Positions 1 to 64,000 of a stretch of DNA of 64,000 nucleotides are shown one piece after another. The DNA lies in the NCBI RefSeq assembly GCF_020832045.1, contig NZ_JAFIFK010000027.1:27914-91913 (forward strand), read 5' to 3'. Within the stretch, counting starts at the first letter, position 1. Every line of letters begins with the position of its first letter. This DNA comes from Halomonas sp. (lineage in GTDB: Bacteria; Pseudomonadota; Gammaproteobacteria; Pseudomonadales; Halomonadaceae). The notes under the pieces were generated by a model that ran no database searches, was not told the DNA's origin, and saw only the letters and a list, made by a program, of their open reading frames with translations. The translations under genes and the position numbers were made by a program.

Positions 1-56
1 GATTAGGGCGTCGTAACGAATCACTGCCAGATGCGTGTCTTGGACAGCAAGACGGG

Positions 57-75
57 ATGAGCCGATTCGGCTCAT
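57..75. terminator. Possible weak terminator hairpin downstream of the Vgb-like gene
   Basis: The arms ATGAGCCG and CGGCTCAT pair perfectly around ATT, 65 bases beyond the stop of the minus-strand gene. No T-run follows on either strand, so a Rho-independent terminator is only weakly supported. Confidence 0.3.
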
Positions 76-139
76 GGGCCAAGCGAGGCCATAAGCGCGA
101 TGCAGAGTATGTCAACGAGAGCCGTCGGAGTGGATAAGG

Positions 140-1372
140 TCAGCCATTATCCTCCACGGTTACCCGGCCGATGTGGTTGGTGCCGCTCTGGTGAATCAGC
201 AGGGCTTCGCCATCTAAGGTGGTGCGCATGTGGCGCAGGATGCCGGCATGCACAGGGCCGGAGGGGATCGGCCAGCTCTGGAAGGTTTCCGAGCCAGGAT
301 CGAAGCGCACCAGCATGTCGGGGCGAACGCCGCTTTCGTTGTACCAGATTGCACCTGCGAACACGGCGATGGCGTAGGGGTGCGAGTCCGGGCCGCTGGG
401 GGAATCCCACTCCTGTATGTCGCCCGTTTCGGGGTCATAGCGGCCCAGCCGGCCTAGCCCGGAATTGACCCACCAGATGATGCCGTCCTCATCGATATCG
501 AGCCTGCGCACGGTGGTACCGGTCTCGGGCAGCGCTATCTCAGTCACGTCCATGGTATCGGGATCGACGCGCAGCAGGCAGTTTGCGCCGTTGCAGGCGA
601 CCCAGACCGTGCCATCCTCGGCGATCTTCACACCGTAGGGGCGCGAGCCTTCTCGTGGGCTTTGCACCAACGCCACCTCGCCAGTGTCCGGCGCCAGCCG
701 GCCGATCATGTTGCTCTGCTGCAGGCTGAACCACAGGTAGCCGTCGGCCGCGAATTCGGCGGTATGCGGATCGCGCGCGGCCTCGTCGGGCATGGGATAT
801 TCGGTGATCTCGCCGCTTTCCGGGTCGAATCGGCCCATGGTGGCGTTACGGTTGCCGGTGTACCAGGCGGCGCCGTCGGGGCCGATGTTCACCGAGTGGG
901 GCCGTGCCCCGGTGGGCAGCTCGAACTCCTCCATCTCACCCGTCTCCGGGTCGAGCCGGCCAAGAATGTCCATCCCTTGCCCCACCCACCAGATGCTGCC
1001 GTCCGGCGCCTCGACCGGATCGCGCGAGCGCTGACCCAGCGTGGGCACCTTCCACTCTTCGATCTCGATGCTCAGCGGGCCATCGACCTGGGTTGCCGCC
1101 CGGTTATCGCGGGGCGGAAAGTGTTCGGCCAGGTAGTCGAGGATGTCGTCCTGCATATCGGCATCGCCCGAGAGATCGATCATGGTGGAGGCAAGAAAAT
1201 GCCATTCGTCGCGGGAGTAGCCCGAGCTGCGCTCGATCAGGTTCACCCCATGGCAGGCCGCGCAGGCGGTTTCTACCGACTCCCGGCCTTCGCCATCCGG
1301 CAGCGCGAGGGCGGCGGTGGTATGGCCAAGTGCCAGGGCGAGCAATACGGAACCGGAGATGTGGCGAGCCAT
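140..1372 (-). CDS. Exported Vgb/SMP-30-like beta-propeller with an N-terminal c-type haem motif
   Basis: A 410-residue protein with a signal peptide (hydrophobic run LLALALGHTTAALA). A CAACH haem-attachment motif follows at residues 37-41 in a short cytochrome-c-like segment. From about residue 100 come repeated blades of the form 'W..G...GRLDPETGE', as in the virginiamycin B lyase/streptogramin lyase (Vgb) propeller family. The export signal and haem motif place it in the periplasm. Fusion with a cytochrome domain suggests a redox or sensing role rather than antibiotic lysis, but the substrate is unknown. Translation starts at ATG 1372. It is monocistronic as far as can be seen, and the next gene upstream is on the same strand about 160 bases away. 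Confidence 0.8.
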   Translation of the reverse strand: MARHISGSVLLALALGHTTAALALPDGEGRESVETACAACHGVNLIERSSGYSRDEWHFLASTMIDLSGDADMQDDILDYLAEHFPPRDNRAATQVDGPLSIEIEEWKVPTLGQRSRDPVEAPDGSIWWVGQGMDILGRLDPETGEMEEFELPTGARPHSVNIGPDGAAWYTGNRNATMGRFDPESGEITEYPMPDEAARDPHTAEFAADGYLWFSLQQSNMIGRLAPDTGEVALVQSPREGSRPYGVKIAEDGTVWVACNGANCLLRVDPDTMDVTEIALPETGTTVRRLDIDEDGIIWWVNSGLGRLGRYDPETGDIQEWDSPSGPDSHPYAIAVFAGAIWYNESGVRPDMLVRFDPGSETFQSWPIPSGPVHAGILRHMRTTLDGEALLIHQSGTNHIGRVTVEDNG

Positions 1373-1534
1373 GTCGTTGTTCTCGGTTGTGGCGAGGTTC
1401 TATGAGCCTAGCCAATAACCCCGGTCCTCCCAACAGCTGAAGAGAAGCTACCTTGGGATCAGCGAATCGGACATGGCGGTGCTCCAGTGAGAGTAGCGTT
1501 GAGGAGGCCAGGATGGGCCAGGATGGCGCCAGCG

Positions 1535-2572
1535 CTATGACCCGGCTGCCGGGACAAGGACTGATTCCACCGGCCGCCGCAGCGAGCGCGGCATTTCATT
1601 ACCCCTGCCAAAGCGCACCACCAGGTCGGGCCGCCCGCCGACGATACCCAAGGCCGCGGCGAACGCCGGGCGCACGCTCGCCTCCTCCACCGGCTGGTTG
1701 AGGAAGGCGTTGCGAATGCCGAGCCGCGTAGCCTGCAAGGCAAAGCGCTGGTAGCAGCGTCCGGCTTCGACCCAGTGCGCCCTGTCATCGACTTTCGAGA
1801 TGAACACGGCGATACCGGCGGAGCTGCGCACCTGCCGGGTCACCTTGGCGTTCTCGGCGCCTTGCCGAAACAGGGCGCGAAACAGCCATCTTCCCAGCCA
1901 GCGCGGTGTGGCGGGGCTGCCCATCGAACGCGCAAAGAGCCCGTCCCCAGCCTCGAGCGCTTCCCGATTACCGAAGCGGATCCAGGCCTCGAGCTCCTGT
2001 CGAAATGACAGGTTGCCGATCTGCCGACTGTTGGCCTGCAGCACGTACTTCAAAACCTTCTCGATGGCATCGCGCTCGGTCAGCAGGCTGATGGAGACCC
2101 CGCGCCCGGTTCCTGCGGCCTGGAGCTGGCTCAACTCTTCGTCGGTGACGGCCGAGCTGTCGTAGTCGGTTCGCGAGCACTGCCGTTTGGGGATGGCCTC
2201 GAAGAGCGGCGATATTTCCGGCTCGCAGGGGGTCAGGGCAATGTGGACCTCCCCATCCCCGTCGGGCTCGAAGATGACCTCGCCCAGCATGCCGAACGCC
2301 CGCGCGGCCAGACTCAGGTTCTCGGCGGCGCATCCCAGCGAGACATAGAGATGGTGATCGTCCGGGTCGACGACCGGGGTGCGGCGTGAGAGGTCAGGCA
2401 GGATGACGATGCTCTCGTCGGTGATGCGGAAGCGCCAGCACTGGGTGTTGTGGCCGGAAGGTGCCAGGGTGGCATAGCGGATGAGTTCCTTCAGCCGAGC
2501 GGCGTGATCGTGCACCTGCCTATCGCCATGGCGCCAGGTGCCCTTGATCCTCTGCGCATAGTTCATCTCCAC
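1535..2572 (-). CDS. Acg-family nitroreductase-like FMN protein
   Basis: A 345-residue protein. The N-terminal stretch 'RYATLAPSGHNTQCWRF' matches the FMN-phosphate-binding start of nitroreductase-fold proteins. Further conserved blocks are 'VDPDDHHLYVSLGCAAENLSLAA' and a C-terminal 'RCYQRFALQATRLGIRNAFLNQPVEE'. Length and layout fit the Acg subfamily (two half-domains in one chain), in which flavin can be sequestered and nitroreductase activity is often lacking. I therefore do not assign a reaction. There is no signal peptide, so it is probably cytoplasmic. The ATG at 2572 is preceded by a GGGGTGGAG-like ribosome site. Confidence 0.75.
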   Translation of the reverse strand: MEMNYAQRIKGTWRHGDRQVHDHAARLKELIRYATLAPSGHNTQCWRFRITDESIVILPDLSRRTPVVDPDDHHLYVSLGCAAENLSLAARAFGMLGEVIFEPDGDGEVHIALTPCEPEISPLFEAIPKRQCSRTDYDSSAVTDEELSQLQAAGTGRGVSISLLTERDAIEKVLKYVLQANSRQIGNLSFRQELEAWIRFGNREALEAGDGLFARSMGSPATPRWLGRWLFRALFRQGAENAKVTRQVRSSAGIAVFISKVDDRAHWVEAGRCYQRFALQATRLGIRNAFLNQPVEEASVRPAFAAALGIVGGRPDLVVRFGRGNEMPRSLRRPVESVLVPAAGS

Positions 2573-2854
2573 CCCTCCGCCGTGCCCTCGCTTACCTCAG
2601 TTTAGCGGCTGCGGCCCCGGCAGCATCCCGGCCTGACGGAAATTCGCTTCCTTGCCGGCAACTGACAGCGTGGAAGCTGGGGCTTCACTGGCGATGTGGA
2701 AGCGCCAGCCGGGTGTGGTGACCGGTGGCGCCAGTGATGCATGTGAGCGAAGGCATGCTTTTTTCCATTGAGCCCGCCGCCCTGCCTCAGGCAGGATGGG
2801 ATGAGGAAAGCAAGTTGGCAGACACAAGCAACGGCATACCGCTGGAGGAGCCAC

Positions 2855-3190
2855 ATGCAACCGCTGAGCTACTACTACTACAACGTGCTGGAAGGCCTCG
2901 AAAAACCGTGCGATGTGCCGGCGTCGCAGCTACAGGAAAGCTTCGATATCCTGTATCGACATGGCGGGCGCATCGAAATGGACCTGATGCGCAAGGCCGA
3001 GGATAGCAATGCCCAGGGCGAGCCCTTCCATTGGTACGAGGCCCTCAATGAAGAGCAGCAGGCGAAATTGCACAAGGCCCTGGATGACGAAGATCCCGCG
3101 AAGATTCTCAAGATCATTCAGCGCAACGGCTACGCCGGCGTGCTTTATCACCATGCCTGGCATCACTTCCGCGAGTCGGGAGCCGCCTGA
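2855..3190 (+). CDS. Small conserved-looking hypothetical protein
   Basis: A 111-residue soluble protein beginning MQPLSYYYYNVLEG. I chose ATG 2855 over the longer ORF start at 2768 because GGAGGAG lies immediately upstream (2844-2850) and the extension is low-quality sequence. The chain is rich in charged and aromatic residues ('FHWYEALNEEQQAKLHKAL', 'HHAWHHF'), probably all-helical, with no membrane segment or signal. I do not recognise the family. It is followed by a good terminator, so it is likely transcribed alone. Confidence 0.6.
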   Translation: MQPLSYYYYNVLEGLEKPCDVPASQLQESFDILYRHGGRIEMDLMRKAEDSNAQGEPFHWYEALNEEQQAKLHKALDDEDPAKILKIIQRNGYAGVLYHHAWHHFRESGAA

Positions 3191-3262
3191 GGCCTGACGA
3201 GGATGACACCAGCACGTCGGACGAATCACGCCGACTGCTTTATAAGCTAGCTTTGATTTACA

Positions 3263-3292
3263 GGGCCGCTTTCCACGGGAAGCGGCCCTTTT
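3263..3292 (+). terminator. Rho-independent terminator after the small hypothetical gene
   Basis: GGGCCGCTT and AAGCGGCCC form a 9-bp GC-rich stem around an 8-base loop and are followed by TTTT. It lies 73 bases after the stop at 3190 and separates this gene from the TetR-MFS unit. Confidence 0.8.
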
Positions 3293-3383
3293 ACTTTCCG
3301 GCTGCCGTTCACCGGCTGTGTGCCGTCAAGACATCTTCGTTTGACACATCCCTTCCCCTGGTCTTAGATGACCCTATATTTAG

Positions 3384-3397
3384 ATAGATCGATCTAT
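3384..3397. promoter_or_regulatory. Perfect 14-bp palindrome, probable TetR operator
   Basis: ATAGATCGATCTAT is a perfect palindrome whose end lies 16 bases before the TetR-family ATG. It sits in an otherwise AT-rich promoter-like stretch. TetR repressors commonly bind such sites to control themselves and the adjacent transporter. The operator role is inferred from position and symmetry. Confidence 0.6.
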
Positions 3398-3413
3398 ATA
3401 GGAAGGTCATCCA

Positions 3414-3980
3414 ATGCCAGCATCCAAGCGTGAACAGTTGCTCGCCACGGCGGAGCGACTCTTCTACGAACAGGGTTTTCATGCCACCGGTATCGACCGC
3501 GTGGTGGCCGCCGCGGGGGTAGTGCGCATGACGCTCTACAATCACTTCGCCTCCAAGGAGGCCCTGGTGGCAGCTGTGCTGCAGGTCCGCCATGCGCGTT
3601 TCATCGCCAGCCTGGAGGCAGCGACGGCCTCCGCCCCGCCGGGCCAGGTGACAACCGCCCTTGTCGATGCCCATGCCCGTTGGCTGGAAGGCGACAGCCA
3701 GCATGGCTGCATCATGGTCAAGGCGATGGGTGAGTTCGCCGAGCACAGCGCCGAGATTCATGCCATTGCGACAACCGCCAAGGCCGACCTGCTGGCCCGC
3801 CTGGAAGCCGCCGTGGCTCGTGATGGCCTGGACCACCACGCCAGCCTGGCGCGACACCTGTTCATGGTGCTGGAAGGCAGCAATACGGCAGTGGCTCTGT
3901 GGGGCGTGAAAACGGCACTGGCCGATACCCGAGCGGTGATCGATACGCTCCTCGCAGCGGCTCGGAGCGAAGCCCCATGA
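3414..3980 (+). CDS. TetR/AcrR-family transcriptional repressor
   Basis: A 188-residue regulator. The N-terminal helix-turn-helix spans about residues 8-55 ('LLATAERLFYEQGFHATGIDRV' then 'VVRMTLYNHFASKEALV'). The remaining helical region is the ligand-binding and dimerisation domain typical of the family. The stop codon overlaps the start of the MFS gene (ATGA, 3977-3980), so the two are translationally coupled. A perfect palindrome just upstream is the likely autoregulatory operator. It probably represses the transporter until a substrate binds; the ligand is unknown. Confidence 0.88.
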   Translation: MPASKREQLLATAERLFYEQGFHATGIDRVVAAAGVVRMTLYNHFASKEALVAAVLQVRHARFIASLEAATASAPPGQVTTALVDAHARWLEGDSQHGCIMVKAMGEFAEHSAEIHAIATTAKADLLARLEAAVARDGLDHHASLARHLFMVLEGSNTAVALWGVKTALADTRAVIDTLLAAARSEAP

Positions 3981-5182
3981 AGCCCCTTTCCTCTCTCGGC
4001 ATGGCGGCCCTTGGCAGCGGAATCATTGCCATCACCTACGGCCTGGCTCGCTTCGTATTCGGGCTTTTTCTGCCTTCGATACGCGACGAGCTGACGATCT
4101 CCTCCACCATGGCGGGTGTGATCGGCGCCCTGCCCTTTCTCAGCTTCGTCTTCGCGATTCTTGCCGCACCCTGGGTGACACAGCGCCTGGGGGTACGCCG
4201 TGCGGGCGTCGTCGCCGCCGGTCTGGCCAGTGTCGGGTTGATGACGATTGCCTTGGCGCCTACGTCGCTGCTATTGGCCATGGGCGTGCTGGTGTGCGGG
4301 ATCAGCACCGGGCTTTCCTCGCCGGTAATGGCCCAGGCGGTTTACCGGGTCGTGCGGTCGGAGCTGAGGGGGCGGGTCAACGCCACCATCAATGCGGGCA
4401 CCAGTCTCGGTATCGCGCTGGCCATGCCAGCGGTGCTGCTGTGGGCGGAGGCCTGGCGCACTTCTTATACCGTCTTTGCGGCCCTGGCCGCGTTGGCAGC
4501 GCTGGCGGCACTCTGCTTTCTGCCTCGGGACGACCAGGGCAGCTCACTTCCAAGGCTCAGCCTGCTGGTCAAACAGGTGAGCCGGGAGCAGTGGCTCGGG
4601 ATCGCCCGGTTGAGCGGCCTGGCCGTAGGCATGGGGTGCGTGAGTGCTGTCTATTGGGTGTTCGCCCCGGATGCGGTGATCAACGCCGGGGGGCTGGCAT
4701 CGAGCCAGACCGCCTGGATGTGGTTGGCGGTGGGCATCGGGGGGTTGGCAGGCGCCGGCGCCGGGGACCTCATCGCGCGCTTCGGGACCGTTGCTAGCCA
4801 TGCAGCCGGGCTCACGGTGATGTCGCTAAGCCTCGCACTGCTGGCCCTCGATCCCGGCAACTTCCCCCTCGCCATGGCCTCCGCCGCGCTGTTCGGTGTT
4901 GGGTATATGACCCTCACCGGCTTCTATCTGGTCAGGAGCACTCAGATCATGGCCGATGCGCCCGCCTTGGGCCCGGTGCTGCCGCTGCTTGCCACCTCGG
5001 TGGGGCAGGTAGCCGGCTCTCCGCTGGCCGGCTGGCTGGTCGATGCCGAAGGCTATGTCACCACTTTCACGCTCTTCACCGTGATGGGCCTCACCATCGC
5101 CTGGCTGGGCTCCTGGGTGCTGAAGGACGCATTCGGCGCATGGATCAAGCGGCACATTATTTGCCGAGGCAGCCCACGGTAA
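3977..5182 (+). CDS. MFS transporter, probably an efflux pump
   Basis: A 401-residue integral inner-membrane protein with about 12 hydrophobic segments. It starts MKPLSSLGMAALGSGIIAITYGLARF. I chose ATG 3977 because it overlaps the TetR stop by ATGA; the longer ORF start at 3899 reads through the end of tetR in another frame. MFS-like loops follow TM2 ('WVTQRLGVRRAGVV') and recur in the second half. Coupling to a TetR repressor suggests export of a toxic or signalling compound, but the substrate cannot be read from sequence. Confidence 0.85.
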   Translation: MKPLSSLGMAALGSGIIAITYGLARFVFGLFLPSIRDELTISSTMAGVIGALPFLSFVFAILAAPWVTQRLGVRRAGVVAAGLASVGLMTIALAPTSLLLAMGVLVCGISTGLSSPVMAQAVYRVVRSELRGRVNATINAGTSLGIALAMPAVLLWAEAWRTSYTVFAALAALAALAALCFLPRDDQGSSLPRLSLLVKQVSREQWLGIARLSGLAVGMGCVSAVYWVFAPDAVINAGGLASSQTAWMWLAVGIGGLAGAGAGDLIARFGTVASHAAGLTVMSLSLALLALDPGNFPLAMASAALFGVGYMTLTGFYLVRSTQIMADAPALGPVLPLLATSVGQVAGSPLAGWLVDAEGYVTTFTLFTVMGLTIAWLGSWVLKDAFGAWIKRHIICRGSPR

Positions 5183-5229
5183 CTAGGCTGAACCTTCATT
5201 CCGATGATATTCGACAGGAGGTTGAATCC

Positions 5230-5718
5230 ATGTCCAGCCCTGAGCATAAGCAGAAGATCTGGAAGATGATCAAGGACATTCAAGTCGGCATGCTGGTGAC
5301 GCTGGACGACGATGTGCCGCACGCCCGACCGATGCATCTGGTGCAGAAGGAGTATGACGGCACCCTGTGGTTTTTCACCCGGCGCAGTGCCGAGAAGGTA
5401 TCCGAAACCAACCGGGACCATGACGTCTGCCTTAGTTTTTCCGATCAGGACAATGGCGTGTACGTGTCGCTCTCGGGCAAGGCCAACCTGAGCGATGACC
5501 GCGAGCTGATCGAAAAATACTGGAACCCGTTCGTCGCGGCCTGGTTCACCGACGGCAAGGACGACCCGGACCTCGCCCTGCTGGAAATCAAGGTGACCAT
5601 GGGCGAGCACTGGAAGGCCAAGGAGAGCAAGGTGTTCCAGCTCTATGAGTTCGCCAAGGCCAACATCAAGAAGGACGCCAAGCCCAATGTGGGCGAGAAC
5701 GAGAAGTTCGGCGGTTGA
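5230..5718 (+). CDS. Pyridoxamine 5'-phosphate oxidase-like (general stress protein) flavoprotein
   Basis: A 162-residue split-barrel protein. It starts at ATG 5230 behind an AGGAGG ribosome site rather than at the ORF-track start 5140. Blocks 'IKDIQVGMLVTLDDDVPHARPMHL', 'LWFFTRRSAEKVSE' and 'VSLSGKANLSDDRELIEKYW' match the general stress protein 26-like PNPOx family, which binds flavin (FMN/FAD or F420 relatives). Cytoplasmic. The enzyme activity of most members is undefined. It follows the MFS gene on the same strand with 47 bases between them. Confidence 0.85.
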   Translation: MSSPEHKQKIWKMIKDIQVGMLVTLDDDVPHARPMHLVQKEYDGTLWFFTRRSAEKVSETNRDHDVCLSFSDQDNGVYVSLSGKANLSDDRELIEKYWNPFVAAWFTDGKDDPDLALLEIKVTMGEHWKAKESKVFQLYEFAKANIKKDAKPNVGENEKFGG

Positions 5719-5742
5719 TCTCGCATAGCGAGCACACGATGC

Positions 5743-5777
5743 ACCTTGTTTGAGCGACACCTGCGCTCAAACAAGGT
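5743..5777. terminator. Perfect 14-bp inverted repeat between convergent genes
   Basis: ACCTTGTTTGAGCG and its exact complement are separated by 7 bases. The right arm covers the last codons and stop of the minus-strand CocE-like gene. Position between convergent genes suggests a bidirectional terminator, although no long T-run follows. Confidence 0.6.
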
Positions 5778-7809
5778 CGCGCGGGATCTCCTCGTCCCAA
5801 CTCTTGGCAAAAACCCGGGTAGCGCCCTCAAAGGCATCCAGCGTCGCTCGCAAACGAAAGGTTGATGCGTTGGCGGTCATCAAAGTACGGGTGACACTGC
5901 GTACTTTCCAATCCCCACGCCGGAAACTGCGCTCCCACTCAGTCCAGCCGCTCAGGCTGTCGTAGTTGCCGTAGGAATAGGTATAGCGCTCGACGACCCG
6001 GGACGAGAGTTCGAGCTCGATGTCGTCGAGACGAAAGGTGCCTTGGTCATTGATGACTTCGAGTGTGGTCTTGTCATTGGCCAGATCACGTATCACGCAC
6101 CACGCTTCGTGGCTCGGCTGTATCACGCTAACCGCCAGCGGGGGCGCGCCCTCAGGTAGTCCAAACGGGCTTAGCGCCGCTTCTTCCTGAGGCTGGGGCT
6201 CGCGACAGGGCAAGATCAGCCGGCAGCCGGCAGGATGCACTGTCAGCTTGACGGGCACGGGCGACGGCCAGGCCAACGGCCAGTAACTGCTCGAGAGCGA
6301 GAGCCGCATGGCGTTGCCAACGGGAAACTTCTGCGCGATATGTTTTAGCAGTACCCGCACCCGATAACGCTTGCCAGGCTCCAGGGGCTCGGGAAATTCG
6401 TCACTGTCACGGTGGGTCAGGTTCAGCAGGCCATAGGTAATCCGTGTTGCCTTATCGTCATCGGCAATATCGCTGAGCCTTATCGCCACCATCGCTACCG
6501 GTTGGTCGGCTTGGATGTCGAGTTCGACGACGGGTTGTCCGCAAATCTCGATCTCTTGTTCGAGGCGTGCCGTCTGGAATACCAACGAGCCACCGTCCTC
6601 GTCGCGTTGATCGTGAGGCAGGTCCGGCGGGGCATTGTAGGAACACCACTTGCCAGCATACAGCCCTACCGCCAGCGGCGAGCGCACGGAAAGTGGAAGA
6701 TCCTCTACCGATACGGAAGCTGCGCCGCCCTGCGGGTCAGGCAGCAAGCCATGACCGCTGGTGAGGCGAAAGTGTTTCGGTTCGATGCGCGGCGATGGCC
6801 AGCTCGGTTCGGCAACCCAGCGCCCCGGCCGTAGCTCATAGCGGGCCGACGGCGGAACCGATTCCTGCATCCATACGCGCAGCATCGGCTCGGCCATGAT
6901 GCCCGTTTCCTTGCCCTTCAACCACTGGTCCCACCAGCGCAGGGATTCCTGCATGAAGCCGATGGCCGGGCCCGGAACCCCAAGGTGGGGATACTTGTGC
7001 GCCCAGGGGCCAACCAGGCCCTTGCGTGGCACCTCGAGTCCTGCGAGCAAGCGGAACACGGCGTTGCAGTAGCCGTCTGCCCAGCCGCTAACCGCATAGA
7101 CGGGGCAGCGAATGCGCGAGAAGTCCTCGCAGACCGAGCCATGCTTCCAATAGTCGTCGCGACGCTGATGCCGTAGCCAGGTAGCCAGCCACAGCCCGCT
7201 ATCCTCGAGACGCTTCTGCCACATCTCCCGCCAGCGCTCGCCGACCAGTAGCGGGTCGGGTGGGCAGGTATTGGCATCGAACATGGTCGAGGCCCACGAA
7301 AGATTGTCGCCGAGCAGGCAGCCACCCATGTGATGGACATCATCGGCGTAGCGATCGTCGGTCGAGCAAATCGTGATGACGGCCTTCAGCTCGGGCGGCT
7401 GCATTGCCGCAATTTGCAGGCCGTTGAACCCGCCCCATGAGATGCCGATCATGCCTACCGCGCCGGTACACCAGGGTTGCTGGCCCAGCCAGTGAAGGAT
7501 TTCGACGCCATCGTCGAGCTCCTGTTGCAGGTATTCGTCGGTCAGCACCCCTTCCGACTCGCCGCTGCCGCGGATGTCTACACGTACCCCGGCATAGCCG
7601 TGGCCGGCCCAATAAGCATGCGTCTGAGCGTCGCGTATCGCCGTCAGGTCTCGCTTGCGATATGGCAGGTACTCGAGGATAGCCGGCACCGGATCGCTTT
7701 CGGCATCCACCGGGCGCCAGATACGCACGCCCAGCCGGCAGCCATCAGCCAGAGTGATCCAGCACTCCTCTTCCTGCACGTTGCGGGGATAATCGCTGAC
7801 GATATGCAT
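5767..7809 (-). CDS. CocE/NonD-family hydrolase (X-Pro dipeptidyl-peptidase/amino-acid ester hydrolase type)
   Basis: A 680-residue alpha/beta-hydrolase. 'ILEYLPYRKRD' and 'GYAGVRVDIRGSGES' are characteristic of the CocE/PepX family. The nucleophile elbow is 'GISWGG'. A C-terminal jelly-roll region contains 'PVAMVAIRLSDI' and 'YRVRVLLKHIAQKFPVGNAMRLSLSSS', matching the X-Pro_dipeptidyl-peptidase C domain. There is no signal peptide, so it is probably cytoplasmic. It is the second gene of an operon, 56 bases after the ATP-grasp gene, and the pair is divergent from cphBA-iadA. Hydrolysis of a peptide or amide made or stored nearby is plausible but unproven. Confidence 0.85.
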   Translation of the reverse strand: MHIVSDYPRNVQEEECWITLADGCRLGVRIWRPVDAESDPVPAILEYLPYRKRDLTAIRDAQTHAYWAGHGYAGVRVDIRGSGESEGVLTDEYLQQELDDGVEILHWLGQQPWCTGAVGMIGISWGGFNGLQIAAMQPPELKAVITICSTDDRYADDVHHMGGCLLGDNLSWASTMFDANTCPPDPLLVGERWREMWQKRLEDSGLWLATWLRHQRRDDYWKHGSVCEDFSRIRCPVYAVSGWADGYCNAVFRLLAGLEVPRKGLVGPWAHKYPHLGVPGPAIGFMQESLRWWDQWLKGKETGIMAEPMLRVWMQESVPPSARYELRPGRWVAEPSWPSPRIEPKHFRLTSGHGLLPDPQGGAASVSVEDLPLSVRSPLAVGLYAGKWCSYNAPPDLPHDQRDEDGGSLVFQTARLEQEIEICGQPVVELDIQADQPVAMVAIRLSDIADDDKATRITYGLLNLTHRDSDEFPEPLEPGKRYRVRVLLKHIAQKFPVGNAMRLSLSSSYWPLAWPSPVPVKLTVHPAGCRLILPCREPQPQEEAALSPFGLPEGAPPLAVSVIQPSHEAWCVIRDLANDKTTLEVINDQGTFRLDDIELELSSRVVERYTYSYGNYDSLSGWTEWERSFRRGDWKVRSVTRTLMTANASTFRLRATLDAFEGATRVFAKSWDEEIPRDLV

Positions 7810-7865
7810 GATCTGCTCCCTTTACCGTAACGGGTTTTCTCACGATCCATGCCGCGAAGCGCCCG

Positions 7866-9167
7866 TCAGCCGACGATGTCCTCGAACGCGAAATGCAGCT
7901 GCTCGGCAAGACGTAGGTAGTTCTCTTCCAGCTCGTCTTCGGCATCTGCGCCCATCCACACGTATGCCAGGGCGTAGCTGTAGCTGTCTTGCTCTGGCAA
8001 GGAGGACAAGCGCATACCGACCTCGACCTGAACCGTGATCAAGGTGCCGGGGAAGGCTTGATGTAATGCCTCGATCTCTGCGGCACTAGGCACTTGGCTG
8101 ACGGTGGCGTCGACGAAGAACACCCGATAGAAGAATTTCCCTGCGACCTTGAATGCCCCTTGGCGGCTAGGCATATCTGGCACTCGCCCCAGGGCCAAGT
8201 CGACCGTCACTTGCTGATGGCTGACCCCATCGACCTTTTCGAACAGGTCGCAGTGCGATTGCGCAATACGGGTATTGATCTCAAGCAGCCAGATGCGGTC
8301 TTGCACTTCGTCCCAGAAGTATTCGACGTTGAAGGCCGCATTGTCGTAGCCGATATGAGCCATGATTTGACGAGTCAGCTCGTGCATCTTGGTCTGAATG
8401 GAAGAAGGCAGACGAGACGGATAGCGATAACAGAAGAAACTCAGAACTTGCGGGTAGCGAATCGAGTCGACAATGGCATAAGGCACAACATCACCTTGAA
8501 ATACGTATCCCTCGACCGTACATTGCCATCCACCAATAATCTCTTCCGCCATGCAGTGGCCACCATCGACCGAGCGTACGTCGTCAGGCAGAATGGCATG
8601 CTCAAGAACGTAATTGAAAGGCTCGGAAATCGTCCCGATGCCTTCACATAACTGCGCCACGGCATAGGTGAAGTCTTCTGGGCTTTCTATGCGAAATCCC
8701 AGTCGCGAGCCGGACGACTTGATCGGTTTGACGAAGAAAGGAAAATAGAGCCCCGCTTCCCCGATGTGCTGCAATGCCTGGGTGTCGAAGGGGTCGAAGG
8801 CGGTAAAGCGCGGTATATGATCGGCAATCACCTCCTGCTGAACGCGCCGACTCCAATACTTATGTTCACATTTGAGCAAACTTTCGAGACTGGTGGAGCG
8901 CGTACCGAATCGCTGACAGAGCAGCGGCAGCATGGTCGAGACGGGAAAATCCATGTACCCGACGATAGCATCGATAGACCCTTTGAATTCTTTCAACTGG
9001 GTTTCGGCTCTGGACAACATGTCTTCGATAGGAAAGATTTCGGTATCATTGACTTCCGCAGGGTCGATCACGCCATGAAACCGATAATTCTTAGCCCCTC
9101 GTAAATGCCCGAGCCGTATACGGTTAAGTTCATCCAGCCCGACAACAAACACATTCCGAACGCTCAT
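7866..9167 (-). CDS. ATP-grasp ligase of unknown product, operonic with a hydrolase
   Basis: A 433-residue protein. ATG 9167 is preceded by AGGAGGCGATC, better than the track start at 9320. A Rossmann-like N-terminus ('VRNVFVVGLDELNRIRL') precedes an ATP-grasp fold: 'YFPFFVKPIKSSGSRLGFRI' for nucleotide binding and 'NVEYFWDEVQDRIWLLEINTR' with the Glu and Asn metal ligands. A C-terminal lid domain follows. ATP-grasp enzymes of this size usually form a carboxylate-amine bond through an acylphosphate. It is the first gene of a minus-strand pair with the CocE-like hydrolase and is divergent from the cyanophycin operon. The substrates are unknown. Confidence 0.8.
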   Translation of the reverse strand: MSVRNVFVVGLDELNRIRLGHLRGAKNYRFHGVIDPAEVNDTEIFPIEDMLSRAETQLKEFKGSIDAIVGYMDFPVSTMLPLLCQRFGTRSTSLESLLKCEHKYWSRRVQQEVIADHIPRFTAFDPFDTQALQHIGEAGLYFPFFVKPIKSSGSRLGFRIESPEDFTYAVAQLCEGIGTISEPFNYVLEHAILPDDVRSVDGGHCMAEEIIGGWQCTVEGYVFQGDVVPYAIVDSIRYPQVLSFFCYRYPSRLPSSIQTKMHELTRQIMAHIGYDNAAFNVEYFWDEVQDRIWLLEINTRIAQSHCDLFEKVDGVSHQQVTVDLALGRVPDMPSRQGAFKVAGKFFYRVFFVDATVSQVPSAAEIEALHQAFPGTLITVQVEVGMRLSSLPEQDSYSYALAYVWMGADAEDELEENYLRLAEQLHFAFEDIVG

Positions 9168-9505
9168 GATCGCCTCCTGGCGCAAGCTCGGCTGCCGCAG
9201 GCCTGGCCGCTTAACGAGTAGCCGGCAGGAAAATGGCGCTTGCCCATCCTGGCCAGGGGGCCGGGCTGGGGAAGGTCTATCATCGAAGCATAGTGGTTTA
9301 TCGTTGCCGCGCTTTGGCAATACGCGAGAGAGCCGAAATTAACTGCTCGCCAGAAGGATTTTAGTCATAACGAGGGGTCGCTTTAATACTGGCTAGGGTG
9401 GTTTACGGCTGTTATAACTGAAGATGCGGGTTAAGCATTACGCCATTGCCGGCATCGGTAATGATTCAGCGTTTCTCAAAAGCGTCGCTGGGCGGCGAAT
9501 GGCAT
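9168..9505. other. Divergent regulatory region between the ATP-grasp and cphB genes
   Basis: About 338 bases without a convincing gene. It must hold promoters for both the minus-strand ATP-grasp/hydrolase pair and the plus-strand cphB-cphA-iadA operon. An inverted repeat TTGCC-N7-GGCAA at 9304-9320 is a possible operator. AT-rich stretches around 9355-9420 could hold a plus-strand promoter, but I cannot place -35/-10 boxes with confidence. Confidence 0.5.
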
Positions 9506-10360
9506 ATGGCGTCACACCTCCCCATCGTTTCAGGCCACCTCGTGGCTATCGGGGGTGCCGAGGACAAGACCTCGGAACTCTCTATCCTACGACGGGTTTT
9601 CGAGCTTGCTCCCGACGACAGCGACGAAGTCGCCATCATCGCCACGGCCAGTCGCATTCCTGAACAGCTCCTGCCTTGCTACGAAGCGGCCTTTTCTCGC
9701 TTGGGCGCAAGCCAGGTCCATGCGCTGGACATCCAGGATCGCCGACAAGCTTGCGATGCCGACAATGTCCGGCTTATTCAGCGAAGCGGCGTGATTTTCT
9801 TTACCGGCGGAGATCAGCTTCGCCTGACCCATGTGTTTGGTGGCTCGGCCGCCCTTCGAGCCATCCGCGAGCGTTTTAGGGCCGGCGCCGTCGTGGCAGG
9901 AACCAGTGCCGGCGCCGCGGCCATGCCAAGCACCATGATCTACAACGGCGCGGCCGCAGACGCCTTGCGCAAGGGGGCGGTCAACATGACCTTCGGCCTG
10001 GGCTTCATTCGCGGGATCATCATCGATAGCCACTTTCTCGAGCGGGGGCGATTCACGCGCCTTATGGAAGTGGGTGCCAGCAACCCGGAGCAACTGGGTG
10101 TCGGCATCGGTGAGGATACCGCCGTCATCGTTCACCCGAACCGCATCCTGGAAACCATCGGGCCGGGGCACGTCATCATCATCGATAGCCGTGATCTGGC
10201 GAGCTCCAATATCGCGGAACTCCCCATGGGCGAACCGGTTGCCGTCGAGAACATGATCCTGCATGCCATGGTCAGTGGCCATGGGTACGATATCGACGCA
10301 CGACGCTACCTCGTCGCCGCCGAACTCAACGCAATCCTGGCGGAGAGCCAAGCGCAATGA
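9506..10360 (+). CDS. cphB: Cyanophycinase
   Basis: A 284-residue serine peptidase of the S51/PepE-like fold. 'GHLVAIGGAEDK' near the N-terminus and the nucleophile motif 'AGTSAGAAAM' (Ser134 from the chosen start) are diagnostic of cyanophycinase, as is the upstream 'FFTGGDQLRL'. The family cuts the cyanophycin polymer to beta-Asp-Arg dipeptides in the cytoplasm. I chose ATG 9506 by homologous start position. An in-frame ATG at 9461 and a TTG at 9446 are alternatives, and no start has a strong ribosome site. Its stop overlaps the cphA start by ATGA, giving translational coupling. Confidence 0.93.
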   Translation: MASHLPIVSGHLVAIGGAEDKTSELSILRRVFELAPDDSDEVAIIATASRIPEQLLPCYEAAFSRLGASQVHALDIQDRRQACDADNVRLIQRSGVIFFTGGDQLRLTHVFGGSAALRAIRERFRAGAVVAGTSAGAAAMPSTMIYNGAAADALRKGAVNMTFGLGFIRGIIIDSHFLERGRFTRLMEVGASNPEQLGVGIGEDTAVIVHPNRILETIGPGHVIIIDSRDLASSNIAELPMGEPVAVENMILHAMVSGHGYDIDARRYLVAAELNAILAESQAQ

Positions 10361-12999
10361 ACATCCTCGAGCATCGAGCGCTGCGCGGGCCGAATTACTA
10401 CAGCCGCTATCCGGCCATTTTCATGCGGCTGGATATCGGTGAGCTCGAAGCACAGCCGAGCGATACCGTCCCCGGCATCACACAGCGCATCACCGAACTT
10501 CTGCCAACCCTGTACGAGCACCGCTGCTCGGTCGGGCGGCCCGGGGGGTTTCTAGAACGCCTTGAACGGGGCACTTGGGCCGGCCACGTAGTCGAACATG
10601 TCGCGATCGAACTGCAGAATATGATCGGCTTTTCGGTGGGTTACGGCAAGACAGTCGACTCCTACGAAATCGGTATCTATAACGTCATCTATCGTTATCG
10701 GGATGAGGCCTGCGGTCTGGCGGCCGGCGTGGAAGCCGTCGATATCGTCGACCGACTCTTCAATGGCGACGAGATAGATATTGCCTCGGTAGTCACCCGA
10801 CTCAAGAACGTGCGCGACTCGCATATGCTGGGGCCATCCACGGCGTCGATAGTGCAAGCCGCCGAGCGCCGAGGAATTCCCTATGCGCGCCTCGACGAAG
10901 ACAGCAGTTACGTCCAATTGGGACACGGATGCCGTCAACAACGGATTCAGGCGACGGTGACTGGCCGCACGAGCCTGATCAGCCACGGCATCGCCGATGA
11001 CAAGCACTGGACCAAGCAGGTTCTCGGCGAGGCCGGGATTCCCGTCCCGCATGGCCGCCTTTGTCACTCGGTAGATGAAGCGCTCGAGGCCGCGCTCGAT
11101 ATCGGCTATCCGGTTGTCGTTAAACCGCTGATCGGCAACCACGGCCGCGGTGTCAGCACGGATATCAGCGACGAACCGGCGCTGCGTGAGGCATTCACCA
11201 TCGCCTCCCGCCACAACTCGACGGTCATGGTCGAGAGCTTCGTCAAAGGCGAAGATCACAGACTGCTGGTGATTGATGGCAAGCTTGTCGCCGCCGCCAG
11301 GCGGCGCCCGGCCCATGTGGTGGGAGATGGTGAGGCGACGCTACAGGCGCTGATCGACAGGGAGAACCAGGACCCACGTCGCGGCATCGGTCATGAAAAC
11401 CTCCTGACTCAGATCAACTTGGACGAGCAGTCGCATCGGCTGATAGCGCAGCAGAATCTCACCTTGGAGAGCGTCGTCGCGAAAGACGTTGTCATCTATC
11501 TGAAGTCCACGGCGAACCTGAGCACCGGGGGCACTGCAACGGATGTCACCGAGGATGTACACCCTGAAGTGAAGTACACGGCAGAGCGCATCGCCCGCCT
11601 GGTCGGACTGGATATCATCGGCATCGACCTGCTTGCCGAGACGGTGACCATGCCCTTGGAGGAACAGTCTGCCGCGGTGGTTGAGGTCAACGCGGGGCCG
11701 GGGTTTCGCATGCATATCTCACCGACCCACGGCCCGGGCCGGGATGTCGGTCACCACGTCATCGAGATGCTTTTTCCGAACAGCGAGGACACCGGCCGGA
11801 TACCCATCGTTGCGGTAACCGGTACCAATGGGAAAACCACCACGGTACGCCTGATCTCGCACTTGCTCCGCCAGGCGCGACGCAGTGTCGGCATGGCCTG
11901 CACAGGGGGCATCGAGATCGACAACCATATCATCATGCGGGGTGATTACAGTGGGCCTCAGGCGGCAGCAACCGTACTGCGCGAGCCTACCGTCGAATAT
12001 GCCGTGCTGGAAGTCGCGCGCGGCGGCATCATGCGGCGCGGGCTGGGTTTCGATGAATGCCAGGTCGGCGTGCTACTGAATATTGAGAGTGATCATCTTG
12101 GGGAAAACGACGTCCATACTCTGGATGAGCTGGCACGCTGCAAAGCCGTGGTGATTGACGCGGTCCGCCAGGAAGGGACGGCTGTACTCAATGCCGATGA
12201 TCCTCGCGTGCTGGCGAGCAGGGAATGGGCTAGAGGGAAGGTGATCTACTTTTCTCTGGAGCCCGATTCAGAGCCTGTCCGTCAGCATGTACAAGCTCAG
12301 GGTGTCGCCTTCACGGTTCATGACGAGTGTATCGTGATGCGCCAGGGAAACGTCGAAGCCTCCATCATTTCGGTGGTGGACGCCCCTATTACCTTCGAAG
12401 GCCTTGCCCGCTTCAATGTTGCCAATGCCCTCGCGGCCAGCGCCGCGGCCTATGCCCTGGGGCTAAGCATCGCGGATATCCAATTTGGCCTGCAGACCTT
12501 CCACCCGACCCCGGGACAGAATCCGGGACGCACCAACTTGATCGACGCCGGCGATATAAAAGTATTGATCGACTACGGCCATAACGTGCCGGCGCTCAAA
12601 GCCTTGAGCGAGCTCGTAAGCCGTATCCCCGCACAGCGGCGTATTTGCGTGGCCAGCGCTCCGGGGAACCGTCGCGACGAGGACCTGCATGCCCTAGGAG
12701 CTCAACTTGCCGGTATGCATGACCTCGTCCTGCTCTGCGAGACTGCCCCCCGCGGCCGCCCCGACGGTGAAACCGTGGGCCTGCTGCGGGCTGGGGCGGA
12801 ATCGGAGCCAGGCACCTGCCGCGTCGAGGTGGTCATGAATGAACGTCACGCGGTCGATAAAGCCTTCGATGAAGCCAGGGTGGGCGACCTGTTGGTACTA
12901 CTGATCGATGATATCGAGAGTGCTACCGAGCGGCTGCGTGGGCGCCGGTTCCTGCCGGGCACCCCGACGGCGGATAGCGATGCGGGTGCCCGACCATGA
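10357..12999 (+). CDS. cphA: Cyanophycin synthetase
   Basis: An 880-residue enzyme of the usual CphA size. It has an N-terminal domain of about 160 residues. A middle ATP-grasp domain contains 'PVVVKPLIGNHGRGVSTD' (around residue 250) and 'AAVVEVNAGPGFRMH'. A C-terminal Mur-ligase-like domain has the P-loop 'VTGTNGKTTTVR' (around residue 488) and 'LIDYGHNVPALKAL'. CphA polymerises L-Asp and L-Arg with ATP into multi-L-arginyl-poly-L-aspartate. Both ATP sites look intact, which supports an active CphA1-type enzyme. It overlaps cphB and iadA by ATGA on each side. Confidence 0.95.
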   Translation: MNILEHRALRGPNYYSRYPAIFMRLDIGELEAQPSDTVPGITQRITELLPTLYEHRCSVGRPGGFLERLERGTWAGHVVEHVAIELQNMIGFSVGYGKTVDSYEIGIYNVIYRYRDEACGLAAGVEAVDIVDRLFNGDEIDIASVVTRLKNVRDSHMLGPSTASIVQAAERRGIPYARLDEDSSYVQLGHGCRQQRIQATVTGRTSLISHGIADDKHWTKQVLGEAGIPVPHGRLCHSVDEALEAALDIGYPVVVKPLIGNHGRGVSTDISDEPALREAFTIASRHNSTVMVESFVKGEDHRLLVIDGKLVAAARRRPAHVVGDGEATLQALIDRENQDPRRGIGHENLLTQINLDEQSHRLIAQQNLTLESVVAKDVVIYLKSTANLSTGGTATDVTEDVHPEVKYTAERIARLVGLDIIGIDLLAETVTMPLEEQSAAVVEVNAGPGFRMHISPTHGPGRDVGHHVIEMLFPNSEDTGRIPIVAVTGTNGKTTTVRLISHLLRQARRSVGMACTGGIEIDNHIIMRGDYSGPQAAATVLREPTVEYAVLEVARGGIMRRGLGFDECQVGVLLNIESDHLGENDVHTLDELARCKAVVIDAVRQEGTAVLNADDPRVLASREWARGKVIYFSLEPDSEPVRQHVQAQGVAFTVHDECIVMRQGNVEASIISVVDAPITFEGLARFNVANALAASAAAYALGLSIADIQFGLQTFHPTPGQNPGRTNLIDAGDIKVLIDYGHNVPALKALSELVSRIPAQRRICVASAPGNRRDEDLHALGAQLAGMHDLVLLCETAPRGRPDGETVGLLRAGAESEPGTCRVEVVMNERHAVDKAFDEARVGDLLVLLIDDIESATERLRGRRFLPGTPTADSDAGARP

Positions 13000-14168
13000 C
13001 CCTCCGCGATGGCGGTAATGCCGAGCTCATGACCCTGCTGCGCGTCGGCGCTATTTTTTCACCCGAGCGCCTCGAGGCGACTGACATCCTCATGGCGGGC
13101 GGGAAGATCATCGCCTTAGGAAACGACCTCGACATCCCCAAGGGCTGGGCTATCCGGGTGGTGGAAGCCCATGGCCTTACCGCCGTGCCCGCCTTCATCG
13201 ACCAGCACGTGCATGTCACTGGGGGCGGTGGCGAAGGCGGTTGCGGTACCCGCTGCCCGGAAATGTCGGCCCGGGAAATCGCCGCGATGGGAATTGGCAC
13301 CGTCGTGGGGGTGCTCGGCACTGACAGTATCAGCCGCTCCCCGGCAGACCTGCTGGCCAAGGTACGTGGACTGCGTACCGAAGGCATATCCGCTTTCATG
13401 TATACCGGTGCGTATCGCGTTCCGCCACCCACGCTGACCGGCGACATTCAGCGCGACCTGGCCTGGATTCCCGAAGTCATCGGCCTGGGGGAGATCGCCA
13501 TTTCGGATCATCGCTCGAGCCAGCCACGCCAGGATGAAATCGAACGGATCGTCAGCGATACACGGGTTGGCGCCATGCTGGCCGGCAAACGAGGCATTTG
13601 CCATTTCCATCTGGGTGATGGAAAACGCGGTCTGGAACCGCTGCGCAGATTGCTATCCGAGACCGAGATTCCCGCCGACCAGGTAATTCCCACCCATGTG
13701 AATCGGCATAAGACCTTGCTCGAGGAAGCCGCGGACTATGCGTTGACGTTCGAGGCGAGTGTGGATGTCACCGCCTTCGAAGATGCCGGCGACGGCCTTT
13801 CCAGTTTCGATGCGGTGTCTCGGCTTCTGGAGCGCGGCGTTCCACCGGAGCGCATCACCATGAGCTCCGATTGCAATGGCAGTCTGCCGGAATTCGATGC
13901 CAATGGGGCGTACCTGGGAATGAAGGTAGCCAAGAACACCACATTGATCGCGGATTGGCAGCGCCTCGTTCATGAGGGTGTACTGCCTCTCGAATTGGCC
14001 TTGGGCCTGATTACCACGAACGTGGCCCGGGTTCTCGGTCTGCACGCCAGCAAGGGACGAATAGCGATCGGCTTCGCTGCCGATGTTACGCTAGTCGACA
14101 GCGAACTACAGCCGCAGCAGACGTTCGTGGCAGGGAAATGCATCTATGACGTAACCAGCACAGAATAA
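12996..14168 (+). CDS. iadA: Isoaspartyl dipeptidase (beta-aspartyl-peptidase), IadA type
   Basis: A 390-residue amidohydrolase-superfamily enzyme. Metal ligands appear as 'HVH' (71/73), 'CHFHLGDG' (His205), 'PTHVNR' (His234) and 'SSDCNGS' (Asp292). The substrate residues Glu80, Tyr140, Arg173 and Arg237 are also present. From memory of E. coli IadA numbering, the position of the metal-bridging carboxylated Lys162 is Glu166 here ('GEIAISDHRS'). The enzyme should split the beta-Asp-Arg released by CphB, completing polymer use. It is the third gene of the coupled cphB-cphA-iadA operon. Confidence 0.9.
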   Translation: MTLRDGGNAELMTLLRVGAIFSPERLEATDILMAGGKIIALGNDLDIPKGWAIRVVEAHGLTAVPAFIDQHVHVTGGGGEGGCGTRCPEMSAREIAAMGIGTVVGVLGTDSISRSPADLLAKVRGLRTEGISAFMYTGAYRVPPPTLTGDIQRDLAWIPEVIGLGEIAISDHRSSQPRQDEIERIVSDTRVGAMLAGKRGICHFHLGDGKRGLEPLRRLLSETEIPADQVIPTHVNRHKTLLEEAADYALTFEASVDVTAFEDAGDGLSSFDAVSRLLERGVPPERITMSSDCNGSLPEFDANGAYLGMKVAKNTTLIADWQRLVHEGVLPLELALGLITTNVARVLGLHASKGRIAIGFAADVTLVDSELQPQQTFVAGKCIYDVTSTE

Positions 14169-14375
14169 CTCAAGCTATGACGATGCCAAGGCTAGCCGTA
14201 GGCGGGGGTGCGGTACTGTCAAAGCAGTCATCATTGGCTCCGGCATGCTGCGGCAGTCATTTCATTCAGTCGAGCAGGGCGAAGCCACACGACCACGATG
14301 TTGAACTAGGCAGCGGCCCCCAGCGCATCTAGCATGAGTCTCATTAGAGCCTCCAAAAATAATGAGGGCATGACC

Positions 14376-14870
14376 ATGCGTAGCCTGCAGCAATTTCTCG
14401 ATGATTATGGCGAGAGCCATCGACACCCGGTGAACCAGTGGGTGCACATCGTCTGTGTGCCGGCCATTCTGTTTTCCACCCTGGGCCTGCTGTGGCTGGT
14501 GCCGATTGGCCGCTGGCTGGGCCTGGAGGGTGGTGCGGCCGAGTGGATCAATGGCGCCACGCTACTGGGCGTGATGGCCGGGTTGGTCTATCTGCGCCTT
14601 TCCATCGGCGTACTGCTGATGATGGTCGCCTGGTTCGCCATCTCCGTGCTGGGCATCCTCGCCATCCGGAACGCGGGATGGTCGCTGTTCTGGATCTCGC
14701 TGGTTACCTGGGTATTGGCATGGGCGGTGCAAGTATGGGGTCACAAGGTGGAAGGCAAGAAGCCGTCCTTCATCGAAGACCTCGTGTTCCTGTTGATCGG
14801 CCCGATCTTCGTTACCTACGAAGTGGCACACAAGCTGGGACTGCGCGTGCCTCGCCCGGCTGGGCATTGA
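14376..14870 (+). CDS. Mpo1-like/DUF962 membrane protein
   Basis: A 164-residue inner-membrane protein beginning MRSLQQFLDDYGESHRHPVNQWVHIVCVPAILFS. The 'HPVNQWVHIVCVP' block and about four to five hydrophobic helices are the hallmark of the DUF962 family, which includes yeast Mpo1, a fatty-acid alpha-dioxygenase. The bacterial function is not established. ATG 14376 is preferred because GAGGG lies 7 bases upstream; ATG 14370 is an alternative. About 200 bases of unremarkable sequence separate it from iadA. Confidence 0.8.
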   Translation: MRSLQQFLDDYGESHRHPVNQWVHIVCVPAILFSTLGLLWLVPIGRWLGLEGGAAEWINGATLLGVMAGLVYLRLSIGVLLMMVAWFAISVLGILAIRNAGWSLFWISLVTWVLAWAVQVWGHKVEGKKPSFIEDLVFLLIGPIFVTYEVAHKLGLRVPRPAGH

Positions 14871-14891
14871 GCCACGGCAGCCCAGGAGACA

Positions 14892-15623
14892 TCACTTCAT
14901 CTCGAACCCGCGCTTGGTGAGGAACTCGCGCATGTGGGCGCGCAGCTTGCTGTCGAACAGGGGGCCTAAATTCTTGGACCAATTGGTGTCCTTGTTGCCG
15001 CCCTTGCGCTGTCCGTAGTAGGTCTGCATGGCATCGTCGAAGGCGGCGACCAGCTCGCTGTCGTCGGTGTAGACATCTTCCTTGAGGATCGCTTCCACCG
15101 GCAGGCGCGGTTTGACGTCGGGCTCGTGGGCCGGGTAGCCGAGGCACATGCCGAAGACCGGGTAGACGTGCTCGGGCAATTTCAGCAGGTCGCTAATTTC
15201 CTGAGGATTATTGCGGATACCGCCGATGTAGCAGATGCCGAGCCCTTCGGATTCGGCGGCTATGGCCACGTTCTGGGCCATCAGGGCGGTGTCCACGCTC
15301 GCCACCAGCAGTTGCTCGGTCATGCCGCGCACGACGTTGGCACCGGTGCGTTGGGACGCCTCGGTAGGACGTTTCATGTCGGCGCAGAACACCAAAAAAT
15401 CGGATGCGGTGGCCACATACGACTGCCCTCCGGCCAGCTCGGCGATCATTTCCCGGTTGGCCGGGTTCGTCACGTGGATGACGGTGTAGGCCTGAATGTG
15501 ACTGGAAGTGGCGGCAGCCTGGCCCGCGCGGATCAGCTCGACCAGCAGCTCATGGGGAATCTTCCGGTCAGTGAATTTGCGAATCGAGCGGTGGGATTTC
15601 AGCAGTTCGATAGTGGAATTCAT
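14892..15623 (-). CDS. nfsA: NfsA-type oxygen-insensitive NADPH nitroreductase
   Basis: A 243-residue nitroreductase-fold flavoenzyme. 'LLKSHRSIRKFTDRKIPHELL' is the FMN-phosphate-binding start, followed by 'SSHIQAYTVIHV' and 'ESEGLGICYIGGIRNNPQEI'. The C-terminal 'LCLGYP..EPDVKPRLP' type block is typical of NfsA/Frp. It should reduce nitroaromatics or quinones with NADPH in the cytoplasm. It is convergent with the DUF962 gene, with only about 20 bases between the stops. nfsA and frp homologues cannot be separated by eye. Confidence 0.87.
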   Translation of the reverse strand: MNSTIELLKSHRSIRKFTDRKIPHELLVELIRAGQAAATSSHIQAYTVIHVTNPANREMIAELAGGQSYVATASDFLVFCADMKRPTEASQRTGANVVRGMTEQLLVASVDTALMAQNVAIAAESEGLGICYIGGIRNNPQEISDLLKLPEHVYPVFGMCLGYPAHEPDVKPRLPVEAILKEDVYTDDSELVAAFDDAMQTYYGQRKGGNKDTNWSKNLGPLFDSKLRAHMREFLTKRGFEMK

Positions 15624-15721
15624 GTCGCCTCACAGCATTCGTGTCATTCATTAACCTGCTTAGTATCTTTCATTCCGACGCGTCTTGCATTTCGCCAACG
15701 CGGCGAAGCTCTCCCTTCTGC

Positions 15722-16120
15722 TCAACGGGCGAATTCGGGGAACCGGGGCAGGTCATCCTCAATATCGAACCATTCCGCCTTGGAGGTCACCCAGGCGTGG
15801 TAGCGCTTATCGGCCACGATGGGGGTATCCAGGGTGCCGAGCCGCAGCCGCTTCATCTCGGGCAGGTCATCGCGAGCGCTATAGAGTGGGCTGCCGCACT
15901 CCGAACAGAACACGCGAGCCTTGCCAGGCGTGGCGCGATACGCCTTCAGGAACTCGGCGCCCTGGGTGATATGAAAATCGTCCGAACGGATGGGCGCCAC
16001 GGCGGCGAAGGCACTGCCCTGCGCTTTCTGACACTGCTTGCAGTGGCACATCGAGACCTCGTCGATCGTACCGCGGACTTCGTAGCGGACCCTGCCGCAA
16101 AGGCAACTCCCTTTGTACAC
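15722..16120 (-). CDS. GFA-family (Gfa-like) zinc protein
   Basis: A 132-residue protein with the zinc-binding pattern of the GFA family: 'GSCLCGRVRY', 'CHCKQCQKAQGSAF' and 'VFCSECGSPLY'. The family is named after glutathione-dependent formaldehyde-activating enzyme, but the activity is contested and most members are uncharacterised. Cytoplasmic. The DUF2380 gene lies 33 bases upstream on the same strand, so the two may be co-transcribed. Confidence 0.88.
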   Translation of the reverse strand: MYKGSCLCGRVRYEVRGTIDEVSMCHCKQCQKAQGSAFAAVAPIRSDDFHITQGAEFLKAYRATPGKARVFCSECGSPLYSARDDLPEMKRLRLGTLDTPIVADKRYHAWVTSKAEWFDIEDDLPRFPEFAR

Positions 16121-16153
16121 GACACATCCTCGCTGGGTGGTTTCCTGCTTACC

Positions 16154-16687
16154 TTACAGCAGAGGAAGGCAGCTCTCCTCAATGTAACGCAAGGTATACT
16201 GTGCCATGCGTTGCCATGCTTCGTCGGTGTCGCCTCGATAAGACAAAAGTTGCTCGCAGGTGAACCTGTTATCGTCGTTCAGATCCAGTACCGCCAGCCT
16301 TACCCTTCCAATCAGCGTACTCACTTTGTGTACCTCGCCGATAAGGAGATATCGGGCACCAGCGGCCTTGGCCTGCCTTGTGAGAACGGCCAGACCGGGG
16401 GCCTGGTGCGTGCAGCGTTCCACCTCGCAGGTCAGGACGACAAGTGAGATCGCCTGGTTCTCGGCAAGACCGCCGTGCAACGTCTCATTGAGCGATTTCA
16501 GTCTCGCTGCGTGCTCGGCGCCTTGATCTTGGTCTTCGCCAGAGGTGTCCTGGAAATCGAATTGGGCCAAGGCCAGAGTCGATTTTTCGGTATCAGCAAA
16601 AATCGTCGACACCATCGCCATCGTGCTTGCCAGAAATAGGAAAGCCATTCCTCGCACGATCCAGCGATAAACGTCCCGTGGCGTCAT
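16154..16687 (-). CDS. Exported DUF2380-family protein
   Basis: A 177-residue protein. I chose ATG 16687 because GGAGGCACC lies directly upstream; the track start at 16756 has no comparable site. An N-terminal hydrophobic segment ('GMAFLFLASTMAMVSTIFA') is a signal peptide or anchor. 'ALAQFDFQDTS' and 'ARYLLIGEVHKVSTLIGRVRLAVLDLND' match the DUF2380 pattern, likely a periplasmic mixed alpha/beta domain. Two cysteines in 'LTCEVERCTH' may form a disulphide. The function is unknown; relatives are often found near PQQ or periplasmic redox genes, which are not seen here. Confidence 0.7.
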   Translation of the reverse strand: MTPRDVYRWIVRGMAFLFLASTMAMVSTIFADTEKSTLALAQFDFQDTSGEDQDQGAEHAARLKSLNETLHGGLAENQAISLVVLTCEVERCTHQAPGLAVLTRQAKAAGARYLLIGEVHKVSTLIGRVRLAVLDLNDDNRFTCEQLLSYRGDTDEAWQRMAQYTLRYIEESCLPLL

Positions 16688-16939
16688 GGTGCCTCCCTGA
16701 TGGAACCTGAGTGCCTGGAGCAGGCCGTACCTTGGTGACCTAGTGGCCTGCCCCATGAGGCGGTTCGTTATAGTCTTAGTGCATGGTTTGCTTTATAGCC
16801 ATCACTTGGCTGGTGACGACATTATTGCGGAAAGCAGCGTAGCTCTCGATTAAGCCCAAGCCCCGAGTGAAGGCCTGAGTTGTCGCGCCTGTGACTCCTA
16901 CGGCAGAATCGAACCGTTCCCCTCGTGCTGGTGGCCCAA

Positions 16940-17557
16940 ATGGACTTGCTGACCCTGCTGCTCTTCGTGCCGGCCTGCTTCGCCCTGAACATGGCGCCGG
17001 GTCCCAACAACCTGCTCTCCATGAGCAACGCCAAACGCTATGGCGTGCACATGGCTTGCCTCGCCGGCATCGGGCGGCTGGCGGCTTTCGTGGTGATGAT
17101 CGCCCTCGCCGCCTCTGGCCTGGCTACCGTGCTCTACACCTCCGAGAAGCTGTTCCTGCTCATCAAGGTGATCGGCGCCTGCTATCTGTTCTGGCTAGCC
17201 TTCCAACTGTGGGGAGCCGATAGTGACGACGAGGGCATGGCAACTGCCCCGATGGGGCTCTGGGGCCTGAGCCGACAGGAGTTCCTGCTCGCCACCAGCA
17301 ACCCCAAGGCCATCCTGATATTTACGGCGTTCCTGCCTCAGTTCGTTACGCCAGGCGGCGACGTCGCCTTCCAGCTCCTGATTCTGGGCGTCCTGTTCCT
17401 GATACTCGAGTGGGTGGCCATCATCGGCTATGCGTGCTTCGGCGCCTTTCTGGGCCACTGGTTCTCGCGCCCCGCGATGCGCCGGCTATTCAACCGCACC
17501 TGCGCGAGCCTATTGGCGAGTGCCGGCATCGGCCTGCTGGTGGCAAGGAGAGGGTAG
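16940..17557 (+). CDS. LysE/RhtB-family amino-acid exporter
   Basis: A 205-residue inner-membrane protein. 'FALNMAPGPNNLLSMSNAKRYGVHMACLAGIGRLAAF' is the classic N-terminal LysE/RhtB motif, and about six hydrophobic helices follow. ATG 16940 is chosen; GTG 16928 is possible. It is expected to export a neutral or basic amino acid or derivative driven by proton motive force. Its stop lies 3 bases from the convergent type VI immunity gene, which marks the edge of an AT-rich inserted module. Confidence 0.88.
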   Translation: MDLLTLLLFVPACFALNMAPGPNNLLSMSNAKRYGVHMACLAGIGRLAAFVVMIALAASGLATVLYTSEKLFLLIKVIGACYLFWLAFQLWGADSDDEGMATAPMGLWGLSRQEFLLATSNPKAILIFTAFLPQFVTPGGDVAFQLLILGVLFLILEWVAIIGYACFGAFLGHWFSRPAMRRLFNRTCASLLASAGIGLLVARRG

Positions 17558-17560
17558 GGT

Positions 17561-17923
17561 TCACCGCCGAGTAGCTCTACTTCTGGAAAAGAAATAGAAC
17601 GTCAATATGAGGAGCAGTAGCAATGACACCAAGTGAGCATAAACCGCATACCTGTATGAAGAGCCAAGCTCATTTATCGCCATATGAAAAACTTCATCAT
17701 CGATCATAATGAAATCGATTTCCCCGACAATACAAAAGAGAAGAAAAGCGGCATAAGGCCATAGTAAAAAATGGCTACGAACCTTAACGACAAGCAAAAA
17801 AAATAAAAACAAAATACCCAGAAACAACAACATCCCACCTTGGCTCGCCACCTTGTCAGCCACCTCTGCATGCGCCAACAACGGAAACAAACCAAGGATC
17901 AGAAATAACAAATTACGAGTCAT
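17561..17923 (-). CDS. Putative membrane immunity protein for the Tlde1-like toxin
   Basis: A 120-residue protein of unknown family. It has a signal-peptide-like start (MTRNLLFLILGLFPLLAHA) and three further hydrophobic segments ('GMLLFLGILFLFFLLVV', 'FLLWPYAAFLLFCIVGEI', 'YAHLVSLLLLLILTFYFF'). It overlaps the toxin gene by ATGA. Codon use is markedly AT-rich compared with the flanks. Position directly after a periplasmic-acting toxin and localisation in the membrane or periplasm are what an immunity protein requires. No homologue is recognised, so the role is inferred from context. Confidence 0.65.
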   Translation of the reverse strand: MTRNLLFLILGLFPLLAHAEVADKVASQGGMLLFLGILFLFFLLVVKVRSHFLLWPYAAFLLFCIVGEIDFIMIDDEVFHMAINELGSSYRYAVYAHLVSLLLLLILTFYFFSRSRATRR

Positions 17924-18480
17924 TCACGCACCTCGACAAGAATCGGACCACTTGCAATCCTTATGATAGTTCTCATCGTGTTTGTCTGCCTATCACCTAA
18001 TAGGCCGCCACCTATATCGATACATCCAGCAGAGCCAGGAAGCGACCCGCCATGCAGGAAAAATCCATCTCGTCCATACAGATCAAACCCCTCCCCTTCC
18101 TTTGGGTGAAGCCGAACTCTCCAACTCCCCCAGTCACCGTGCCTAACATTCCTATAAACGTTTCTCACCATTCCTGGACTACTCAATTCCTCAGGATTTA
18201 TAATATAATCACCCACAGGAAGGGGCCCTTCCCAAGGAGCACTTTGACATTCAATAGAACTATTATTAAGGCAGGCTCCGTTTCCAGTTGTAGCATCCAT
18301 AGTCATAGAAAAACTTGGTGAAACGATAAAAAGCCGACCCTCCGAAATATGAAACCTCATTCTAACAGAGTGAGCCACTTCAACATCCACAGGAGTGGTG
18401 TTTGTAGCTTCAGTTGTTGTCACCTCTGCAAGCTCAATATAGTCCTCACCGTCTAGCATCAGGGTCCCCTCGCTGTTCAT
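17920..18480 (-). CDS. Tlde1-like L,D-transpeptidase-fold type VI effector (toxin)
   Basis: A 186-residue protein. 'WEGPLPVGDYIINP', 'GDWGSWRVRLHP' and 'GRDGFFLHGGSLPGSAGCIDIG' form the L,D-transpeptidase-like catalytic core of the Tlde1 (DUF2778) family. His143 and Cys153 are ten residues apart, as I recall for the catalytic pair of Salmonella Tlde1. Members attack peptidoglycan tetrapeptide stems in the target periplasm. It has no signal peptide, consistent with delivery by the PAAR protein encoded immediately upstream (ATGA overlap). The gene is AT-rich relative to its flanks, suggesting horizontal gain. Confidence 0.85.
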   Translation of the reverse strand: MNSEGTLMLDGEDYIELAEVTTTEATNTTPVDVEVAHSVRMRFHISEGRLFIVSPSFSMTMDATTGNGACLNNSSIECQSAPWEGPLPVGDYIINPEELSSPGMVRNVYRNVRHGDWGSWRVRLHPKEGEGFDLYGRDGFFLHGGSLPGSAGCIDIGGGLLGDRQTNTMRTIIRIASGPILVEVRE

Positions 18481-18977
18481 GCTCGCCTCTCCACCAATGA
18501 AAGGTACACCTTGATTCTCTCAGGATCACCATGATCATTTACCAAATGAGTAATACCGTCCTGATCAGTCATGCCTCTTTCATGAACACCGTCTTGGCGA
18601 ACAATAACATAACGCTGATTTGCGATAGGCAAGCCATTCGGATCCAGCAATCGAAGCCTTTCGTTGTATCTTGGAAGGGGGCTAAAAAAATTATCTGACT
18701 TTAAAGCTCCACCACCTTTTGGCGAACCTGTTTTGCTACTTGATCCCGCAATGACTTTTCCGCCACATGATGTAGCACTACCATCAATAGCTGCCGGTTT
18801 CCCATCAACCATAAGCCACGACAAGCCAGATACTATGACCGCTCCGCAAGAGCACAAATCACCTACGCGAGCGACGGGAATCCCATCCACCAAGCTTGCT
18901 GGCGCCCCTTTAATGATACTATGCGGTCCACCCTTGCACTTACACGCGACCCTATCACCGACTTTTGCCTGTTCCAT
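18477..18977 (-). CDS. PAAR-domain type VI spike-tip protein with C-terminal extension
   Basis: A 166-residue protein. Residues 1-90 are a PAAR domain with regular turns and conserved Cys/His positions ('CKCKGGPHSIIKGAPASLVDGIPVARVGDLCSCG', then 'SGLSWLMVDGKPAAIDG'). PAAR proteins sharpen the VgrG spike and carry effectors. A Gly/Ser linker leads to an extension, 'LLDPNGLPIANQRYVIVRQDG...TDQDGITHLV', resembling small beta-sandwich (transthyretin-like) adaptors. A strong AGGAGG site precedes ATG 18977. It is the first gene of PAAR-toxin-immunity. Confidence 0.88.
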   Translation of the reverse strand: MEQAKVGDRVACKCKGGPHSIIKGAPASLVDGIPVARVGDLCSCGAVIVSGLSWLMVDGKPAAIDGSATSCGGKVIAGSSSKTGSPKGGGALKSDNFFSPLPRYNERLRLLDPNGLPIANQRYVIVRQDGVHERGMTDQDGITHLVNDHGDPERIKVYLSLVERRA

Positions 18978-19097
18978 TCGCGCCTCCTTTCCTCTTGTGG
19001 CGTCCTTGACCGTATTACCTGATTATATTATTTCCATCAACATGAAAACTTGACTGATGGACACTTACCTACACGGTAATAGCCAATGGATTACACA

Positions 19098-20012
19098 TCA
19101 CGCCTGAGCTTCTGACGCCTTCAACAGATCAATAAAGGCACGCAGCGCCGCGGGTACGTGGCGATGCCCGGGATAATAGAGCATCAAACCGGGGTACGGC
19201 GGGCTCCAGGCTTCGAGTAGCGCCACGAGCTGCCCCGAGGCGAGGCGCTCGCTGGCCACGATTTCGGGAACGTAGGCAATGCCGAGGCCGTCGGCAGCCG
19301 CTTCGACCATGAGATCGTTATCATCTAGCGTCAGCATGCCGGGAACCTCAATGACGACTTCCTGCCCTCTCCGCTCGAACTCCCAGCGGTAGCGCTTGCC
19401 GCTGGGCAAACGCTGACGTATGCAGCGGTGCTTGCGCAGGTCGTCGGGTACGTCGGGGGTGCCGAAGCGGCGCAGGTAAGCCGGCGAGGCCACCGCCAGA
19501 AAGCGCATGGCACCACCCAACTTCACCGCAATCATGTCTTGGGGCACCATCTCACCCAGCCGTACTCCAGCATCGAACCCCTGCTCGACGATATCGACGA
19601 GACGCCCTTCGCTGACGATATCGAGCTCCACCGCCGGATATCGGCGCAGATAAGCAGGCACGACATAGGCAAGCAGCAAGCGAGCCGCCGCCCTGCTCGC
19701 GTTGATGCGCAACACGCCGCCGGGTTCGCCGCGGTCGTCGGCCAGGGTATCCAGCGTGGCGTTCAGCGCATTCAGGGTCGGGGCGATACTCGCCAGAAAG
19801 CGGCCGCCCGCATCGGTCAGGGAAACGCTGCGAGTGGTGCGATGAAGTAGCCGCACACCAAGCTGCTCTTCCAGATGCCGCATGCGGTGGCTCAGCGCCG
19901 AGCGCGAGATACCGATCAGATCGGCCGCGCGCCGAAAGCTGCGTTCGGCAGCCACCACCGCGAAGGCTTCCAGATCGGCCAAAGTTGGCTTGGATATGCT
20001 TGGCTTGGACAT
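19098..20012 (-). CDS. LysR-family transcriptional regulator
   Basis: A 304-residue regulator. The N-terminal winged HTH reads 'LEAFAVVAAERSFRRAADLIGISRSALSHRMRHLEEQLGVRLLHRTTRSVSLTDAG', and a periplasmic-binding-protein-like effector domain follows ('GVRLGEMVPQDMIAVKLG', 'MVEAAADGLGIAYVPEI'). It is divergent from a frameshifted SDR gene with about 120 bases between the starts, so it probably controls that gene. The ligand is unknown. Confidence 0.9.
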   Translation of the reverse strand: MSKPSISKPTLADLEAFAVVAAERSFRRAADLIGISRSALSHRMRHLEEQLGVRLLHRTTRSVSLTDAGGRFLASIAPTLNALNATLDTLADDRGEPGGVLRINASRAAARLLLAYVVPAYLRRYPAVELDIVSEGRLVDIVEQGFDAGVRLGEMVPQDMIAVKLGGAMRFLAVASPAYLRRFGTPDVPDDLRKHRCIRQRLPSGKRYRWEFERRGQEVVIEVPGMLTLDDNDLMVEAAADGLGIAYVPEIVASERLASGQLVALLEAWSPPYPGLMLYYPGHRHVPAALRAFIDLLKASEAQA

Positions 20013-20132
20013 GCTCGCTGGCTCATTGGTGAAATTTTCTCACGAGTTCATACCATACTAGCCTACTTCTTCGTTCCAATCGGAAGCACCACCATGGTTT
20101 CGTCAATCCACCCGAAAGGAAGGAACGAAACG

Positions 20133-20959
20133 ATGAACAAGACATGGCTGATTACCGGCGCCTCCTCAGGCCTCGGCCGCCTGATGACGGAACGCCTGCT
20201 GGCGCGTGGCGATCGCGTGGTCGCCACGCTGCGCCGAGAGGGCGTGCTCGACGAACTGCAGCAGGCCCATGGCGAACGCCTGCTGGTACTGAAACTCGAT
20301 CTGACCGATGTAGCGGGTATTCGCGAGATTACCCAGCAGGCTTTCGAACGGATGGGAAAGATCGATGTGGTGGTGTCCAACGCCGCCTATGGGCTATTTG
20401 GTGCCGCCGAAGAGCTCAGCGATGAACAGATCGACCACCAGATCGCGCCAACCTCACCGGTTCGATCCAGCTCATCCGCGCGGCGCTACCCCACCTACGC
20501 GCCCAGGGCGGCGGGCGCATCGTGCAGGTCTCCTCCGAAGGCGGCCAGAAGGCCTATCCCAACTTTTCGCTCTACCATGCGACCAAGTGGGGCATCGAGG
20601 GCTTCGTCGAGTCGACAGCGCAGGAAGTGGCACCATTCGGGATCGACTTCATCATTGTCGAACCGGGCCCCACCGCGACCGATTTTGCTACCGGGCTCGT
20701 GCACGGAACGCCAATGGCGGCTTATCACGCCACGCCGGCGGGCGATGTCAGGCGAGCCGTGGCAGATGGCAGCTTCGAGATAAAGGGCGATGCCGCGAGG
20801 ACGGTCGATGCCATGATCGCCGCTGCCGACGCGCCGAAGCCGCCCTTGCGGCTGGCCCTCGGCAGCTCGGCCTATGAAGGCATCCAGCAAGCGCTGGAAG
20901 CAAGACTTCAGGCACTCGAGGCACAGCGCGACGTGGCCTTTTCTGCCGATGTCGACTGA
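20133..20959 (+). pseudogene. Short-chain dehydrogenase/reductase interrupted by a single-base frameshift
   Basis: The first part (ATG 20133) reads 'MNKTWLITGASSGLGRLMTERLLARGD' through 'VVVSNAAYGLFGAAEELSDEQIDHQIA', the NAD(P)-binding half of a classical SDR. At about 20447 the frame shifts. The rest continues in another frame as 'VQVSSEGGQKAYPNFSLYHATKWGIEGF', with the catalytic Ser and YxxxK, to the stop at 20959. Restoring one base near 'GATCGCG/CCAACCTC' gives DHQIA-NLTGSIQLIRAAL and a full SDR of about 275 residues. It is therefore either a recent pseudogene or a sequencing error. It lies divergent to a LysR gene that probably regulated it. Confidence 0.8.
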
Positions 20960-20978
20960 CCGGCTTCGAACGACGCTT

Positions 20979-21461
20979 TCACAGCGGCAAGTGCAGGATG
21001 GCGCCCCGCAGGCCGCGCTCGTCGGCCCACAGCTTGCCCAGGGTGATGGGTAGGCGAAAGCGGCGCTTGCCGGCGGCACCCGGATTGAACAGCAGCCGGC
21101 CGTCCTGCCACTCGTTGCGCGGCTTGTGGGAGTGGCCATGGAGCACCGCGTCGCAGGGCGTGGCCGGATCGAACTCCTTGAGGATGTGAGTCATGTGCAA
21201 GTGCCAGCCGTTGACGCTGAGATCCAGCGTCGTCGGCAACACCTCGGACCAGGAGGCGGTGTCGATATTGCCGCGCACCGCAAAGGTAGGCGCAAGCTCG
21301 GCCAACCGTTCGAGAAGTGCGGCATCCTCGTCGCGCCCGCCCACGTCGCCGAGATGCAGAATCAGCTCGCAGCCCTCGAGCAAGGTGAGCGCCTCGGGGC
21401 GCAGCAGGCCGTGGGTATCGCTGATAACGCCTATCGGCTTCTCACTCGTGAAGGTGTGCAT
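20979..21461 (-). CDS. YfcE/MJ0936-family metallophosphoesterase
   Basis: A 160-residue compact calcineurin-like phosphoesterase. The metal-ligand motifs appear in order: 'GVISDTHG', 'LHLGDVGG', 'VRGNID', 'MTHI' and 'LHGHSHKP'. The length and the substitution GNID for GNCD are typical of the small YfcE-like phosphodiesterases. Cytoplasmic; the physiological substrate is unknown. It is convergent with the broken SDR gene, 19 bases away. Confidence 0.9.
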   Translation of the reverse strand: MHTFTSEKPIGVISDTHGLLRPEALTLLEGCELILHLGDVGGRDEDAALLERLAELAPTFAVRGNIDTASWSEVLPTTLDLSVNGWHLHMTHILKEFDPATPCDAVLHGHSHKPRNEWQDGRLLFNPGAAGKRRFRLPITLGKLWADERGLRGAILHLPL

Positions 21462-21767
21462 GGCGCTTCAATCCAACTGCGTGGGAATGACCTGAAGTTC
21501 ATCATGCACCACGGCGTTCTGCGAGGTAATGCTGTCGGCGAAATGGCGAACATCGTGAGTATTGCTGATGCTGTCAATCCGTGTGCCACCGTGGCTTAGA
21601 TCATCGGCGGACTCTACAGAAAGCTGTGCTTCCAGCACAGCCAAGCCAAATGCGAATCGCACACGAAAGCAATATCAAACAACTGAATTATAAGGAAAAT
21701 TGACCGATCAAGCGATTCACCCTAGGATGGACGCATTCGCACGACTCGCATCAAGGGAAGGACAAGC
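21462..21767. other. Intergenic region upstream of bacterioferritin
   Basis: About 306 bases with no convincing gene. The only ORF (64 aa on the minus strand) lacks a ribosome site and family features. The AT-rich segment around 21660-21715 probably holds the bacterioferritin promoter. A Fur box could not be identified with confidence. Confidence 0.4.
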
Positions 21768-22235
21768 ATGAAAGGCAACCATGAGATCATTGACGCCCTG
21801 AACGGCCTACTGGCAGCAGAGCTCGCCGCCATGGACCAGTACTTCATCCACTCCGAGATGTATGCCGACTGGGGACTCACCAAACTCTACGAGCGTATCG
21901 CCCACGAGTTCGACGATGAAAAGGGCCATGCCAAGCAGTTGATCGAGCGGATTCTGTTCCTGGAAGGCAAGCCCGACATGCATACCCGCACCCCGGTGCG
22001 TGTCGGCCAGGACGTGGAGGAAATGCTCGGCAACGATCTGCAGCTCGAATACGAGGTGGGTGATGCCCTGAAAGACGCCATCGCCCTCTGCGAGCGGGAG
22101 CGCGACTTCCAGACTCGCAATGTGCTCCTGGGGCTGCTGGCCGACACCGAAGAGGACCACGCCTACTGGCTTGAGCAGCAGCTGCGCCTGATCAAGATGT
22201 TGGGCAAACCGAACTACCTACTCTCTCAGATGTAA
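21768..22235 (+). CDS. bfr: Bacterioferritin
   Basis: A 155-residue four-helix-bundle ferritin. Di-iron ferroxidase ligands are visible as Glu in 'LLAAELAAMDQYF', 'HEFDDEKGHA' (E..H) and 'ADTEEDHAYWLEQQ'. Length and pattern fit haem-binding bacterioferritin, which stores iron as a 24-mer in the cytoplasm. A single copy is seen here. GGGAAGGAC lies just upstream of ATG 21768, and a strong terminator follows the stop. Confidence 0.92.
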   Translation: MKGNHEIIDALNGLLAAELAAMDQYFIHSEMYADWGLTKLYERIAHEFDDEKGHAKQLIERILFLEGKPDMHTRTPVRVGQDVEEMLGNDLQLEYEVGDALKDAIALCERERDFQTRNVLLGLLADTEEDHAYWLEQQLRLIKMLGKPNYLLSQM

Positions 22236-22270
22236 GCTCGAACCACGTGGCACAATGACGGCGATACCCC

Positions 22271-22295
22271 AGGCCCCGCATAGCGGGGCCTTTCG
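22271..22295 (+). terminator. Rho-independent terminator after bfr
   Basis: AGGCCCCGC-ATA-GCGGGGCCT is a 9-bp GC-rich hairpin followed by TTCGCTTTT, 36 bases after the bfr stop. It also lies just before the stop of the convergent SDR gene. Confidence 0.85.
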
Positions 22296-22310
22296 CTTTT
22301 CGTTACCCCG

Positions 22311-23333
22311 TCATGCGCCTCCCGTGGCGGCATAATCCTGGCCGGTGGCGAAGCTGGACTCCTGCGAGGCGAGTAGAACGAACACCCCGGCGATCTCGAC
22401 CGGCTGTCCCGGGCGACCCATCAGGGAGTCCTCCCCGAAGGTGGCGACCTCCTCCTGGGGCTGGCCGCCGCTTGGCTGCAGCGGCGTCCAGAACGGGCCT
22501 GGCGAGATCGAGTTGACGCGAATGCCGCGCTCGGCCACCTGCTTGGACAAGGTTTTGGAGAAGTTGACGATGGCAGCCTTGGTCATGTTGTACTCGAGCA
22601 GGATCTTGGGCGGATCCTCGGCCACCATGGAAGCGACGTTGATGATCGAAGCCCCCTCCTCCATGTGCGGCAGGGCTGCCTTGGTGATCCAGAACATCGC
22701 GTAGAGGTTGGTCTTCATGGTGTCGTCGAAGATCTCGGTGCTGACATCCATGATCGTCTCCGCCCACTGCTGACGGGCAGCGTTGTTGACCAGGATGTCG
22801 AGCCCGCCGAGCCGCTCCACCGCGGTTTCCACCAGCTCTTGGCAGAACGCCTCGTCGCGGATGTCACCGGGGATAGCCACGGCGGTGCGCCCTTCCGCTT
22901 CGATCAGCTCGATCACCTCGCGAGCGTCGGACTCCTCTACCTCCAGGTAGTTGATGGCCACATCGGCCCCTTCACGAGCATAGGCAATGGCCGCGGCCCG
23001 GCCGATACCTGAGTCGCCGCCGGTGATCAGCGCCTTGCGCCCCGTGAGGCGGCCGCTGCCGCGATAGCTCTCCTCGCCGTGGTCGGGCCGCGGGTCCATC
23101 TCACTGGCCAGCCCCGGCCACTCCTGAGGCTGCTCGGGAAACGGCGGCTTGGGAAATTGCTCCCTCGGATCCTGTTTCTGCGTGAGGGGGCTATCTGCAG
23201 GGCTGCCTTGGGCCGAGGCCTGGCCGCCGTTCTGCTGGGCGAAAGCGGGTGCGGCTACGGCGGCGGCCACACCGGTGGCCAGGCCGCCGACGAACTTGCG
23301 GCGGGTGGGGTCGTGAGGACGATCCGGATTCAT
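22311..23333 (-). CDS. Tat-exported SDR-family oxidoreductase (YghA-like)
   Basis: A 340-residue protein from ATG 23333, which is preceded by GGGAG; the track start at 23660 is too long. The N-terminus 'DPTRRKFVGGLATGVAAAVAAPAFA' is a twin-arginine signal. A linker rich in Pro and Gln leads to a classical SDR core: 'KALITGGDSGIGRAAAIAYAREGADVAINYL', 'ILVNNAARQQW', catalytic Ser in 'INVASM' and 'YNMTK'. Export of a folded, cofactor-loaded SDR is compatible with Tat. The substrate is unknown; relatives are often annotated as YghA and stress-linked. Confidence 0.85.
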   Translation of the reverse strand: MNPDRPHDPTRRKFVGGLATGVAAAVAAPAFAQQNGGQASAQGSPADSPLTQKQDPREQFPKPPFPEQPQEWPGLASEMDPRPDHGEESYRGSGRLTGRKALITGGDSGIGRAAAIAYAREGADVAINYLEVEESDAREVIELIEAEGRTAVAIPGDIRDEAFCQELVETAVERLGGLDILVNNAARQQWAETIMDVSTEIFDDTMKTNLYAMFWITKAALPHMEEGASIINVASMVAEDPPKILLEYNMTKAAIVNFSKTLSKQVAERGIRVNSISPGPFWTPLQPSGGQPQEEVATFGEDSLMGRPGQPVEIAGVFVLLASQESSFATGQDYAATGGA

Positions 23334-23510
23334 ACGGAGTCTCCCTTCCTTGGGTGAATTGCAAGCCGATTGTTTTGAAACTAGCCCGCCTGCTCGACAA
23401 TTCAATGCCAGGTCGGTAACCGTGTGTTGTTCCCTGAACGAGCGGAGCGACTTGCCCGATAGCGGGAATGCTGGTGGGATAGCCGGCAGCGCAACGAGAG
23501 GAGAGCGGAC

Positions 23511-23735
23511 GTGCAGCCAGAAGATCTGGAAAAGTTGGTAAGTCGACGGATGCCTTTCGGCAAATACGAAGGCTGGCTGATCGCTGACCTGCCAGGCCCG
23601 TACCTGAACTGGTTTGCCCGGGAAGGCTTTCCGTCTGGCGAAATTGGCGAATTGCTGCACCTAATGCATGAGATCGACCACAACGGGTTAAGCGCGTTGC
23701 TCGACCCATTACGGCGGCAACAGCAACACCGGTGA
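23511..23735 (+). CDS. DUF3820-family small protein
   Basis: A 74-residue protein: 'MPFGKYEGWLIADLPGPYLNWFAREGFPSGEIGELL' is the DUF3820 signature (a small helical family sometimes called quorum-sensing-regulated virulence factor-like). No signal or membrane segment. It lies alone between two minus-strand genes. The function is unknown. Confidence 0.75.
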   Translation: MQPEDLEKLVSRRMPFGKYEGWLIADLPGPYLNWFAREGFPSGEIGELLHLMHEIDHNGLSALLDPLRRQQQHR

Positions 23736-23751
23736 CAGGCCCGCACTCGCT

Positions 23752-24105
23752 CTACTCATCGGCACGACGCCGCTCGTCCAGTGCGCGCTCGAACTCCAGG
23801 CGATAGGCCTCTGTATGTTGGGCCGGGTCGGCTGGGAAGCGCTCCAACGACACGGCCAGCTCAAAGAAACCCTGTGCCGGCAAGCCGTCGCGCCGGCTCA
23901 CCACCAGGGCGGCGATAAACGCCCTACCCCTTTCCGCATCCTCACGCATTAGCATTTCCAGCGCTTGGGCCACACGCTGGATAGTGCGCGGCGGTGTGAG
24001 CCCCAGCGCCTCGGCGAGCTGCTGGTAGGTCATTGGCAGCGCGGCCGCGTCTGTCGCTTCGAGCAGGCGTCGAGTCTGGTAGGGTAAACTGGCTTTGTGG
24101 GTCAT
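23752..24105 (-). CDS. Small winged-helix-like hypothetical protein
   Basis: A 117-residue protein from ATG 24105. The N-terminal 'MTYQQLAEALGLTPPRTIQRVAQALEMLMREDAERGRAFIAALVVSRR' looks like a winged helix-turn-helix. The C-terminal half is charged and helical. It follows copD by 35 bases on the same strand and may belong to the copC-copD transcript. I do not know a named family, and a regulator role is only suggested by the fold pattern. Confidence 0.6.
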   Translation of the reverse strand: MTHKASLPYQTRRLLEATDAAALPMTYQQLAEALGLTPPRTIQRVAQALEMLMREDAERGRAFIAALVVSRRDGLPAQGFFELAVSLERFPADPAQHTEAYRLEFERALDERRRADE

Positions 24106-24140
24106 GGCTAAGGGGTATCCTCGGCACGGTATGCGTTCAC

Positions 24141-25016
24141 CTATCGCGTCGGTGAAGACGTCGTCAGCAGAGTGGCGGCGACCAGCACGATCAGTACCAT
24201 CAGACACGCTTCAACGGCGATACTTCGCCTCAGCCTCCGGGAAGCGTTCGCCTCTCCCCTGGCAGCGGCGGGTACCAGCCACCAGCGATTGGCCGCACCA
24301 AGCAGCAGCAGCCCCACTACCAGAGCCAGTTTCAGCGAAAGCAGCTGACCGTAAGGGGTGGTAAGCAACGCACTCGGCCGGCCACCCATGAGCCACATGG
24401 CCAAGCTCCCCCCGGCAATGAGCAGCAGCGGCACCAGCATCAGACCGAAGCGTCCGAAGCGCTGCAGCACTTCGGAAGAAGCACTATTCCTGGCCATACG
24501 ATAAAGAGGCAGTAGCGCCGCAGCCCAGAAAGCGGCAAGGCTTAAGTGCAGCATCAGCAGCACGCTCTGCCAGGGTGCACCGCGGGTATGACCGACTCGA
24601 GAAAAGGCCACCAGCACCAGGACGATACCGAGCAAGCCGGCCCCATGGCGTATGACCCGAGGCATGTCTTTCCATGCGAATATGGGTAGCACCACCAGCC
24701 CTACCAGTGCCAGGCGCAGCCGTTCACCCTGGGCGCTTTCGCCGACGATGCCCAGCATCACCGGATTGAAGGCCGACGCCCAGTTACCTCCCCCCAGGTA
24801 GGCGGCCTGTAGCAGCCACAGCAACAACAACATGCCAATACCGCAGCAGGCGGCAATGCAGATACTGCGGTTGATCACGAGGGTGTCGCGAGACGGCAGG
24901 GCGGCAAAGGCGAAGCGAAACAGTACCCCGCCGACTGCCAGCAGCGCCGCCATGTAAAACCCCGCCAAGGCCAGAACGCGGCTGGCCGTCCAGGGGTCCA
25001 GTGCGGTCAACGCCAT
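24141..25016 (-). CDS. copD: CopD-family copper resistance membrane protein
   Basis: A 291-residue inner-membrane protein with about eight hydrophobic helices. The fold and features such as 'VGHTRGAPWQSVLLMLHLSLAAFWAAALLPLY' and 'PYGQLLSLKLALVVGLLLLGAANRWWLVP' match CopD/PcoD. The conserved membrane His and Trp residues are present. CopD works with periplasmic CopC in copper handling or uptake. It starts 5 bases after copC, so the two are one operon. Confidence 0.88.
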   Translation of the reverse strand: MALTALDPWTASRVLALAGFYMAALLAVGGVLFRFAFAALPSRDTLVINRSICIAACCGIGMLLLLWLLQAAYLGGGNWASAFNPVMLGIVGESAQGERLRLALVGLVVLPIFAWKDMPRVIRHGAGLLGIVLVLVAFSRVGHTRGAPWQSVLLMLHLSLAAFWAAALLPLYRMARNSASSEVLQRFGRFGLMLVPLLLIAGGSLAMWLMGGRPSALLTTPYGQLLSLKLALVVGLLLLGAANRWWLVPAAARGEANASRRLRRSIAVEACLMVLIVLVAATLLTTSSPTR

Positions 25017-25021
25017 GCTGT

Positions 25022-25393
25022 CTAATCCTGGATGGCGAAGCGATAGCCCCCCGACATGGCATGTCCGTCCTCGGCGATTCCACGCCAGACGACCTCGTAA
25101 TCACCGGGTGCCAGGGTGTCGACAGGCACCGCCACATGCCGTTCCGCTGATGCGCTGATTGGGTCTTCACTCAGTTCCACCAACCCCTCCGGCCCAGTGA
25201 CATCGAACTGGGTGATACGGATTGGAGAGTCGAACTGAAGCTCCAACTGCTCCGGGGCCTGCTCCAGGATCGCCCCGGCCTCAGGCTGGGTGGTGGAGAC
25301 GTGCGCATGTGCCCACAGCGGCGAGCTTGCCAGCAGCAGACTAACTGTCGCGGCCAGCAACGCCGCCCGAAAAACGTTCGATTCAATGCCCAT
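25022..25393 (-). CDS. copC: CopC periplasmic copper-binding protein
   Basis: A 123-residue protein with a signal peptide (ALLAATVSLLLASSPLWAHA). After cleavage the mature N-terminus is 'HVSTTQPEAGA', giving the N-terminal His copper ligand. The C-terminal 'EDGHAMSGGYRF' supplies a second His. This is the standard CopC cupredoxin-like fold with the Cu(II) site intact. ATG 25393 has GAGGA upstream and is preferred to the GTG at 25405. Operon with copD. Confidence 0.9.
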   Translation of the reverse strand: MGIESNVFRAALLAATVSLLLASSPLWAHAHVSTTQPEAGAILEQAPEQLELQFDSPIRITQFDVTGPEGLVELSEDPISASAERHVAVPVDTLAPGDYEVVWRGIAEDGHAMSGGYRFAIQD

Positions 25394-25482
25394 CCAAATC
25401 CTCACTTCTTCGATGATCGCTGCCTTGGCTCGGCGGCTCCTCTAGGAGTAAGCCGCCCACTCGTACACTGGCCTCCCGCTCC

Positions 25483-26778
25483 TCAGGATGGGTGCTTCTG
25501 CTGGTGGCCACTAGCGTCCTGACCGCCCTCTTGCTTGTGCTCTTCGGGCTTTACCGAGCCCTGGTGCGACAGTGGCCGAGCTTGATCGAGCCGCGGGTGG
25601 TTGTCGAGGAACTCGCGGTGCGGGTCCGGCAAAGCATCCAGCGCCTGCAGGGTACGAGTCAACACGTGCACGGCGGCCAGCACATCCTGCGTGTTACCGG
25701 TTTCCGAGATGGTGTGCATGTTGCGAATGGGGAAGCCGATGGAGGTAGCGGCACAGTCGATAGCAGCCAGTACACCGGCCATGCCGTCGGTGCCGGTATC
25801 GGCGCCAACGATATCGCGCTGCATGGGAATATCGTGCTCCCTGGCGGTCGTCTCGATGATGCGATTGAGCTGTTCGCTGGCAATCGCCCCCACCGACATG
25901 GTGAAGCCCTTGCCCATCTCCAGCGGCTGCATGCGTCGGTCGCCGATACCGGGTGCGGCCACGTAGTCGTGATTGACGTCTACGCCGATGATGACGTCGG
26001 GCTCGAGCGCTCCTGCCAGCACGCGGCTGCCGAAGCGGCCGATCTCTTCATAGCTGGCGATGGCGAACAGCACGCGTACCTTCTCGGTGCCTCCGGCCTC
26101 CGCGATCAGCCGTGCCACCTCGGCGGTGACGAAGCAGCCCAGGCCGTTGTCCAGGTAGGCGCCATAAAAGGTATTGGGGCTGAAGCCGTGGCGAATGGGA
26201 CGGTCGAAGATAATCGAGTCGCCGGGGCGAACGCCCAGATTGAGCACCTGCTGCTTCTTGTTCTCGCCATGGATTTGCAGGTCGAGATAGATCTGCTCTT
26301 TCTTGATGCCCTTGCGCCCTTCACGCTGGGCCGGGTCGGAGAAGTGAATGGCACCGAGCGCCTCCACGGTGCCACCTTGGATAATACGATAACGACCAGG
26401 TTGCTCCGGGTCCTCGCTGAACAGCTTGACCTCATGGCCAATCAACACATTGGGCAGGAAGGCATCGGTATTGATCCAGATCTTGCCGTCGTCGCCGATG
26501 CTGCGCACTTGCATGCGGATCTTGTCGGCGTGTCCAATGATCATCACCTTGAACATGTCGTCACGACCGGGGTGGGTATCCCACACGACACCGGCATGCC
26601 CTTTATACTGATGAAGCTGCCAGCCTTTCGGCGCGAAGCTCTCGAAGTGAGGCTTGAGCACGCCGTAAGTCATGGCCCCCTCCAGACCCACCGGGCTGGG
26701 AGCATCGAGAATACGCTGCATCAAACTGAATTGATCTTCGGGCATGGGCTCGCCCCAGGGCTTTACACTAGTGCTCAT
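25483..26778 (-). CDS. M42-family metallopeptidase (M20/M42 aminopeptidase-like)
   Basis: A 431-residue protein from ATG 26778 (AAAGGAAG upstream). Dinuclear metal-peptidase blocks are visible: 'VMIIGHADKI' (first His/Asp), 'GAYLDNGLGCFV' (bridging Asp), 'ASYEEIGRFGSR' (catalytic Glu pair), 'GVDVNHD' and 'GFPIRNMHTISETG' (last His). This is the FrvX/PepA-like M42 family, cytoplasmic aminopeptidases that often form large dodecamers. The C-terminal 40 residues are a charged Gln/His-rich tail. Downstream of the PRC-barrel genes and upstream of copC on the same strand. Confidence 0.85.
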   Translation of the reverse strand: MSTSVKPWGEPMPEDQFSLMQRILDAPSPVGLEGAMTYGVLKPHFESFAPKGWQLHQYKGHAGVVWDTHPGRDDMFKVMIIGHADKIRMQVRSIGDDGKIWINTDAFLPNVLIGHEVKLFSEDPEQPGRYRIIQGGTVEALGAIHFSDPAQREGRKGIKKEQIYLDLQIHGENKKQQVLNLGVRPGDSIIFDRPIRHGFSPNTFYGAYLDNGLGCFVTAEVARLIAEAGGTEKVRVLFAIASYEEIGRFGSRVLAGALEPDVIIGVDVNHDYVAAPGIGDRRMQPLEMGKGFTMSVGAIASEQLNRIIETTAREHDIPMQRDIVGADTGTDGMAGVLAAIDCAATSIGFPIRNMHTISETGNTQDVLAAVHVLTRTLQALDALPDPHREFLDNHPRLDQARPLSHQGSVKPEEHKQEGGQDASGHQQKHPS

Positions 26779-26844
26779 GTGGCTTCCTTTCGTGGCTAAC
26801 GGGCGCATCTACAGAGTAGTCTGCCAGAAGCGGCACGAATAAAA

Positions 26845-26868
26845 AGGCAAGGTCCGTGGACCTTGCCT
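26845..26868 (-). terminator. Terminator of the downstream PRC-barrel gene
   Basis: AGGCAAGGTCC-GT-GGACCTTGCCT is an 11-bp perfect stem. Reading the minus strand it is followed by TTTTTATT, and on the plus strand by CTCTTTT, so it may work both ways. It resembles the terminator after the paralogous gene upstream. Confidence 0.85.
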
Positions 26869-26933
26869 CTCTTTTGCCAACCGTAGCGCCTGGATCGCGC
26901 TAAGATCAGCTGTCTGACAATGCCGTCAAGGGC

Positions 26934-27548
26934 TCAATGACCCCAGGCATCGCCCAGCGTCATGTCACCGTCCACTTCACTGTAGCGCTCTTCGTCATAC
27001 TCCTGGCCGGACTCCTCGAGCTGATCCTCATCGTAGGATTCACGGGTGACCAGCTGGTCGTCCCGTAGCTCCATTTCCGCCAGGGGCAGAGTAATGTCGG
27101 TGCCGCCCATGCCCCACAGGCCACCCACGGTCACAACAACGTGCAGGTCGCCGGTATCGTTATCGCGCACCACGCTCTGCACGTCTCCGATATCCTCGTC
27201 CTCCATGTTGACCACGGTCATTCCTTCGATTTCGCTGACCTGCATGTCACGCAGCGAGGCATCCAGCTGATCGTCGGCCCCCATGGGATCGAGGTCGTCA
27301 CCTTGGGCGGTATCGAGCTCTCCTTCACCGGCATCCATGTCGTCCGGTTCGTCCATGTCCGGCTCGTCCATGTCCGGCCCATCGGCAAGACCATCGTCGT
27401 CATGGGTATCCACGGTGGTTTGCTCTTCACCCACCGCAGCTTCGCCGTTCAGGCCGTTCTCTTCATCCGCGTTGTCCTGGGCCAGGGCACCGCCCGCCAG
27501 ACCAGCGGAAATGGCACCGATTGCAATGGCCAGTAAGGTCCTTTTCAT
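26934..27548 (-). CDS. Exported acidic PRC-barrel-domain protein (paralogue A)
   Basis: A 204-residue protein from ATG 27548. The signal peptide MKRTLLAIAIGAISAGLAGGALAQ is identical to that of paralogue B. An Asp/Glu-rich low-complexity linker with 'DMDEPDMDEPDDMD' repeats follows. A PRC-barrel-like domain comes next ('QVSEIEGMTVVNMEDEDIGDVQSVVRDNDTGDLHVVVTVGG'). A charged tail ends in 'YSEVDGDMTLGDAWGH'. Probably periplasmic. The extreme acidity fits a halotolerant host. The role is unknown; PRC-barrels often act as protein-protein or metal-linked adaptors. Confidence 0.82.
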   Translation of the reverse strand: MKRTLLAIAIGAISAGLAGGALAQDNADEENGLNGEAAVGEEQTTVDTHDDDGLADGPDMDEPDMDEPDDMDAGEGELDTAQGDDLDPMGADDQLDASLRDMQVSEIEGMTVVNMEDEDIGDVQSVVRDNDTGDLHVVVTVGGLWGMGGTDITLPLAEMELRDDQLVTRESYDEDQLEESGQEYDEERYSEVDGDMTLGDAWGH

Positions 27549-27695
27549 GACACTCCCTCCTAGAGTCGACACAGGTAACCACCCCTTGAACATAGACCGC
27601 CACCATGACTACGCAAAGATATCGTTGGAAAAGAATGGATACCAAAGGTTGCCGCTTCGTTTCGCTTAGCTTGTTCACTGGTGGAATCGAAAAAA

Positions 27696-27720
27696 AGGCA
27701 AGACCGAAGTGGCCTTGCCT
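27696..27720 (-). terminator. Terminator of PRC-barrel paralogue B
   Basis: AGGCAAGACC-GAAGT-GGCCTTGCCT forms a 10-bp stem with one mismatch, followed on the minus strand by a run of eight T. Its stem sequence is close to that of the terminator after paralogue A. Confidence 0.8.
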
Positions 27721-27749
27721 TATATGAGTGCGACATTGGTGCGTACCGG

Positions 27750-28610
27750 TCAGCGCCCCATGGCCTCGGACAGGGTGAGGTCGTCGTCCACCTCGGTGTA
27801 ACGGTCCTCGTCGTAGTCGGTGGCGATATCGTCGAGCTCATCTTGGCCAATGATGTCCTGAAGCACCAGCTGATCGCCTTCGAGACGCATGTCGGCCAGC
27901 GGTAGAGTGACGTCGGAACCGCCAAAGATCCAGAAGCCACCCACTGAAACGACGGCATGCAAATCGCCGGCATCGTTGTGACGCAACACGTTCTCCACCT
28001 GCCCAAGTGTCTCGCCTTCGATATTTACGATGGTCATGCCTTCCACTTCACCGACTTGCAGCGAGGCGATGGCGGGATCGAGATCGGCGCCCGTCGGACC
28101 CATCTCTTCGAAGCCTGCTTCAGGCTCTTGCTGAGCGGCCTGGCCGGCCTGCGGCGTCTGCTCGCCTTCAGGCGCCTGCTCGGCTTCTGCCGCGGACGGC
28201 TCGGTGGTGGCCTGGTCGCCGGGGTCGGCCTGCGTTTCGTCATCCTCGACATTCAACTCGAGGTCATCTTGATCGGTGGCGGCTTCGTCGCCGTTGGCGT
28301 CGTCCGCACCGTCAGTTTCCTGGCCATTATCCTCGTCGGTGTCGTCGTCACGCAGCTCCTCATAGTCCTCGGCATCGTCGCCTTCGTCTGGGAGCTCGTC
28401 CTCGTCTACCGAAATATCGGCTTCGGTGTCGTCGGCATTCTGATCGTCGTCAGCCTGGGAATCTTGATAGTCACCCTGGGTCGCGTCGCTCTGCTCCTCG
28501 CCCACGGTGCCGTTTTCCTCAAGCTCGACATCGTTTTCCTGCGCCAATGCACCACCGGCAAGACCGGCAGAAATGGCACCGATAGCGATCGCCAATAAAG
28601 TCCTTTTCAT
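27750..28610 (-). CDS. Exported acidic PRC-barrel-domain protein (paralogue B)
   Basis: A 286-residue protein from ATG 28610; a GTG at 28613 adds one residue. It has the same 24-residue signal peptide as paralogue A. The Asp/Glu/Gln/Ala linker is longer, about 130 residues with clusters such as 'DDAEDYEELRDDDTDEDN'. The PRC-barrel-like domain reads 'QVGEVEGMTIVNIEGETLGQVENVLRHNDAGDLHAVVSVGG', and the tail 'YTEVDDDLTLSEAMGR' matches the end of paralogue A. The two arose by tandem duplication and diverged mainly in linker length. Probably periplasmic. Confidence 0.82.
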   Translation of the reverse strand: MKRTLLAIAIGAISAGLAGGALAQENDVELEENGTVGEEQSDATQGDYQDSQADDDQNADDTEADISVDEDELPDEGDDAEDYEELRDDDTDEDNGQETDGADDANGDEAATDQDDLELNVEDDETQADPGDQATTEPSAAEAEQAPEGEQTPQAGQAAQQEPEAGFEEMGPTGADLDPAIASLQVGEVEGMTIVNIEGETLGQVENVLRHNDAGDLHAVVSVGGFWIFGGSDVTLPLADMRLEGDQLVLQDIIGQDELDDIATDYDEDRYTEVDDDLTLSEAMGR

Positions 28611-28760
28611 CACTCTTCTCCTAGGTGGGGCCCTGTACCGTCAAGATAGGCGGTAAGAACCGCACGACTCCAGAAACGCAGCGAAACGAAACGTCAGTAT
28701 TCGGCAACCTGCGTTGGGTTTAAGCAATTAGACGAGAGGTAATCGTCTCGTCTGCTCAGG

Positions 28761-29141
28761 CTACTCCATGATCTCGAATCGATACCCACCTGCCGACTCC
28801 GTGCCGCTTCCCGCCGTGCCGCGCCAGACGATGCGATACTCGCCAGGAACCATGCGTCCTTCGGGAACGGCCCTATGCTCCTCTTCCAAGGTGCCGATGG
28901 TGGTCTCCGCGAGTGGCACCATGCCTTCGGGCCCCGACACCTCGAACAGGGTGAGACGCAGCGGTGCATCCAGCCGAATGCCAAGCTTCTCGGGCGCCTG
29001 CTCGACATGACTGCCATCGGCGGGTGTGGATTCCACCATTTCGGCTTGTGCCCAAAGAGGTGATGCCAGCGCCAGCGTCGTCAGGGCGACGAAGCAGACG
29101 CCGGCAATGCACACTGCCCGAGCGTTGGGCAAACCGTTCAT
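28761..29141 (-). CDS. CopC-fold periplasmic protein lacking the copper ligands
   Basis: A 126-residue protein with a signal peptide (GVCFVALTTLALASPLWAQA). The mature chain 'EMVESTPADGSHVEQAPEKLGIRLDAPLRLTLFEV...PGEYRIVWRGTAGSGTESAGGYRF' aligns along its length with the CopC encoded 3.4 kb away. The N-terminal His is replaced by Glu-Met, and the C-terminal 'DGHAMSGG' by 'GSGTESAGG'. It is therefore a CopC/YobA-type fold that probably does not bind copper at the classical site. ATG 29141 overlaps the stop of the DUF3618 gene. Confidence 0.8.
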   Translation of the reverse strand: MNGLPNARAVCIAGVCFVALTTLALASPLWAQAEMVESTPADGSHVEQAPEKLGIRLDAPLRLTLFEVSGPEGMVPLAETTIGTLEEEHRAVPEGRMVPGEYRIVWRGTAGSGTESAGGYRFEIME

Positions 29142-29602
29142 GTGTGGGGATGCACGTAGCCGCTCCATCCCTGGCCGGTGCCAAGGTGCGTTGCCACTCC
29201 AACCACTTCCGGCCGATGCGTCGAAACGACATTTCGCCCCTGCTGGGTCCCCATGTGAGTGGCCACCATGCGCTGCGGAGCTTCCTGCCGAGCCGGAATG
29301 GTCGACGGCAAGCGGGCCTGGGCATGCTGCCGGGAGCCGGAACGCAGCTGGGACATGACCAGCCAGCCCAGGCCGACGCCGGTGACCAGCACCGGCAAGG
29401 GGTTTTCACGGATCGAACGGCTCAGATTGTCGATGAAGTTCGTACCGACTCCACCGCGCCTGGGCAGGTATTCCTTGACGCTTCGCTTCAGCTGAGCCGG
29501 CGATAGTCGGCTTTCCAGCTCATGCAGGGTCTCGTCGAGATGAGCACGGGAGTGGCGAATTTCGTCTTCCAACTCCTCAGCCCGGCGATGGTTACGCTTC
29601 AT
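29138..29602 (-). CDS. DUF3618-type membrane-anchored protein
   Basis: A 154-residue protein. 'RAEELEDEIRHSRAHLDETLHELESRLSPAQLKRSVKEYL' is the DUF3618 helical pattern. One hydrophobic segment follows ('NPLPVLVTGVGLGWLVMSQL'). The C-terminal region carries two related copies of a 'VATHMGTQQG' / 'VATHLGTGQG' motif. It is probably a tail-exposed inner-membrane protein. AGGAGGCAAC precedes ATG 29602. It is translationally coupled (ATGA) to the CopC-like gene. The function is unknown. Confidence 0.75.
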   Translation of the reverse strand: MKRNHRRAEELEDEIRHSRAHLDETLHELESRLSPAQLKRSVKEYLPRRGGVGTNFIDNLSRSIRENPLPVLVTGVGLGWLVMSQLRSGSRQHAQARLPSTIPARQEAPQRMVATHMGTQQGRNVVSTHRPEVVGVATHLGTGQGWSGYVHPHT

Positions 29603-29670
29603 GTTGCCTCCTTGGCTTCACCGCGTTGAACTTCCCTTCTCCTTCAAGCTGGTATCGAAGCGGGCCGCCG

Positions 29671-30000
29671 TCAAGTCGTGCAGGCCTGTGCCAGCGTCGC
29701 CTCGATGGCCGCATCGCTGGTGGGACGCACCAGTCGTGCCACCTCCTCGCCTTCTTGCAGCACGATCAGCGTTGGCCACAGCTTGACACGAAAGAAGCGC
29801 CCCAACCGTCGACCCCGGCCATCCTCGATCTTCAAATGCCGAACGGTATGGCGCTGTGCCAGGACCCGTTCAAGGGCGGGCTGGACGACCTGACAGTATC
29901 CGCACCAAGGCGTGCCAAACTCGATCACGGTGAGGCCATCGAGCTGGCCCACTTGCTCGGGACTTGGCGCGTTGCCGATATACTCGCGCTGCATGGGCAT
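29671..30000 (-). CDS. Thioredoxin-family protein with CGYC active site
   Basis: A 109-residue thioredoxin-fold protein with 'VIEFGTPWCGYCQVVQPAL' (active-site CGYC) and cis-Pro block 'LWPTLIVLQEGEEVARLV'. No signal peptide, so cytoplasmic. Two in-frame ATGs (30000 and 29994) follow an AGGAGGAG site; I use the first. It lies 84 bases after the BCCT gene on the same strand. CGYC rather than CGPC suggests a redox potential different from housekeeping thioredoxin. Confidence 0.87.
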   Translation of the reverse strand: MPMQREYIGNAPSPEQVGQLDGLTVIEFGTPWCGYCQVVQPALERVLAQRHTVRHLKIEDGRGRRLGRFFRVKLWPTLIVLQEGEEVARLVRPTSDAAIEATLAQACTT

Positions 30001-30084
30001 GATGCTCCTCCTTGGCTCGGCTCGATCATTGCCTTGCCCTGCCGGAAGGTCTACCACAAGCCTAGATGACCAGTCGCGCTGCGC

Positions 30085-31683
30085 TCAATGTTGCCCTCCC
30101 TCACGAGATGCGCGCCCCTTTTCACCGCTCTCGTTGCGTCGCAGCCCCAGGTAGAGTCCGGCGCACATCAACAGCAGGATCACGGCGAAAGGTAGCCCTG
30201 AAATGGTAGCTACTGCCTGCAGCGCCTCCAAGCCGCCTGCCGTCAATAGTACGGCGGCAACGACACCTTCCATGACGGCCCAGAAAACACGCGTGGTCTT
30301 GGGTGGGTGTGGGTCGCCACCGGAGGTGATGATGTCGATGATCAGCGAGCCGGAATCCGACGAGGTGATGAAAAAGATCGCCACCGTAGCAATCATCAGG
30401 GTCATGCTGGTGGTGACGACCCATTCCGGCATCTGGAAGTGATCGAGGAACATAAAGAAGGCCAGCTCCGGGTCATCCTCGACGATGTCGACCAGTCCGG
30501 CCGCTTCGAACAGCTCTCTATAGAGCGCCGATCCCCCCATGACCGTAAGCCATAGCACCGACGTGAGGGTGGGGACCAAGAGCACACCAAGCAGGTATTG
30601 GCGCAGGGTGCGGCCACGGGAAACGCGTGCGATAAAAAGGCCGACGAAGGGTGACCAGGAGATCCACCAGGCGAAGTAAAACAGAGTCCAGTCGTTCTGC
30701 CAGCTCTCCTCGTCGGGTGAATTGAAGGCTTCGGTGAAGGTCCCGCGGCTGGGGATTTCGTTGATGTAGTTACCCAGACTCTGCAGCATCGAATTGAAGA
30801 TGAACTGAGTGGGACCGAACAAGAGCACATAGGCTACCAGAGCAGCACCGATCAGCAGCGCCAGCTTCGACAGCCGTTGAATGCCCTTGGCCAGACCGGA
30901 GAGCACCGACAGCAGCGCCACCGTGGTAATGCCGGCGATCAAGGCGATCTGAACGCCGATGTTATCGGGTATGCCGTAGGCGTGCTCGAGCCCGGTATTG
31001 ATCTGGCGCACCCCCAGGCCCAACGACACGGCAACACCAATCAAGGTTCCCGCCGCCGCCATGGCATCGATACCGTTACCGATCGGCCCTTCTACTCGCT
31101 TGCTACCGAGCAGCGGTGTAAACGCGGAACGAATCGTCAACGGCAGGCCGCGGTTATAGCAGAAATAGCACAGCGAAAGCCCCACCAGGCCGTACATGGA
31201 CCAGCCGTGCACCCCCCAGTGGAAGTAGCTGTGCACCAGGGCATCACTGGCCGCCTGTTCGGTTTCCGCCTCGCCGAAGGGTGGGTCAGCGAAAAAAGAT
31301 AACGGCTCGGCCACACCGTAGAACAGTAGTCCAACGCCGGTGCCGGCGGCGAACAGCATCGAGAACCAGCCCCAGGTGGAAAATTCAGGTCGCTCGTCCT
31401 CGCCACCCAGCCTGACATCTCCATAGCGGCTGAAGATCAGATAAATTGCCAATATCAAAAAGGCGTTCATCGCCAGCAGGTAGAACCAGCCGAGGTTATC
31501 GGCAATGGCCTCCTGGACGGTTTCAGCTCCCGCCTCCAGGCGGTTGGGCATGACGACCCCGAAAATCACCAAGGCCAGAATGACCGTTGCCGAGGTCAGG
31601 AAAACAGCGCGATGTACAGGCACGCCAAATAGATTATGCCGTGTGCTACTGCCGTAGCGGTCGGAATCGGAACGAGTCGGCAT
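30085..31683 (-). CDS. BCCT-family betaine/carnitine/choline transporter
   Basis: A 532-residue inner-membrane transporter with about 12 TM helices from ATG 31683. The family signature 'FYFAWWISWSPFVGLFIARVSRGRT' lies in TM8, and 'GTGVGLLFYGVAEPLSFF' lies in the first helical repeat. 'FFITSSDSGSLIIDIITSGG' is also conserved. It should import a quaternary-ammonium osmolyte such as glycine betaine or choline, in keeping with a halotolerant host. The exact substrate and the coupling ion cannot be read reliably. There is no long C-terminal osmosensor tail. Confidence 0.93.
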   Translation of the reverse strand: MPTRSDSDRYGSSTRHNLFGVPVHRAVFLTSATVILALVIFGVVMPNRLEAGAETVQEAIADNLGWFYLLAMNAFLILAIYLIFSRYGDVRLGGEDERPEFSTWGWFSMLFAAGTGVGLLFYGVAEPLSFFADPPFGEAETEQAASDALVHSYFHWGVHGWSMYGLVGLSLCYFCYNRGLPLTIRSAFTPLLGSKRVEGPIGNGIDAMAAAGTLIGVAVSLGLGVRQINTGLEHAYGIPDNIGVQIALIAGITTVALLSVLSGLAKGIQRLSKLALLIGAALVAYVLLFGPTQFIFNSMLQSLGNYINEIPSRGTFTEAFNSPDEESWQNDWTLFYFAWWISWSPFVGLFIARVSRGRTLRQYLLGVLLVPTLTSVLWLTVMGGSALYRELFEAAGLVDIVEDDPELAFFMFLDHFQMPEWVVTTSMTLMIATVAIFFITSSDSGSLIIDIITSGGDPHPPKTTRVFWAVMEGVVAAVLLTAGGLEALQAVATISGLPFAVILLLMCAGLYLGLRRNESGEKGRASREGGQH

Positions 31684-31827
31684 CTCCCTTGCCTCCAGAA
31701 GAGTGCGCATCAACGCGCGGGTAGGGCATCCTTGCATTACCCTGTGCTTGGCTTGGCTTTGCTATAAGTGAACGATAGCAGTCATGAGCAACAGGCATGC
31801 TGCGAAATGCAACCCGCGAGAGCTGAC

Positions 31828-32601
31828 ATGCCAAACCCCAACTTTCACCGTCGTCTGCATGGCGGTCGGTGGCCGAACTACATTGCCGGGTTCAGCGTGC
31901 TGTTACTTCTACTTGCAGTATTGCTGATGGCCGGAGCCGGGCCGGCCTATCGCCTTGATCTGCTGCCGCTGGGCGGCGCCTTTGACATGCTGCGCCGCGG
32001 TGTATACGTGTCTGCCGGCGCTGCGAGCGCTGGTTTAGTGGCCTTGATCGCCGCCACCTTCTGCCGACGCCTGAGGCCGGCACTGATCGGTGGCTTGGTC
32101 GTGATGGCAACCGCGGCCATGCTTGCCGTCCCTTGGCTTCACTGGCAGCGGGCCCAGTCGGCGCCGCCGATTCACGACATAACCACCGATACCGAAAATC
32201 CCCCTGCCTTCGAGACGCTTGCGGCGGCCCGCGAGGCGGCCCCCAATGCGGTGGAATACCCAGGCGGGGAGGTAGCGCAACAGCAGCGCGAGGCCTACCC
32301 CGACATCCAACCGGTGATCGTCGATGCATCGCTCAATCTGGCCCGCGACATTGCCGAGGCCGCCGCGCTGGACATGGGCTGGCAGATTGCCCACAACTCG
32401 CTGACCCACATCGAGGCCACCGACACCACCACCTGGTTCGGCTTCAAGGACGACATCGCCATTCGTCTGAGCCAGACCGACGAAGGCGTACGTATCGATG
32501 TGCGCTCGGCTTCGAGGCTGGGACGTAGCGATGTAGGCACCAACGCAGCACGCATTCGCGCCTATTTCGACGCCGTAGAACGCCGCCTGGATCGAACCTG
32601 A
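31828..32601 (+). CDS. DUF1499-family membrane protein
   Basis: A 257-residue protein with three N-terminal hydrophobic segments ('YIAGFSVLLLLLAVLLMAG', 'GVYVSAGAASAGLVALIAATF', 'LIGGLVVMATAAMLAVPWL'). A soluble DUF1499-like domain follows ('AAALDMGWQIAHNSLTHIEATDTTTWFGFKDDIAIRLSQTDEGVRIDVRSASRLGRSDVGTNAARIRAYF'). The last block is the family signature. ATG 31828 is used; ATG 31807 is possible. The function is unknown. Its stop sits inside the terminator shared with the beta-lactamase gene. Confidence 0.85.
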   Translation: MPNPNFHRRLHGGRWPNYIAGFSVLLLLLAVLLMAGAGPAYRLDLLPLGGAFDMLRRGVYVSAGAASAGLVALIAATFCRRLRPALIGGLVVMATAAMLAVPWLHWQRAQSAPPIHDITTDTENPPAFETLAAAREAAPNAVEYPGGEVAQQQREAYPDIQPVIVDASLNLARDIAEAAALDMGWQIAHNSLTHIEATDTTTWFGFKDDIAIRLSQTDEGVRIDVRSASRLGRSDVGTNAARIRAYFDAVERRLDRT

Positions 32602-32638
32602 AGCCACCACCCGCGATTAGCGGGGTGGTGGCTTCAGG
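32597..32638. terminator. Bidirectional terminator between convergent genes
   Basis: CCTGAAGCCACCACCCGC pairs with GCGGGGTGGTGGCTTCAGG around GATTA, with one bulged base: a stem of about 18 bp. It overlaps the stop of the DUF1499 gene and ends 10 bases before the beta-lactamase stop. Confidence 0.85.
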
Positions 32639-32647
32639 CTGGTGCTA

Positions 32648-33469
32648 TCAGCTTTCGGGCGGCAGCGCCTCGATAGTGCGTAATGCCTCGTTGACGATGT
32701 CTTGTCGCTTGGGCAGGTCGCCCATGCGGTTGGGGGTATCCATGTTCAAAGCGAAGAACACCGGACCGCTGGGGCGCTCGACCCAGCCTACCCACCAGCC
32801 GAGCTGGCCGCTCCACCCGGTTTTGCCGCGCACGATCCAGTCACTGCCGGCGGCCGTCACGATCAAATCCTTGACCAACCGCTGGTCGGCCTCGTCGAAC
32901 GGCAGCTCGTTGCGGTAGAGCCGCTCGAGAAATGCAATCTGTTCCTCGGCAGAGATCTCCAGCATGTCCTCCTCGAGCCAGAAATTTTCCAGGTCGTCAC
33001 CAATCTCGGCGTTGCCGTAGTCGATCGCCTCAAGGTAGCGCCGCTCGCGCTCCTCGCCGAGTTCGCGGGCAAACTGCTGATAGAGCCAGACGGTGGAACT
33101 GCGCATCGCCGAGCGCAAGTCCTGATTCCCGTTCCAGGGCGGGATGCTGCGCTCGACCCCATCCCAGGGAAAGACCTGGAATTCGTCCCGGGCCACGCCG
33201 GCATCCAGAGCGAACAACGTATGCGGGATCTTGAAGGTCGAGGCCGGCACGAAGCGCTGGCGGGCACGCTCACCGTCGTGCACCAGCGTCGTTGAAGCAC
33301 CGTCGCGCTTGTCGACGACCAGCAGTGTGCCGCTGGCTTCGTTGACGCGAAAAATTTCGCTCCAGTCGCTGCGCGATTGCCAGGCATCGGCCACAGCATT
33401 GACCGGCATCAGCGCAATGAGCAGCGCACTTGCCATTACCGTTTTGAGGGCTTTTTTCTTGGTACTCAT
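32648..33469 (-). CDS. Class D (OXA-type) serine beta-lactamase
   Basis: A 273-residue exported enzyme with a signal peptide (VMASALLIALMPVNAVA). All class D motifs are present: nucleophile 'PASTFK' (Ser77, Lys80), 'SSTV' (SxV, Ser125), 'DYGN' (151-153), 'NFWLEE' (the Trp near the carboxylated Lys pocket) and 'KTGWSG' (216-218), then 'WWVGWVE'. It should hydrolyse penicillins in the periplasm. The spectrum cannot be predicted by eye. It is divergent from ampR with 126 bases between starts, so it is likely inducible through AmpR. It looks chromosomal, with no mobile element nearby. Confidence 0.92.
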   Translation of the reverse strand: MSTKKKALKTVMASALLIALMPVNAVADAWQSRSDWSEIFRVNEASGTLLVVDKRDGASTTLVHDGERARQRFVPASTFKIPHTLFALDAGVARDEFQVFPWDGVERSIPPWNGNQDLRSAMRSSTVWLYQQFARELGEERERRYLEAIDYGNAEIGDDLENFWLEEDMLEISAEEQIAFLERLYRNELPFDEADQRLVKDLIVTAAGSDWIVRGKTGWSGQLGWWVGWVERPSGPVFFALNMDTPNRMGDLPKRQDIVNEALRTIEALPPES

Positions 33470-33595
33470 GATTCCATCGTTTGTCGTAGGGGTGGAAAGG
33501 ACAAAGGACGACGCGTCGACATCAAGAGTATCTGTACGGCAAAGGGCTGCACAAACCATGATATCTTGCATGAGCCATGAATTGGATTAGGGCTT
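33470..33595. promoter_or_regulatory. Divergent ampR / class D beta-lactamase control region
   Basis: The 126 bases between two divergent starts are expected to hold both promoters and the AmpR (LysR-type) operator. Repeated and inverted CATG/TCATGG words occur around 33556-33590 ('CATGATATCTTGCATGAG'), but I could not fix the T-N11-A core with confidence. Confidence 0.5.
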
Positions 33596-34489
33596 ATGAC
33601 GAGACCTCACCTGCCGTTGAATGCACTACGCGCATTCGAGGCGGCCGCACGCCACCTCAGCTTCACTCACGCTGCCGATGAACTGAACGTGACCCAAGCT
33701 GCAGTAAGCCATCAGGTCAAGCTGCTGGAAGAGCGCCTGGGTACGGCACTGTTCAAGCGTCTGCCCCGCGGGCTGATGATCACTGCCGAGGGCGAGGCGT
33801 TACTGCCGGTGATGCGAGACTCATTCGACCGCATGGCTGACATGCTGGAGCGACTCGAGGGCGGCCGGGTACGCGACATTCTCAACGTGGGCGCGGTAGG
33901 CACCTTTGCGGTGGGCTGGCTGCTGCCTCGACTAGCGCGCTTTCAGGCCGACCACCCGCTTATCGAGATCCGGCTTTCCACGCACAACAATCGTGTCGAA
34001 ATGAGCAGTGAAGGGCTGGATTTTGCCATTCGCTTTGGCGAAGGCGCCTGGCACGGACTCGAGGCACAGCGGCTCTTCGATGCCCCATTATCACCACTAT
34101 GCGTGCCGCGCATTGCAGAAGCCATTACGACACCGGCCGATCTGGCACGGCAAACTCTGCTGCGCTCCTACCGTGAAAGTGAATGGAGCCACTGGTTCGC
34201 CGCGGCTGGCCTCACTCGCCCCCCTGCACGCACCCATGGCGTTACCTTCGATTCATCCCTGGCGATGATGGAGGCCGCAGTACAGGGCGTGGGAGTGGCG
34301 CTGGCTCCGCCGCGCATGTTCACGCGACAATTGAATAGCGGCCAGGTCGTACAGCCTTTCGATGTACATGCCGCGCTGGGTAGCTATTGGCTGACGCACC
34401 TAAAATCGCGCAAGCCCAGCTCGGCCATGCAGACCTTCGCTCATTGGTTGATCGAAGAGATACGCCTGACTTACGGTAGCGAGGCGTAA
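33596..34489 (+). CDS. ampR: AmpR-type LysR regulator of beta-lactamase
   Basis: A 297-residue LysR protein whose first 90 residues read like AmpR: 'PLNALRAFEAAARHLSFTHAADELNVTQAAVSHQVKLLEERLG', 'LFKRLPRGLMITAEGEALLPVMRDSFDRMADML'. The effector domain has 'GLDFAIRFGEGAWHGLEAQRL' and 'GVGVALAPPRMF'. AmpR senses muropeptides from cell-wall recycling. The relative GcvA is the main alternative, but divergent pairing with a beta-lactamase supports AmpR. The expected target is the adjacent class D gene. Confidence 0.87.
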   Translation: MTRPHLPLNALRAFEAAARHLSFTHAADELNVTQAAVSHQVKLLEERLGTALFKRLPRGLMITAEGEALLPVMRDSFDRMADMLERLEGGRVRDILNVGAVGTFAVGWLLPRLARFQADHPLIEIRLSTHNNRVEMSSEGLDFAIRFGEGAWHGLEAQRLFDAPLSPLCVPRIAEAITTPADLARQTLLRSYRESEWSHWFAAAGLTRPPARTHGVTFDSSLAMMEAAVQGVGVALAPPRMFTRQLNSGQVVQPFDVHAALGSYWLTHLKSRKPSSAMQTFAHWLIEEIRLTYGSEA

Positions 34490-34602
34490 CCCAGCGACTC
34501 GATGAGCCTTGTCTCCATCGTCTGCACATAGCGCCACGCCTGTACCGCGGCCTTATGCTAGCCTGTTGCTGCACCCTTATCACTCAAGGAACGGACCGGA
34601 CG

Positions 34603-35016
34603 ATGCTGCGCATATCCGATAACGTGGAGCTGGCCGACCATGAGGTTGAGATCAGTCAGATACGTGCCCAGGGCGCAGGCGGCCAGAACGTCAACAAGGT
34701 GTCATCCGCGGTGCACCTGCGTTTCGACATTCCCGCTTCGAGCTTGCCGCCGTTCTACAAGGAGCGGCTGCTGGCCTTTTCCGACAATCGCATCAGCAAG
34801 GAAGGTGTGGTGGTCATCAAGGCGCAGAGCTACCGCACCTTGGAGCTGAACCGGGAGGATGCGCTGGCTAGGCTCAAGGAGTTGATTCTTGAGGCGGTGA
34901 AAACGCGCAAGACCCGTCGGCCCACCAAGCCTAGCAAGTCGGCACGCCGCAAACGCACGGATCGCAAGACGCAGAAGGGGCAGACCAAGGCGCTGCGTGG
35001 CAAGGTAAAACTGTAG
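34603..35016 (+). CDS. arfB: Alternative ribosome-rescue factor ArfB (YaeJ)
   Basis: A 137-residue RF-1-like domain protein. 'IRAQGAGGQNVNKVSSAVHLRFDI' contains the catalytic GGQ. The C-terminal tail is basic ('TRRPTKPSKSARRKRTDRKTQKGQTKALRGKVKL'), as needed to enter the empty mRNA channel. ArfB hydrolyses peptidyl-tRNA on stalled non-stop ribosomes. ATG 34603 follows AAGGAACGGA and fits the family's start; the track start at 34555 has no support. Confidence 0.93.
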   Translation: MLRISDNVELADHEVEISQIRAQGAGGQNVNKVSSAVHLRFDIPASSLPPFYKERLLAFSDNRISKEGVVVIKAQSYRTLELNREDALARLKELILEAVKTRKTRRPTKPSKSARRKRTDRKTQKGQTKALRGKVKL

Positions 35017-35075
35017 TTAAGCAATGACTGCTAGGCTTAACGTCAACGTTACGCACCGCAAGCCAAGGAGTCCCT

Positions 35076-36080
35076 ATGCCATCGAGAAGAGTCTCGCGCA
35101 CGCTGAGCCCAGGGCTGGAGCGGCTGCATCTGGTCTGGGACGTGCTGATCATCGTGCTAGTGGTGGTCAACCTGACGCTGCTGCTAATCGATGGCCTGTT
35201 CCTGCTCGACCCCCTTAACGATGCCTTCGCTGCCGTCGCCCCCGGCCTGCATCGTGCCTACGACACCCATGTGCATACCAATTTCGTTGAGATCGATCTG
35301 GTGTTCGTGGCCATCTTCGTGCTCGACGTGCTGTTCGGCTGGGCCGTTGCCATTGCAGAACGACGCTATCACCGTTGGTTCTTCTACCCCTTCGTGCACT
35401 GGTACGACGTGCTGGGCTGCATTCCGGTGGGCGGTTTCCGCCTACTGCGTATTCTGCGTGTGATTTCTCTGCTGCACAGGCTTCAGCGCCTGGGCCTGAT
35501 CGACGTACGCGGCTGGCAGCTCTATGGCGTCTACACCAAGTATTACGACATCTTCTTCGAAGAGCTTTCCGATCGCGTGGCGATCCGCCTGCTGGGCAAC
35601 ATGCAGGAGCAGATCCGCTCCAGCGATTCGCTGTCGACACGGATCGTCGATCAAGTGGTGATGCCACGCAAGCAGCAGCTGATCCATGAGCTTTCACGGC
35701 GACTCGAAGAGATGACGGGTAACGCCTATGCGCGCAACCGCCAGGCAACGATGCACTATGTCAGTTCGCTGGTGGGCCGCACGGTGGCCGAGAGCCAGGA
35801 GATGAAGCGCCTGCGACGCCTGCCGATGGGCGATACGCTCGCTCGTAGCATGGAGTCGAGCCTGCGTGACCTGGCCTGCCGCCTGGTGGACGAGGCGATG
35901 GCGGGGCTACGTTCACCGGAGTTCACCGCTTTGGTGGAACGCTTGGCTGACAGCAGCTTCGACACCTGGCTGCAAGTCGACGAGCACACCGACCGGGTAA
36001 CCGAACAGGTGATGGTCGATATGCTCGAACTGCTCAAGGAGCAGATTGCCGTCAAACAGTGGCGGCGACGCTACGACTGA
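35076..36080 (+). CDS. Membrane protein of the ion-transporter/voltage-sensor-like type
   Basis: A 334-residue protein. The N-terminal half has three to four hydrophobic helices ('WDVLIIVLVVVNLTLLLIDGLFLL', 'EIDLVFVAIFVLDVLFGWAVAIAERRYHRWFFY', 'HWYDVLGCIPVGGFRLLRILRVISLLHRL'). The repeated Arg/Leu spacing of 'FRLLRILRVISLLHRLQRL' recalls an S4-like segment, but no pore loop is visible. The C-terminal half is cytoplasmic and helical. The role is unknown. Its last 10 bases overlap the end of the convergent racemase-family gene. Confidence 0.65.
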   Translation: MPSRRVSRTLSPGLERLHLVWDVLIIVLVVVNLTLLLIDGLFLLDPLNDAFAAVAPGLHRAYDTHVHTNFVEIDLVFVAIFVLDVLFGWAVAIAERRYHRWFFYPFVHWYDVLGCIPVGGFRLLRILRVISLLHRLQRLGLIDVRGWQLYGVYTKYYDIFFEELSDRVAIRLLGNMQEQIRSSDSLSTRIVDQVVMPRKQQLIHELSRRLEEMTGNAYARNRQATMHYVSSLVGRTVAESQEMKRLRRLPMGDTLARSMESSLRDLACRLVDEAMAGLRSPEFTALVERLADSSFDTWLQVDEHTDRVTEQVMVDMLELLKEQIAVKQWRRRYD

Positions 36081-37117
36081 TGCCGGTTGGCCAGGATATG
36101 ATGCAGCCCACCGCATTCCACCATCGGGTCATCGCAGTTCACGACGATTTCCGAGCGTGCCAGAACATAGCTCTTGCCGGTGATGGTGTTCTCAACCACC
36201 TGGTGCCTACCGCCGGCCTCACGCGCTTCGATGAATTGGCCGATGAAACCGGTTTCACGCAGGGAAACGGTCTCCAACCGGTCGCCGGGCTTGATGGTGC
36301 CTTCATAGTGCATCAGCGCCAGGCGCGCCGAGGTCCCGGTCCCCGTGGTGCTACGGCAAATCACGCCAGGGTGAACGTAGGTCGTCGAACGCGAGCGGTA
36401 AAAGTCGTCGGCAATCTGCTCTACCGGACCCATGAAGTGCAGGAACGGTAGCGGGCCTACATCGCCCAGGGTGTAATGAGAAAAACCGCTGCGCGCCTGA
36501 ATCGCTTCGACGATGCGATGCGCGCACTCGGCAAGCGCCCGCTCCTCCTCACGCTTGAGCGAGAACCCCAGCGCCTCGGCATCCACCAGCGCATAGAAGC
36601 CACCGCTGTAGGCGATGCTGTAGGTGACGTCGCCGATACCCGGAACATGCAGGCTTGCCCGGTGAGTGTCGATATAGCTCGGCAAGCCGCCACAGGTGAT
36701 CGCCTCGACCACGCCGTTCTCGACCCGCGCCTGGATATGCACCAGCCCGGCCGGGGATTCCAGCGTGAAGCGCTGGATGCCTTCGCGCTTGGGGATCAGC
36801 CCCGTCTCGAGCAGCGCCGTAGCCGTACAGATGGTATTGGAGCCGGAATAGATCGGATAGCCCATCACTTCCATGATGATATAACCCATCTGCGCCTGGG
36901 GGTCGGTGGCCGGCACGATCAGGTCCACCGACATTTCGGGGATGCCGTAGGGTTCGCCAAGCAGCAGCTTGCGCAGGCCGTCGGCATCGTTCTCCAGATA
37001 CTCCATCTGCTGACGCACGGTGTCACCGGGCAGCGGGTCGATGCCACCGATCACGATGCGGCTGACATCGCCGCCGGCATGGGTGTCGAGCAGTTGAAGA
37101 GTGAGTTCGTGGCTCAT
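36071..37117 (-). CDS. Proline racemase-superfamily enzyme with Ser/Thr in place of both catalytic Cys
   Basis: A 348-residue protein from ATG 37117. 'LLDTHAGGDVSRIVIGG' and 'VHPGVICRSTTGTGTSARLAL' are family signatures (proline racemase, 4-hydroxyproline epimerase, trans-3-hydroxyproline dehydratase). At the first catalytic position, where MCGHG is usual, it reads 'YSGSNTI' (Ser91). At the second, where SPCGTG is usual, it reads 'STTGTG' (Thr258). Without two thiols a racemase reaction is unlikely; a dehydratase-like or new reaction is possible. It is coupled (ATGA) to the upstream oxidoreductase gene. Confidence 0.85.
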   Translation of the reverse strand: MSHELTLQLLDTHAGGDVSRIVIGGIDPLPGDTVRQQMEYLENDADGLRKLLLGEPYGIPEMSVDLIVPATDPQAQMGYIIMEVMGYPIYSGSNTICTATALLETGLIPKREGIQRFTLESPAGLVHIQARVENGVVEAITCGGLPSYIDTHRASLHVPGIGDVTYSIAYSGGFYALVDAEALGFSLKREEERALAECAHRIVEAIQARSGFSHYTLGDVGPLPFLHFMGPVEQIADDFYRSRSTTYVHPGVICRSTTGTGTSARLALMHYEGTIKPGDRLETVSLRETGFIGQFIEAREAGGRHQVVENTITGKSYVLARSEIVVNCDDPMVECGGLHHILANRHQS

Positions 37118-38286
37118 GCCTTTTCCTCGAGCGCGAAGGGAGCGCCGTGTTCGGCCCATTGGGAATCGGGAACGACGACGATCTTGCCCAGGTAGTTGCT
37201 GCCCCGGTTGACGAAATAGCGCTCCGCCTCGTGCAGCTCCGAGAGTTTGAAAGCCGCGTGCAGCACCGTCTTGAGCTGGCCGCTGCGAATCCATTCGATG
37301 AGCTGCTCGGCCTCCTCGCGGGTGCCGTGGGAAACGCCGAAGATCTGCACCTGGTAGAGGTAGAAGCGGGTCCACATGATCTCGCTGAGGTTGCCGCCGC
37401 TGGCCCCGGCGATGGAGAGCCGCGGGTAGGTGGAACGGGCCTTCATGTCGCCGATCATGGTGTCGATGAACAGATCGGTCATCTCGCCGCCGACCAGATC
37501 CATGACGGCATCGATGGGCGCGCCACCGGTGGCCTCCAGCACACGGTCGACGAACGTAGGCTGATCGCCGCGATCGATTACCGCTTCGGCGCCCAGCGCC
37601 AGCAGCGCCTCGGCCTTGTCGGGCTGGCTTACCGCATAGGGAATGGCCCCGACGATGCGACACATCTGAATCAACGCAGCACCCACGCCACCGCTGGCGC
37701 CGCTGACCAGCACCCGCTCACCTGCGGCCACACCGGCCGAGGTCATCATGTGATAGCCGGTCTGGTAGGAGCACATACCCATCGCCGCCAGCTCGGCATC
37801 GGCGAGCTCGGGATTGGCCACGTGGTGGAACTGATCCGACGGTACGGCGATGTATTCGGCATAGCCGCCATCGGCGCCGTGCCCGTAGTAGTCGGGGGTC
37901 AGATTGATATCGCGTCGCTCGTCGGCGTAGAGATTGAAGTCGAGCAGGCCGCGCTCGCCGATACGCGAGGTATCGATGCCCTCGCCCACCGCCACCACAC
38001 GTCCGGCCACGTCTGCGCCCTGGATACGCGGGAAGGTCAGGGTCGGCTCGCCACCCATGGCAAAGGAGGTCACCTCGCCCTTGTCCTTGGTGGGATAGAG
38101 CCCTTCTCGGGCCTTGCGGTCGGTGTTGTTCTTGGCCGTAGCGGTGACCTGTACCAAGACTTCACCCGGGCCGGGGCGAGGTGTAGCGACATCGCTTCGA
38201 TACACCAGCTTGTCGATGTCCCCATGGCCGGTCAGAACCATGGCGTTCATGGTGGCCGGGATTGACGGCACGTTCTCGTTGGGCAT
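37114..38286 (-). CDS. MDR-superfamily zinc-independent quinone-oxidoreductase-like dehydrogenase
   Basis: A 390-residue medium-chain reductase. A GroES-like N-terminal domain ('GPGEVLVQVTATAKNNTDRKAREG') precedes a Rossmann domain with 'GERVLVSGASGGVGAALIQMCRIVGA' and 'DAVMDLVGG'. The zinc-ligand Cys/His set of alcohol dehydrogenases is not seen, favouring the quinone oxidoreductase/crotonyl-CoA reductase-like branch. CAGGAGAACC precedes ATG 38286. Its stop overlaps the racemase-family start, so the two probably act in one pathway, perhaps on a hydroxyproline-type or related substrate. Confidence 0.82.
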   Translation of the reverse strand: MPNENVPSIPATMNAMVLTGHGDIDKLVYRSDVATPRPGPGEVLVQVTATAKNNTDRKAREGLYPTKDKGEVTSFAMGGEPTLTFPRIQGADVAGRVVAVGEGIDTSRIGERGLLDFNLYADERRDINLTPDYYGHGADGGYAEYIAVPSDQFHHVANPELADAELAAMGMCSYQTGYHMMTSAGVAAGERVLVSGASGGVGAALIQMCRIVGAIPYAVSQPDKAEALLALGAEAVIDRGDQPTFVDRVLEATGGAPIDAVMDLVGGEMTDLFIDTMIGDMKARSTYPRLSIAGASGGNLSEIMWTRFYLYQVQIFGVSHGTREEAEQLIEWIRSGQLKTVLHAAFKLSELHEAERYFVNRGSNYLGKIVVVPDSQWAEHGAPFALEEKA

Positions 38287-38680
38287 GGTGGTTCTCCTGC
38301 TGAGACTTGAGTGGCAGCACTAACCACACTGGCCACCAAATGGGACAACGCTTCCCGGCTCGAACGCCTCAACCTTTCCAGACAACGAGATGCCGACAGG
38401 CCTGCGCTGATTGCGCCGGCCGGGCGTCGTCGTGAAACGGGGAAAACGATTGAGGTGCGATAGCCGGCAAGGCGTGTCGACATGGGCAAATTGAATCATG
38501 CCCTGCCCCCTCTTCATACCGTCGAGCACATGGATTTCTTTCTGTTTTCGCGGCTAACGAGTGGGGGTTCTTTCTTGTCGAACCGGCAGCGCAGCGGAGC
38601 GACTCAGCCTGAGTTAAGGCGCAACGAAGGATAGCTCGCTATCCTGTAAACCAGGAGAGAGCGAGGTGAAGGAGACACCG
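38287..38680. other. Intergenic region with an 8-bp inverted repeat near the lipid-kinase start
   Basis: About 394 bases without a supported gene between the MDR gene (minus) and the diacylglycerol kinase-like gene (plus). AGGATAGC-TC-GCTATCCT at 38628-38645 is a perfect inverted repeat about 35 bases before the ATG and could be an operator. Nothing else stands out. Confidence 0.45.
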
Positions 38681-39637
38681 ATGAAGTTTTGGTTGATCGT
38701 CAACAAGGCGGCAGGAGATGGCAGCCACAGCGAATCGTATTGGCGGGGCTATCTTCAAGCAGCTGGCATTCCGGAGCTGCATGTACGGGGGCTCAACGAA
38801 ACCGAATGGGAGCAGGACGTGGCGCCCGGTGACCGGGTTCTGGTCGCCGGTGGCGATGGCTCGGTGAACCGGGTCGCTTCGGTGTGCGTGGAGCGTGAGG
38901 CCACCTTGGGCGTCCTGCCTTCCGGCACGGCAAACGATTTCGCTCGCAATCTGGGCTTGCCTGACGATCCCCTGGAGCTCTGTCGGCTGATGCGATCGGG
39001 GCAAAGCGTCGCGGTGGATGTCGCCTGGCTCAATGGCTCTATTTTTCTAAACGTCGCCCATATAGGACTCGGCACACTGCCGGCCAGGGAGGCTTCCCAG
39101 GAGCAAAAACAGCGCCTGGGCCGGTTCAGCTATTTGCTGACATTGTTGCGACGTCTGCGCATGCAGCGGGGCATCCATGGGCGCATCGAGTGCGATGACC
39201 AGATTGTCGAAGGGCCATGGCTGACTATTGCCATCGCGTCGGGGAGCTATTTCGGCGGCGGCCACGAGATCGCCGAGGCAAGAATCGACGACGGCATGCT
39301 GAATGTAGTGGCGGTGAGGCATCACTCCTGGCTGCGTGTGCTGCTGGCCTTCATCTCCACCCGATTACTGAGGCGTACGCCTCGACCCAACGATACCGTG
39401 GCGCACTTTCAATCCCCCCAGTGCCATATACAGCTGCGCCACGCCCATACGGTCACCGCCGATGGCGAAAACCTGGGCCGCATGGCCAACATTTCGGCCT
39501 TTACCCGACGCGGCGTCCTCAATGTGATAGGCAGTCGCCTGGTCCTGGGCAGGCCTGAAGCACCACAAGCCGTCCAATACAGCCCCAACGACACACCACC
39601 GCTGGAACGTCCCGGGCCTGGCGTACAACCTTTTTGA
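38681..39637 (+). CDS. Diacylglycerol kinase-family lipid kinase (YegS-like)
   Basis: A 318-residue protein with the DAGK catalytic features: 'IVNKAAGDG' at the N-terminus, the nucleotide loop 'VLVAGGDGSVNRV' and 'LGVLPSGTANDFARNLGLP'. A beta-sandwich C-terminal domain follows ('ISAFTRRGVLNVIG'). Such enzymes phosphorylate diacylglycerol, phosphatidylglycerol or related lipids at the inner face of the membrane. ATG 38681 has AAGGAG upstream. The exact lipid is unknown. Confidence 0.88.
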   Translation: MKFWLIVNKAAGDGSHSESYWRGYLQAAGIPELHVRGLNETEWEQDVAPGDRVLVAGGDGSVNRVASVCVEREATLGVLPSGTANDFARNLGLPDDPLELCRLMRSGQSVAVDVAWLNGSIFLNVAHIGLGTLPAREASQEQKQRLGRFSYLLTLLRRLRMQRGIHGRIECDDQIVEGPWLTIAIASGSYFGGGHEIAEARIDDGMLNVVAVRHHSWLRVLLAFISTRLLRRTPRPNDTVAHFQSPQCHIQLRHAHTVTADGENLGRMANISAFTRRGVLNVIGSRLVLGRPEAPQAVQYSPNDTPPLERPGPGVQPF

Positions 39638-39663
39638 TGCTTCCGTGGCATCAGAGTCGATCA

Positions 39664-39688
39664 GAGGGCATCCCCATGCGATGCCCTC
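39664..39688 (+). terminator. Possible terminator hairpin after the lipid kinase
   Basis: GAGGGCATC and GATGCCCTC pair perfectly around 7 bases, 27 bases after the stop. The tail GGCTTCCTTGT is only moderately T-rich. Confidence 0.5.
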
Positions 39689-39785
39689 GGCTTCCTTGTG
39701 AGTTTCCTTGATGCCCTGACGTCGAGTGCTAGCTTGACTAACGAAGGCCGGCACATCGACACGCCATGAACAACAAGGGGGCCTT

Positions 39786-41360
39786 ATGAACAGAACGGAT
39801 TCCTATACTTGGCACTGGCTTGGCGCCTTGTCATTTGCCCTACTTTGCTCTTCACCAAGCCTGGCTCAGAACCAGACGGATGAAGCCGACCTGCCCCGCC
39901 TGGAAAAGGCGGAATGCCCCACCGAAGCGCTAACGGCACTGGGAGCAAACTGCCACACCTTTCACGCCCCCGAAAACTGGGAAACACCTAACGGCAACAC
40001 GGTGGCCCTTCCCGTTGCCGTTCTGGCACCGCAAAGCGGAGCAGAGCAAGCGGTGGAGAACGATACCCCACCCGTATTCTTCTTCCCTGGCGGGCCCGGT
40101 TACTCTTCTCTCGATAACCGCGATTATCTTGAACAACTGCAGAAGGACATCGGCAATCGGACTCTGGTGACCATGGATCACCGAGGTTTCACACACGCCG
40201 AACCGGCACTGGAGTGCCCGGAGTATGCGGCGGTCTCGCCCTACCACAATATTCTCCATACCCCGGCCATTACCGCTTCGCTGGAACCGATGCATCGGCT
40301 TGGCATCATCACCGCAGAGGTGGAGGCCTGCTATCGCAAATTGATCGAGGAAGGAGTCGATGTCAGCCAGTACAACTCGCACTCCGTTTCTCGCGACGTG
40401 GACGAGATACGTCAACTGCTCGGCTTCGAGCACATCGACGCATTCGGCTCCTCCACCGGCAGCGGTACGGTAGCGTCCTTCATTCAGTACCACCCGGAGA
40501 GCATTCGCGCCGCCATCTTTGGCTGGCCCTGGTTCAACCACCTGCGCAACCGCCCGCCGGTCGACGAACTCTACACTGCGAAGCAGACCTTCACCGACAC
40601 GCTTGCGCTATGCGCCGCGGAGGACGAAGCGTGCCGTGAAATGCTGCCCAACTGGATGCAGGCCTTCGACCGGGCCCGACGCATGCTCGATGCCCGCCCC
40701 TATGTGTCTCATGTCGCCACGCCTTACGGCTCTACCGAGACGCTCTATTTCGACGGTGCCGCCTTCATCGACACGCTCTATCTGATGCTGGCTGCCGATT
40801 ATGCCGAGCTGCCCAGCCTGGTCGCCGGCATAGAGGCCGGCGATTACTCGCGGCTAGAGACCTTCTTCCGTCTCGAGGATTACGATCACGAGCCCGAGGC
40901 CCCCGCCTATGCGCTCGGCTATTTTCTTGCGCATGTGTGCAACGACATGGGCAGTAACCGTCCTAGTCGAGACGATTCCATCGCAGCCGTACAGCGTGAA
41001 CCGGCGGTACTCGGCTTTGAGCCGCCGTGGCTTTGTGCCTGGTGGGGCGAGGATGGAAACGTACCGGTCGAGCACAACGATCCACCCGTGAGTGAAACCC
41101 CGGCACTGGCGATACATGGCCAGATGGACCCCTGCTGCGGCACACGCTGGAGCCAGCATCTTCAGCTCACCATGCCCAACCTGCAGTACGTCGAAATGCA
41201 GGCGCTTGGGCATAACCCGGTCAATGAATGTCGCTCTACGATGATCCAGGCGTTTCTCGATGACCCCCACAGCCCTGTCGATTCCAGCTGCCGAGAGGAA
41301 ATCGAGCGAGAGCCATGGGTGATCGCCCCCCCCGCCGTGGCCGAAGAGCACGGCTCATGA
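39786..41360 (+). CDS. Exported alpha/beta-hydrolase of the tripeptidyl-aminopeptidase (S33/TAP) type
   Basis: A 524-residue protein with a signal peptide (GALSFALLCSSPSLAQ). 'PVFFFPGGPGYSSL' supplies the oxyanion-hole region, 'LVTMDHRGFTHAEPALEC' is typical of S33 peptidases, and 'FGSSTGSG' is the nucleophile elbow. A TAP-like C-terminal block has 'ALAIHGQMDPCCG' (Asp) and 'ALGHNPVNEC' (His). Several Cys pairs suggest disulphides. Probably a periplasmic N-terminal exopeptidase. Its stop overlaps the next hydrolase gene by ATGA. Confidence 0.87.
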   Translation: MNRTDSYTWHWLGALSFALLCSSPSLAQNQTDEADLPRLEKAECPTEALTALGANCHTFHAPENWETPNGNTVALPVAVLAPQSGAEQAVENDTPPVFFFPGGPGYSSLDNRDYLEQLQKDIGNRTLVTMDHRGFTHAEPALECPEYAAVSPYHNILHTPAITASLEPMHRLGIITAEVEACYRKLIEEGVDVSQYNSHSVSRDVDEIRQLLGFEHIDAFGSSTGSGTVASFIQYHPESIRAAIFGWPWFNHLRNRPPVDELYTAKQTFTDTLALCAAEDEACREMLPNWMQAFDRARRMLDARPYVSHVATPYGSTETLYFDGAAFIDTLYLMLAADYAELPSLVAGIEAGDYSRLETFFRLEDYDHEPEAPAYALGYFLAHVCNDMGSNRPSRDDSIAAVQREPAVLGFEPPWLCAWWGEDGNVPVEHNDPPVSETPALAIHGQMDPCCGTRWSQHLQLTMPNLQYVEMQALGHNPVNECRSTMIQAFLDDPHSPVDSSCREEIEREPWVIAPPAVAEEHGS

Positions 41361-42199
41361 GCGAAGCGCCGGCGCGTCGTCGCAGCTGGATTCTGCTGCG
41401 CGGGCTGGTGCGTGAGGCGCGCCACTGGGACGGCTTCACCGAGCGGCTGGCCATGGCGTTGCAACAGCCCGCTCGGGCCGTCGACTTGCCTGGGAACGGC
41501 GAGCGCTGGCGCGATGCCAGCCCCATGAGCGTCGATGGAATGGTCGATGCACTGCGTGATGAACTGCACGAAGCGAGCGCCCTCGGCCCGCATCGCGTGT
41601 TGGCCATCTCGCTGGGTGGCATGGTGGCCGTGCGCTGGGCGCAACGCTATCCGGCAGAAGTGGAAAGCCTGGTGCTGATCAATTCGAGCCTGCGAGGCGT
41701 TGCCCCCTTTTACCAGCGCTTGCGCCCGCGCCAATACCCCCGTTTGCTCGCGGCCATGCTATTGCCGCTCAGCCCTGAGCAGCGTGAGCGCTTGATTCTA
41801 CGCATGACCACCCGCCAGCAGGACGATCTCGAGGCGGTGGCGCAACGCTACGCCCAATGGCAGCGCGATGCGCCGATAAGGAAGGTCAACATGGTACGCC
41901 AGCTGCTGGCTGCCGCGAGAGGCTTTGATCTGCCACAAGCGCTGCCCGGCTTGCCGGTGTTGGTGCTGACCTCGAAAGCCGACAGGATGGTGTCCTGGAA
42001 GTGCTCAGAGCGCATAGCCCAACGCTGGCACTGGCCGCTGAAGTGCCACACCGATAGCGGCCATGATCTTACCCTGGACGACCCGGAGTGGGTCCTGGCT
42101 GAGATAAGTCAGTGGCTCGCCGAGTCGGGCCTCGCGGGTGAGCGCAGCAGCCAGGAGGCCAGGGCCACCAGTGGCAGACCAATCAGCGACCCCGGATGA
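41357..42199 (+). CDS. Alpha/beta-fold hydrolase
   Basis: A 280-residue protein from ATG 41357, coupled to the upstream peptidase. 'WILLRGLVREARHWDGFTERLA', the nucleophile elbow 'LAISLGGMVAVRWA', 'VLVLTSKADRMV' and 'DSGHDLTLDDP' give the Ser-Asp-His triad of a canonical alpha/beta-hydrolase. There is no signal peptide, so it is cytoplasmic. The substrate is unknown. The last 91 bases overlap the 3' end of the convergent acyltransferase gene. Confidence 0.82.
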   Translation: MSEAPARRRSWILLRGLVREARHWDGFTERLAMALQQPARAVDLPGNGERWRDASPMSVDGMVDALRDELHEASALGPHRVLAISLGGMVAVRWAQRYPAEVESLVLINSSLRGVAPFYQRLRPRQYPRLLAAMLLPLSPEQRERLILRMTTRQQDDLEAVAQRYAQWQRDAPIRKVNMVRQLLAAARGFDLPQALPGLPVLVLTSKADRMVSWKCSERIAQRWHWPLKCHTDSGHDLTLDDPEWVLAEISQWLAESGLAGERSSQEARATSGRPISDPG

Positions 42200-43407
42200 G
42201 CTCCCAGCCCCAGGCTTATCGACAGTGCCAGGAACAGCGCCAGCCCACCCGTGGCGATACGCCGGTGGTCGGTGGTAGCGGGCACATCCTGCTTGCGAGA
42301 ACGCTCGAAGATCACGACGACAGCCAGAACCGGTACCATTATCAGGATGCATAGCCCTATCCACTCGAGGCGACCGATCCAGAATCCTGGTTCCCCCGGC
42401 ATCCCCGCATCAATCGGCCACCCAAGGCGCTGCCCCAGCCAAGCCGCCGGCAGCTCGGCCAGCTTGTGCCACAGGTACAATTGGAGCCCGAACGCCCCGA
42501 TCATCGCCATCCAGCGTCCCAAATGACGGCGCTGAAGGAAACGGCGCACGGGCTTTTCGAACAACACCACCAGCCCCACCTGAAACCACATGACACCTAG
42601 CAGGGCCAGCGTCGGGGGGAGCAAGTTGGTCTCGCCCCCGGGGTTGCCGTTAACCATTGAAGGCGGATAACCCAGGGCCACGGCAGCCAACAACCAGGTC
42701 AGCCCGAAAATCATCAGCACGGCTCCGGTACGCCGCCCAAAGAAGCGCCCGTTCCACCAAGCGATGCCGAGCTGCTGAGGCAGGAGCCAGAAAAAAATCG
42801 TGCTGATCCAGGCAAAATAGTCGTGATCCGAGGTGACCAACTGGCCGAAGCTCGCCCACTCATCCAGAGCAGCCGGCTGCGAACGCAACAAGTCCACCAC
42901 CGCAATAGCCACGATCAACATCGCTGGCGACCATAAGCCGAAGCGCCGGTCGGCCCAAACGCTGAGCGGCAGTACCAGTTGGACGCCAAGCAGGATCAGC
43001 AGGAACCACAGATGTACGGTAAGAGACTGATTGAGCGGCCCCAACACGCCGTCACGAGTGAAAAACGAAATACCCACGAAACCTGCCAGCACGGCCAAGT
43101 AGGTCACGGTCGGCCGGGCCAGCCCCAAAGCGCGGCCTGCCCACCAGTGCGCATGCGGCTCGCCGGAGCGATAGCGCTCCTGCACGCCTTCCGAACTGAC
43201 AGCGGCAGAGACGAAAATGAACAGCGGGACGACCTGAATGATCCAGGTGAAAAACCCCGCAGGCGGCCAGGCATCGAGTATATGGCCGGTCTCTACCAGC
43301 ATGCCCTCTTCAAGCCGTGGCAGCGTGGCAACCCAGTGGCCGAGCACTACGATCAACAGCGCGATGGCGCGCAGCGCATCGGGGTAGGGATCGCGCGCGT
43401 CGCTCAT
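42109..43407 (-). CDS. Acyltransferase-3-family integral membrane protein
   Basis: A 432-residue membrane protein with about ten TM helices. The start 'YPDALRAIALLIVVLGHWVATLP' carries the conserved Arg-..-His pattern of acyltransferase family 3, with 'VPLFIFVSAAVSSEG' and 'GAFGLQLYLWHKLAELP'. These enzymes move acyl groups to periplasmic sugars or lipids. The C-terminal region overlaps the convergent hydrolase gene by 91 bases. The acceptor is unknown. Confidence 0.85.
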   Translation of the reverse strand: MSDARDPYPDALRAIALLIVVLGHWVATLPRLEEGMLVETGHILDAWPPAGFFTWIIQVVPLFIFVSAAVSSEGVQERYRSGEPHAHWWAGRALGLARPTVTYLAVLAGFVGISFFTRDGVLGPLNQSLTVHLWFLLILLGVQLVLPLSVWADRRFGLWSPAMLIVAIAVVDLLRSQPAALDEWASFGQLVTSDHDYFAWISTIFFWLLPQQLGIAWWNGRFFGRRTGAVLMIFGLTWLLAAVALGYPPSMVNGNPGGETNLLPPTLALLGVMWFQVGLVVLFEKPVRRFLQRRHLGRWMAMIGAFGLQLYLWHKLAELPAAWLGQRLGWPIDAGMPGEPGFWIGRLEWIGLCILIMVPVLAVVVIFERSRKQDVPATTDHRRIATGGLALFLALSISLGLGAHPGSLIGLPLVALASWLLRSPARPDSASH

Positions 43408-43602
43408 GCACCCTCCTTCCCTGAATGGCTGACGAAGCGCTCGCTTCCGGCCTTAGCCTAGTAAAGGCTGACAGAGATGGCCAAATTAGAACGCTCTGCA
43501 TTCGATAGAGCTGATAATCGTTGCTACGTTGGTGAGTCATGACATCGGTAAATGCCATAACCAATACAAAAGCATGGCATCGGCTAATGAAAAGGTGTGG
43601 TA

Positions 43603-46600
43603 ATGCACGGACTCAGCTATCTTCGAGCGCCGCTCTACACCAGCCTGCGCAGGCTGGCTCTGCTGTCGGTTTTGAGCGGTGTGTTGGCACACTTGCCGAC
43701 AAGCGCCCTGGCTCAGTCAGGGCAGGTTGGCCTGCCCCGCTTTCCCTCCGTCAGCCCCGACGGCTCCGAGCTCATCTTCAGCTGGCGCGGCGACCTGTGG
43801 CGCTCATCGATCGAGGGTGGCGAGGCGGTACGCCTGACCCGCCACAATCTGGACGACCTCCATTCCAGCTGGAGCCCGGACGGCGAGTGGATCGTGTTCG
43901 CCTCGATGCGTGATGGCTATCTGAACTTATGGCGCATGCGACGCGACGGCAGCCAGCTGTCACAGCTCACTCATGGCGACCAGCATCTGCGCAACCCATC
44001 CTACGGGCTCGATGAAGATGGTGAGCCGGTGATCACCTTCTCGGGGATGCTCGAAGCCGATGTCTATCGCGACCAGCGTCCGTATCTCCTCCCGCCAAAT
44101 GGCGGTGAATATTCGCGCTTGCACGATGCCTTCGGCTCCGAACCACAGCTCTCTCCGGACGGCCGGCACGTCGTGTTTACCCGAGGCGGGGCCTATCACG
44201 ATTGGAATCGACGTCACTATCGCGGCCCGGATGCCATGAACATCTGGCTGCACGAGCTGGGCAGCGATGAATTCGAGCCACTGACCGAGCGAGACGGCGA
44301 TGACGGCATGGCACGCTGGATTGACGAGAACACGCTGCTGTTCATGTCCGACCGCGAGGACCAGACGGTCAACCTCTATCGCTTGGAGCTCGATGCCGAG
44401 CGCACCATCGAACGACTCACCGATTTCACGGATCGTGATCTTCAGCATTACGACGTATCCCACGATGGCAGTACCGCGGTGCTGCAGATCTGGGACACGC
44501 TGATGGCCCTCGACCTGGAACAACCGAACGCCGAGCCCGTGCCCATCGTACTGCGTGCCCCGGACGACGGCCGGGACGTCAACAGCCTGCGTCGCGTGGA
44601 CCGAGACGTCAGCGAAGCGGCGCTGAGCCCGGACGGTCAGACCATGGCCTACATCGCCTATGGCCGTATCTACGTGCGCCATGTCGACGAGCAGAGTCCG
44701 ACGCTGCTGGTAACGCCGGGCAGCCACGCCCGTCACCACAGCCTCGCCTGGTCGCCAGATGGCATGTCGCTCTATTTCGTCAATGACGCCGACGGCACTG
44801 AATCGATCTATCAGGCGAACGTGACGCTGACCCGAGACGAAGTACGCCGTAGTCATGAACGTCAGCGAGCACGCGAACGTCCTTCGGCTCGGTATTGGGA
44901 TGGCGATCCCACTGTTTCGCTCGCCGCTGCCGATGAGGACACCGGTCTACCCGAGGAACGCGAACAGGAATATGACGTAAACCCGGACCTGGCAGTGCGC
45001 GGTGAGGAACCGGAGGACCCTTTTGCCCCGCAGGATCCCGGTTTCATTCTGGACCCGGTCTTGATACCGCCACCCGGCTCTCCCACCGACGTGCCGTCGG
45101 TGCAGGAACCGACGGTGGAAGTGGAGAGCATTCCGGAAGAGGAACTGGAAGACGAACTGCCGGACGACCTGCCAGCGGAGCGCGACCCGACCCGCTGGCA
45201 TGATGCCATCCAGTTCGAAGTGAGCCCGGTGGTGGCCCATGAGACTCACGATCGTGACGTCTCGCCTTCACCGGACGGTCGCTCGCTCGCGTTTCGCCGC
45301 GGCCGAGGCGATCTGGTGATATTCGACATCGAGAGCGGCGAGGAGCGCACCCTGGTCGAGGGCTGGGACAGTTTCATGCAGTGGCGCTGGTCGCCGGACA
45401 GCCGCTATATCGCCTATTCGCAGAACGACCTCGATTTCAGCGCCAATATCTTCGTGGTGCCGGCAGACGGCGCGGCCGAGCCGGTCAACATTACCCGCCA
45501 TCCGCGCAACGACCTCAATCCGCGCTGGTCGGCAGATAGCCGCAAGCTGACCTTTATTTCCAACCGCTCAGGTGAGAATTACGACCTCTACCGGGTCTAT
45601 CTGGACCGGGAGATCGGGACCTATACCCCGCGTGAAATATCTCATTATTACCGCAGCGCGAGGGAAGAGGCACAGAGCCGTTCGCCACTGCCGGTAACGA
45701 ATGATCGTGACGATGAGGAAACGACGCAGGACGCGCCGGAGCTCGAACTGGAAGATGCCTGGCGGCGCATCGAGCGCGTAACCGCCTCGCCGGCCCACCA
45801 CACCGCCAATGAAATGACTCCCGGCGGCGACCGCTACGTCTTCAACGCCGGCAGCGAAGGGCTGATTGCGATGAATTGGGATGGCAGCCAGCGAACGCGT
45901 ATTGGGCCGCAGGCCAACGTACAGCAGCTCAATATTACCGGCGAGCAAGTCGTCTATATCACCAATGGCAGGGTGGGCGTGGCCAACCTATCGGGCAACG
46001 GTTCTCCGCGCTACCTGGATATCTCGGACCGGCTGCGCATCGACCTGCGCCGGCAATCGCTGCAGAAGTTTCACGAGGCAGCTCGAATGATCGGTGAGAG
46101 TTTCTATCGCACCGACCTGAAGGGCCTGGACTGGTCCGAGGTGGTTTCGGATTATGCCACCCTGGTGCAACGTGCACGCACCTCTAGCGAGTTTAGCGAT
46201 ATCGCCAACCGCTTGATGGGGGAGCTGGCTGCCTCGCACATGGGCGTTTCCAATCCGGGTCCTGTGTCATCATTGCGTGAGCCCTCCGGCCGGCTCGGCA
46301 TCGAGACACGAAGACTCATCTCGCAGCAGACCGGCCGTATCGGCTATCGCATCACCAATGTGCTGGCAGAGGGCCCCGCCAGCCGCGGCCCCATGCCACT
46401 TGCGCCTGGCGATATCATCACTGAAATAGGGCTGATGCCCTTCGAAGAGGGCGACACGCTGCTGCAGCGTCTGCGCGGTCTGGTGGACGAGGAAGTCATC
46501 ATCACCTTCGACCGTCCTGGAGAGGAAGGCTATACCGAGTACCGCACCATGCTTCAGACGGTGGGCCTGACGGAGTTGGCACGCCTGAAGTACGACGCCT

Positions 46601-47226
46601 TCCGCGAGGAGAGTCGCAGTCGCGTAGAGGAGCTTTCGGACGGCCGGCTCGGCTACCTGCATATTCAGGCCATGAACCAGACCTCGCTGGAAGGATTCCA
46701 GGGCGATTTGTATGCCGCCGCCATGGGCAAGGACGGCCTTATCATCGATGTGCGCAACAACGGTGGCGGTAATACTACCGACCGCATCCTCACTTCGATC
46801 ATGGCCGGCGAGCACGCCTATACGATCCCTGCAGGCGCCGACCGTGACGAAACTGGCCACTACCCGCAGGATCGTCTGGATGCACCACGCTATACGCTGC
46901 CGATCAACATGCTGGCCAATGAAAAGAGCTACTCGAATGCTGAGATTCTCGCCCATGCCTTTACTACGCTAGGGCGCGGGAGGTTGGTAGGCCAGCAAAC
47001 CTACGGCGGGGTGATTTCCACCAACAGCCACACGCTGATCGACGGCGCTACCGTGCGTCGGCCCTTCCGCGGCTGGTATCTACCCGATGGCACCGACATG
47101 GAGCACAACGGCGCCATGCCGGATCTATTGGTTGAGCAAACTCCTGAGGATGAAGTGGCGGCCCGCGACCGCCAACTCGAACAGGCCGTGGCCGACCTGC
47201 TCGAACGGATCGATGCGGCGGAGTGA
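43603..47226 (+). CDS. Tricorn-like S41-family protease with beta-propeller domains
   Basis: A 1207-residue exported protein with a signal peptide (LALLSVLSGVLAHLPTSALAQ). Residues of about 30-440 hold TolB/WD40-like repeats ('SPDGSELIFSWRGDLWRS', 'SPDGEWIVFAS', 'SPDGRHVVFTRGG'). A Pro/Glu-rich acidic insert follows ('EQEYDVNPDLAVRGEEPEDPF'), then a second propeller. A PDZ-like segment ('GPASRGPMPLAPGDIITEIG') and the S41 peptidase core come last ('LIIDVRNNGGGNTTDRIL', nucleophile loop 'NEKSYSNAEI'). This is the tricorn order. Probably a periplasmic processive protease. ATG 43603 has AAAGGTG upstream. Confidence 0.9.
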   Translation: MHGLSYLRAPLYTSLRRLALLSVLSGVLAHLPTSALAQSGQVGLPRFPSVSPDGSELIFSWRGDLWRSSIEGGEAVRLTRHNLDDLHSSWSPDGEWIVFASMRDGYLNLWRMRRDGSQLSQLTHGDQHLRNPSYGLDEDGEPVITFSGMLEADVYRDQRPYLLPPNGGEYSRLHDAFGSEPQLSPDGRHVVFTRGGAYHDWNRRHYRGPDAMNIWLHELGSDEFEPLTERDGDDGMARWIDENTLLFMSDREDQTVNLYRLELDAERTIERLTDFTDRDLQHYDVSHDGSTAVLQIWDTLMALDLEQPNAEPVPIVLRAPDDGRDVNSLRRVDRDVSEAALSPDGQTMAYIAYGRIYVRHVDEQSPTLLVTPGSHARHHSLAWSPDGMSLYFVNDADGTESIYQANVTLTRDEVRRSHERQRARERPSARYWDGDPTVSLAAADEDTGLPEEREQEYDVNPDLAVRGEEPEDPFAPQDPGFILDPVLIPPPGSPTDVPSVQEPTVEVESIPEEELEDELPDDLPAERDPTRWHDAIQFEVSPVVAHETHDRDVSPSPDGRSLAFRRGRGDLVIFDIESGEERTLVEGWDSFMQWRWSPDSRYIAYSQNDLDFSANIFVVPADGAAEPVNITRHPRNDLNPRWSADSRKLTFISNRSGENYDLYRVYLDREIGTYTPREISHYYRSAREEAQSRSPLPVTNDRDDEETTQDAPELELEDAWRRIERVTASPAHHTANEMTPGGDRYVFNAGSEGLIAMNWDGSQRTRIGPQANVQQLNITGEQVVYITNGRVGVANLSGNGSPRYLDISDRLRIDLRRQSLQKFHEAARMIGESFYRTDLKGLDWSEVVSDYATLVQRARTSSEFSDIANRLMGELAASHMGVSNPGPVSSLREPSGRLGIETRRLISQQTGRIGYRITNVLAEGPASRGPMPLAPGDIITEIGLMPFEEGDTLLQRLRGLVDEEVIITFDRPGEEGYTEYRTMLQTVGLTELARLKYDAFREESRSRVEELSDGRLGYLHIQAMNQTSLEGFQGDLYAAAMGKDGLIIDVRNNGGGNTTDRILTSIMAGEHAYTIPAGADRDETGHYPQDRLDAPRYTLPINMLANEKSYSNAEILAHAFTTLGRGRLVGQQTYGGVISTNSHTLIDGATVRRPFRGWYLPDGTDMEHNGAMPDLLVEQTPEDEVAARDRQLEQAVADLLERIDAAE

Positions 47227-47234
47227 CGCCAACC

Positions 47235-47260
47235 GCCCCGGTGGCTCTGGCCGCCGGGGC
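47235..47260. terminator. Terminator between convergent genes
   Basis: GCCCCGGTGG and CCGCCGGGGC pair (one G-T) around CTCTGG, 8 bases after the tricorn-like stop and just before the stop of the convergent monooxygenase-like gene. Only short T tracts flank it. Confidence 0.7.
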
Positions 47261-47265
47261 TTGGC

Positions 47266-47592
47266 TTATCCGTCGCCGAAGCCGTAATCCCGCTCCACCT
47301 TGGAGATACGAACCTTGTAGGCGGCATACCACTCGCTGCGGCCGAGACGCTGCGCCTCACGGTGCTCGACCTGCTGTTTCCAGCGGTTGATCGACTCCAG
47401 GTCCCGCCAGTAAGAGACCGTCAAGCCGAGGGTGTCTCGAGCCGATTCCAGGCCGAGGAAACCCGGCTGCTGGGCGGCCAGTTCGGTCATGCTTTCGGCC
47501 ATCAAACCATAGCCATTGTCGTCCTCGGTGCGGAGCGAGCTAAAGATGACCGCGTAGTAGGGCGGCTCGGGGGTAGTCGCGATATGACTCAT
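47266..47592 (-). CDS. Antibiotic-biosynthesis-monooxygenase (ABM)-like dimeric barrel protein
   Basis: A 108-residue protein. 'YYAVIFSSLRT', 'MTELAAQQPGFLGLESARDTLGLTVSYWRDLESINRWKQQVEHREAQRLG' and 'YAAYKVRISKVERDYGF' are typical of ABM-fold dimeric alpha/beta-barrels. Members include monooxygenases and stress or haem-linked enzymes, so the reaction is not predicted. Cytoplasmic. It lies on the same strand as the DUF3422 gene. Confidence 0.85.
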   Translation of the reverse strand: MSHIATTPEPPYYAVIFSSLRTEDDNGYGLMAESMTELAAQQPGFLGLESARDTLGLTVSYWRDLESINRWKQQVEHREAQRLGRSEWYAAYKVRISKVERDYGFGDG

Positions 47593-47636
47593 GGAAACCT
47601 CACTCGACGTTCTTTTTGAGAAATGGTGGCGCTGTT

Positions 47637-48869
47637 CTAGTGGCGCTTCACCCGCCAGATACGCCAGGCCAGAAAACCGATGATCAGCCCACCCAGCGGA
47701 GCAAGAACCGCCGCTGCCAAGTGAGGCTGTACCGCCATGCCAAGTGCGCCGAGGCTTTCGAGCCCCAGCTTGAACAGGCTGAAGATGTAATAGCTGATGA
47801 CGATGATCGAGAGACCTTCCACCGCCTTCTGGATTTTCAGTTGGCTGCTGGCCCGCTCGTTTAGGCTTCTGAGAATGCTCGAATTCTGCTCCTCGATTTC
47901 GACCTGGGCGCGGGTACGCAGAAGGTCGTTGAGCCGAGCGGTGCTCTCCGCGAGGCGCTCCTGCCGCTGATGAATGGCGGCACAGTAATGCACCGTTGGC
48001 CTGAAACGACGCAGAATGAAGGTACCGAGACGCGGGCAGTCGCCGACTCTTGCCTCCCGTAGCTCCTCGATACGTGAAAAGACGATGCGGGCATAGGCAT
48101 CCGTAGCACTGAAGCGTTGGCGCGATCGGCAGCCGCTGCGCTCCAGCTTGGCCGAAAGCCGCGACAAGTCCGTCAGCAAGGGGCGCGGGTTGTCATCCTC
48201 CTGCTCGGCATTGCGATCGGACAGCTCGCCCAGCTCTAGCTCGTACGCCTGAAGCTCGAGTGCCAGCTCCTTGGCCAGCGGCAGTGAGAGCGAGGCCATC
48301 ATGCGATAGGTCTCGATCTCAAGCAGACGGCGCACCATGCGCCCCAGCCGAAAGGCATTGAGGCCGCTGTTGAGCAGCAAGAAACGGTTGTCGCCGTTGG
48401 CGTCGAGGTGAAAGTCGCTCCACACGGTGGCATCTGCGCCGCCCACCTGGGAGCCGGCCGGGTCGATAAAGCCATAGGCCTCGGGGCTTCCTAGCCAGGT
48501 ATCTCTCCCTTCCACCCCTACCTGGGTGGCATTGATCAGGGTGCTACAGCAGGACTCCACCACCTCGTTCAGCCACTCTGGCGGCGCCGGCCATGACTCG
48601 CTCTCCTGCCTTTTCGGCACCATCAGGGTCAGCGTGGAGAACTCGGTATGTCGCTCCCACTTGAACACCGTATGCTCAATGGACGATATCTGTTGTACCA
48701 GCGCGGTATCGAAGGCCAGGCCGGTGGTCTGGCCCAGTTTCGCCAGCAAGCGCAAATGCTCCTCGGCATCGGCGAGAAAAGCGTAGTGATAGAGGTGGGC
48801 CGGCTCCGAGAAATAGATCGACGGACGGGCGTGCAACTCATTATGCAAGGGTTCGCGCTGGGGGTGCAT
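47637..48869 (-). CDS. DUF3422-family membrane protein
   Basis: A 410-residue protein starting 'HPQREPLHNELHARPSIYF', the diagnostic DUF3422 opening. 'RHTEFSTLTLM' and 'LGRMVRRLLEIETYRMMASLSLPLAKEL' are further conserved blocks. A long helical or coiled-coil central part leads to two C-terminal TM helices ('GLSIIVISYYIFSLFKLGL', 'AAVLAPLGGLIIGFLAWRIWRVK'). Inner-membrane with a large cytoplasmic head. The architecture recalls CorA-like or other oligomeric membrane proteins, but the function is unknown. Confidence 0.88.
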   Translation of the reverse strand: MHPQREPLHNELHARPSIYFSEPAHLYHYAFLADAEEHLRLLAKLGQTTGLAFDTALVQQISSIEHTVFKWERHTEFSTLTLMVPKRQESESWPAPPEWLNEVVESCCSTLINATQVGVEGRDTWLGSPEAYGFIDPAGSQVGGADATVWSDFHLDANGDNRFLLLNSGLNAFRLGRMVRRLLEIETYRMMASLSLPLAKELALELQAYELELGELSDRNAEQEDDNPRPLLTDLSRLSAKLERSGCRSRQRFSATDAYARIVFSRIEELREARVGDCPRLGTFILRRFRPTVHYCAAIHQRQERLAESTARLNDLLRTRAQVEIEEQNSSILRSLNERASSQLKIQKAVEGLSIIVISYYIFSLFKLGLESLGALGMAVQPHLAAAVLAPLGGLIIGFLAWRIWRVKRH

Positions 48870-48943
48870 GCAAGGAGCCTGGCAGGGGGGCGAATCTTGA
48901 GACTAAAGTTAGTAAGACGCTTCGCCAACCCCATTTATGAAGA

Positions 48944-49885
48944 CTACTGAGCATGACTGGAAAGCACTTGAGGGTCGACCGCTGCCTTGCCCTCGGCTGC
49001 GGCATCCTCGGCCAGGGTTTCAAGAGGCACGGGATCCTGCAGGAAGCGACCCATCCAGGCCATGGCGGTGGGCAGGCTGGCTCGCCAGACGCGCCAGGTG
49101 TGTCCGCCATTAAGGACTTCCATAGCCACCAGATCAGGCTGATGCGGGGCCAGAGCTTGGCGCACGACCCGCGCATGATGCTCGGCATTGTAGGGGTCGC
49201 GGTGCCCGGCGCTAAGGTAAAGCGGCACGATTTCCTCGCGCTCCAGATAATTCTCAAGGTAGGCAGTGTAGTTGCTTTGCCTCCATAGCGACTCGTCGAA
49301 ACTACCCGCCGCGTCGAGAAACGCGGGATGTCGCCGTGCTGTGGATCGCCGTGGCGGCAACGGATGATAGCTGGCCGGGCTCATTGCCGCTGCGGCAGCG
49401 AACAGCTCGGGGCGTTCGAGCGTGAAATTCAAGGCACCGAAGCCACCCGCGGAGAGCCCGGCAATCGCGCGCCATTCACGCTGTGGTACGACTTGCCAGG
49501 TCGCCTCGATGTAGGGCATGAGATCGTCGAGAAAGGCCGTGCGCGCCGCTTCATTGTGACCGTCGATCCACCAGCTCTCGCTGCCGGGCATGACGATCAC
49601 CATGGGGGGAATGTGCCCTTCTCGAATCAACCGGTCGGCAGTCTCCTTGAGACCGCCGCTCTCGACCCAGTCGCGCTCGCTGCCGAAGGAGCCGTGCAGA
49701 AGATAAAGCACAGGGTAAGCTTGATAGGTTTCGTGATAACCGTCGGGCAGATACAGCGCATACGGATAATCCCGCCCCAGCACCTCGGAGGTGAAGCGAT
49801 GATAGGTGACCTCGCCGGCATGAGCCTTGTGCTGCCCCCAGAGCAGGCTCATGCTAAAGACGGCGATAATCAGAAACTTGATCAT
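48944..49885 (-). CDS. Exported esterase (Esterase D/antigen-85-like)
   Basis: A 313-residue protein from ATG 49885, with AAGGAGAAG upstream. Signal peptide 'FLIIAVFSMSLLWGQHKAHA'. The core has 'YPVLYLLHGSFGSERDW', 'PMVIVMPGSESWWIDG', the nucleophile 'GLSAGGFGALN', Asp in 'SAGHRDPY' and His in 'NGGHTWRVW'. This is the putative-esterase (PF00756-type) family, which includes S-formylglutathione hydrolases and mycolyl-transferases. Periplasmic. It is divergent from a membrane acyltransferase gene; the two might act on the same acylated envelope compound. Confidence 0.86.
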   Translation of the reverse strand: MIKFLIIAVFSMSLLWGQHKAHAGEVTYHRFTSEVLGRDYPYALYLPDGYHETYQAYPVLYLLHGSFGSERDWVESGGLKETADRLIREGHIPPMVIVMPGSESWWIDGHNEAARTAFLDDLMPYIEATWQVVPQREWRAIAGLSAGGFGALNFTLERPELFAAAAAMSPASYHPLPPRRSTARRHPAFLDAAGSFDESLWRQSNYTAYLENYLEREEIVPLYLSAGHRDPYNAEHHARVVRQALAPHQPDLVAMEVLNGGHTWRVWRASLPTAMAWMGRFLQDPVPLETLAEDAAAEGKAAVDPQVLSSHAQ

Positions 49886-50013
49886 GGCACTCTTCTCCTT
49901 GTGCCGGCCTGCTGCAACAATTGCTAGCCTGTTAATGGAATCTTTGTATCTCGTCATGGTCCGACATGGAGTCGACACATGTTGTTCCTTGCACCACGGA
50001 AGGCCATTCACTC

Positions 50014-51075
50014 ATGAGGCAGATCGAAGAAATCTACTGGCTGCGATTCTACGGCTGCCTGGCAGTGTTCTTCTTTCACTTTCTCGACCGCATGAACGTG
50101 CACCTCGACAACGTCTACCTTGACCTTGCTCGCATTCCTACCGTGCTCGGCACGCCGATCTTCATCTTCATCTCGATCTTTCTGTTTTCGATGCGCTACG
50201 GCAATCGGCCCCCTTCCGGTTTTCTGTTCAAGCGGCTGCAGTACGTGATGGTGCCCTACTTCGTCTACGGGCTGATCTATTCGATGACGAAATACATCAA
50301 CCTGCGCCGTGAGGGGGAGCCGGTCGGCCTAATCGAGAACCTGACCGAATATCTCGTCTTTGCCGGCTGGCACGGCTATTTCCTGATCATTGCCATGCAA
50401 TTCTACGCCTTCTACTGGCTGTACTGCCGCTATCGGCTCGAGCGCTGGCTACCGCCTGGCCCATGGCTGGTGATCGGCAGCCTGATCGGTATCGCCTACT
50501 GGGGGCTGACCCGTTTTTTCGGCATCGAACCGCCGGGCTACCTGCTATGGATCGCTCCTCTGGGCTGGATCTACCTGTTCTTCCTGGCCATGCTGGTGGT
50601 ACGGCACTACCCTCAGCTCGCTCCCGGGCGCAGGAGCGAGGTGCCCTGGCTCAAGTGGCTTTCGCGGCCCGAACTTCTTCTGGCCTACATTGCCATGATC
50701 GTTCTCTTTACCCTGCAAGGCTGGCTGGAGTACTCCTCCAAGGAGACATGGGTCATTCCGCTGTTCATCCTGTGCACCCTTTTCGCCGTGACTCGTCTGA
50801 GGAATTTCCACGCCACGCCGTTGGTCAAGACCGTTAATCGCTACTCGTTCGGCATCTACCTGGCGCACCCCATGTTCTTCGCCATCGTCGATTTCGCAGG
50901 CGAGTTCGTGCATTTTCCTCTACCGGTCTATGCGCTGTTGCTGATTGTAGTGGGCATGGCCGGTTCGATAGCGTTGAACCGGGTTGCCAATGACATACCC
51001 TGGGGCGGCATGCTGTTCGGCAAGACGCTCCATGTGCCACGGGAGCAGCAGACGCTCACGACCCAAGTACGCTAG
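50014..51075 (+). CDS. Acyltransferase-3-family membrane protein
   Basis: A 353-residue inner-membrane protein with about ten TM helices. The start 'IEEIYWLRFYGCLAVFFFHFLDRMN' has the family's Arg and His, and 'NRYSFGIYLAHPMFFAIVDF' is a conserved C-terminal block. ATG 50014 follows GGAAGG; the upstream ATG 49966 has no good site. It probably acylates a periplasmic or cell-surface carbohydrate. Divergent from the esterase gene with 128 bases between starts. Confidence 0.85.
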   Translation: MRQIEEIYWLRFYGCLAVFFFHFLDRMNVHLDNVYLDLARIPTVLGTPIFIFISIFLFSMRYGNRPPSGFLFKRLQYVMVPYFVYGLIYSMTKYINLRREGEPVGLIENLTEYLVFAGWHGYFLIIAMQFYAFYWLYCRYRLERWLPPGPWLVIGSLIGIAYWGLTRFFGIEPPGYLLWIAPLGWIYLFFLAMLVVRHYPQLAPGRRSEVPWLKWLSRPELLLAYIAMIVLFTLQGWLEYSSKETWVIPLFILCTLFAVTRLRNFHATPLVKTVNRYSFGIYLAHPMFFAIVDFAGEFVHFPLPVYALLLIVVGMAGSIALNRVANDIPWGGMLFGKTLHVPREQQTLTTQVR

Positions 51076-51141
51076 GCTAAGGCTGAATGCACCGTCAGGC
51101 GCATCAAAGACAACCTATGACTGGACATCAAGGAAATTCGC

Positions 51142-52032
51142 ATGCGTGAGGCACTTTCGCTCGTAATCGTACCGGTGGACGGCTCGCCTACGGCGGATGC
51201 CGCAACGCGTCACGCCTCACTGCTCGCCCATTTGCTTCAGGCCCGTTTGCAGTTGGTACATGTCATGCCGCTCAACCCGGCCGAGCTCAGCGACGTGCCC
51301 GCCAATCGGCGTGACGAAGTGGACCGCGACCGCTCGCAGCGGCTAGAGGCGGTGAAGGCGGCGTTCTCACACGCCAGGGGGGTCGTTCCCGAGGCACTTG
51401 AGGTATCGCTGGACGAGGTGACGCTCGAAGAGGACGGTTTCGTACGACATCCCGCCCGAACCATCGTCGAGTATGCGAGCAAGCAAAAAAGCTGCCTGCT
51501 GGTCATCGGCGCACGCCACCTGAGCGATTTCAGCAAATTCATGGAAGGCAGTGTCAGCGACGAGGTGGTCCACAAGGCCACTTGTCCGGTTACTATCGTT
51601 CACCCCGAGGCTGGCGATACCAGTGGAGAGCGCATCGGCCGAGTGCTCATGCCGGTCGACGGCTCGCCGCACAGCGACCATGCCGCCACGCTGGCAGGTG
51701 AGCTGGCCCGACGTGCCGCGGCGCCGGTGGATCTGATGTTCTGTCGCCCAAAGGGCACGCCGCCCCCTGAAGCGGGCGAAAAGGACGAAGCCGAGCGCGT
51801 TTTTCAACGGGCACGCCAAAGCCTGGGAGAGATACCGGCGGGCATCGCCACGCACATCCTCGAAGGGGACCGCTATGCAGAATCGATCGCCGAATTTGCC
51901 CATGCACTAAGCGACTCGCCCATTATCGTCATGGGGCGGCGGGGGCTGGGAACCTGGCGCGAGAAGCTGGTTGGAAGCGTGAGCCACCGCGTCATCGACC
52001 TGGCACACTGCCCGGTGACCGTCACGGTGTGA
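51142..52032 (+). CDS. Tandem universal stress protein
   Basis: A 296-residue protein made of two Usp domains. The first starts 'LVIVPVDGSPTADAATRHASLLA' and ends 'CLLVIGARHLSDFSKFMEGSVSDEVVHKATCPVTIVHP'. The second starts 'VLMPVDGSPHSDHAATLAGELARR' and ends 'PIIVMGRRGLGTWREKLVGSVSHRVIDLAHCPVTVTV'. The second domain keeps an ATP-binding-like G-x2-G-x9-GS pattern, whereas the first has a modified loop. Cytoplasmic stress protein; AAGGAAATTCGC precedes ATG 51142. Confidence 0.92.
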   Translation: MREALSLVIVPVDGSPTADAATRHASLLAHLLQARLQLVHVMPLNPAELSDVPANRRDEVDRDRSQRLEAVKAAFSHARGVVPEALEVSLDEVTLEEDGFVRHPARTIVEYASKQKSCLLVIGARHLSDFSKFMEGSVSDEVVHKATCPVTIVHPEAGDTSGERIGRVLMPVDGSPHSDHAATLAGELARRAAAPVDLMFCRPKGTPPPEAGEKDEAERVFQRARQSLGEIPAGIATHILEGDRYAESIAEFAHALSDSPIIVMGRRGLGTWREKLVGSVSHRVIDLAHCPVTVTV

Positions 52033-52068
52033 CCCGCTGCAGGCAGCTGTTTTGCGGCGCTTGCGTCC

Positions 52069-52788
52069 TCAGGCGCCCTGCCCGCTCTCGTAGGCCGCCT
52101 TGAGCCGGTAGAACTCGGCAACGATCGCATCCATGGCGGCCGGGTCGTACTCGCTGAGTCCACTGACGACCAGCTTCTTCGAGCCGCTGCCCACTACCTC
52201 GCCGCGATCGGTGATCCGAAACTCGAGCTTGACGTCGCCGCGCTTCCCAATCACTTCCAGGCTCGACTCGACCAGCTCCAACGAGGGGCCCGTCAGGTCC
52301 AAGCGCTCGAGCGAGAACCCCATGCTGTCGTAAATCACCAGCGGACGCTTCGGGTTGAACATGACACCCTGCTCTTCAAGCAGTGGCTTGAGGACATGCG
52401 GAAAGTTCTTGCCGGAAAAGGCCACGTAGCAGCGAGTGAAAGCCTCTACCACGGTGGGGTCATGGTTTGCCTCACCGGAGCGCTCAACTTCCAGATACTG
52501 CTTGCCCTCGTCGTCCTTGACTTCGACCTTACCTGGCGCACGCTCCTCCAGGCCCAGCAGAGTGCCATCGCCCACCATGCTCCGAAAGCGGAAGTCCATC
52601 TGCGATGAGAGCCCGAACCGGCGCAACACCAAAGCGAACAGCAGATCCCCAGGAACGCAGAAGCGCCTTGCATCGGCATCATGAATCGGATTGAAGTCGC
52701 CGGCGATGCGCTTGGCAAAATCGCTGGCCTGCTGTGCCGAAATGCGGACTCGCGAACCCACTTGGGTATGGTAAGAATCGAGAAACAT
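52069..52788 (-). CDS. DUF3581-family hotdog-like protein
   Basis: A 239-residue protein from ATG 52788; two earlier in-frame ATGs give longer tails without better ribosome sites. 'ISAQQASDFAKRIAGDFNPIHDADARRFCVPGDLLFALVL' is the DUF3581 start and resembles MaoC-like hydratase hotdog domains ('DFNPIH.D'). 'SMVGDGTLLGLEE' and 'AFTRCYVAFSGKNFPHVL' follow. It might bind acyl-thioesters, but no activity is assigned. Found in marine gammaproteobacteria by my recollection. Confidence 0.82.
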   Translation of the reverse strand: MFLDSYHTQVGSRVRISAQQASDFAKRIAGDFNPIHDADARRFCVPGDLLFALVLRRFGLSSQMDFRFRSMVGDGTLLGLEERAPGKVEVKDDEGKQYLEVERSGEANHDPTVVEAFTRCYVAFSGKNFPHVLKPLLEEQGVMFNPKRPLVIYDSMGFSLERLDLTGPSLELVESSLEVIGKRGDVKLEFRITDRGEVVGSGSKKLVVSGLSEYDPAAMDAIVAEFYRLKAAYESGQGA

Positions 52789-53289
52789 GAGAGTTCTGGC
52801 CTGTCCTTGGTTGTAATGCCTCAAGGTTGAGATCATGCCATACTTTTTCCTCAGCGAGGCCATTTCCGGCCCGTCCGGGCACAATCGCTGAGGGCCGAGG
52901 ACTGGGCAGGCCAGGCTCCAACCGGCCGCTTCGCTTCACAAACCCATCGTGTCCCATAAGCCGTTGAATCTATGTTACTGTGCCAAAAAGGCGCCAATGG
53001 CATGATGGGCAGGACGGCTGACGCAGCCTGCAGCCGTATTGCCTATATTGGGCAACGACGCCAAGCGATAATGTAAGCTACATAATCAACGGGGAGCATG
53101 ACTTGCCGGGCCGGCACCACCGCTTGGCAAGGGATCGGGGGATTTCAATATCGATACGCTCATGAAGACCTGGCTGACCATCACTAACAATGGGCCAGGA
53201 ATGAGGGCCGTGTTGTCGGATGGTACCGAGTCGCAGCCAAGCGCATCACTCGCCATGACGCATCACCTGGGCTTCAGTGTAGGTGGCGC
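52789..53289. other. Roughly 500-base intergenic region upstream of the PBP-porin-GGDEF operon
   Basis: No convincing gene. ATGTA-AGC-TACAT at 53071-53083 is an inverted repeat inside an AT-rich, promoter-like patch and is a candidate operator for the downstream operon. CTTGCC and GGCAAG at 53102-53131 form a long-looped inverted repeat. An open frame at 53162-53302 (46 codons, starting MKTWLTITNNG) overlaps the next start and has no visible ribosome site. Confidence 0.45.
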
Positions 53290-53724
53290 GTGGCTGGGGT
53301 GATTCGCTTGCTGCTATTGCCCTTGGTGCTGGCATTAATGCCTCTTTCGCTTTACGCCGAAGAGCGACGCATCGTGCTCATCGCTAACCACCAGGTCGCC
53401 AACACGTCGCTAACCCAGGATACCACCCGGGCCATCTTCGCCATGCGCCAGCGCAACTGGCCGGATGGGCAGGCCGTGCGCGTGTTCGTACTGCCCAACC
53501 GCCACCCCGTGCACGCACGCTTTGCCAAGGAGCTGCTTGCCGTCTACCCGCATCAGCTTCAGTTGGCTTGGGACCGTATGGTCTTTTCGGGTACGGGCCA
53601 AGCACCAAGCCAGGTCAACAGTCAATCCGAGATGCTGGAACGCGTCGCTACCACACCTGGCGCTCTTGGGTATCTGGAAAGGGAGTATCTGGATGATCGA
53701 GTCCAAGTCATTTACATGGATTAG
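53290..53724 (+). CDS. Small periplasmic phosphate-binding-protein-like domain protein
   Basis: A 144-residue protein with a signal peptide (LLLLPLVLALMPLSLYA). 'IVLIANHQVANTSLTQDTTRAIFAMRQRNWPDGQAVRVFVLP' and 'VATTPGALGYLEREYLDDRVQVIYMD' match the PstS-like mini periplasmic-binding domain often paired with envelope sensors. The GTG at 53290 is used, and another GTG at 53299 is possible. The porin-like gene starts inside its 3' end (32-base overlap), so they form one operon. It probably acts as a periplasmic sensor or carrier rather than a full ABC-transporter component, since no ABC genes are nearby. Confidence 0.78.
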   Translation: MAGVIRLLLLPLVLALMPLSLYAEERRIVLIANHQVANTSLTQDTTRAIFAMRQRNWPDGQAVRVFVLPNRHPVHARFAKELLAVYPHQLQLAWDRMVFSGTGQAPSQVNSQSEMLERVATTPGALGYLEREYLDDRVQVIYMD

Positions 53725-54904
53725 CCGTCGCTCAGGCGCGCTGCTGCTGATGCTGGCAGCGGGCTGGACACCGGCCGCCATGGCTGAAGGCGTCATGGAC
53801 ACCCTTCAGCTGCACGGTTTTCTCAGCCAGGCGGCAGTCATCACCGATCACAACGATTTTTTCGGCCCCAGCAGCAGCGGTGGCAGTCTCAAGTACACTG
53901 AAATCGGCGCCAACGCTTCACTCCGGCCCCATCGTGACGTTCTGCTGGCGGCCCAGGTGCTCAGCCGTCGTGCCGGCGGCGATGGCAGTGACGCCCGGCC
54001 GGCTCTCGATTACGGCGTGATCGATTACCAGCCCTTGTCCAATCAGCAGCGAACTCTGGGGGTTCAGGTAGGACGGTTCAAGAATCCTCTCGGTTTTTAC
54101 AATCAGACCCGAGACGTCGCCTTCACTCGGCCCAGCATCTTGCTACCTCAATCGATCTATTTCGATCGCACTCGCTCGCTCGGCCTTGCTGCGGATGGCA
54201 TGACCGTATACCACGAGGAGCGCTTGCCAACCGGGGTGATACGCACCCAGATAGGCGTAGGAGATATACAGGCAGGGGACGATTTGAGACGAACCATGCG
54301 ACTGGAAAATACTCCTGGTTCGCTTGAGCCACGACGCTCGGCTATCGGTCAAATACGCTATGAGCATGATGGTGGACGGGTCGTGGCAGCTCTCAGCGCT
54401 GCAAATGCTCGCGCTCGCTTCGTCTCCAACACAGCGCAAGTCAGCAATGGTACCTTCGACTTCAAGCCCTGGATTTTTTCACTCCAGTACAACGCCGAGC
54501 ATTGGAGCCTGACCGGGGAGTATGCACTCAGGCAATCCACCCTTGCAGGCTTCGCCAACCCATTCCTCAATATCGATGTCACTGGGGAAAGTTGGTACGT
54601 GCAGTATACGAGGCGCTTTCTCGATAACTGGCAGTGGCTGGTGCGGTTCGACAGCCTGGTGAGCAATAGAGACGATCGCTCCGGGCGTGCCTTTGAAGCC
54701 ATGGGGGGTGGGCCGGCACATACCCAGTATGCAGACGACATAACCCTGGGCTTGCAATGGAATGTGACCCCGCGAGTCCTGCTTGCCGCCGAATATCACC
54801 ACATCGATGGAACCGCCTGGCTACCTCTTCAGGATGAACCCGACCCCAGCGAGACGCGGCGACGCTGGAACATGCTGCTGTTTCAACTCTCACTGCGCTT
54901 CTGA
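53693..54904 (+). CDS. Outer-membrane beta-barrel (porin-like) protein
   Basis: A 403-residue protein from ATG 53693 with GGGAG upstream; the track start at 53465 is out of context. A signal peptide (GALLLMLAAGWTPAAMA) is followed by alternating strands such as 'LQLHGFLSQAAVI', 'LGVQVGRFKNPLGFYN' and 'WYVQYTRRFLDNWQWLVRFDSL'. It ends in the aromatic 'LLFQLSLRF', a typical BAM signal with terminal Phe. Probably a 16-strand-like porin of unknown specificity. It overlaps the PBP-like gene and precedes the GGDEF-EAL gene by 45 bases. Confidence 0.82.
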   Translation: MIESKSFTWISRRSGALLLMLAAGWTPAAMAEGVMDTLQLHGFLSQAAVITDHNDFFGPSSSGGSLKYTEIGANASLRPHRDVLLAAQVLSRRAGGDGSDARPALDYGVIDYQPLSNQQRTLGVQVGRFKNPLGFYNQTRDVAFTRPSILLPQSIYFDRTRSLGLAADGMTVYHEERLPTGVIRTQIGVGDIQAGDDLRRTMRLENTPGSLEPRRSAIGQIRYEHDGGRVVAALSAANARARFVSNTAQVSNGTFDFKPWIFSLQYNAEHWSLTGEYALRQSTLAGFANPFLNIDVTGESWYVQYTRRFLDNWQWLVRFDSLVSNRDDRSGRAFEAMGGGPAHTQYADDITLGLQWNVTPRVLLAAEYHHIDGTAWLPLQDEPDPSETRRRWNMLLFQLSLRF

Positions 54905-54949
54905 GTTGCGAAAACGCAACGTTTCACCGTCGAGCCAGGGACAGCCAGC

Positions 54950-57775
54950 ATGATCTCTTATTCCTCCCAAGAGCCACAGCTCCGCCTCAGCCTGACCTGG
55001 CGGGTACTTGCACTGAGCAGCCTGCTGCTGTTGGTGCTCGCGGGCCTCTTTACCTGGCTCGGTCATGCCAACCTGACCCGCCAGTTCGAGGAGAGCCGCA
55101 ACGCGAGCAACGAACGGGAAGCGCGCGAGATTCAACTTGCCCTGCAGCGATCCGAAGTGAGCCTACTGCAAATCGCCGCCCTGGCGGCCGCCTCTCCCGA
55201 TCTGGGGCCGGCCCTGGCAGCAAGCGATCAGGCTGCATTGATCGACTCCCTTTCCTCCCAATGGCCCACGCTGCAGCTCGAAGCCGGCGTCGACGAGATC
55301 CTCATTTTCGATGATCTGGGACGCCAACTGGCCGATTGGGGGGAGGGCCAGGTCGACAAGCAGCGTCCTGTTCAGGATTGGGTCGAACAGGTGATGGAAA
55401 CCGAGTTCCCTCTCTCTGCTCTGCGCTGCGCCAACGACTGCCGGCAGTATGCAGCCGTTCCCATTCTGGTCGCCGGAGAGAGTGTCGGCATGGTGATACT
55501 GTCGCGCTCTCTAGCCGACGTGGCACGCCAGGCCCAGCAGGTTTCCGGAAGCGATGTGGCTCTGTTGATCACCGGCTCGCTCGAAACGGAAATCGTGCCC
55601 GAGCGACACATGGCGGGCTGGAACGGCCAACTGGTGGCACTGACCAACCCGGAACGCTATCTTCCTCTGCTGCAGCAGGCTTCGCAGAAGGTCATGCTCA
55701 GCGACATCCTCGAAACACCGCTGCGGCTGCATCGCCAAGGGCGCGATTACGAGCTCTCCGCCGTGCGCATGGAAGCCGATCAAAACCGACGCAGCAGCGG
55801 TTTCTTTCTACTCGCCGCCGATATCACCCATCAGATTTCCGCCATCCAGAGCAATACCCGCAACCTCCTGCTGGTCGGGATCGGCGGCTGGTTGGCAGCC
55901 GAGCTTCTACTGCTGGTAATTCTGCTGCGCCCCATGGCCCGACTGCGACGCCTGGCCGGAGTGCTGCCGGCCCTGGCCCATGGGGGCTTCGCCGAAACCC
56001 GTCGGGCCATTCCCCCCCCAAGCACTCACCTGCAGGACGAAATCGACGTGCTCGAGGGAACGACCCTGGCACTGTCCGACCAGTTGGAAGCGCTCGGGCA
56101 GGAGGTTACCGCACGCGGACAACAGTTGGCCGAGCGGGTCGACGAGCTGGCCCGCGAGCGCGATTTCGTTGGCAGCCTGCTGGATACGGCACGCGTTTTC
56201 ATCGTCACTCAGGACGACCAGGAGCGGATTACGCTGGTCAACGAACATGCTCTTTCAACGCTTTCCATGCAGGAGGAGCGCCTGCTGGGCCGGCAGTTCG
56301 ACGATGTCTTCATGCCACGCCTGAGCGATGCTCCCAGCGAGGCGGCATCCCAGGAGGAACGCAGCCTGGTAACGGCAGATGGCCGCCAACGGACCATCGC
56401 CTGGTATCACGCTCCGCTAACGTTACATGGCGACGACCGTGCGGCACGCATTTCGGTCGGACTCGATATCACCGAACGCAAGCTGGCCGAGGCTCGTCTT
56501 ACCTGGCTGGCCGAACGTGACCCGCTGACCGAACTTTACAACCGCCGCTACTTTCAGGAAGCGCTGGGCAACGTGATGCGCCGGGGCCGTGCCGGAGCCG
56601 TACTGCTGCTGGACCTGGACCACTTCAAGGATGTCAACGAACTCAGCGGACACCACACCGGTGACCGTCTTTTACGCATGGTGGCCGACACGCTGTTCCA
56701 GGAGTTCGGCCACTGCGGCATCATTGCACGTTTGGGCGGCGATGAATTTGCGCTGTTGTTGGAAGGCGCCGATACCCGAAGAGCCATTAGTATCGCCAAG
56801 CAGATCACGCCGCTGCTGGACGGCACCGGCCTGGATGCCGGTGGGCAACGTCACCGGGCCACGGCCAGCCTAGGTATCGCCCTGTTCCCGATCCATGGTG
56901 ATAACCCCGCTGACCTGATGGCCAATGCCGACCTTGCCATGTACAAGGCCAAGGAGAGCAGCTCGCAGCGCTGGCATCTTCTCTCTACGCTGGAGCGTGC
57001 CAAGGATGAGCTGCAAGAGCGCGTTTACTGGGTGGAGCGGATACGCCAGGCGATAGAGGAAGAGGGATTCGAGCTGATGGTGCAGCCGATCATGCGCTTG
57101 ATTGACGGCGACGTACGCCACTATGAAGTTCTATTGCGTATGCGCGGTCCCAAGGGGGCGCTCATCTCCCCGGCCCATTTCATTGGCGTGGCCGAGCGCA
57201 GCGGTCAAATCGTGCAGATAGATCGCTGGGTGCTGCGACACAGTCTGCGTGCCTTGAGCCAGGTGCAGGAGCAAGGCATCAGCCTCTCCGTCAATTTGTC
57301 CGGTCAGACGCTGCACGACCAAGGGCTCAAGCAATTTCTCATGGATGAACTGGCCGCGTGCGGCGCCGACCCCCGCCACCTGATTCTGGAGATTACGGAA
57401 ACCGCCGCAGTCACCGATTTCTCCAGTGCTCGAGGCGTGCTCCAAGCCCTACGTGACCTGGGCTGCCGCACCGCTCTGGATGATTTCGGGGTCGGCTTCA
57501 GCAGTTTCCACTACCTCGGCGAGCTGCCCGTCGACTTCATCAAGATCGACGGCGCTTTCATTCGCACCTTGATCACCAGCCAGGATAGCCAAGTCATCGT
57601 CAAGGCCATCGCCGACATCGCCGCAGGCTTCGGAAAACGAGCCATTGCCGAGTTCGTCGATCAGGAGGCTCTGATTCCACTACTGACCTCCTATGGCATC
57701 GAGTATGGTCAAGGCTATCATCTGGGTAAGCCTGCGCTTCTCAATGATACCTTCCAAGCATTTCTCAAAAGCTGA
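54950..57775 (+). CDS. Membrane GGDEF-EAL cyclic-di-GMP enzyme with periplasmic sensor and PAS domains
   Basis: A 941-residue protein. TM1 is at about residues 18-40, a periplasmic sensor covers about 40-300, and TM2 with a HAMP-like linker lies at about 300-380. A PAS-like segment follows ('LLDTARVFIVTQDDQERITLVNEHAL'). The GGDEF domain ('RLGGDEFALLL', about residue 595) and EAL domain ('YEVLLRM', 'SVNLSGQTL', 'EITETA', 'LDDFGVGFSS', 'FIKIDGAFI', from about residue 725) come last. Both catalytic cores look intact. No RxxD inhibitory site precedes GGDEF. It makes or breaks c-di-GMP in response to an envelope cue, plausibly from the upstream PBP-like protein and barrel. Confidence 0.92.
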   Translation: MISYSSQEPQLRLSLTWRVLALSSLLLLVLAGLFTWLGHANLTRQFEESRNASNEREAREIQLALQRSEVSLLQIAALAAASPDLGPALAASDQAALIDSLSSQWPTLQLEAGVDEILIFDDLGRQLADWGEGQVDKQRPVQDWVEQVMETEFPLSALRCANDCRQYAAVPILVAGESVGMVILSRSLADVARQAQQVSGSDVALLITGSLETEIVPERHMAGWNGQLVALTNPERYLPLLQQASQKVMLSDILETPLRLHRQGRDYELSAVRMEADQNRRSSGFFLLAADITHQISAIQSNTRNLLLVGIGGWLAAELLLLVILLRPMARLRRLAGVLPALAHGGFAETRRAIPPPSTHLQDEIDVLEGTTLALSDQLEALGQEVTARGQQLAERVDELARERDFVGSLLDTARVFIVTQDDQERITLVNEHALSTLSMQEERLLGRQFDDVFMPRLSDAPSEAASQEERSLVTADGRQRTIAWYHAPLTLHGDDRAARISVGLDITERKLAEARLTWLAERDPLTELYNRRYFQEALGNVMRRGRAGAVLLLDLDHFKDVNELSGHHTGDRLLRMVADTLFQEFGHCGIIARLGGDEFALLLEGADTRRAISIAKQITPLLDGTGLDAGGQRHRATASLGIALFPIHGDNPADLMANADLAMYKAKESSSQRWHLLSTLERAKDELQERVYWVERIRQAIEEEGFELMVQPIMRLIDGDVRHYEVLLRMRGPKGALISPAHFIGVAERSGQIVQIDRWVLRHSLRALSQVQEQGISLSVNLSGQTLHDQGLKQFLMDELAACGADPRHLILEITETAAVTDFSSARGVLQALRDLGCRTALDDFGVGFSSFHYLGELPVDFIKIDGAFIRTLITSQDSQVIVKAIADIAAGFGKRAIAEFVDQEALIPLLTSYGIEYGQGYHLGKPALLNDTFQAFLKS

Positions 57776-57836
57776 GTGTAAGCAACCATTTATCTTCAAT
57801 GGTTTACTATGACAAGGTCAATGCAAGGAGTGCAAA

Positions 57837-58658
57837 ATGGAACGCAACAGGCCCCTCGATCAAGGAACGAGCAACCGTAATGAGCTCTTTCAACAATTAG
57901 ATGAAGATTTTGTCTTCAAGCTAGCTTCTAGCGAAAAAGACAGGCAACGCGTCTATCGATTGCGATACAAGGTCTACTGTCAAGAAATCGGTTATAACCC
58001 GCCCTACAATGATAACTCCGCCCTGGAGTTGGACATCTACGACGAAAATGCACTTCACTGTATGTTGGAACACAGGAAGTCCGGCATCGTAGCAGGCTGT
58101 TTCCGGCTAGTCCTTCCTGCACCTGAAGCCATGAATTCGGCGATCAGGCTCCCGCTTCAAGAGTACGGTGGCAGGAGTCTGACGCATACAACGCTGCACC
58201 CCGACCTGCTCCCCTTTCATGAAATTTGCGAGATCTCACGCTTTGCCACAGCAAGGGAATTTCGCAATCGGCCCATCAATAATGAGACGCTGGACGAAGG
58301 CAGCATCACATACGAATTCTCACCCGAGGAGCGACGCGTCTTTCCATTACTTACGATCGTGCTTTTCCTTGCCACCCATGCACTAGTCGATTTGGTTGAG
58401 CGCCGACATATTTTTGCCATGATGGCATCGCGTCTGCCACGGCTACTGGCTATGTCGGGGTTTCGCTTCACACGGATCGGAGAAGCGATCGAACTCCATG
58501 GCAAGCGAAATGCCTTCTATATCGATAATCACGGAGCCCAGCGGGACATGAATCGTGAGCTGGTGGAACCCTATCTGAGGGTCCGAAAACAACTCGCCCC
58601 TCAGCTGTCGCGGGCGCTTAGCGACCGGTCCCTGATTAACCTGGTGCAACCGTCCTGA
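57837..58658 (+). CDS. Orphan AHL-synthase-like/PEP-CTERM-associated acyltransferase
   Basis: A 273-residue GNAT-fold protein. 'VYRLRYKVYCQEIGYNP', 'DENALHCMLEHRKSGIVAGCFRLVLP' and 'CEISRFATAREFRN' are the pattern of the LuxI-like acyltransferases described with exosortase/PEP-CTERM systems. That family resembles autoinducer synthases and N-acyl-amino-acid synthases. No exosortase or LuxR gene is in the window. It lies 61 bases after the GGDEF-EAL gene on the same strand and has AAGGAG upstream. The product may be an acylated small molecule, but this is inference. Confidence 0.8.
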   Translation: MERNRPLDQGTSNRNELFQQLDEDFVFKLASSEKDRQRVYRLRYKVYCQEIGYNPPYNDNSALELDIYDENALHCMLEHRKSGIVAGCFRLVLPAPEAMNSAIRLPLQEYGGRSLTHTTLHPDLLPFHEICEISRFATAREFRNRPINNETLDEGSITYEFSPEERRVFPLLTIVLFLATHALVDLVERRHIFAMMASRLPRLLAMSGFRFTRIGEAIELHGKRNAFYIDNHGAQRDMNRELVEPYLRVRKQLAPQLSRALSDRSLINLVQPS

Positions 58659-58670
58659 TGCCCAGGGCAG

Positions 58671-59438
58671 TCAGCCCCGGTCCTGTCCACGCGAAGAGCG
58701 CTGCTGCCTGGGCGAAATCATGCGCACCCTGACCTTGGTACGCAACTTGGGATCCGGTGCCGGCTCGCCTTGAGATGTGGCGGCCCCCTGCTCTTCGGCA
58801 GTGGATTGGTAGGGTGGACGAATCACGACCCAGGCGAAGACCGGCAGCGTAAGCTGCCAGTGAATGGCGGCCAGACGCAGGCCGAGCGTCACCGCCAGCG
58901 CCAGCCCGATGGCGATGCCGGCCGGCGTGCCCAGCTCCCCCAGCCCGACATAGGTAATGCCACCGGCGATGGAGGCCGTAGCGTACACTTCCTGACGCAG
59001 CACCATCGGTACACGGCGCGCCAGTATGTCGCGCACCATACCGCCGGCCACCCCCGTCAACAGCCCCATTAGCACCGCCACCACGCCGGGCGCCTCGAGC
59101 TGCAACGCCTTGTGGGCACCGATCACCGTGAACAGTGCAAGTCCGAAGGCGTCGGCCACCGGGAGAAAGACCCGCGAGAGGCGATGGATATAGTGGAAGC
59201 CGATGATGGAAAGGCCCACGGTAGCCAGTATCACCCATAGGTAAGTCGGGTCGGCGACCCAGAATACCGGGCGTACGCCGAGCACCAAATCACGCAAGGT
59301 ACCACCGCCGATGCCCGTAACGGCCGCCAGCACCAACATGCCGAACGGGTCCATGCGTGAGCGACAGGCAATGACGACGCCCGAGAGCGCAAAGACGACC
59401 ACACCCGCCATGTCCAGCCAATAGATCAGCTCTGTCAT
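58671..59438 (-). CDS. TRIC/YadS-type (UPF0126) membrane protein
   Basis: A 255-residue membrane protein built of two related three-helix units. Each holds the family motif, 'VTGIGGGTLRDLVLG' and 'LTGVAGGMVRDILARRVP'. This is the UPF0126/TRIC family. Prokaryotic TRIC relatives conduct K+, while others have been proposed to move glycine or other small solutes. The charged C-terminal tail of about 50 residues is variable. Convergent with the acyltransferase gene. Confidence 0.88.
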   Translation of the reverse strand: MTELIYWLDMAGVVVFALSGVVIACRSRMDPFGMLVLAAVTGIGGGTLRDLVLGVRPVFWVADPTYLWVILATVGLSIIGFHYIHRLSRVFLPVADAFGLALFTVIGAHKALQLEAPGVVAVLMGLLTGVAGGMVRDILARRVPMVLRQEVYATASIAGGITYVGLGELGTPAGIAIGLALAVTLGLRLAAIHWQLTLPVFAWVVIRPPYQSTAEEQGAATSQGEPAPDPKLRTKVRVRMISPRQQRSSRGQDRG

Positions 59439-59467
59439 GTCAGCCCCCCGGCCGTGCCCGCCCCACG

Positions 59468-60034
59468 CTATTGATAAGTCACCACGAGAAAGCTCACCAG
59501 CTCGCCTGCACCGCAGTTCTCGATGGTGTGCTCCAGGTCGGCGTTGTAGTGGGCCGAATCGCCTGGGCTCAGCTCACAGCGATTCTCCCCTGCCAGGATG
59601 CGCGCCTGCCCTTGGGTCACGGTCAGCAACTCGCGGGTTCCTTCAAAGTGGGCGGCACTATGCAAACGAGCCCCAGGGGCCAGACGCACTTCGTAGAACT
59701 CCACGTTCTTCTCCATGTGCAGCGGCGAGAGCGTGCGTATGCGGCAATCGCGGTCGTCGCGGAACAGCTGGCTGGCATCATCGCTGCGAACCACCTCGAT
59801 ACGCGAGGCCGTCCACGGCTGATCCACCAGATCCCCGATGTTCATGCCAAACGCCTGAGCGATACGCAGGGTCACCGCCAGGGTCGGGTTGGCCTTGCCC
59901 CGTTCTATCTGACTGAGCATAGAGCGGCTGACCCCCGAGGCCGCCGCCAACTGCTCCAGAGTGAGGCCGCGACGTTTGCGCAGCTCGATAACGCGGCTGG
60001 AAAGGCTGCCGGCTTCCGTCTGAGCTTCGCTCAT
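59468..60034 (-). CDS. XRE-family regulator with C-terminal cupin domain
   Basis: A 188-residue regulator from ATG 60034; a GTG at 60049 is possible. The HTH covers residues 12-66 ('VIELRKRRGLTLEQLAAASGVSRSMLSQIERGKANPTLAVTLRIAQAFG'). The cupin domain ('APGARLHSAAHFEGTRELLTVTQGQARILAGENRCELSPGDSAHYNADLEHTIEN') probably binds a small ligand. It is divergent from tdh-kbl with about 210 bases between starts, so it likely controls threonine catabolism. The ligand may be an amino acid or breakdown product. Confidence 0.88.
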   Translation of the reverse strand: MSEAQTEAGSLSSRVIELRKRRGLTLEQLAAASGVSRSMLSQIERGKANPTLAVTLRIAQAFGMNIGDLVDQPWTASRIEVVRSDDASQLFRDDRDCRIRTLSPLHMEKNVEFYEVRLAPGARLHSAAHFEGTRELLTVTQGQARILAGENRCELSPGDSAHYNADLEHTIENCGAGELVSFLVVTYQ

Positions 60035-60157
60035 ATTCCTGTCATCCACCTACACTTCTCCTCTACGGTCGGCCGCACCGGGAACAGACCGGATCGGGAT
60101 CGGGCGATTGAATTCAGGCATTTCCATAATAGAAGAATAATTTCTTGCATGAGGGAG

Positions 60158-60171
60158 GTATTCTGCAATAC
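60158..60171. promoter_or_regulatory. Inverted repeat in the XRE-cupin/tdh divergent region
   Basis: GTATT-CTGC-AATAC is a perfect 5-bp inverted repeat roughly midway between the divergent starts. A second imperfect dyad, AAGAATAATTTCTT, lies about 20 bases before it. These are candidate sites for the XRE-cupin regulator. Confidence 0.4.
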
Positions 60172-60245
60172 TGGAATCAATTCCTCTATCGTAAACCTTG
60201 CTCACCCTGACCGCCACCCAATGACAAAGACAGGAAGATAGCCCG

Positions 60246-61274
60246 ATGAAAGCACTGATCAAGAAGGAGGCATCACCCGGCCTCTGGCTGGATGAGGTGC
60301 CTGACCCACAGGTCGGCATCAACGACGTGCTGATCAAGGTGAAACGCACTGCCATTTGCGGCACCGACGTGCATATCTACAAGTGGGACAGCTGGGCCCA
60401 GAAGACCATCCCGGTGCCCATGGTCGTTGGTCATGAGTTCGTCGGTGAGATCGTCGAAGTGGGCTCCAACGTCAATGACTTCCATCCGGGCCAGATCGTC
60501 TCCGGCGAGGGTCACGTGGTGTGCGGCCGCTGCAGGAACTGCCTGGCCGGACGCCGCCACCTGTGCGCCCATACCAGCGGCGTGGGGGTCAACCGGCCGG
60601 GCGCCTTCGCCGAGTATGTTGCCCTGCCCATGTCCAACGTGTGGGAGCACAAGCCGGGCATCGATCTCGACGTTGCCGCCATTTTCGATCCGCTGGGCAA
60701 TGCCGTGCACACCGCGTTGCAGTTCGACCTGCTCGGCGAGGACGTACTGATTACCGGCGCCGGGCCGATCGGTGCCATGGCCGCCGCCGTGTGCCGCCAC
60801 GCCGGCGCACGCCACGTGGTGGTAACGGATCTCAACCCGGGTCGCCTGGAGCTGGCCAAGCGTCTGGGCGCAACGCGTACCGTAGACGTACGTCACGAGA
60901 CGCTACCCGAGGTTCAGCGCGAGCTGGGGCTGACCGAAGGCTTCGACGTGGGCCTGGAGATGTCCGGCAGCCCCGCTGCCTTCCGCGACATGCTGGCCAA
61001 CATGTGCCACGGCGGCAAGGTTTCGATGCTCGGCATCCCCACCGAGGAGATCGCCATCGACTGGAACACGGTGATCTTCAACATGCTGACGCTGAAGGGA
61101 ATCTATGGCCGTGAGATGTACGAGACCTGGTACAAGATGTCGGTGATGATCGAATCCGGTCTCGACATCTCGCCGGTCATTACCCATCGCCTGCCCTACA
61201 CCGAATTCCAGCAGGGTTTCGATGCCATGCTGAGCGGTGAAGCGAGCAAGGTCGTTCTCAACTGGGAGTCATGA
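60246..61274 (+). CDS. tdh: L-threonine 3-dehydrogenase
   Basis: A 342-residue zinc MDR enzyme. '[40 protein letters not shown]' contains the catalytic Cys/His/Glu zinc site. '[19 protein letters not shown]' is the four-Cys structural zinc site. '[29 protein letters not shown]' binds NAD. It oxidises L-threonine to 2-amino-3-ketobutyrate. kbl begins one base after its stop, giving the standard threonine-to-glycine operon. Confidence 0.96.
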
Positions 61275-61275
61275 C

Positions 61276-62466
61276 ATGTACGGAGCCTTCAAAGAGCATC
61301 TGAGCGGCGAGCTGGACGCCATTCGTCAGGCGGGGCTGTACAAACACGAGCGACAGTTGACTACGCCCCAGGGTGCGCACGTCGGAATAAGCGCCGGCCA
61401 GGAGGTGCTCAACCTGTGCGCCAACAACTACCTGGGGCTGGCCCAGCACCCCGAGGTCAATGCGGCAGCGAAGGAAGGCCTGGAAGAGTGGGGCTTCGGC
61501 TTGGCCTCGGTGCGCTTCATCTGCGGCACCCAGAGTTTGCACAAGCAGCTCGAGCAGCGCCTGACCGACTTTCTCGGCACGGAGGATACTATCCTCTACC
61601 CCTCGTGCTTCGACGCCAACGGTGGACTGTTCGAGACCCTCCTTGGCGCCGAGGATGCAGTAATCTCCGACGAGCTCAATCATGCCAGCATCATCGACGG
61701 TGTGCGGCTCTGCAAGGCGCGGCGTTATCGATATCGCAACAACGACATGGCCGATCTCGAGGAGCAGCTGAAAGCCGCCGACCGCGATGGTGCGCGCTTC
61801 AAGCTGATCACTACCGACGGTGTGTTCTCCATGGACGGCTACATCGCCCGGCTCGACGAGATCTGTAACCTGGCCGAGCGCTATGACGCCCTGGTGCACT
61901 TCGACGACTGCCATGCCACTGGTTTTCTCGGCGAGGGCGGCCGCGGTACCCATGAGTATCGCAACTGCATGGATCGTATCGACATCACCACCGGCACACT
62001 GGGCAAGGCGCTGGGCGGCGCCAGTGGCGGCTACACTAGTGGCAAGCGCGAAGTCATAGAGCTGCTGCGCCAGCGCTCTCGGCCCTATCTGTTCTCCAAC
62101 ACCGTGGCACCGCCGGTGGTTGCCGGCGCGCTGAAGGCCATCGAGATTGCCGCCGAGTCCCGCGAGCTGCGCGACCGGTTAAAGGAGAACACAGCCTTCT
62201 TCCGCGAAGGGCTCGAGCGACTCGGCTTCGAGCTGCTGCCAGGCGAGCACCCCATCGTGCCGGTGATGCTGCACGACGCGGGGCTTGCCGCCCGCTTCGC
62301 CGATGAAATGCTCAAGGAGGGCATCTACGTGATCGCCTTCTCCTACCCGGTGGTACCCCAGGGCAAGGCGCGCATTCGTACCCAGATGTCCGCCGCCCTG
62401 AGCCGCGACGACCTGGAGTTCGCTCTTGCTGCCTTTGGAAGGGTCAAAGAGCGTTTGGAATTGTAG
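61276..62466 (+). CDS. kbl: Glycine C-acetyltransferase (2-amino-3-ketobutyrate CoA ligase)
   Basis: A 396-residue PLP enzyme of the alpha-oxoamine synthase family. '[15 protein letters not shown]', '[21 protein letters not shown]', the PLP-Asp region '[13 protein letters not shown]' and PLP-Lys '[15 protein letters not shown]' are diagnostic. It splits 2-amino-3-ketobutyrate with CoA to glycine and acetyl-CoA. ATG 61276 lies one base after the tdh stop; the longer track start at 61237 is inside tdh. Confidence 0.96.
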
Positions 62467-62496
62467 CTTATCGGATAAAGATCCTACCGAGCTGCG

Positions 62497-62550
62497 GGCA
62501 AGAACTTGCCCAACGGGCAACTTATTGCCCGCTTCAGGCAACGGATTGCC
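62497..62550 (+). promoter_or_regulatory. Three tandem GGCAA-N4-TTGCC dyads, probable enhancer-binding-protein sites
   Basis: The dyad GGCAA-N4-TTGCC occurs three times (62497-62510, 62516-62529, 62537-62550) with spacers GAAC, CTTA and CGGA. Start-to-start distances are 19 and 21 bp, near two helical turns, so the sites face the same side of DNA. The flanks of each add one to two more paired bases. They lie between kbl and vgrG, upstream of a sigma-54-like promoter. The tandem array, not a single terminator stem, argues for an operator or enhancer. Confidence 0.7.
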
Positions 62551-62617
62551 TGAATTTACTTAGCCTCTTCAACTCGCCGCATAGTTACTCCTTGTTTTTA
62601 CTTAATTAGCTTAAAGC

Positions 62618-62633
62618 TGGCACAGCGCCTGCT
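62618..62633 (+). promoter_or_regulatory. Sigma-54 (RpoN) type -24/-12 promoter for vgrG
   Basis: TGGCACAGCGCCTGCT matches TGGCAC-N5-TTGCW in all conserved positions except one (C for the first T of TTGC). The invariant GG (62619-62620) and GC (62631-62632) are 10 bases apart, as required. The likely start point near 62643 gives a short leader before the AGGAGGGAGC ribosome site of vgrG. Confidence 0.72.
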
Positions 62634-62666
62634 GTAACTCGGCCATGTACGTCTCCAGGAGGGAGC

Positions 62667-64000
62667 ATGGCCTCAGAAACCGGACTTCACTTCACCCTGA
62701 CCATCGCTGATATCGAGGACCTGGCGGTCACCGAGTTCACCCATCGGGAACGGCTCTCCGCCCCCTTCGAGCTCTCGGTGCGTTTCGCCAGCCGCGACGG
62801 CAGCCTCTCCGCCCGCGACATCCTCGACCGCGAGGCCACCCTGACGATCTGGCAGCAGGGCGAGGCGCTGCGTCGCGTTCACGGCATCGTCAGCGAGTTC
62901 GGTCGCGGCGACCGCGGCCACCGCCACACCTTCTATCGCGTCGAGATTCGCCCCGCGCTGTGGCGTCTGGGTCTGCGCCAGAACTCGCGCATCTTCCAGG
63001 ACGTCTCGCCGCTCACTGTGCTCAACACCCTGTGCGACGAGCACGGCCTGACTGACATCGCCTTCGCCGTCACCCGCGAGCCCGAACCGCGGGAGTACTG
63101 CGTGCAGTACCGCGAGAACGATCTCGCCTTCGTCGAACGCCTGGCCGCCGAAGAGGGCCTGTTCTACTTCCATGAGTTCGCTGAGACCCCGAATAGCGGC
63201 CACCGCCTGGTATTCGCCGACGCCCCCCAGGTCCTGCCTCACCTGGGCGAGCGCACCTACCACGGCCGTGCCGGCGGCACCCCGTCCAGCCGCCACGTTC
63301 GCAGGTTGCAGCAGCACACCCGTATCGCCCCGGCATCTGCCACGCTCAAGGACTACTCGTTCAAGAAGCCGGCTTATGGCCAGCTGCACGATCATCTCGC
63401 CGGTGACCTCGAGGGCCATGGCCAGCGGACCGACTATGAGCACTACGACTACCCGGGCCGCTATAAGGCCGATGCCTCGGGCCAGGCCTTCACCCGCATT
63501 CGCCTCGAAGCCCTGCGCCGCAGCGCCAACACCGCCGACGCCGAGAGCGACCTGCCCGAACTCGCCCCGGGTACCCGTTTCACCCTGACCGACCACGACC
63601 TTGATGACCTCAACCGTGACTGGCAGGTGCTCGGCGTGGTCCACCACGGCCGTCAACCCCAGGCCCTGGAAGAGGACGGCTTCGTTCAGGTAAGTGAACA
63701 AGCCGATCAACGTGATGGCCTGCAGGGTCGGGCAGGCTCAGAAGCCATGACCCACTACCACAACGAACTGGTGCTGATGCCTGCCGACCAGGCCTGGCGT
63801 CCCGAGCCCGACCCCAAGCCCCGAGTCGACGGCCCCCAGATTGCCTTTGTGGTTGGCCCCGAGGGCGAAGAGATCTACTGCGACGAGTTCGGCCGGGTGA
63901 AGGTCCAGTTCCCCTGGGATCGCTACGCTGAGCCCAACGAAACGGCGAGCGCCTGGCTCAGAGTCAGCCAGGACTGGGCCGGCGGCGGCTACGGCAGCAT
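62667..64000 (+). CDS. vgrG: VgrG type VI secretion spike protein (partial, runs off the window)
   Basis: At least 444 residues with no stop before the window end, which is why the ORF track lacks it. The start MASETGLHFTLTIADIEDLAVTEFTHRERLSAPFELSVRF and 'EYCVQYRENDLAFVERLAAEEGLFYFHEF' are the gp27/gp44-like part of VgrG. 'IAFVVGPEGEEIYCDEFGRVKVQFPWDRY' is the gp5-like OB-fold entry. 'WLRVSQDWAGGGYGSM' continues at the edge. AGGAGGGAGC precedes ATG 62667. It is preceded by three dyads and a sigma-54-like promoter. Any C-terminal effector extension is out of view. Confidence 0.95.
   Translation, partial: MASETGLHFTLTIADIEDLAVTEFTHRERLSAPFELSVRFASRDGSLSARDILDREATLTIWQQGEALRRVHGIVSEFGRGDRGHRHTFYRVEIRPALWRLGLRQNSRIFQDVSPLTVLNTLCDEHGLTDIAFAVTREPEPREYCVQYRENDLAFVERLAAEEGLFYFHEFAETPNSGHRLVFADAPQVLPHLGERTYHGRAGGTPSSRHVRRLQQHTRIAPASATLKDYSFKKPAYGQLHDHLAGDLEGHGQRTDYEHYDYPGRYKADASGQAFTRIRLEALRRSANTADAESDLPELAPGTRFTLTDHDLDDLNRDWQVLGVVHHGRQPQALEEDGFVQVSEQADQRDGLQGRAGSEAMTHYHNELVLMPADQAWRPEPDPKPRVDGPQIAFVVGPEGEEIYCDEFGRVKVQFPWDRYAEPNETASAWLRVSQDWAGGGYGS

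Follow-up and report, generated by a model that had tools for sequence, protein, structure and literature searches.

Sequence elements upstream of vgrG

The window, by which we mean the whole 64-kb stretch of DNA analyzed, carries the 5' part of a vgrG gene preceded by three inverted repeats (dyads), a putative IHF-like site and a predicted sigma-54 promoter. These features, together with the neighboring gene upstream, are as follows:

61273..62466, + strand: kbl-like gene with an aminotransferase class I/II domain; upstream and outside the regulated unit
62497..62510: dyad 1, GGCAAGAACTTGCC, centered at about -140; exact match, position conserved at 44 promoters
62516..62529: dyad 2, GGCAACTTATTGCC, centered at about -121; exact match, position conserved at 44 promoters
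62537..62550: dyad 3, GGCAACGGATTGCC, centered at about -100; exact match, position conserved at 44 promoters
62585..62597, + strand: putative IHF-like site, TTACTCCTTGTTT; 7 of 9 consensus positions, 20 bp before the -24 box
62618..62633, + strand: predicted -24/-12 sigma-54 promoter, TGGCACAGCGCCTGCT; consensus match
62657..62663, + strand: Shine-Dalgarno-like AGGAGGG, read from the sequence
62667..63998, + strand: vgrG (tssI), 5' part; the gene is interrupted by the contig end and its 3' part is missing

The initial annotation had named the downstream gene as vgrG, and this identity was borne out by a match to TIGR03361 far above the cut-off (432.6 bits against 186), with the start codon at 62667. 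A pattern scan of the window located exact GGCAA-N4-TTGCC sites at 62497, 62516 and 62537 and nowhere else, with start-to-start spacings of 19 and then 21 bp, as had been described. Only 0.06 such sites are expected by chance per window, and none of 100 dinucleotide shuffles reached three; scored as a unit, the vgrG triple reached 30 out of 30, and the best triple of the same geometry in 20 locally shuffled windows reached 24. Together, these two shuffling controls rule out a chance origin of the dyads.

The promoter match (TGGCAC-N5-CTGCT) was likewise found where it had first been reported, beginning exactly 67 bp after the third dyad. It contains the GG-N10-GC core (GG at 62619-62620, GC at 62631-62632) and departs from the consensus TGGCAC-N5-TTGCW at a single position, with C for T before TGC. 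From its position we predict a vgrG start site at about 62644 (62643 in the initial annotation), and the dyad operators would then fit the usual range of enhancers, which have at least two dyads and typically lie some 80-150 bp upstream.

Three further arrays precede T6SS genes in the same genome

It had been proposed that the genome be scanned for the motif near other -24/-12 promoters, and in the 4.08-Mb draft assembly we found it beside such promoters of two hcp genes and one PAAR gene. The assembly contains 17 exact GGCAA-N4-TTGCC sites, compared to four for the reversed control pattern. Seven of these 17 fall in three clusters, one being the vgrG array of the window. The two others are terminal on contigs C33 and C34, where each stands directly 5' of an hcp gene interrupted by the contig end; both are triples with one degenerate dyad, and they stand 67-68 bp before aGGCACgctttcTGCT or gGGCACgcttacTGCc.

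We also considered the dyad as a general genomic repeat and rejected this reading: nine of the ten single exact sites lack a good sigma-54 promoter where the conserved distance would place one. Eight of these ten sites are inside long open frames, and the tenth led to a fourth array on contig C102 (L061, 114300-116800, minus strand), of which it is the third member. This array lies 66 bp before GGGCATGGTTTCTGCT, and it is followed by an hcp-like remnant and by an open frame in which a PAAR motif is combined with a phage-lysozyme domain; the product of this frame is likely an antibacterial T6SS effector. All four arrays have spacings of 19 and then 21 bp, score 28-30 out of 30, lie 66-68 bp from a -24/-12 match and stand before T6SS genes (vgrG, two hcp genes and the PAAR-lysozyme gene).

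A VasH-type activator is encoded in the core T6SS cluster

There are 12 full sigma-54 activators in the genome. A VasH-like gene, for which a search had been suggested, is present in the T6SS cluster on contig C22 (C22:17360-18961, 533 residues), the contig that also carries TssC; it lies between the genes for ClpV and VasI (TIGR03360), which are followed by those for TssA and TssM. The protein has an AAA+ domain (PF00158), an HTH domain (PF02954) and a GAFSGA loop, a feature reported for VasH of Vibrio (PMC5371669). The recognition region of the protein, AESLGLPKRTLAHKC, recurs almost unchanged in VasH of Photobacterium, Salinivibrio and two Vibrio; it is unlike the HTH of the other 11 activators of the genome.

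Control of the core cluster itself by VasH was considered and rejected: we found no dyads and no -24/-12 match on contig C22, and the core cluster thus seems to be driven otherwise. This arrangement fits the model proposed for Vibrio, in which expression starts with the core cluster, the source of VasH, and the auxiliary clusters are then switched on by VasH (PMC10482370).

The geometry of the arrays is conserved in the genus

We found hcp in 25 of 61 genomes of the genus, and in all 25 the hcp promoters are accompanied by the array; strict dyad pairs were found in none of the 36 genomes that lack hcp. Each of the 31 hcp promoters examined in the genus has three dyads, those of the weakest scoring 8, 8 and 10 out of 10. 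Across a set of 44 distinct promoters of hcp and vgrG, taken from the genus as well as named Halomonadaceae and related by descent so that the counts are not independent, the spacing between dyads 1 and 2 is 19 bp (37 promoters) or 20 bp (7), that between dyads 2 and 3 is 21 bp (36) or 22 bp (8), and the distance from the array to the -24 box is 65-68 bp in all but one (43 out of 44). When 22 promoters were aligned gap-free, the information content was 1.8-1.9 bits per position in the dyad arms and 1.8 in the promoter, against 0.5-0.6 in the linker, and the median pairwise identity outside the motifs was 41%. Because the linker DNA has diverged to this extent, the constant geometry does not merely reflect recent common descent. 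This conservation through the genus supports the earlier reading of the vgrG region as having the geometry of activation by an enhancer-binding protein.

The stretch between the dyads and the promoter had been described as AT-rich and suited to DNA bending. It is AT-rich, but a more fitting description is that of an IHF-like site whose position is fixed: using the consensus YAANNNNTTGATW, with nine positions scored, we found that 33 of the 44 promoters have their best match exactly 20 bp before the -24 box, and four have it 19 bp before. The match is weak at vgrG (7/9) and reaches 8/9 at both hcp genes of the genome.

The array also occurs largely together with the activator. All 21 genomes of the genus that encode VasH have hcp and the array, including one (G032) in which the VasH orthologue is split into two frames (C1:144129-145729; L251 and L252) and hcp, TssC and two arrays are kept. 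Four congeners (G019, G044, G051 and G053; L345-L348) have orphan hcp islands, with an intact or nearly intact array and with neither VasH nor TssC in the genome. These islands look like relics, yet the arrays in two of the four are little decayed; the arrays may be left over from a T6SS since lost, or another activator may use them. In a further congener, an orphan dyad pair lies about 240 bp after kbl (L098, 2042-2074) and no vgrG was found there; it is possibly the relic of a lost vgrG locus.

Named relatives with such arrays belong, among the matches listed, to the Halomonadaceae. In a genome of the same order (G222), an hcp promoter has variant dyads, GCGCAA-N4-TTGCGC, at a similar distance (L316), which suggests that the outer operator bases may have drifted in this lineage. 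In a class-wide search, hcp genes at a greater distance (below about 50% identity) for the most part had no array. A pattern scan of the whole collection, which is no census, returned Bacteroides and sphingomonad sites mixed in among the matches listed. GGCAA-N4-TTGCC pairs or double pairs occur in several Bacteroidales genomes, with no T6SS match among the matches listed; Bacteroides and Prevotellaceae loci with such pairs include L104, L107, L111, L155, L158 and L166.

Comparison with T6SS control in Vibrionaceae and Pseudomonas

The hcp promoters of Photobacterium, Salinivibrio and two Vibrio have three GCAA-N4-TTGC dyads 5' of a -24/-12 match, at a dyad-to-promoter distance of 41-71 bp, and those of both Vibrio have full-score IHF sites. 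The plasmid hcp of Aeromonas caviae has two such dyads and no triple, and in Rahnella, compared by its hcp promoter alone, we found none. As in V. cholerae, V. fluvialis and V. fischeri, the hcp genes here have predicted sigma-54 promoters with a putative IHF site 5' of them, and a VasH-type activator with a GAFSGA loop is encoded in the core T6SS cluster (PMC5963220, PMC5371669, PMC9972734). Vibrio hcp promoters need both VasH and IHF (PMC5963220, PMC10482370); in V. fluvialis, VasH is required and mutation of the IHF site, which lies 16 bp before the -24 element, lowers promoter activity sixfold (PMC5963220). The Halomonas system differs in several respects: the operator is mostly GGCAA-N4-TTGCC, the array lies 65-68 bp from the promoter rather than the 41-71 bp of the four Vibrionaceae, the IHF-like site is 20 bp before the -24 box rather than 16 bp as in V. 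fluvialis, and vgrG and the PAAR-lysozyme gene have predicted enhancers of their own.

The arrangement also resembles the H2-T6SS of Pseudomonas aeruginosa (RpoN/Sfa2), in which a cluster-encoded activator links the core cluster to scattered hcp and vgrG islands (PMC8855297). In P. aeruginosa, however, the sole clear Sfa2 site reported is 2132 bp from the RpoN site, and no dyad array has been described (PMC8855297). No VasH operator is named in the literature on VasH that we found in a limited search, and an earlier description is possible.

Alternative explanations for the dyads

The dyad core is not private to VasH. In other bacteria, CGGCAA-N4-TTGCCG pairs stand near the -24/-12 sigma-54 promoters of flgB and flagellin, and this core is similar to that of the FlbD ftr and FlrC/FleR flagellar sites (we take the ftr element of FlbD to be a sequence of the CGGCAA-N4-TTGCCG type). 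At ten loci (L106, L117, L120, L122, L123, L153, L165, L168, L172 and L207), we observed such pairs about 54-86 bp 5' of a near-perfect -24/-12 match; the downstream frame at most of them looks like flgB, and the pairs resemble FlbD-type enhancers. At two Marinospirillum loci (L139 and L146), the same dyad pair is placed after a sigma-54-like promoter and ahead of the start codon of flagellin, in the manner of a downstream enhancer. Contig C35, considered for comparison as a flagellar cluster, was rejected on reading. The suggestion that the binding motif may be new is qualified by the occurrence of its core at flagellar sigma-54 promoters elsewhere.

It could be argued from these sites that the arrays form a sigma-54 enhancer bound mainly by another activator, for example of the FlrC, FleR or FlbD type, which would place vgrG and hcp in a flagellar or some other regulon; the four congeners that retain hcp and the array without VasH would agree with this. 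We consider it unlikely. Within the genus the arrays are confined to hcp-bearing genomes and are found in every genome that encodes VasH, and VasH is the only activator of the genome whose HTH is shared with the Vibrionaceae that have related arrays. Moreover, the outer base pair of the dyad is G/C or A/T in the T6SS arrays and C/G at the flagellar sites, the T6SS arrays are triples whereas the flagellar sites are pairs, and the distance to the promoter is fixed in the former, while the latter vary in distance (about 54-86 bp) or sit downstream.

A second explanation, raised in the initial annotation, is that the dyads act only as the intrinsic terminator of kbl, with no role in vgrG expression. 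The dyads do lie directly 3' of kbl, their region folds well as RNA (z -5.5), and dyad 3 would form a 9-pair hairpin followed by TTTACTT, with a terminator-like score. This score is limited to dyad 3, however; a T run is missing from dyads 1 and 2, and the distance from the dyads to the -24 box is constant. The same arrays also precede hcp genes that have unrelated genes as neighbors, as well as vgrG genes with no kbl in the stretch or with kbl at a distance of 5.7 kb. Because the arrays occur away from kbl and go with hcp, vgrG and PAAR genes instead, the terminator reading fails as a general explanation. We regard it as very improbable for vgrG and as largely excluded as a general role; a side role as terminator is possible. 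Least credible of all is that the promoter is an inactive relic and that vgrG is transcribed by read-through from kbl, its close upstream neighbor with the same orientation, or from a sigma-70 promoter that escaped detection, given that we found no sigma-70-type promoter at 62300-62800, that the vgrG dyads are perfect (30/30) and that the vgrG promoters of congeners have the same geometry with no adjacent kbl.

Proposed mechanism and implications

From the observed sites, their geometry, the genes that they precede, their conservation and their largely shared occurrence with the activator, we consider it highly probable that the triple dyad serves as a sigma-54 enhancer for the VasH of this genome, acting with IHF to control Hcp, VgrG and PAAR cargo. 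VasH binding, IHF binding, RpoN dependence and the start site are what we infer from this anatomy, its conservation and the known Vibrio system. We propose that VasH dimers would occupy the three dyads (GGCAA-N4-TTGCC), which are separated by about two helical turns, and form an active ring. IHF would bend the linker of about 67 bp at a fixed point, and VasH would then contact RNA polymerase with sigma-54 at the -24/-12 promoter, so that vgrG is transcribed. That the spacing hardly varies although the linkers have diverged suggests a tightly built complex of activator, IHF and polymerase. The same module would drive the two hcp genes and the PAAR-lysozyme gene, and expression of tube, tip and cargo would thereby be coupled to that of the core cluster.

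Vibrio already provides the precedent for the sigma-54/VasH/IHF mechanism; what is provisionally new, as far as our limited literature search shows, is the operator with its rigid geometry. With a defined site sequence and spacing, the VasH regulon becomes readable from genomes, as exemplified by the weaker array that led to the PAAR-lysozyme gene. More tentatively, we speculate that a triple GCAA-N4-TTGC array with IHF and -24/-12 sites at set distances might be a general, previously undefined VasH enhancer of Halomonadaceae and Vibrionaceae, although we hold this broader claim to be somewhat doubtful. If it is true, T6SS cargo genes could be found from DNA alone, and, because VasH and flagellar sites differ mainly in the outer pair, a preference for one base pair may be what separates the sigma-54 regulon of the T6SS from that of the flagellum.
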